This document shows positions 1-10,786 of a stretch of DNA of 10,786 nt, piece by piece. Origin of the DNA: an uncultured Burkholderiales bacterium (GTDB lineage: Bacteria; Pseudomonadota; Gammaproteobacteria; Burkholderiales; Burkholderiaceae_C); the NCBI GenBank assembly GCA_937897495.1, contig CALCBL010000052.1, forward strand, positions 1 to 10,786. The letters are read 5' to 3'. Every line of letters starts with the position of its first letter. The first letter of the stretch is position 1. The notes beneath the pieces are model-generated. The model was not told the DNA's origin and did no database searches. It was given only the letters and a program-made list of their open reading frames with translations. The position numbers were made by a program, and so were the translations under genes.

Positions 1-848
1 ACATAAAACGGATTGGCCATGATGCCCATGACCACATCGCTGATGCGGTAGACCGCAATCAAACTCAGTATCAATGCAGCTTGCCATTTGTAGCGTTTGA
101 CAAAATCTGCAAAGGGCTCAATCAGAGCGCCTTGCAACCATTCCTGAACATTTTTAGCGGGTGGCAATTCGGCTGGCTTGGGCTCATGCGAACGCAGCAC
201 CGTGATCACTCCGACGCACATGCTAGCGGCCATGACCAAATAGGCTGTTTGCCAAGCTGCATGCATGTAGCCGCTGGCATTCTCGCCCTGCACCCAAGCG
301 GCCACCCACAACACGCCCGCACCAGCCCAAATCATGGCCAGTCGGTACCCCGTTTGGTAGCTGGCTGCCAAGGCAGCTTGTTGTGTGGGGTCGGCTGACT
401 CAATGCGAAAGGCATCGAGTGCAATGTCTTGAGTGGCCGAGCCCACGGCAACCAACAGGGCGCACCAAACCACAGGGCCTAATGTTTGAGCGGGGTCGCT
501 GAGCGCCATGCCCACCAAGCCAAGCATGACCATGGCCTGCGCCAACAACAACCAACTGCGTCTGCGACCTAATCGATGCGTCAAAAATGGAATGGGCATT
601 CGATCTACCAGCGGCGCCCAAACCCACTTAAAGCCATAGGCCAAGCCCACCCAACTGAGGTAGCCAATGGTGCTGCGGTCGATGCCGGCCTCACGCAACC
701 TGAAACTCAAGGTGCCCAAGACCAACAACAGAGGCAAGCCCGCGGCAAAGCCCAAGAACAGCATGCGCAAACTGGCAGGCTGCAAATAGACACGCCATGA
801 AGCGAGCCATGAAAAAGTAGGTTGATCCGTCACAGTCTTTTCTGTCAT
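1..848 (-). CDS. ampG: AmpG-family muropeptide MFS permease, N-terminal part, cut by the left edge
   Basis: Translating the minus strand from the ATG at 846-848 gives 282 uninterrupted residues that run off the window. The protein is hydrophobic with repeated membrane segments. Residues 53-83 (REAGIDRSTIGYLSWVGLAY, then FKWVWAPLVDR) match the AmpG hallmark of a first loop followed by TIGxxSxxGxxYxxKxxWxPLxDR. An arginine-rich loop (RLGRRRSW, 92-99) follows, then an ATQDIALDAFRIE segment (138-150) and SYQTGYRLAM (163-172), all typical of the family. AmpG imports anhydro-muropeptides from the periplasm for cell-wall recycling and, in some species, signals to ampC. E. coli AmpG is about 490 residues, so roughly 200 residues are probably missing. 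There is no usable ribosome binding site: the only purine run (GAGGG) lies one base before the ATG. It is divergent from the M48 protease gene. Family assignment is firm; the exact substrate is inferred. Confidence 0.88.
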   Translation of the reverse strand, partial: MTEKTVTDQPTFSWLASWRVYLQPASLRMLFLGFAAGLPLLLVLGTLSFRLREAGIDRSTIGYLSWVGLAYGFKWVWAPLVDRMPIPFLTHRLGRRRSWLLLAQAMVMLGLVGMALSDPAQTLGPVVWCALLVAVGSATQDIALDAFRIESADPTQQAALAASYQTGYRLAMIWAGAGVLWVAAWVQGENASGYMHAAWQTAYLVMAASMCVGVITVLRSHEPKPAELPPAKNVQEWLQGALIEPFADFVKRYKWQAALILSLIAVYRISDVVMGIMANPFY

Positions 849-854
849 GCCCTC

Positions 855-884
855 ATTATCCAAGCTCTGATGAGGTTTTGCGAA
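855..884 (-). promoter_or_regulatory. Possible promoter of the AmpG-like gene
   Basis: Reading the minus strand, GATAAT (855-860, 5 of 6 matches to TATAAT) lies so that a start 7 bases downstream falls on the A of the ATG at 848. TTCGCA (879-884, 4 of 6 matches to TTGACA) lies 18 bases upstream of it. The geometry would give a leaderless mRNA. The -35 match is weak, so this is tentative. Confidence 0.35.
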
Positions 885-893
885 AGTTCTGAT

Positions 894-921
894 TTGAAAT
901 CTTGGGGTGGCGCACTATGAT
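894..921 (+). promoter_or_regulatory. Probable promoter of the M48 protease gene (leaderless start)
   Basis: TTGAAA (894-899, 5 of 6) and TATGAT (916-921, 5 of 6) are separated by 16 bases. The predicted transcription start, 7 bases after the -10 box, is position 928, which is the A of an in-frame ATG. No Shine-Dalgarno sequence precedes that ATG or the upstream GTG at 907. This favours the ATG at 928 as the true start and a leaderless transcript. Read by eye, not tested. Confidence 0.45.
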
Positions 922-927
922 TCAAGC

Positions 928-1842
928 ATGTGCTGGCGATGTTTTTCAAATTTCAATGCTTCCGATCCCTTGGCGGCTTCAATCACTGAAGCAGAGGGGC
1001 CTTCTCGGCGCGGTTTTTTGAATCAACTGGGCGGGGCTGGCTTGGGATTCACAGCCTTGATGGCCGGCACTGCGCATGCGCAGGTTGAAGTAGGCCAAGC
1101 TTCTAGCATGCGCAAGCTTATTCCAGCCGAAACACTGGAAGCTTCTGCCAGACAACAGTACCGACAGACCTTGGGTGAAGCCGACAGCAAAGGTGCGTTG
1201 GCGCCAGACGATTACCCGCAACTCAAACGCTTGCGCGCCATCGCCGCCAGACTGATTCCCTATACAGCGCAGTGGAACCCTGATTCGCGCAAATGGAAGT
1301 GGGAAGTGAATTTGATTGGCAGCAAGCAAATCAACGCATGGTGCATGCCCGGTGGCAAGATTGCGTTTTACACCGGCATCTTGGATCAACTGCAACTGAA
1401 CGACGATGAAGTGGCCATGATCATGGGCCATGAAATGGCGCATGCATTGCGCGAACACTCACGCGAGCGCTTGGCCAAGTCAAGAGCCACCAGCATGGGT
1501 TTGTCGGTGGCCTCGCAGTTGTTGGGCTTAGGCCAAGTGGGTGATATTGCAGCCAACCTAGGCACCCAATTGCTGACCTTGAAATACGGCCGTGACGACG
1601 AAACAGAAGCCGATTTGGTGGGGCTTGAAATTGCTGCGCGTGGCGGTTTTAAACCGGAGGCCAGTGTGCAGCTTTGGAAAAAAATGTTGGGTGCCACGGG
1701 CGGTGGCAAAGGCCAACCAAGTTTTCTGTCCACTCACCCCAGTGGCAACAATCGCATTCAAGAACTTGAAGCCAACTTGCCCAAAGTTGCACAACTTTAC
1801 GAACAAGCGCAGCAAGGTCGGCCTGCAACACTTTTGAATTGA
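928..1842 (+). CDS. Tat-exported M48-family zinc metalloprotease
   Basis: A 304-residue protein if started at the ATG at 928; a GTG at 907 would add 7 residues but lies upstream of the likely -10 box. A long N-region beginning MCWRC leads to a twin-arginine motif (SRRGFL), a hydrophobic stretch and an AHA-Q cleavage site (after about residue 51), predicting folded export by Tat. The mature part carries the M48 zinc site: HEMAH (about residues 168-172) as HExxH, then DETEAD with the third ligand Glu about 55 residues later, and STHP near the C-terminus, which is typical of M48B/M48C (BepA/LoiP/YcaL-like) proteins. Relatives act in periplasmic quality control of outer-membrane proteins. There is no lipobox and no TPR tail, so it is shorter than BepA. 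It is divergent from the AmpG-like gene and convergent with the next gene, with a 20-base gap. Family is sure; the physiological substrate is unknown. Confidence 0.9.
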   Translation: MCWRCFSNFNASDPLAASITEAEGPSRRGFLNQLGGAGLGFTALMAGTAHAQVEVGQASSMRKLIPAETLEASARQQYRQTLGEADSKGALAPDDYPQLKRLRAIAARLIPYTAQWNPDSRKWKWEVNLIGSKQINAWCMPGGKIAFYTGILDQLQLNDDEVAMIMGHEMAHALREHSRERLAKSRATSMGLSVASQLLGLGQVGDIAANLGTQLLTLKYGRDDETEADLVGLEIAARGGFKPEASVQLWKKMLGATGGGKGQPSFLSTHPSGNNRIQELEANLPKVAQLYEQAQQGRPATLLN

Positions 1843-1862
1843 AGTCTCAGGGTATTGCGGCT

Positions 1863-2501
1863 TCAGGTCCCACCCACGTAGGGATTGCTAATGCGCTCAC
1901 GGCCAAATGTACTTTCGGGGCCATGCCCTGGAATGAACACCGTGTCATCGCCCATGGGCCACAAACGCTGCGTGATGCTGGCAATCAAGGTGTCGTGATC
2001 ACCCTGTGGAAAATCAGTTCGGCCAATGCTGCCCGCAAACAAAACATCGCCCACAAAGGCACGCTTTATTTCAGGCGAGTGAAACACCACATGACCTGGC
2101 GTATGGCCAGGGCAATGTCGCACGTTCAGTGTGTGTGACCCAAGCGTGACGGTATCGCCATCGGCCAGCCACCGCGTGGGTGTGAAAACCTCGGCATCAG
2201 GAAACTGAAACATGCGGCCTTGATCTGACAAACGATCAATCCAAAACTGATCGCCAGGGTGCGGTCCCACGATGGGCAAATTCAAATTGCGCGCCAAGAC
2301 GGCCGTACCGCCGGCGTGATCGATGTGCGCGTGGGTCAGCCAAATTTGCTCGAGTTTCAATCCCCTTTGCTGGACCTCCGACAAGATCAAGTCGAGGTCA
2401 CCACCTGGATCGATCACTGCTGCTTGTTGGGTTTGATCGTCCCAAATCAAAGAGCAGTTTTGTTGAAACGGCGTGACAGGGATGGTTTGGTACTGAAGCA
2501 T
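1863..2501 (-). CDS. MBL-fold metallo-hydrolase, YcbL/glyoxalase II-like
   Basis: A 212-residue protein without a signal peptide, so cytoplasmic. The binuclear metal site of the metallo-beta-lactamase fold is complete: THAHIDHAGG (56-65; H57, H59, D61, H62), PGHTPG (131-136; H133), GD at 151-152 (D152) and PGHGP (191-195; H193). The GRTDFP segment (160-165) is shared with the single-domain glyoxalase-II-like group that includes Salmonella YcbL. That group hydrolyses thioesters such as S-lactoylglutathione. The larger substrate-binding C-terminal domain of classical GloB is absent, so the natural substrate is not certain. ATG at 2499-2501 has no clear Shine-Dalgarno sequence upstream. It is divergent from the membrane fusion protein gene, sharing a 91-base intergenic region in which I see no convincing promoter pair. 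Confidence 0.88.
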   Translation of the reverse strand: MLQYQTIPVTPFQQNCSLIWDDQTQQAAVIDPGGDLDLILSEVQQRGLKLEQIWLTHAHIDHAGGTAVLARNLNLPIVGPHPGDQFWIDRLSDQGRMFQFPDAEVFTPTRWLADGDTVTLGSHTLNVRHCPGHTPGHVVFHSPEIKRAFVGDVLFAGSIGRTDFPQGDHDTLIASITQRLWPMGDDTVFIPGHGPESTFGRERISNPYVGGT

Positions 2502-2592
2502 GCTGGTATTTCAATGGGTTTCGCTTGCAAGGCAATGTAACAAAGTTTGATGCAGAAACACGTATTGTGAGGTCTTGTTCACTGACTCACAC

Positions 2593-3897
2593 ATGACCAC
2601 GCCACTTTTTCGCTCAGAAGTTATCCAATCCAAGCAGGCCTCTTGGATGGGTCCCATTCACCTTGCACACAATCCGCGCTTCACCATCGTGGCCAGCATC
2701 GCTTTGGTGCTTGCGGGTGCCTTGTTGGCTTTTGGTGCTTGGGGCAAAGTGGCGCGCAAAGTTCGTGTGCCTGGCGTCCTCATGCCGCAATGGGGCACGG
2801 TGGAATTAAGTCCCGCCGTTTCAGGTGTGCTGCTTGAGCAAAGGGTGAAAGAAGGCGACTGGGTTGAGCAAGGCCAAGTTTTGTTTGTGGTCAACACCGA
2901 CAAAACCTCGGCTGAGGGCAGCACAGCCAGCTTGCTGGCTTCTCATTTGGCGCAGCGGCGCAGCACCCTCTTGGCCGAACGCAGCTCGCGCATGGCTCAA
3001 AACCGCCAGCGCGAAGCGCATCTGACAGATCGCATTCGTTCCTTGTCACTTGAAACAGCGCAAGCTACCCAAGAACATGCATTGGCAAAGCGCAGGGTTG
3101 AGTTGGCGCAAAAAACTTCTGCACGGTTTGAGCAAATGGCTGCTGAAGGCTTTGTCTCTGACATTCAAGCGCAAGGCAAGCAAGAAGAACTCATTGACCT
3201 TCAATCGCGCCTAGAAAATACACTGCGCAATGGTGTTGCCTTGGCCCGCGAACACAAGGCCGCCCAAGCCGACTTGGCCCATCTTCAAAAACAGTTGGCC
3301 ATTGAACTGCTCCAACTCGACCGCAACCTGGCCAGCCTCGATCAAGAAACAGCCGAAGTCCAATCGCGCAAAACCAGCAGTGTGTTAGCACCCCAAGCGG
3401 GGCAGGTCAGCACGGTTCATCTCAGCCTAGGCGCCATGGCACAGGCAGGTCAAACCATTGCCAGCTTGGTGCCCCAAGCCAACGCACAGGCACCCCATCA
3501 CTCGGCACACACTTTGGTTGCCGCCCTTTTTGCGCCCACCCGTACCACCGGCTTCATTCAGCCTGGTCAAGAGGTGTGGCTTCGCTTGGCAGCCTACCCC
3601 TATCAAAAATTTGGACTGGCCAAAGGCCGCGTGCTCAAGGTCAGTGGCACACCCATTGCCCCTCAAGATTTACCGCACGGTCAGGGCACGGCCCTCATGG
3701 CCTCCACGCAAAGCAACGAGCCGCTCTACAGAATTCAAGTTGAGTTGGTATCCCAGCATGTCATGGCGTTTGGCGTGGCCCATCCCTTGCGCCCAGGCAT
3801 GACTCTCGAAGCCGACGTCATCCACGATGTGCGCGGCATTTGGGAATGGGTCTTCGAGCCCCTCTTGGCCATTCACGCACGCCAACAAACATCATGA
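2593..3897 (+). CDS. HlyD/CvaA-type membrane fusion protein of a peptide exporter
   Basis: A 434-residue protein from the ATG at 2593. A TTG at 2575 would add six residues, but relatives begin near the LFRSEV motif; a GAGG at 2569-2572 fits neither start well. The layout is a short cytoplasmic N-terminus (LFRSEVIQSKQASWMG), one membrane anchor (about 30-50), the first half of a lipoyl domain (about 60-103, with EGDWVEQGQVLFVV), a long Ala/Gln/Glu-rich coiled-coil hairpin (about 115-260), the second lipoyl half (APQAGQV, 266-272) and a beta-barrel part ending in LRPGMTLEADVI (399-410) and a WEWVFEPL tail. That tail is typical of CvaA-like adaptors paired with C39 ABC exporters. It should link the exporter encoded at 4741-6837 to a TolC-type channel, which is not in the window. 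It is the first gene of the cluster, and its stop overlaps the next start (ATGA). Confidence 0.93.
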   Translation: MTTPLFRSEVIQSKQASWMGPIHLAHNPRFTIVASIALVLAGALLAFGAWGKVARKVRVPGVLMPQWGTVELSPAVSGVLLEQRVKEGDWVEQGQVLFVVNTDKTSAEGSTASLLASHLAQRRSTLLAERSSRMAQNRQREAHLTDRIRSLSLETAQATQEHALAKRRVELAQKTSARFEQMAAEGFVSDIQAQGKQEELIDLQSRLENTLRNGVALAREHKAAQADLAHLQKQLAIELLQLDRNLASLDQETAEVQSRKTSSVLAPQAGQVSTVHLSLGAMAQAGQTIASLVPQANAQAPHHSAHTLVAALFAPTRTTGFIQPGQEVWLRLAAYPYQKFGLAKGRVLKVSGTPIAPQDLPHGQGTALMASTQSNEPLYRIQVELVSQHVMAFGVAHPLRPGMTLEADVIHDVRGIWEWVFEPLLAIHARQQTS

Positions 3898-4433
3898 ATT
3901 TCATTCAGAGCATCAGGGCTTCGCACCTCAACCGGCATGGCTTCATCGATGTTTTGGTGGGCATCACTGTGTTTCAAGCCATCAACATCATATTGATCGT
4001 GTTGTTTGGCAATTTAGACGTCGGGCCAGACGAAGACCCCTCTATCTCCTTATGGGAAATTGCTTTCTTGATGTTGTTGGTTGCACCTCTCCTAGAAAAT
4101 TTTTTATTGATTGCGGTGGCAGCCATCCATGAGAAATTGTTCAAACGACCTCTGTTGTTTGTGGTGGCACCTTTGTTGTTGACGGCGCTTCACTTCACAA
4201 CGCCACAAGAGCTGCCATTCCCCACGTTCATCCGAGTCATCGAGCTCTTTGGCTTCTTCTATATTTTTTTAAAACAATACGATTTGCACAAGTTGGAAAT
4301 AGGCAAATGCAAGGCATTGCTTTTAACCAGCGTTCTTCACTTTGCACTCAATGCAACCGTGATTTCCGTCTTGTGTTTATTTGATTTTTATATCGCCGCT
4401 GAAACGATTTTTTCAGCACAACCAGGAGATTGA
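3894..4433 (+). CDS. Small polytopic membrane protein, degenerate CPBP (Abi)-like; candidate immunity or processing protein
   Basis: A 179-residue protein whose ATG (3894-3896) overlaps the TGA of the fusion-protein gene, so the two are probably translationally coupled. At least four hydrophobic segments are visible (about 18-39, 53-77, 87-100 and 140-165), with further hydrophobic residues at 112-126. The arrangement recalls CPBP intramembrane proteases. APLLEN (64-69) sits where aPxxEE is expected but has Glu-Asn (E68, N69); LTALH (96-100) resembles the FxxxH motif with its His at H100; and HFALN (149-153) fits HxxxN exactly. In Gram-positive bacteriocin loci, CPBP proteins are known as immunity or maturation proteins. 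The cluster has no other immunity candidate and this gene lies directly before the precursor, so self-protection is a reasonable inference, with second-step proteolysis the alternative. The missing second Glu argues for reduced or altered catalysis. The gene is A+T-richer than its neighbours (19 G+C in 4261-4320, against 35 in 5461-5520). Confidence 0.75.
   Translation: MNFIQSIRASHLNRHGFIDVLVGITVFQAINIILIVLFGNLDVGPDEDPSISLWEIAFLMLLVAPLLENFLLIAVAAIHEKLFKRPLLFVVAPLLLTALHFTTPQELPFPTFIRVIELFGFFYIFLKQYDLHKLEIGKCKALLLTSVLHFALNATVISVLCLFDFYIAAETIFSAQPGD
4424..4428 (+). promoter_or_regulatory. Strong ribosome binding site of the precursor gene
   Basis: AGGAG with a 6-base spacer to the ATG at 4435, the best Shine-Dalgarno site in the cluster. 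It fixes the start at 4435 rather than at the upstream in-frame ATG at 4381, which lies inside the preceding gene. It fits a product needed in higher amounts than its exporter. Confidence 0.85.
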
Positions 4434-4434
4434 C

Positions 4435-4644
4435 ATGAGAAGTTTAAACATTGACGAATTGAACGAAGTCCAAGGGGGTGGCATATCTTTTAAGTGGGCT
4501 TACAAGCTGGGTGAAGCCATAGCAAACATGTACACGCTGTATGAGGCGTCCCAAAAAATTGAGCTCGAGCCCTCAAGCTATGGCGCTGTAGACGCAAGCG
4601 GCTACAACGCCATGGGCGACTATTCCGGCATGTGCACCCGATAA
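4435..4644 (+). CDS. Double-glycine leader peptide precursor (putative class II microcin/bacteriocin)
   Basis: A 69-residue protein. The N-terminus MRSLNIDELNEVQGG is a near-ideal colicin V-type leader: MR-L-x(4)-L-N-x-V-x-GG, 15 residues, with hydrophobic residues at the spacing that C39 peptidases read. Cleavage after G15 would release a 54-residue peptide; a third Gly at 16 makes a one-residue shift possible. The mature peptide has a hydrophobic/aromatic first half (SFKWAYKLGEAIANMYTLY) and a Gly/Ser/Tyr/Asp-rich C-terminal half ending GMCTR, with one Cys (C67). It lacks the Ser-rich C-terminal tail of siderophore-carrying class IIb microcins and the YGNGV motif of pediocin-like bacteriocins. 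One base separates it from the preceding stop, and a hairpin and the exporter gene follow. Export substrate status is well supported; antibacterial activity is inferred, and a signalling or other secreted peptide remains possible. Confidence 0.87.
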   Translation: MRSLNIDELNEVQGGGISFKWAYKLGEAIANMYTLYEASQKIELEPSSYGAVDASGYNAMGDYSGMCTR

Positions 4645-4679
4645 GCGCTAAATAGTCGCCATTGAAACCGGCAACATGA

Positions 4680-4710
4680 AAGCCTGCGCAATGAGAAATT
4701 GCGCAGGCTT
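4680..4710 (+). terminator. Perfect 12-bp hairpin between precursor and exporter: attenuating terminator or mRNA-protecting stem
   Basis: AAGCCTGCGCAA (4680-4691) and its exact reverse complement (4699-4710) flank the 7-base loop TGAGAAA. The sequence after the stem, GTTTGTCATT, is only moderately T-rich, so complete intrinsic termination is doubtful. Partial read-through would give more precursor than exporter mRNA, a common need in such clusters. Alternatively the stem stabilises the 3' end of a processed precursor mRNA. The stem also buries the TTG at 4699, which argues against that codon as the exporter start. Confidence 0.6.
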
Positions 4711-4740
4711 GTTTGTCATTACCTCGGAGATAAGTCCGCC

Positions 4741-6837
4741 TTGAACCCCGTCTTGCAACTTCAAACGTCCGAATGTGGCTTGGCTTGCCTGTGCATGATT
4801 GCCAACGCGCATGGTCAACATTGGCATCTCATGGATTTGCGGCACAAGTTTCCACAATCACTCAAGGGCGCCAACCTCAAGCAACTCATCGATCACAGCC
4901 TTGTTTTGGGTTTCAATGCCCGGCCTGTTCGCTTGGAATTGGAAGAGTTACACCAACTGCGCATGCCGTGCATCTTGCATTGGGACTTGAATCACTTTGT
5001 GGTGCTCCAAAAAATCAATGGCAACAAAATTACTTTGCTTGATCCTGCGCTGGGTATCAGGGTCGTGTCTCACGCAGAAGTTTCGCAACACTTCACAGGC
5101 ATCGCTTTGGAACTCACGCCCCAAGCTGACTTTACAACCAAGCCCGCACCCAAAGCCTTTCCGCTTTCAATGCTCACCGGCAAGCTTCAAGGCTTTGGTC
5201 AATCTGCCCTTCAAATATTGGCCTTGGCATTTGTCCTCGAGCTGTTTGCCATCTTCATGCCCATGTTCAACCAAGCCGTGGTAGACGATGTCTTAACCTC
5301 AGGTGACCACGAACTGCTCTCGGTCTTGGTTGCAGGCTTTGCCATCATTCTTCTCATTCAATCTGCGCTTTCCTTCGCACGCAGTTGGTGGGTCATGGTG
5401 CTAAGTCAAAGCGTTTCTATTCAATGGCTAGGCAATGTGTTTGCGCACCTGGTCAAACTGCCGGCAGAGTGGTTTTCTCAGCGGCATTTGGGCGACATCT
5501 CTTCGCGCTTTGGCGCTGTTCATGACATTCAAAGAACGCTCACACAAACCGCCATTGAGTCTCTGCTCGATGGCTTGATGGCCATTGCTGCGCTGGTCAT
5601 GATGTTCATTTACTCGCCCACACTGACTTGGGTGGTTTTATCGGCCTCCGCTTTGTATGCACTTGTGCGCTGGATCAGTTACTCGCCCTTTAGACATGCT
5701 GCTTCTGAGCGTTTGGTTTTAGCTGGCCAAGAACAGAGCCACTTCATTGAAACACTTCGCGCCATGACGCCGCTCAAATTGTTTGCACGAGAAAATGAAC
5801 GGCGTGCAAAATGGCAAAGCCTCATGGTGGAAGTCATGAACCGCGATTTTCAAACCGCCAAATTAAACATGGGCTTCAATGTCGCACGCACACTTATTTT
5901 TGGCCTTGAAAATTTGTGCGTCTTTTGGATGGGTGCCAAACTCATTCTGCCATCGCAAACACAAGGCCACAGCGCAAGCGTTTTCACGGTGGGCATGCTG
6001 CTGGCTTTCATCAGCTACAAGGTTCAATTTACAAGTCGCATCACCGCGCTCATCAATCAAGGCATTGAGCTGAAAATGCTCAATTTGCACCGCGACAGGC
6101 TGGCCGACATTGTGCTCACGCCGCCCGAGCAAGACACGCCCCAAGGCAACTTGCCTGCTCACGATTTGTCCCATTTGCCTGCCAGCCTCGAGCTGCGCAA
6201 AGTTTCATTTCGCTACAGCGAAGCAGAGCCTTGGCTGCTCTACAACATGGACCTTTGTATTCAAGCCGGTGAGCATGTGGCCATTACCGGCGCCAGCGGT
6301 TGCGGCAAAACCACCTTGCTCAAAATTTTATTAGGGCTGCTAACGCCAACACACGGTACGGTCTTGTACGGCGGCGTGCCTGTTGGCCAACTGGGCATGT
6401 CCAATGTTCGCCGAAAAATTGGCGTGGTCATGCAAGAAGATGCCCTGCTGACCGGCAGCATTGCAGACAACATCGCCTTCTTTGACTTGGCACCCCAAGT
6501 TCAAAGGATAGAAGCCTGCGCGCAATTGGCAGAAATTCACAATGACATTGCACGCATGCCCATGGGTTATCACACCCTCATTGGCGAGCTTGGAACGGGT
6601 CTCAGTGGCGGTCAAAAGCAGCGCCTGTTGTTGGCACGAGCACTCTACGTACAGCCTTCCGTTTTGGCTTTAGACGAAGCCACCAGCCATTTGGACATGC
6701 AAAACGAAAGCGCTGTTTCAAACACCTTGTCGCAACTCAAGCTCACGCGCATTGTCATTGCGCATCGCCCTGAAACCATTGCCCGCGCAGACAGGCACAT
6801 CAACTTCAGCTTGCCAGGGCTTGCCGCTTCCGCGTAA
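4741..6837 (+). CDS. C39-peptidase-containing ABC exporter (CvaB-like), processes and exports the double-glycine peptide
   Basis: A 698-residue protein if started at the TTG at 4741, giving MNPVLQLQTSECGLAC, the usual N-terminus of the family, with CGGAG (4725-4729) 11 bases upstream. An in-frame TTG at 4699 would add 14 residues but lies in the hairpin stem. Domain order is a C39 protease (1-125) with oxyanion Gln Q6, catalytic C12, H85 (in WDLNHF) and D101 (in DPALG), then a six-helix exporter membrane domain (about 160-440), then an ATPase (about 483-690) with Walker A GASGCGKTT (517-525), Q-loop Q565, signature LSGGQ (621-625), Walker B VLALDE (641-646) and switch His H675. All catalytic residues are intact. 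It should cleave the precursor after its Gly-Gly and drive export with the fusion protein at 2593-3897 and a TolC-type channel. Family length is normal (about 700). Confidence 0.95.
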   Translation: MNPVLQLQTSECGLACLCMIANAHGQHWHLMDLRHKFPQSLKGANLKQLIDHSLVLGFNARPVRLELEELHQLRMPCILHWDLNHFVVLQKINGNKITLLDPALGIRVVSHAEVSQHFTGIALELTPQADFTTKPAPKAFPLSMLTGKLQGFGQSALQILALAFVLELFAIFMPMFNQAVVDDVLTSGDHELLSVLVAGFAIILLIQSALSFARSWWVMVLSQSVSIQWLGNVFAHLVKLPAEWFSQRHLGDISSRFGAVHDIQRTLTQTAIESLLDGLMAIAALVMMFIYSPTLTWVVLSASALYALVRWISYSPFRHAASERLVLAGQEQSHFIETLRAMTPLKLFARENERRAKWQSLMVEVMNRDFQTAKLNMGFNVARTLIFGLENLCVFWMGAKLILPSQTQGHSASVFTVGMLLAFISYKVQFTSRITALINQGIELKMLNLHRDRLADIVLTPPEQDTPQGNLPAHDLSHLPASLELRKVSFRYSEAEPWLLYNMDLCIQAGEHVAITGASGCGKTTLLKILLGLLTPTHGTVLYGGVPVGQLGMSNVRRKIGVVMQEDALLTGSIADNIAFFDLAPQVQRIEACAQLAEIHNDIARMPMGYHTLIGELGTGLSGGQKQRLLLARALYVQPSVLALDEATSHLDMQNESAVSNTLSQLKLTRIVIAHRPETIARADRHINFSLPGLAASA

Positions 6838-6849
6838 GATGAACCCACT

Positions 6850-6868
6850 CAGGCACAACCCGTGCCTG
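6850..6868 (+). terminator. Short hairpin after the exporter gene, possible weak terminator
   Basis: CAGGCAC (6850-6856) pairs exactly with GTGCCTG (6862-6868) around the loop AACCC. It begins 13 bases after the exporter stop. No T-run follows, so termination would be weak or Rho-assisted, and read-through into the methyltransferase gene is possible. Confidence 0.35.
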
Positions 6869-6899
6869 CCTGATTGTCTATCTGACACACCCCTTTTCA

Positions 6900-7619
6900 A
6901 TGCCGGCACCTGTCCCAGATGCCTTGCCGCCTGACTGCCCCCATGGCTATCTAACCAAGCACGAGTCCATCGCCATTCAAGGCGTACCCAATTTGTTCAT
7001 TCGCTCTTTGCTAGACAAGCAACAGTTTTACGATCCTGAAGACGCTGCATTGGCACTGGGCATTTCTTCCGCTTTCTGGTCGCTGTTTGGTTTGCTCTGG
7101 CCCTCAGGTTCAAAATTGGCAGAGCGCATGGCGCTCAGGCCAGTCAACGCCAATGAACGCATTCTTGAAATTGGCTGTGGCTTGGCCCTGTCTAGCTTGG
7201 TGGGACATCGACGAGGCGCCAACATCACGGCGTCAGACTGTCACCCGCTGGCTGGTGAATTTCTGAAAGAAAATTTGCGCCTCAACCATTTAGGCCCCAT
7301 GAACTACCGACATGGGCACTGGGGTGAACACGCCACACAACACCAAGACATTGCGGTTAGCAGCAGGTTCGACTTGGTCATTGGCAGCGACATTCTTTAC
7401 GAGCGCGATGAACGTGGCGACTTGGCGCATTACATCAATGAACATGTTGAAGACCACTCAGAGGTTTGGGTGGTCGATCCCAATCGTGGCAATCGCTCAC
7501 ACTTTCACCGCAACATGGCCGCGCAAGGTTTCGCACTCAGCGAAGAGGCGCTCGACATTTCAGCCACAGAGAACGTGGCCGCCTACAAAGGCAGAATGCT
7601 CACATACTCCCGCGATTAA
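6900..7619 (+). CDS. Class I SAM-dependent methyltransferase, Nnt1/METTL21-like (methyltransferase 16 group)
   Basis: A 239-residue protein. The SAM-binding core is recognisable: ILEIGCGLALSSLV (88-101) is motif I, ASDCHP (111-116) supplies the acidic residue after strand 2, and GSDILYE (162-168) is the post-I/IV motif shared with the METTL21/Nnt1 protein-lysine or small-molecule methyltransferases. The segment before the core (SSAFWSLFGLLWPSG, 56-70), with its W-PSG, is also typical of that group. ATG at 6900 is the first in-frame start after a stop, but it has no Shine-Dalgarno sequence. It lies 62 bases after the exporter gene on the same strand, separated by a weak hairpin. It could be co-transcribed with the peptide cluster or be an unrelated housekeeping gene; the sequence does not decide. 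The substrate is unknown. Confidence 0.82.
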   Translation: MPAPVPDALPPDCPHGYLTKHESIAIQGVPNLFIRSLLDKQQFYDPEDAALALGISSAFWSLFGLLWPSGSKLAERMALRPVNANERILEIGCGLALSSLVGHRRGANITASDCHPLAGEFLKENLRLNHLGPMNYRHGHWGEHATQHQDIAVSSRFDLVIGSDILYERDERGDLAHYINEHVEDHSEVWVVDPNRGNRSHFHRNMAAQGFALSEEALDISATENVAAYKGRMLTYSRD

Positions 7620-7629
7620 GCTTGGACAT

Positions 7630-7648
7630 CGGTGCGCAAGAAGCACCG
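7630..7648. terminator. Small hairpin in the convergent gap between the methyltransferase and xth genes
   Basis: CGGTGC (7630-7635) pairs with GCACCG (7643-7648) around a 7-base loop, in the 35-base gap between two converging genes. There is no T-run on either side. It may help to end transcription from both directions, but the support is thin. Confidence 0.25.
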
Positions 7649-7654
7649 CCCATC

Positions 7655-8458
7655 TCAAAGAGTCCAGTCGTAATCAATGGTCAATGGCGCGTGGTCACTG
7701 AAACGCGTCTCTTTGTAAATCTCTGCTTTTTGAGCCCCTGCTGCCAACGCCGCAGTGGCTAACTGATAATCCAATCGCCAGCCCACATTCTTGGCATAGG
7801 CTTGCCCGCGATTGCTCCACCAGGTGTAGCACGCGTCTGTGGTGTCAGGATGCAAGTGCCGGTACACATCGACCAAGGGGCCTTCGGTGGTCATGTGCGT
7901 CATCCAAGCGCGCTCTTCTGGCAAGAAGCCGCTGTTCTTTTGGTTGCTTTTCCAGTTTTTCAAATCGGCTTGCTGATGCGCAATGTTCACATCGCTGCAC
8001 ACAATGAACTCGCGTTCAGCACCCAAAGACTTCAAATGCGGCCCCATGTGATCCAAGAATCGAAACTTGGCCTCTTGCCTTTCAGGGCCTGATGAGCCAC
8101 TTGGAAAGTAGGTGCTGATGACAGACAGCTTGCGCTTGATTGTGTCAAAGCGCAGTTCTACATACCTACCTTCGGCATCAAACTCTTCAGAGCCCATGCC
8201 CACCTTCACATCGGACGGCTCATGCTTGCTGTAAACCGCCACACCTGAGTAGCCCTTTTTCTCAGCAAAATGGAAATGCCCCTTCAAGCCAGCCAAAAAT
8301 TCAAATTTGCCCGCCACATCGGGCGCTTGCGCTTTAACCTCTTGCACGCAAATACAATCGGGATTGTTTTGAGCAATCCAGGCCTCCACCCCTTTGGTGG
8401 CCGCAGAACGGATGCCGTTCAAGTTCAAGCTGCTTAATTTAAACAAGGATTTCCCCAT
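7655..8458 (-). CDS. xth: Exodeoxyribonuclease III (AP endonuclease)
   Basis: A 267-residue protein of the ExoIII/EEP fold, from the ATG at 8456-8458. Catalytic residues are in order: N14 (LNLNGIRS), E40 (CVQEVKAQ), Y117 (STYFPSG), D156 and N158 (CSDVNIAH), D230 (WRLDYQL) and the terminal D255-H256 (FSDHAPL). This predicts 3'-5' exonuclease and AP-endonuclease activity in base-excision repair in the cytoplasm. Length fits the family. The start is ambiguous. The ATG lacks a Shine-Dalgarno sequence, while a TTG at 8444-8446, giving MFKLSSLNLNG, has GGGGA 5 bases upstream and fits the usual short N-terminus; a GTG at 8486-8488 is also in frame. Its 5' end overlaps that of pyrE on the opposite strand, so its promoter must lie inside pyrE. 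Confidence 0.94.
   Translation of the reverse strand: MGKSLFKLSSLNLNGIRSAATKGVEAWIAQNNPDCICVQEVKAQAPDVAGKFEFLAGLKGHFHFAEKKGYSGVAVYSKHEPSDVKVGMGSEEFDAEGRYVELRFDTIKRKLSVISTYFPSGSSGPERQEAKFRFLDHMGPHLKSLGAEREFIVCSDVNIAHQQADLKNWKSNQKNSGFLPEERAWMTHMTTEGPLVDVYRHLHPDTTDACYTWWSNRGQAYAKNVGWRLDYQLATAALAAGAQKAEIYKETRFSDHAPLTIDYDWTL
8445..8449 (+). promoter_or_regulatory. Ribosome binding site that fixes the pyrE start
   Basis: AAGGA with 7 bases to the ATG at 8457. It selects this ATG over the in-frame ATGs at 8394 and 8412, which lie deep in the opposing xth gene. Confidence 0.75.
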
Positions 8459-9161
8459 GGTGACTGGACACACACCCCAAACCGACACAGCGGCCTTGGC
8501 GCAAGAGTTTGTTCAATTTTCTGTCGATGCGGGCGTGCTCAAGTTTGGTGAATTCAAAACCAAAGCAGGTCGCATGAGCCCGTATTTCTTCAACGCAGGC
8601 TTGTTTGACGATGGCGCCAAACTCGGAAAATTGGCTCAATTCTATGCAAAAGCGTTGATGGCAAGCGGGATCGAATTTGACATGATTTTTGGACCTGCTT
8701 ACAAAGGCATTCCCTTGGGTGCGGCAGTGTCCATTGAATTAGCGCGCTTGGGCAAAACCGTGCCCTTTGCCTACAACCGCAAAGAAGCCAAAGACCATGG
8801 CGAAGGCGGCAGCTTGGTGGGCGCGCCCCTCCAAGGACGCGTCCTTATTGTCGATGACGTGATGAGCGCAGGCACTGCCGCGCGCGAATCCATTGAACTC
8901 ATTCAAAAGGCTGGTGCCACAGCGCATGCCATCGCCATTGCTTTAGACCGCCAAGAAATGGCCACCGAAGTTCAAGCTGATGGCTCAGTCAAAGATGTGC
9001 CGCACAGCGCTGTGCAATATGTGCGCAACACATTGGGCATGAGCGTGTGTTGCATTGCTCAGCTGTCTGACTTGCTGGCTTACTTGTCCACTCAAAGCGG
9101 CAACGAGATGGGCCAACACCTGCCCAAGGTACAGGCCTATCGAGATCGTTACGGCGTCTAA
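8457..9161 (+). CDS. pyrE: Orotate phosphoribosyltransferase
   Basis: A 234-residue protein. It converts orotate and PRPP to orotidine 5'-monophosphate, the fifth step of de novo pyrimidine synthesis, in the cytoplasm. Visible family motifs are a substrate loop (FKTKAGRMSPYFFNAG, 33-48), GPAYKGIPLG (79-88), the flexible catalytic loop NRKEAKDHGEGG (107-118; K109, K112, H114) and the PRPP-binding signature VLIVDDVMSAGTA (129-141; D133, D134). Length is close to E. coli PyrE (213) with a modest insertion before the C-terminus. The start follows a good ribosome binding site and overlaps the xth start codon on the other strand. The promoter must lie within xth coding DNA; I did not locate it. No pyrimidine attenuator is visible in the available leader. 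Confidence 0.96.
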   Translation: MVTGHTPQTDTAALAQEFVQFSVDAGVLKFGEFKTKAGRMSPYFFNAGLFDDGAKLGKLAQFYAKALMASGIEFDMIFGPAYKGIPLGAAVSIELARLGKTVPFAYNRKEAKDHGEGGSLVGAPLQGRVLIVDDVMSAGTAARESIELIQKAGATAHAIAIALDRQEMATEVQADGSVKDVPHSAVQYVRNTLGMSVCCIAQLSDLLAYLSTQSGNEMGQHLPKVQAYRDRYGV

Positions 9162-9171
9162 TGACAGCCAA

Positions 9172-9233
9172 GTGAAGCGTAAATTTTCATTTTACGCTTC
9201 ACATTTGAAGCGTAAAAGCCTAAGATACGCTTC
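9172..9233. repeat. Four alternating copies of a GAAGCGTA(AA) box: probable operator array of the Fic gene
   Basis: Box A is GAAGCGTAAA (9174-9183, plus), box B its reverse complement (9191-9200), box C GAAGCGTAAA (9207-9216, plus) and box D TACGCTTC (9226-9233, reverse). A and B extend to a perfect 12-bp inverted repeat (9172-9183 with 9191-9202). B and C form a perfect 10-bp one, and C and D an 8-bp one. Box centres are about 16-18 bases apart. B overlaps the -35, C fills the promoter spacer and D overlaps the -10 and touches the Fic start codon. This is the layout of a repressor operator. The likely ligand is the winged-helix domain of the Fic protein itself (inference). The A/B stem could also act as an RNA hairpin after pyrE. 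Confidence 0.75.
9198..9226 (+). promoter_or_regulatory. Sigma-70-type promoter of the Fic gene, leaderless
   Basis: TTCACA (9198-9203, 5 of 6 matches to TTGACA), a 17-base spacer, then TAAGAT (9221-9226, 4 of 6). The expected transcription start, 7-8 bases further on, is at or next to the ATG at 9234. No Shine-Dalgarno sequence is present, which agrees with a leaderless mRNA. Confidence 0.6.
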
Positions 9234-10376
9234 ATGTACCTCTGGCAATCTTCCAAATGGCCTCACTTCAAGGTCGACCTGGCTGCGCTTCAACCGGCCA
9301 TCGCGGCCACACGCTTTTCACAGGGAAGGGCCATGGGGCTCGCGACGCACCTGCAATTGCCTGACCTCGTAGCGCTTCAACTTCAGGGCTGGTCAGATGA
9401 AGCTTTGGCAACAGCTCAAATTGAAGGCGAGATACTGCAACTCAACTCGGTCAGAGCGTCTGCCGCACGTCGCTTGGGTTTGGCAGACGGCAAAAAAAAC
9501 AAACGCGACGCGCGCGCCGAGGCCACACTCAATCTGCTAGAAGGCGCCTTGCAAAATAGTCATCGCGCGCTAAGTCACCAAACCTTGTTTGACTGGCAAG
9601 CCGCTTTGTTTCCAACTGGCCGAAGTGGCACGCAAAAGATTCTGACCGGCGCTTATCGGACACATTCGGAGCCCATGCAAATCGTCACACCGCGAATGGG
9701 CAAGCCCGACCTTGTGCATTATCAAGCGCCAGCTTCTGAAGATGTCAGGCGCCACATGGACCTCTTCATCCAGTGGTTTAACAGCAGTCTGGGCAAGCAA
9801 GATGGTTTGGTGCGTGCCGCATTGGCACACCTGTGGTTTGAAACCATTCATCCCTTTGAAGATGGCAATGGTCGCATTGGCCGCGCCTTGGTGGAGATGG
9901 CCTTGGCGCAAGACCTTCAAACAGAACAACGTCTGTGGAGCTTGTCACAACAAATTTGGCATGAAAGAAGCGCTTATTACGAACAACTTCAATCGGCAAC
10001 CAGCAGCGCCAACATGGACGTCACGCCTTGGGTTCAATGGTTCGTCGCTTGCATTCACAAGGCAGCTGACAGCAGCTGGGGACAGATGCAATCGGCCATG
10101 CGCAAAACACGTTTTTGGGCAGACCTGCGTGAACTTCATCTCAGCCTCACGCCATCACAAAGCAAAGCCATCAACAAACTCTACGATGCAGGCCCCGATG
10201 GATTCAGTGGCGGTCTGAGTACCGAGAAATACGTCAACCTGTGCGGCGTGTCACGCGCCACTGCTTATCGCGAATTGACCGCATTGTGCGAGGCGGGCTT
10301 GTTGGTGCAAACTGGCTCAGGACGAGGCACCCGTTACCAGCTTCATCACGCTGAAGGTATGGGATCAGCCCTGTAA
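9234..10376 (+). CDS. DUF4172-Fic-winged-helix protein (Fic AMP-transferase family, probably autoregulated)
   Basis: A 380-residue protein. The N-terminal part (about 1-80, beginning [15 protein letters not shown]) matches the DUF4172 type of Fic protein. TAQIEG (60-65; E64) fits the class II inhibitory motif (S/T)xxxE(G/N), whose Glu blocks ATP binding in the resting state. The Fic core carries [12 protein letters not shown] (206-217), an intact HxFx(D/E)GNGRxxR with catalytic H206. The C-terminal 50-60 residues (about 327-370, with [20 protein letters not shown] and a [10 protein letters not shown] wing) form a winged helix-turn-helix that should bind DNA. Family members AMPylate, or de-AMPylate, target-protein hydroxyls; the target here is unknown. 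The box array directly upstream suggests autoregulation. It lies between pyrE and gatB, with its 3' end overlapping gatB by 12 bases in convergent orientation. No separate antitoxin gene is visible; inhibition appears to be built in. Confidence 0.92.
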
Positions 10377-10786
10377 CTTCTTGAGCAACAGCTCATTCAC
10401 CTGCGCAGGGTTGGCCTTGCCCTTGCTGGCTTTCATGATGGGGCCCACCAAGCCATTCAAGGCCTTGCTGTTACCCGCTCTGAACTCTTCAACGTTCTTC
10501 GGATTGGCCGCTAGCACTTCGTCAATGATGGCTTCCAACGCGCCGCTGTCGTTCATCTGCTTCAGGCCTTTGGCCTCAATGATGGCGTCCACTTCGCCGC
10601 CTTCAGTCCACAGCGCATCAAACACTTGCTTGGCGGCGCTGTTGCTGATGGTGTTGTCGGCAATGCGGCCAATCATGGCGGCCAGTTGCGCAGCGCTGAC
10701 GGGTGCGTTCTCAATGCCCACTTCGCCCGCATTCAAGCGACGTGACATTTCACCCATCACCCAGTTGCTGACCAACTTGGCTTGGC
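10365..10786 (-). CDS. gatB: Aspartyl/glutamyl-tRNA(Asn/Gln) amidotransferase subunit B, C-terminal part, cut by the right edge
   Basis: The minus strand is open from the window edge to the TGA at 10365-10367, giving 139 residues. They match the C-terminal helical tail of Gat[18 protein letters not shown], then a linker and the YqeY-like domain with [20 protein letters not shown] and the ending [13 protein letters not shown]. GatB is about 480 residues, so roughly the last 30 percent is present and the catalytic kinase-like part is outside. The GatCAB complex converts misacylated Glu-tRNA(Gln) or Asp-tRNA(Asn) to the amidated forms, and the tail binds the tRNA. The stop lies inside the 3' end of the Fic gene on the other strand (12-base overlap), so no separate terminator region exists. 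Confidence 0.93.

Follow-up and report, generated by a model that had tools for sequence, protein, structure and literature searches.

The window, that is, the whole stretch of DNA that we analyzed (10,786 nucleotides), is the entire contig C52 of a 2.7-Mb genome in 682 contigs. It carries four consecutive genes on the plus strand between positions 2593 and 6837. The first encodes a HlyD/CvaA-type membrane fusion protein (MFP) of 434 amino acids, the exporter's periplasmic adaptor as judged from its open reading frame (ORF) and profile matches (ATG, 2593..3897). It is followed by a CPBP-like membrane protein of 179 amino acids and proposed cognate immunity function (ATG, 3894..4433), by a precursor peptide of 69 amino acids with a double-glycine leader (ATG, 4435..4644), and by a C39-peptidase ABC exporter (PCAT, CvaB-type) of ∼698 amino acids with an uncertain start codon (4741..6837). 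According to the ORF list, the fusion gene and the CPBP-like gene overlap by 4 bases and the CPBP-like gene is 1 base away from the precursor gene, in agreement with a preliminary description of this DNA as a compact same-strand cluster with overlaps or 1-base gaps up to the precursor. The precursor and the exporter are separated by 96 bases that contain a terminator-like hairpin (4680..4710, plus strand). The cluster occupies a chromosomal insertion site (2502..6899) between two divergent genes, which encode a metallo-beta-lactamase (MBL)-fold hydrolase (1866-2501, minus strand) and a methyltransferase (6900-7619, plus strand). The flanking genes that could be named were those for an M48 protease, the MBL hydrolase, and the methyltransferase, together with xth and pyrE; the window has a Fic-family gene beyond pyrE.

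The fusion protein matched the profiles HlyD_3 (E value, 7.2e-11) and Biotin_lipoyl (2.1e-9) and fell below the cutoffs of TIGR01843 and TIGR03794. The exporter matched ABC_membrane (3e-38), Peptidase_C39 (5e-34), and ABC_tran (9e-32). We found in its sequence what we take to be the C39 Cys and His regions, Walker A, LSGGQ, Walker B, and the switch His, which bears out the earlier statement that the C39 and ATPase residues are intact. The longest ORF of the exporter begins at TTG 4699, but homology favors TTG 4741; the codon aligned with the latter is CTG in one relative (L023). This exporter is the one C39 peptidase match in the window genome, and TolC-family channel genes are found elsewhere in that genome (OEP, PF02321; G000 contig C663; E value, 7.5e-28). 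As in class II microcin systems, a double-glycine-type precursor adjoins a C39-peptidase ABC exporter and an MFP, and the genome has a TolC-family channel that may pair with this exporter.

The precursor begins with the leader MRSLNIDELNEVQGG (residues 1 to 15, 4435-4479), and 54 residues follow the GG. These can be divided into a variable core with a predicted helix (residues 16 to 43, 4480..4563, plus strand) and a C-terminal tail with the motif N-x-M-G-D-[YFH] (residues 44 to 69, 4564..4641, plus strand). If cut after GG, the mature peptide would have 54 residues and a net charge of -2; by their sequences, the corresponding peptides of the isolates Rim11 and MMS-10A-178 would have 50 and 55 residues. 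An AlphaFold model of the precursor, of low confidence (pLDDT, 64.9), has a helix at residues 15 to 41 and a tail with little structure. Protein searches yielded 29 precursor relatives in the first search and 152 in the second. The motif N-x-[ML]-G-D was present near the C terminus in 117 of the 120 relatives examined for it. Among the 114 precursors examined for leader and Cys content, the leader ended in GG in 106, in GS in 6, and in GR in 1, with 1 unmatched; 45 had no Cys and 69, like the window precursor, had one. Thus, a class IIa-type Cys pair for a disulfide occurred in none of these 114; such a disulfide is possible but not required in class IIa microcins, according to an excerpt of PMC10233263. 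Nor does the precursor end in a class IIb-type Gly/Ser-rich tail for siderophore attachment, its own tail reading ..GYNAMGDYSGMCTR. No named family in Pfam or NCBIfam matched the precursor above the cutoff, so that the product remains as unrecognized as first described; below the threshold, the leader matched PF10439 and TIGR01847 (E value of 0.13 for each). In the precursors of near relatives, the tail was the most conserved part. Over 18 loci, the mean precursor distance was 0.29 for the leader, 0.59 for the core, and 0.45 for the tail, which indicates that the motif is kept more than the tail as a whole. Each of these 18 aligned loci had one precursor per CPBP-like gene. A further locus, L038, had two precursors, both with the motif, on either side of a CPBP-like gene 42% identical to that of the window.

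An alignment of the CPBP-like protein was built from the window and 57 of 120 relatives, picked for spread and completeness. E68, N69, H100, H149, and N153 were invariant in all 58 rows. Four of these (E68, H100, H149, and N153) may correspond to the catalytic pattern Glu/His/HxxxN, but motif 1 reads E-N with no Arg; classical CPBP motif 1 is usually EExxxR. The PF02517 profile did not match the window protein and matched 5 of the 58 aligned rows, with a best E value of 0.0088. The protein was modeled as a helical membrane protein, and a Foldseek search against the PDB returned nothing at an E value of ≤0.001. Three matches obtained when the CPBP alignment was searched against PDB sequences looked like chance and were discarded. 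Of the earlier description as a CPBP-like membrane protein, the part that stands is what the invariant residues and the CPBP-like predicted fold (a possible CPBP/APH-1 membrane fold) suggest; a match to PF02517 is absent, and the label is not conclusive.

A stem could be folded between the precursor and the exporter in 18/18 loci, with at least one two-sided change at 6 of the 9 consensus pairs. The form CCTGCG...CGCAGG occurred once in each of 15 of the 18 sources, with no further copy in the 244,760 bases that these comprise. Promoter and terminator scans of the region gave site numbers that were not above those of shuffles. From its sequence, the hairpin looks like a partial terminator.

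Scanning genome contigs with the CPBP-like alignment recovered 17 loci, which came from 3 Limnohabitans MAGs, 2 Limnohabitans isolates (MMS-10A-178 and Rim11), and 12 Comamonadaceae/Burkholderiales MAGs. As for the neighborhood check proposed in the preliminary description, all four genes of the cluster lay together in 17/17 of these loci, and the arrangement is therefore not due to chance. All CPBP-profile loci occupied a single chromosomal site wherever the contigs reached the flanks. The MBL hydrolase flanked 16 of the 17 (the contig of L032 begins within the fusion gene), as did the methyltransferase (the contig of L024 stops in the exporter). We examined the same site in the 45 non-lineage genomes of the genus in which MBL and methyltransferase matches were paired on one contig. 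The gap between the two genes was below 400 bases in 29 of them, with a minimum of 63 (G055), and ranged from 480 to 29,408 bases in the remaining 16.

The CPBP-like protein was present in 19 of 90 genomes of the window's genus, and the precursor was present in the same 19. A family-wide draw of 399 genomes contained the CPBP-like protein in 2, both of the window's genus. Judged by its relatives, the window genome probably belongs to Limnohabitans, which supports the earlier view that the microcin-type export genes belong to a freshwater member of the Burkholderiales. Among plasmid-borne relatives, the best exporter identity was 49% among the matches listed, and a plasmid search with one CPBP relative (P0094) found no match. 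An exporter relative elsewhere (L081) is adjoined by a phospholipase-like GG protein.

We defined the lineage as 23 genomes, 22 by an MBL identity of at least 92%, plus G026. The cassette was present in 19 of the 23, and G087, G064, and G026 had contig-cut parts. The remaining genome, G027, has only a deletion remnant, in which the start of the fusion gene runs directly into the final part of the exporter gene (from approximately MFP codon 28 to C39 codon 589). In addition, the exporter of L023, a MAG, has an in-frame stop within its coding part. Decay in relatives was thus encountered in these two cases (precursor degeneration in close relatives, or the lack of a secreted product, had been named beforehand as refuting), but in 22 of the 23 lineage genomes the cluster is either complete or present in parts cut by contig ends. 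Stops, not all of which were placed, were also flagged in the stretches matched in several further relatives.

The four genes differed widely in their conservation. Across 17 loci (the window and 16 others), the median pairwise protein identity was 0.79 for the fusion protein and 0.88 for the exporter, compared with 0.61 for the CPBP-like protein and 0.50 for the precursor, and identity stepped down at the borders of the CPBP-precursor cassette. Values of 0.41 and 0.44 in the first MFP block of L032 look like misalignment of its partial gene. Synonymous differences between the window and L032 were 0.30 in the fusion gene (from the part present in L032), 0.60 in the CPBP-like gene, 0.56 in the precursor, 0.33 in the exporter, and 0.25 to 0.34 in downstream genes. 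Between the window and L031, the corresponding values were 0.29, 0.60, 0.73, and 0.39, with 0.35 to 0.50 in the flanks. This rise inside the cassette indicates that its divergence is not merely fast protein change; other close pairs (window/L022 and window/L023) did not show the jump.

Trees and Mantel tests were based on 18 loci after the addition of L074. L038 was excluded from these and from the distance comparisons, since its gene order and its pair of precursors preclude a one-to-one alignment. The MFP+C39 tree split mainly into a clade of 12 loci and one of 6, and the cassette tree mixed both. The CPBP data rejected the MFP+C39 clades {window, L022, L031} (P = 1.2e-4), {L023, L032} (P = 2.2e-4), and {L034, L074} (P = 3.7e-3), as well as the 6-locus clade (P = 3e-96). 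L034 and L074 are thus a close pair that differs in cassette allele, although both are of type II. Conversely, the MFP+C39 data rejected the 7-locus cassette type II (P = 3.4e-4). It is important to note that the CPBP-only clade tests followed sight of the joint CPBP+precursor tree, and the P values are not fully prior. An exporter-gene clade of {window, L022-L025, L032}, suggested by identities, was rejected by the MFP+C39 tree (P = 2.7e-4) and by the cassette. Taken as sequence comparisons, these results indicate that the CPBP-precursor pair is hypervariable between conserved exporter genes and has moved between lineages.

Within the cassette, the distance of the core (residues 16 to 43) tracked the CPBP distance when the exporter genes were controlled for (partial Mantel r, 0.44; P, ∼0.002; 18 loci). 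Under the same control and over the same loci, the leader did not track the CPBP distance (0.003), nor did the tail (0.19; P = 0.13). The border between core and tail was placed by eye and later varied: segments that start at the GG site and end at columns 30 to 48 gave 0.42 to 0.49, with columns 16 to 36 strongest (r, 0.49). The whole mature peptide gave 0.32 (P = 0.017). Columns 30 to 44 alone gave 0.15 (P = 0.14), which places the signal in the first half of the core. The whole precursor showed no preference (0.31 with CPBP given the exporter genes and 0.34 with C39 given CPBP). L024/L037 and L026 were exceptions to the coupling, which is partial and is based on a small number of related loci (18).

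The CPBP-like protein is an adjacent immunity candidate of suitable size that co-occurs and covaries with the precursor, and no other immunity candidate was seen in the cluster. Its co-occurrence, joint exchange, and covariation with the peptide core point to a role as the cognate immunity protein. We consider it likely that the locus encodes a bacteriocin akin to class II microcins, to which the CPBP-like protein confers cognate immunity. The C39 domain would cut the precursor after GG, and the 54-residue peptide would leave the cell through the exporter together with the fusion protein and a channel of the TolC type. Conservation and covariation suggest that this peptide is modular. The variable helix (residues 16 to 43) may be the toxic part, recognized by the CPBP-like inner-membrane protein, and the N-x-MGD tail may have a role that all alleles share, for which uptake or the recognition of a receptor on relatives is the most likely candidate. 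The hairpin downstream of the precursor gene probably keeps precursor mRNA well above exporter mRNA. The toxin and immunity genes would form a cassette that is swapped between lineages by recombination as the surrounding exporter genes stay, so that, at a single fixed locus, neighboring lineages would have different peptides and different immunity proteins.

Some of the same evidence would suit other readings. The invariance of E68, H100, H149, and N153 in 58/58 rows, as for a working enzyme, and the peak of covariation just past the GG site (columns 16 to 36) would be in keeping with a CPBP-like protein that is a maturation protease for the precursor instead of an immunity protein, with the covariation reflecting substrate specificity; the staphylococcal CPBP protein MroQ has been reported to act in this way in peptide signaling. 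However, bacteriocin immunity proteins of the CPBP superfamily reportedly depend on these motifs too (Kjos et al. 2010), the cluster already has a dedicated C39 peptidase and shows no other immunity candidate, and the second Glu and the Arg of EExxxR are missing; we regard this role as doubtful. A peptide that signals kinship or acts as a pheromone, for which the CPBP-like protein would be the receptor or the partner that sets specificity and the alleles would mark agr-like signaling groups, seems unlikely. It would account for the tail motif in 117 of 120 precursors, the anionic product, and the codiversifying membrane partner, but there is no sensor kinase or response regulator among the named flanking genes, the CPBP protein has no output domain of its own, and the phospholipase-like GG protein next to the L081 exporter suggests a toxin cargo.

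Weak constraint on the CPBP-like gene and precursor, with divergence as drift in a decaying locus, is very improbable. The G027 deletion, the L023 exporter stop, and the stops flagged in several further relatives (some of them unplaced) would fit, but the locus retains its invariant residues, its leader, the tail motif, and the hairpin, and 22 of the 23 lineage genomes keep the cluster whole or contig cut. Moreover, synonymous divergence jumps inside the cassette in some pairs, which relaxed selection would not produce.

A putative bacteriocin locus of this kind can be compared with known systems. It resembles microcins V and L (CvaC/CvaA/CvaB/Cvi) in export machinery and in the modular idea, but it differs in immunity type, Cvi being that of class IIa microcins, in its tail motif (N-x-MGD), and in having no named-bacteriocin match above the cutoff. 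An excerpt of PMC10233263 describes class II microcins as modular, with the C terminus governing uptake; MccV and MccL are strongly similar only in the C-terminal 32 amino acids, and both use Cir. In microcin S of Escherichia coli G3/10, mcsI encodes a member of the CAAX amino-terminal protease family that protects a sensitive strain (PMC3316575, excerpt). Our locus shares with microcin S (mcsS, mcsI, mcsA, and mcsB) a GG precursor, a CAAX-family immunity protein (here a candidate), an HlyD-family adaptor, and a peptidase ABC exporter. The order here is adaptor-CPBP-precursor-exporter, unlike that of microcin S. The same excerpt gives MccS as a plasmid-borne, Gly-rich precursor of 120 amino acids with cysteines, in contrast to 69 amino acids, one Cys, and a chromosomal location here, and McsI, compared by description, as having no predicted transmembrane helices, in contrast to our helical membrane model. 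CPBP/Abi-family bacteriocin immunity is also described in lactic acid bacteria (sakacin 23K SkkI and plantaricin PlnI and PlnL; PMC8538875, excerpt). Those loci have Gram-positive hosts and machinery; the loci here have one precursor per CPBP-like gene (18 loci) or two flanking it (L038).

The make-up of the cluster had first been called unrecognized. Because microcin S has a CAAX-family immunity protein, the cluster plan is already known, and the claim holds for the precursor family, which has no named model. A literature search by titles found no bacteriocin or microcin cluster of such kind in Limnohabitans, and no homologous cluster characterized under another name. Thus, the peptide family, the host, and the allelic locus appear to be new. 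Only 10 verified class II microcins were counted in 2022, most of them from Escherichia coli (PMC9746304, excerpt). The locus adds a precursor family without a Pfam or NCBIfam model, from a freshwater genus with carrier isolates (Rim11 and MMS-10A-178). It also offers a natural allelic series: in a single lineage, 18 aligned pairs of putative toxin and immunity genes differ far more than do the exporter genes. Such a series makes testable how CPBP proteins protect against bacteriocins and which regions of a microcin determine uptake and toxicity, respectively. Tentatively, the site may be a multiallelic self/non-self locus, where a shared C-terminal tag would admit the peptide to all relatives and the match of helix and CPBP-like protein would decide survival. 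If true, nearly every member of one lineage would hold one cassette allele at the same address, and recombination would carry the alleles across that lineage, in the manner of allorecognition systems.

A hairpin with the stem CCTGCG/CGCAGG lies at window positions 4680 to 4710, and among the 18 sources examined (the window and related loci) a hairpin with this stem occurred once per source in 15, invariably in the gap between the precursor and exporter genes. The remaining three carried different or altered stems at the equivalent position. The C-terminal residues of the CPBP-like protein, AETIFSAQPG-D/E (window 4398 to 4430), were unusually conserved for so rapidly evolving a protein. The QPGD/E codons coincide with the stretch expected to carry the putative ribosome-binding site of the precursor gene, and this overlap does not explain the conservation of AETIFSA. 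Outside the cluster, downstream of pyrE, the window encodes a Fic-domain protein (9234 to 10376) that carries DUF4172 at its N terminus and, at its C terminus, matches the DNA-binding-like family PF22168.

In a variant of the locus at L038:5228-6202, the CPBP-like gene is flanked on both sides by genes for 61-aa precursors, both with N-x-MGD near the C-terminal end, and this arrangement is possibly a two-peptide version. A remnant left by deletion was found in genome G027 (L070:3963-4363), where ∼28 codons of the fusion gene are joined, with mismatched frames, to the final 110 codons of the exporter gene. The exporter gene of L023 (from 4688) has an in-frame stop after 626 codons, immediately past the LSGGQ stretch, which could reflect decay or MAG error alike.

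Related exporters were also found with other putative cargo. In G012, a genome of the window's genus, a Gly-rich, 61-aa double-glycine peptide is flanked by a fusion protein and an exporter 71 to 72% identical to that of the window (L080:6117-6302 and 6345-9296, reversed orientation); this locus also encodes proteins of 166, 345, and 476 aa. Large proteins resembling those of L080 were encoded in genome G009 at L083, where no precursor was identified and one ORF is transposase-like. The exporter of L081 (G071, likewise a genome of this genus) shares 71% identity with the window exporter and adjoins its cargo, a 128-aa double-glycine protein (L081:467-853). This protein contains the phospholipase A2-like stretch CDNHDFNY, which suggests that the same machinery exports enzyme toxins at a different site.
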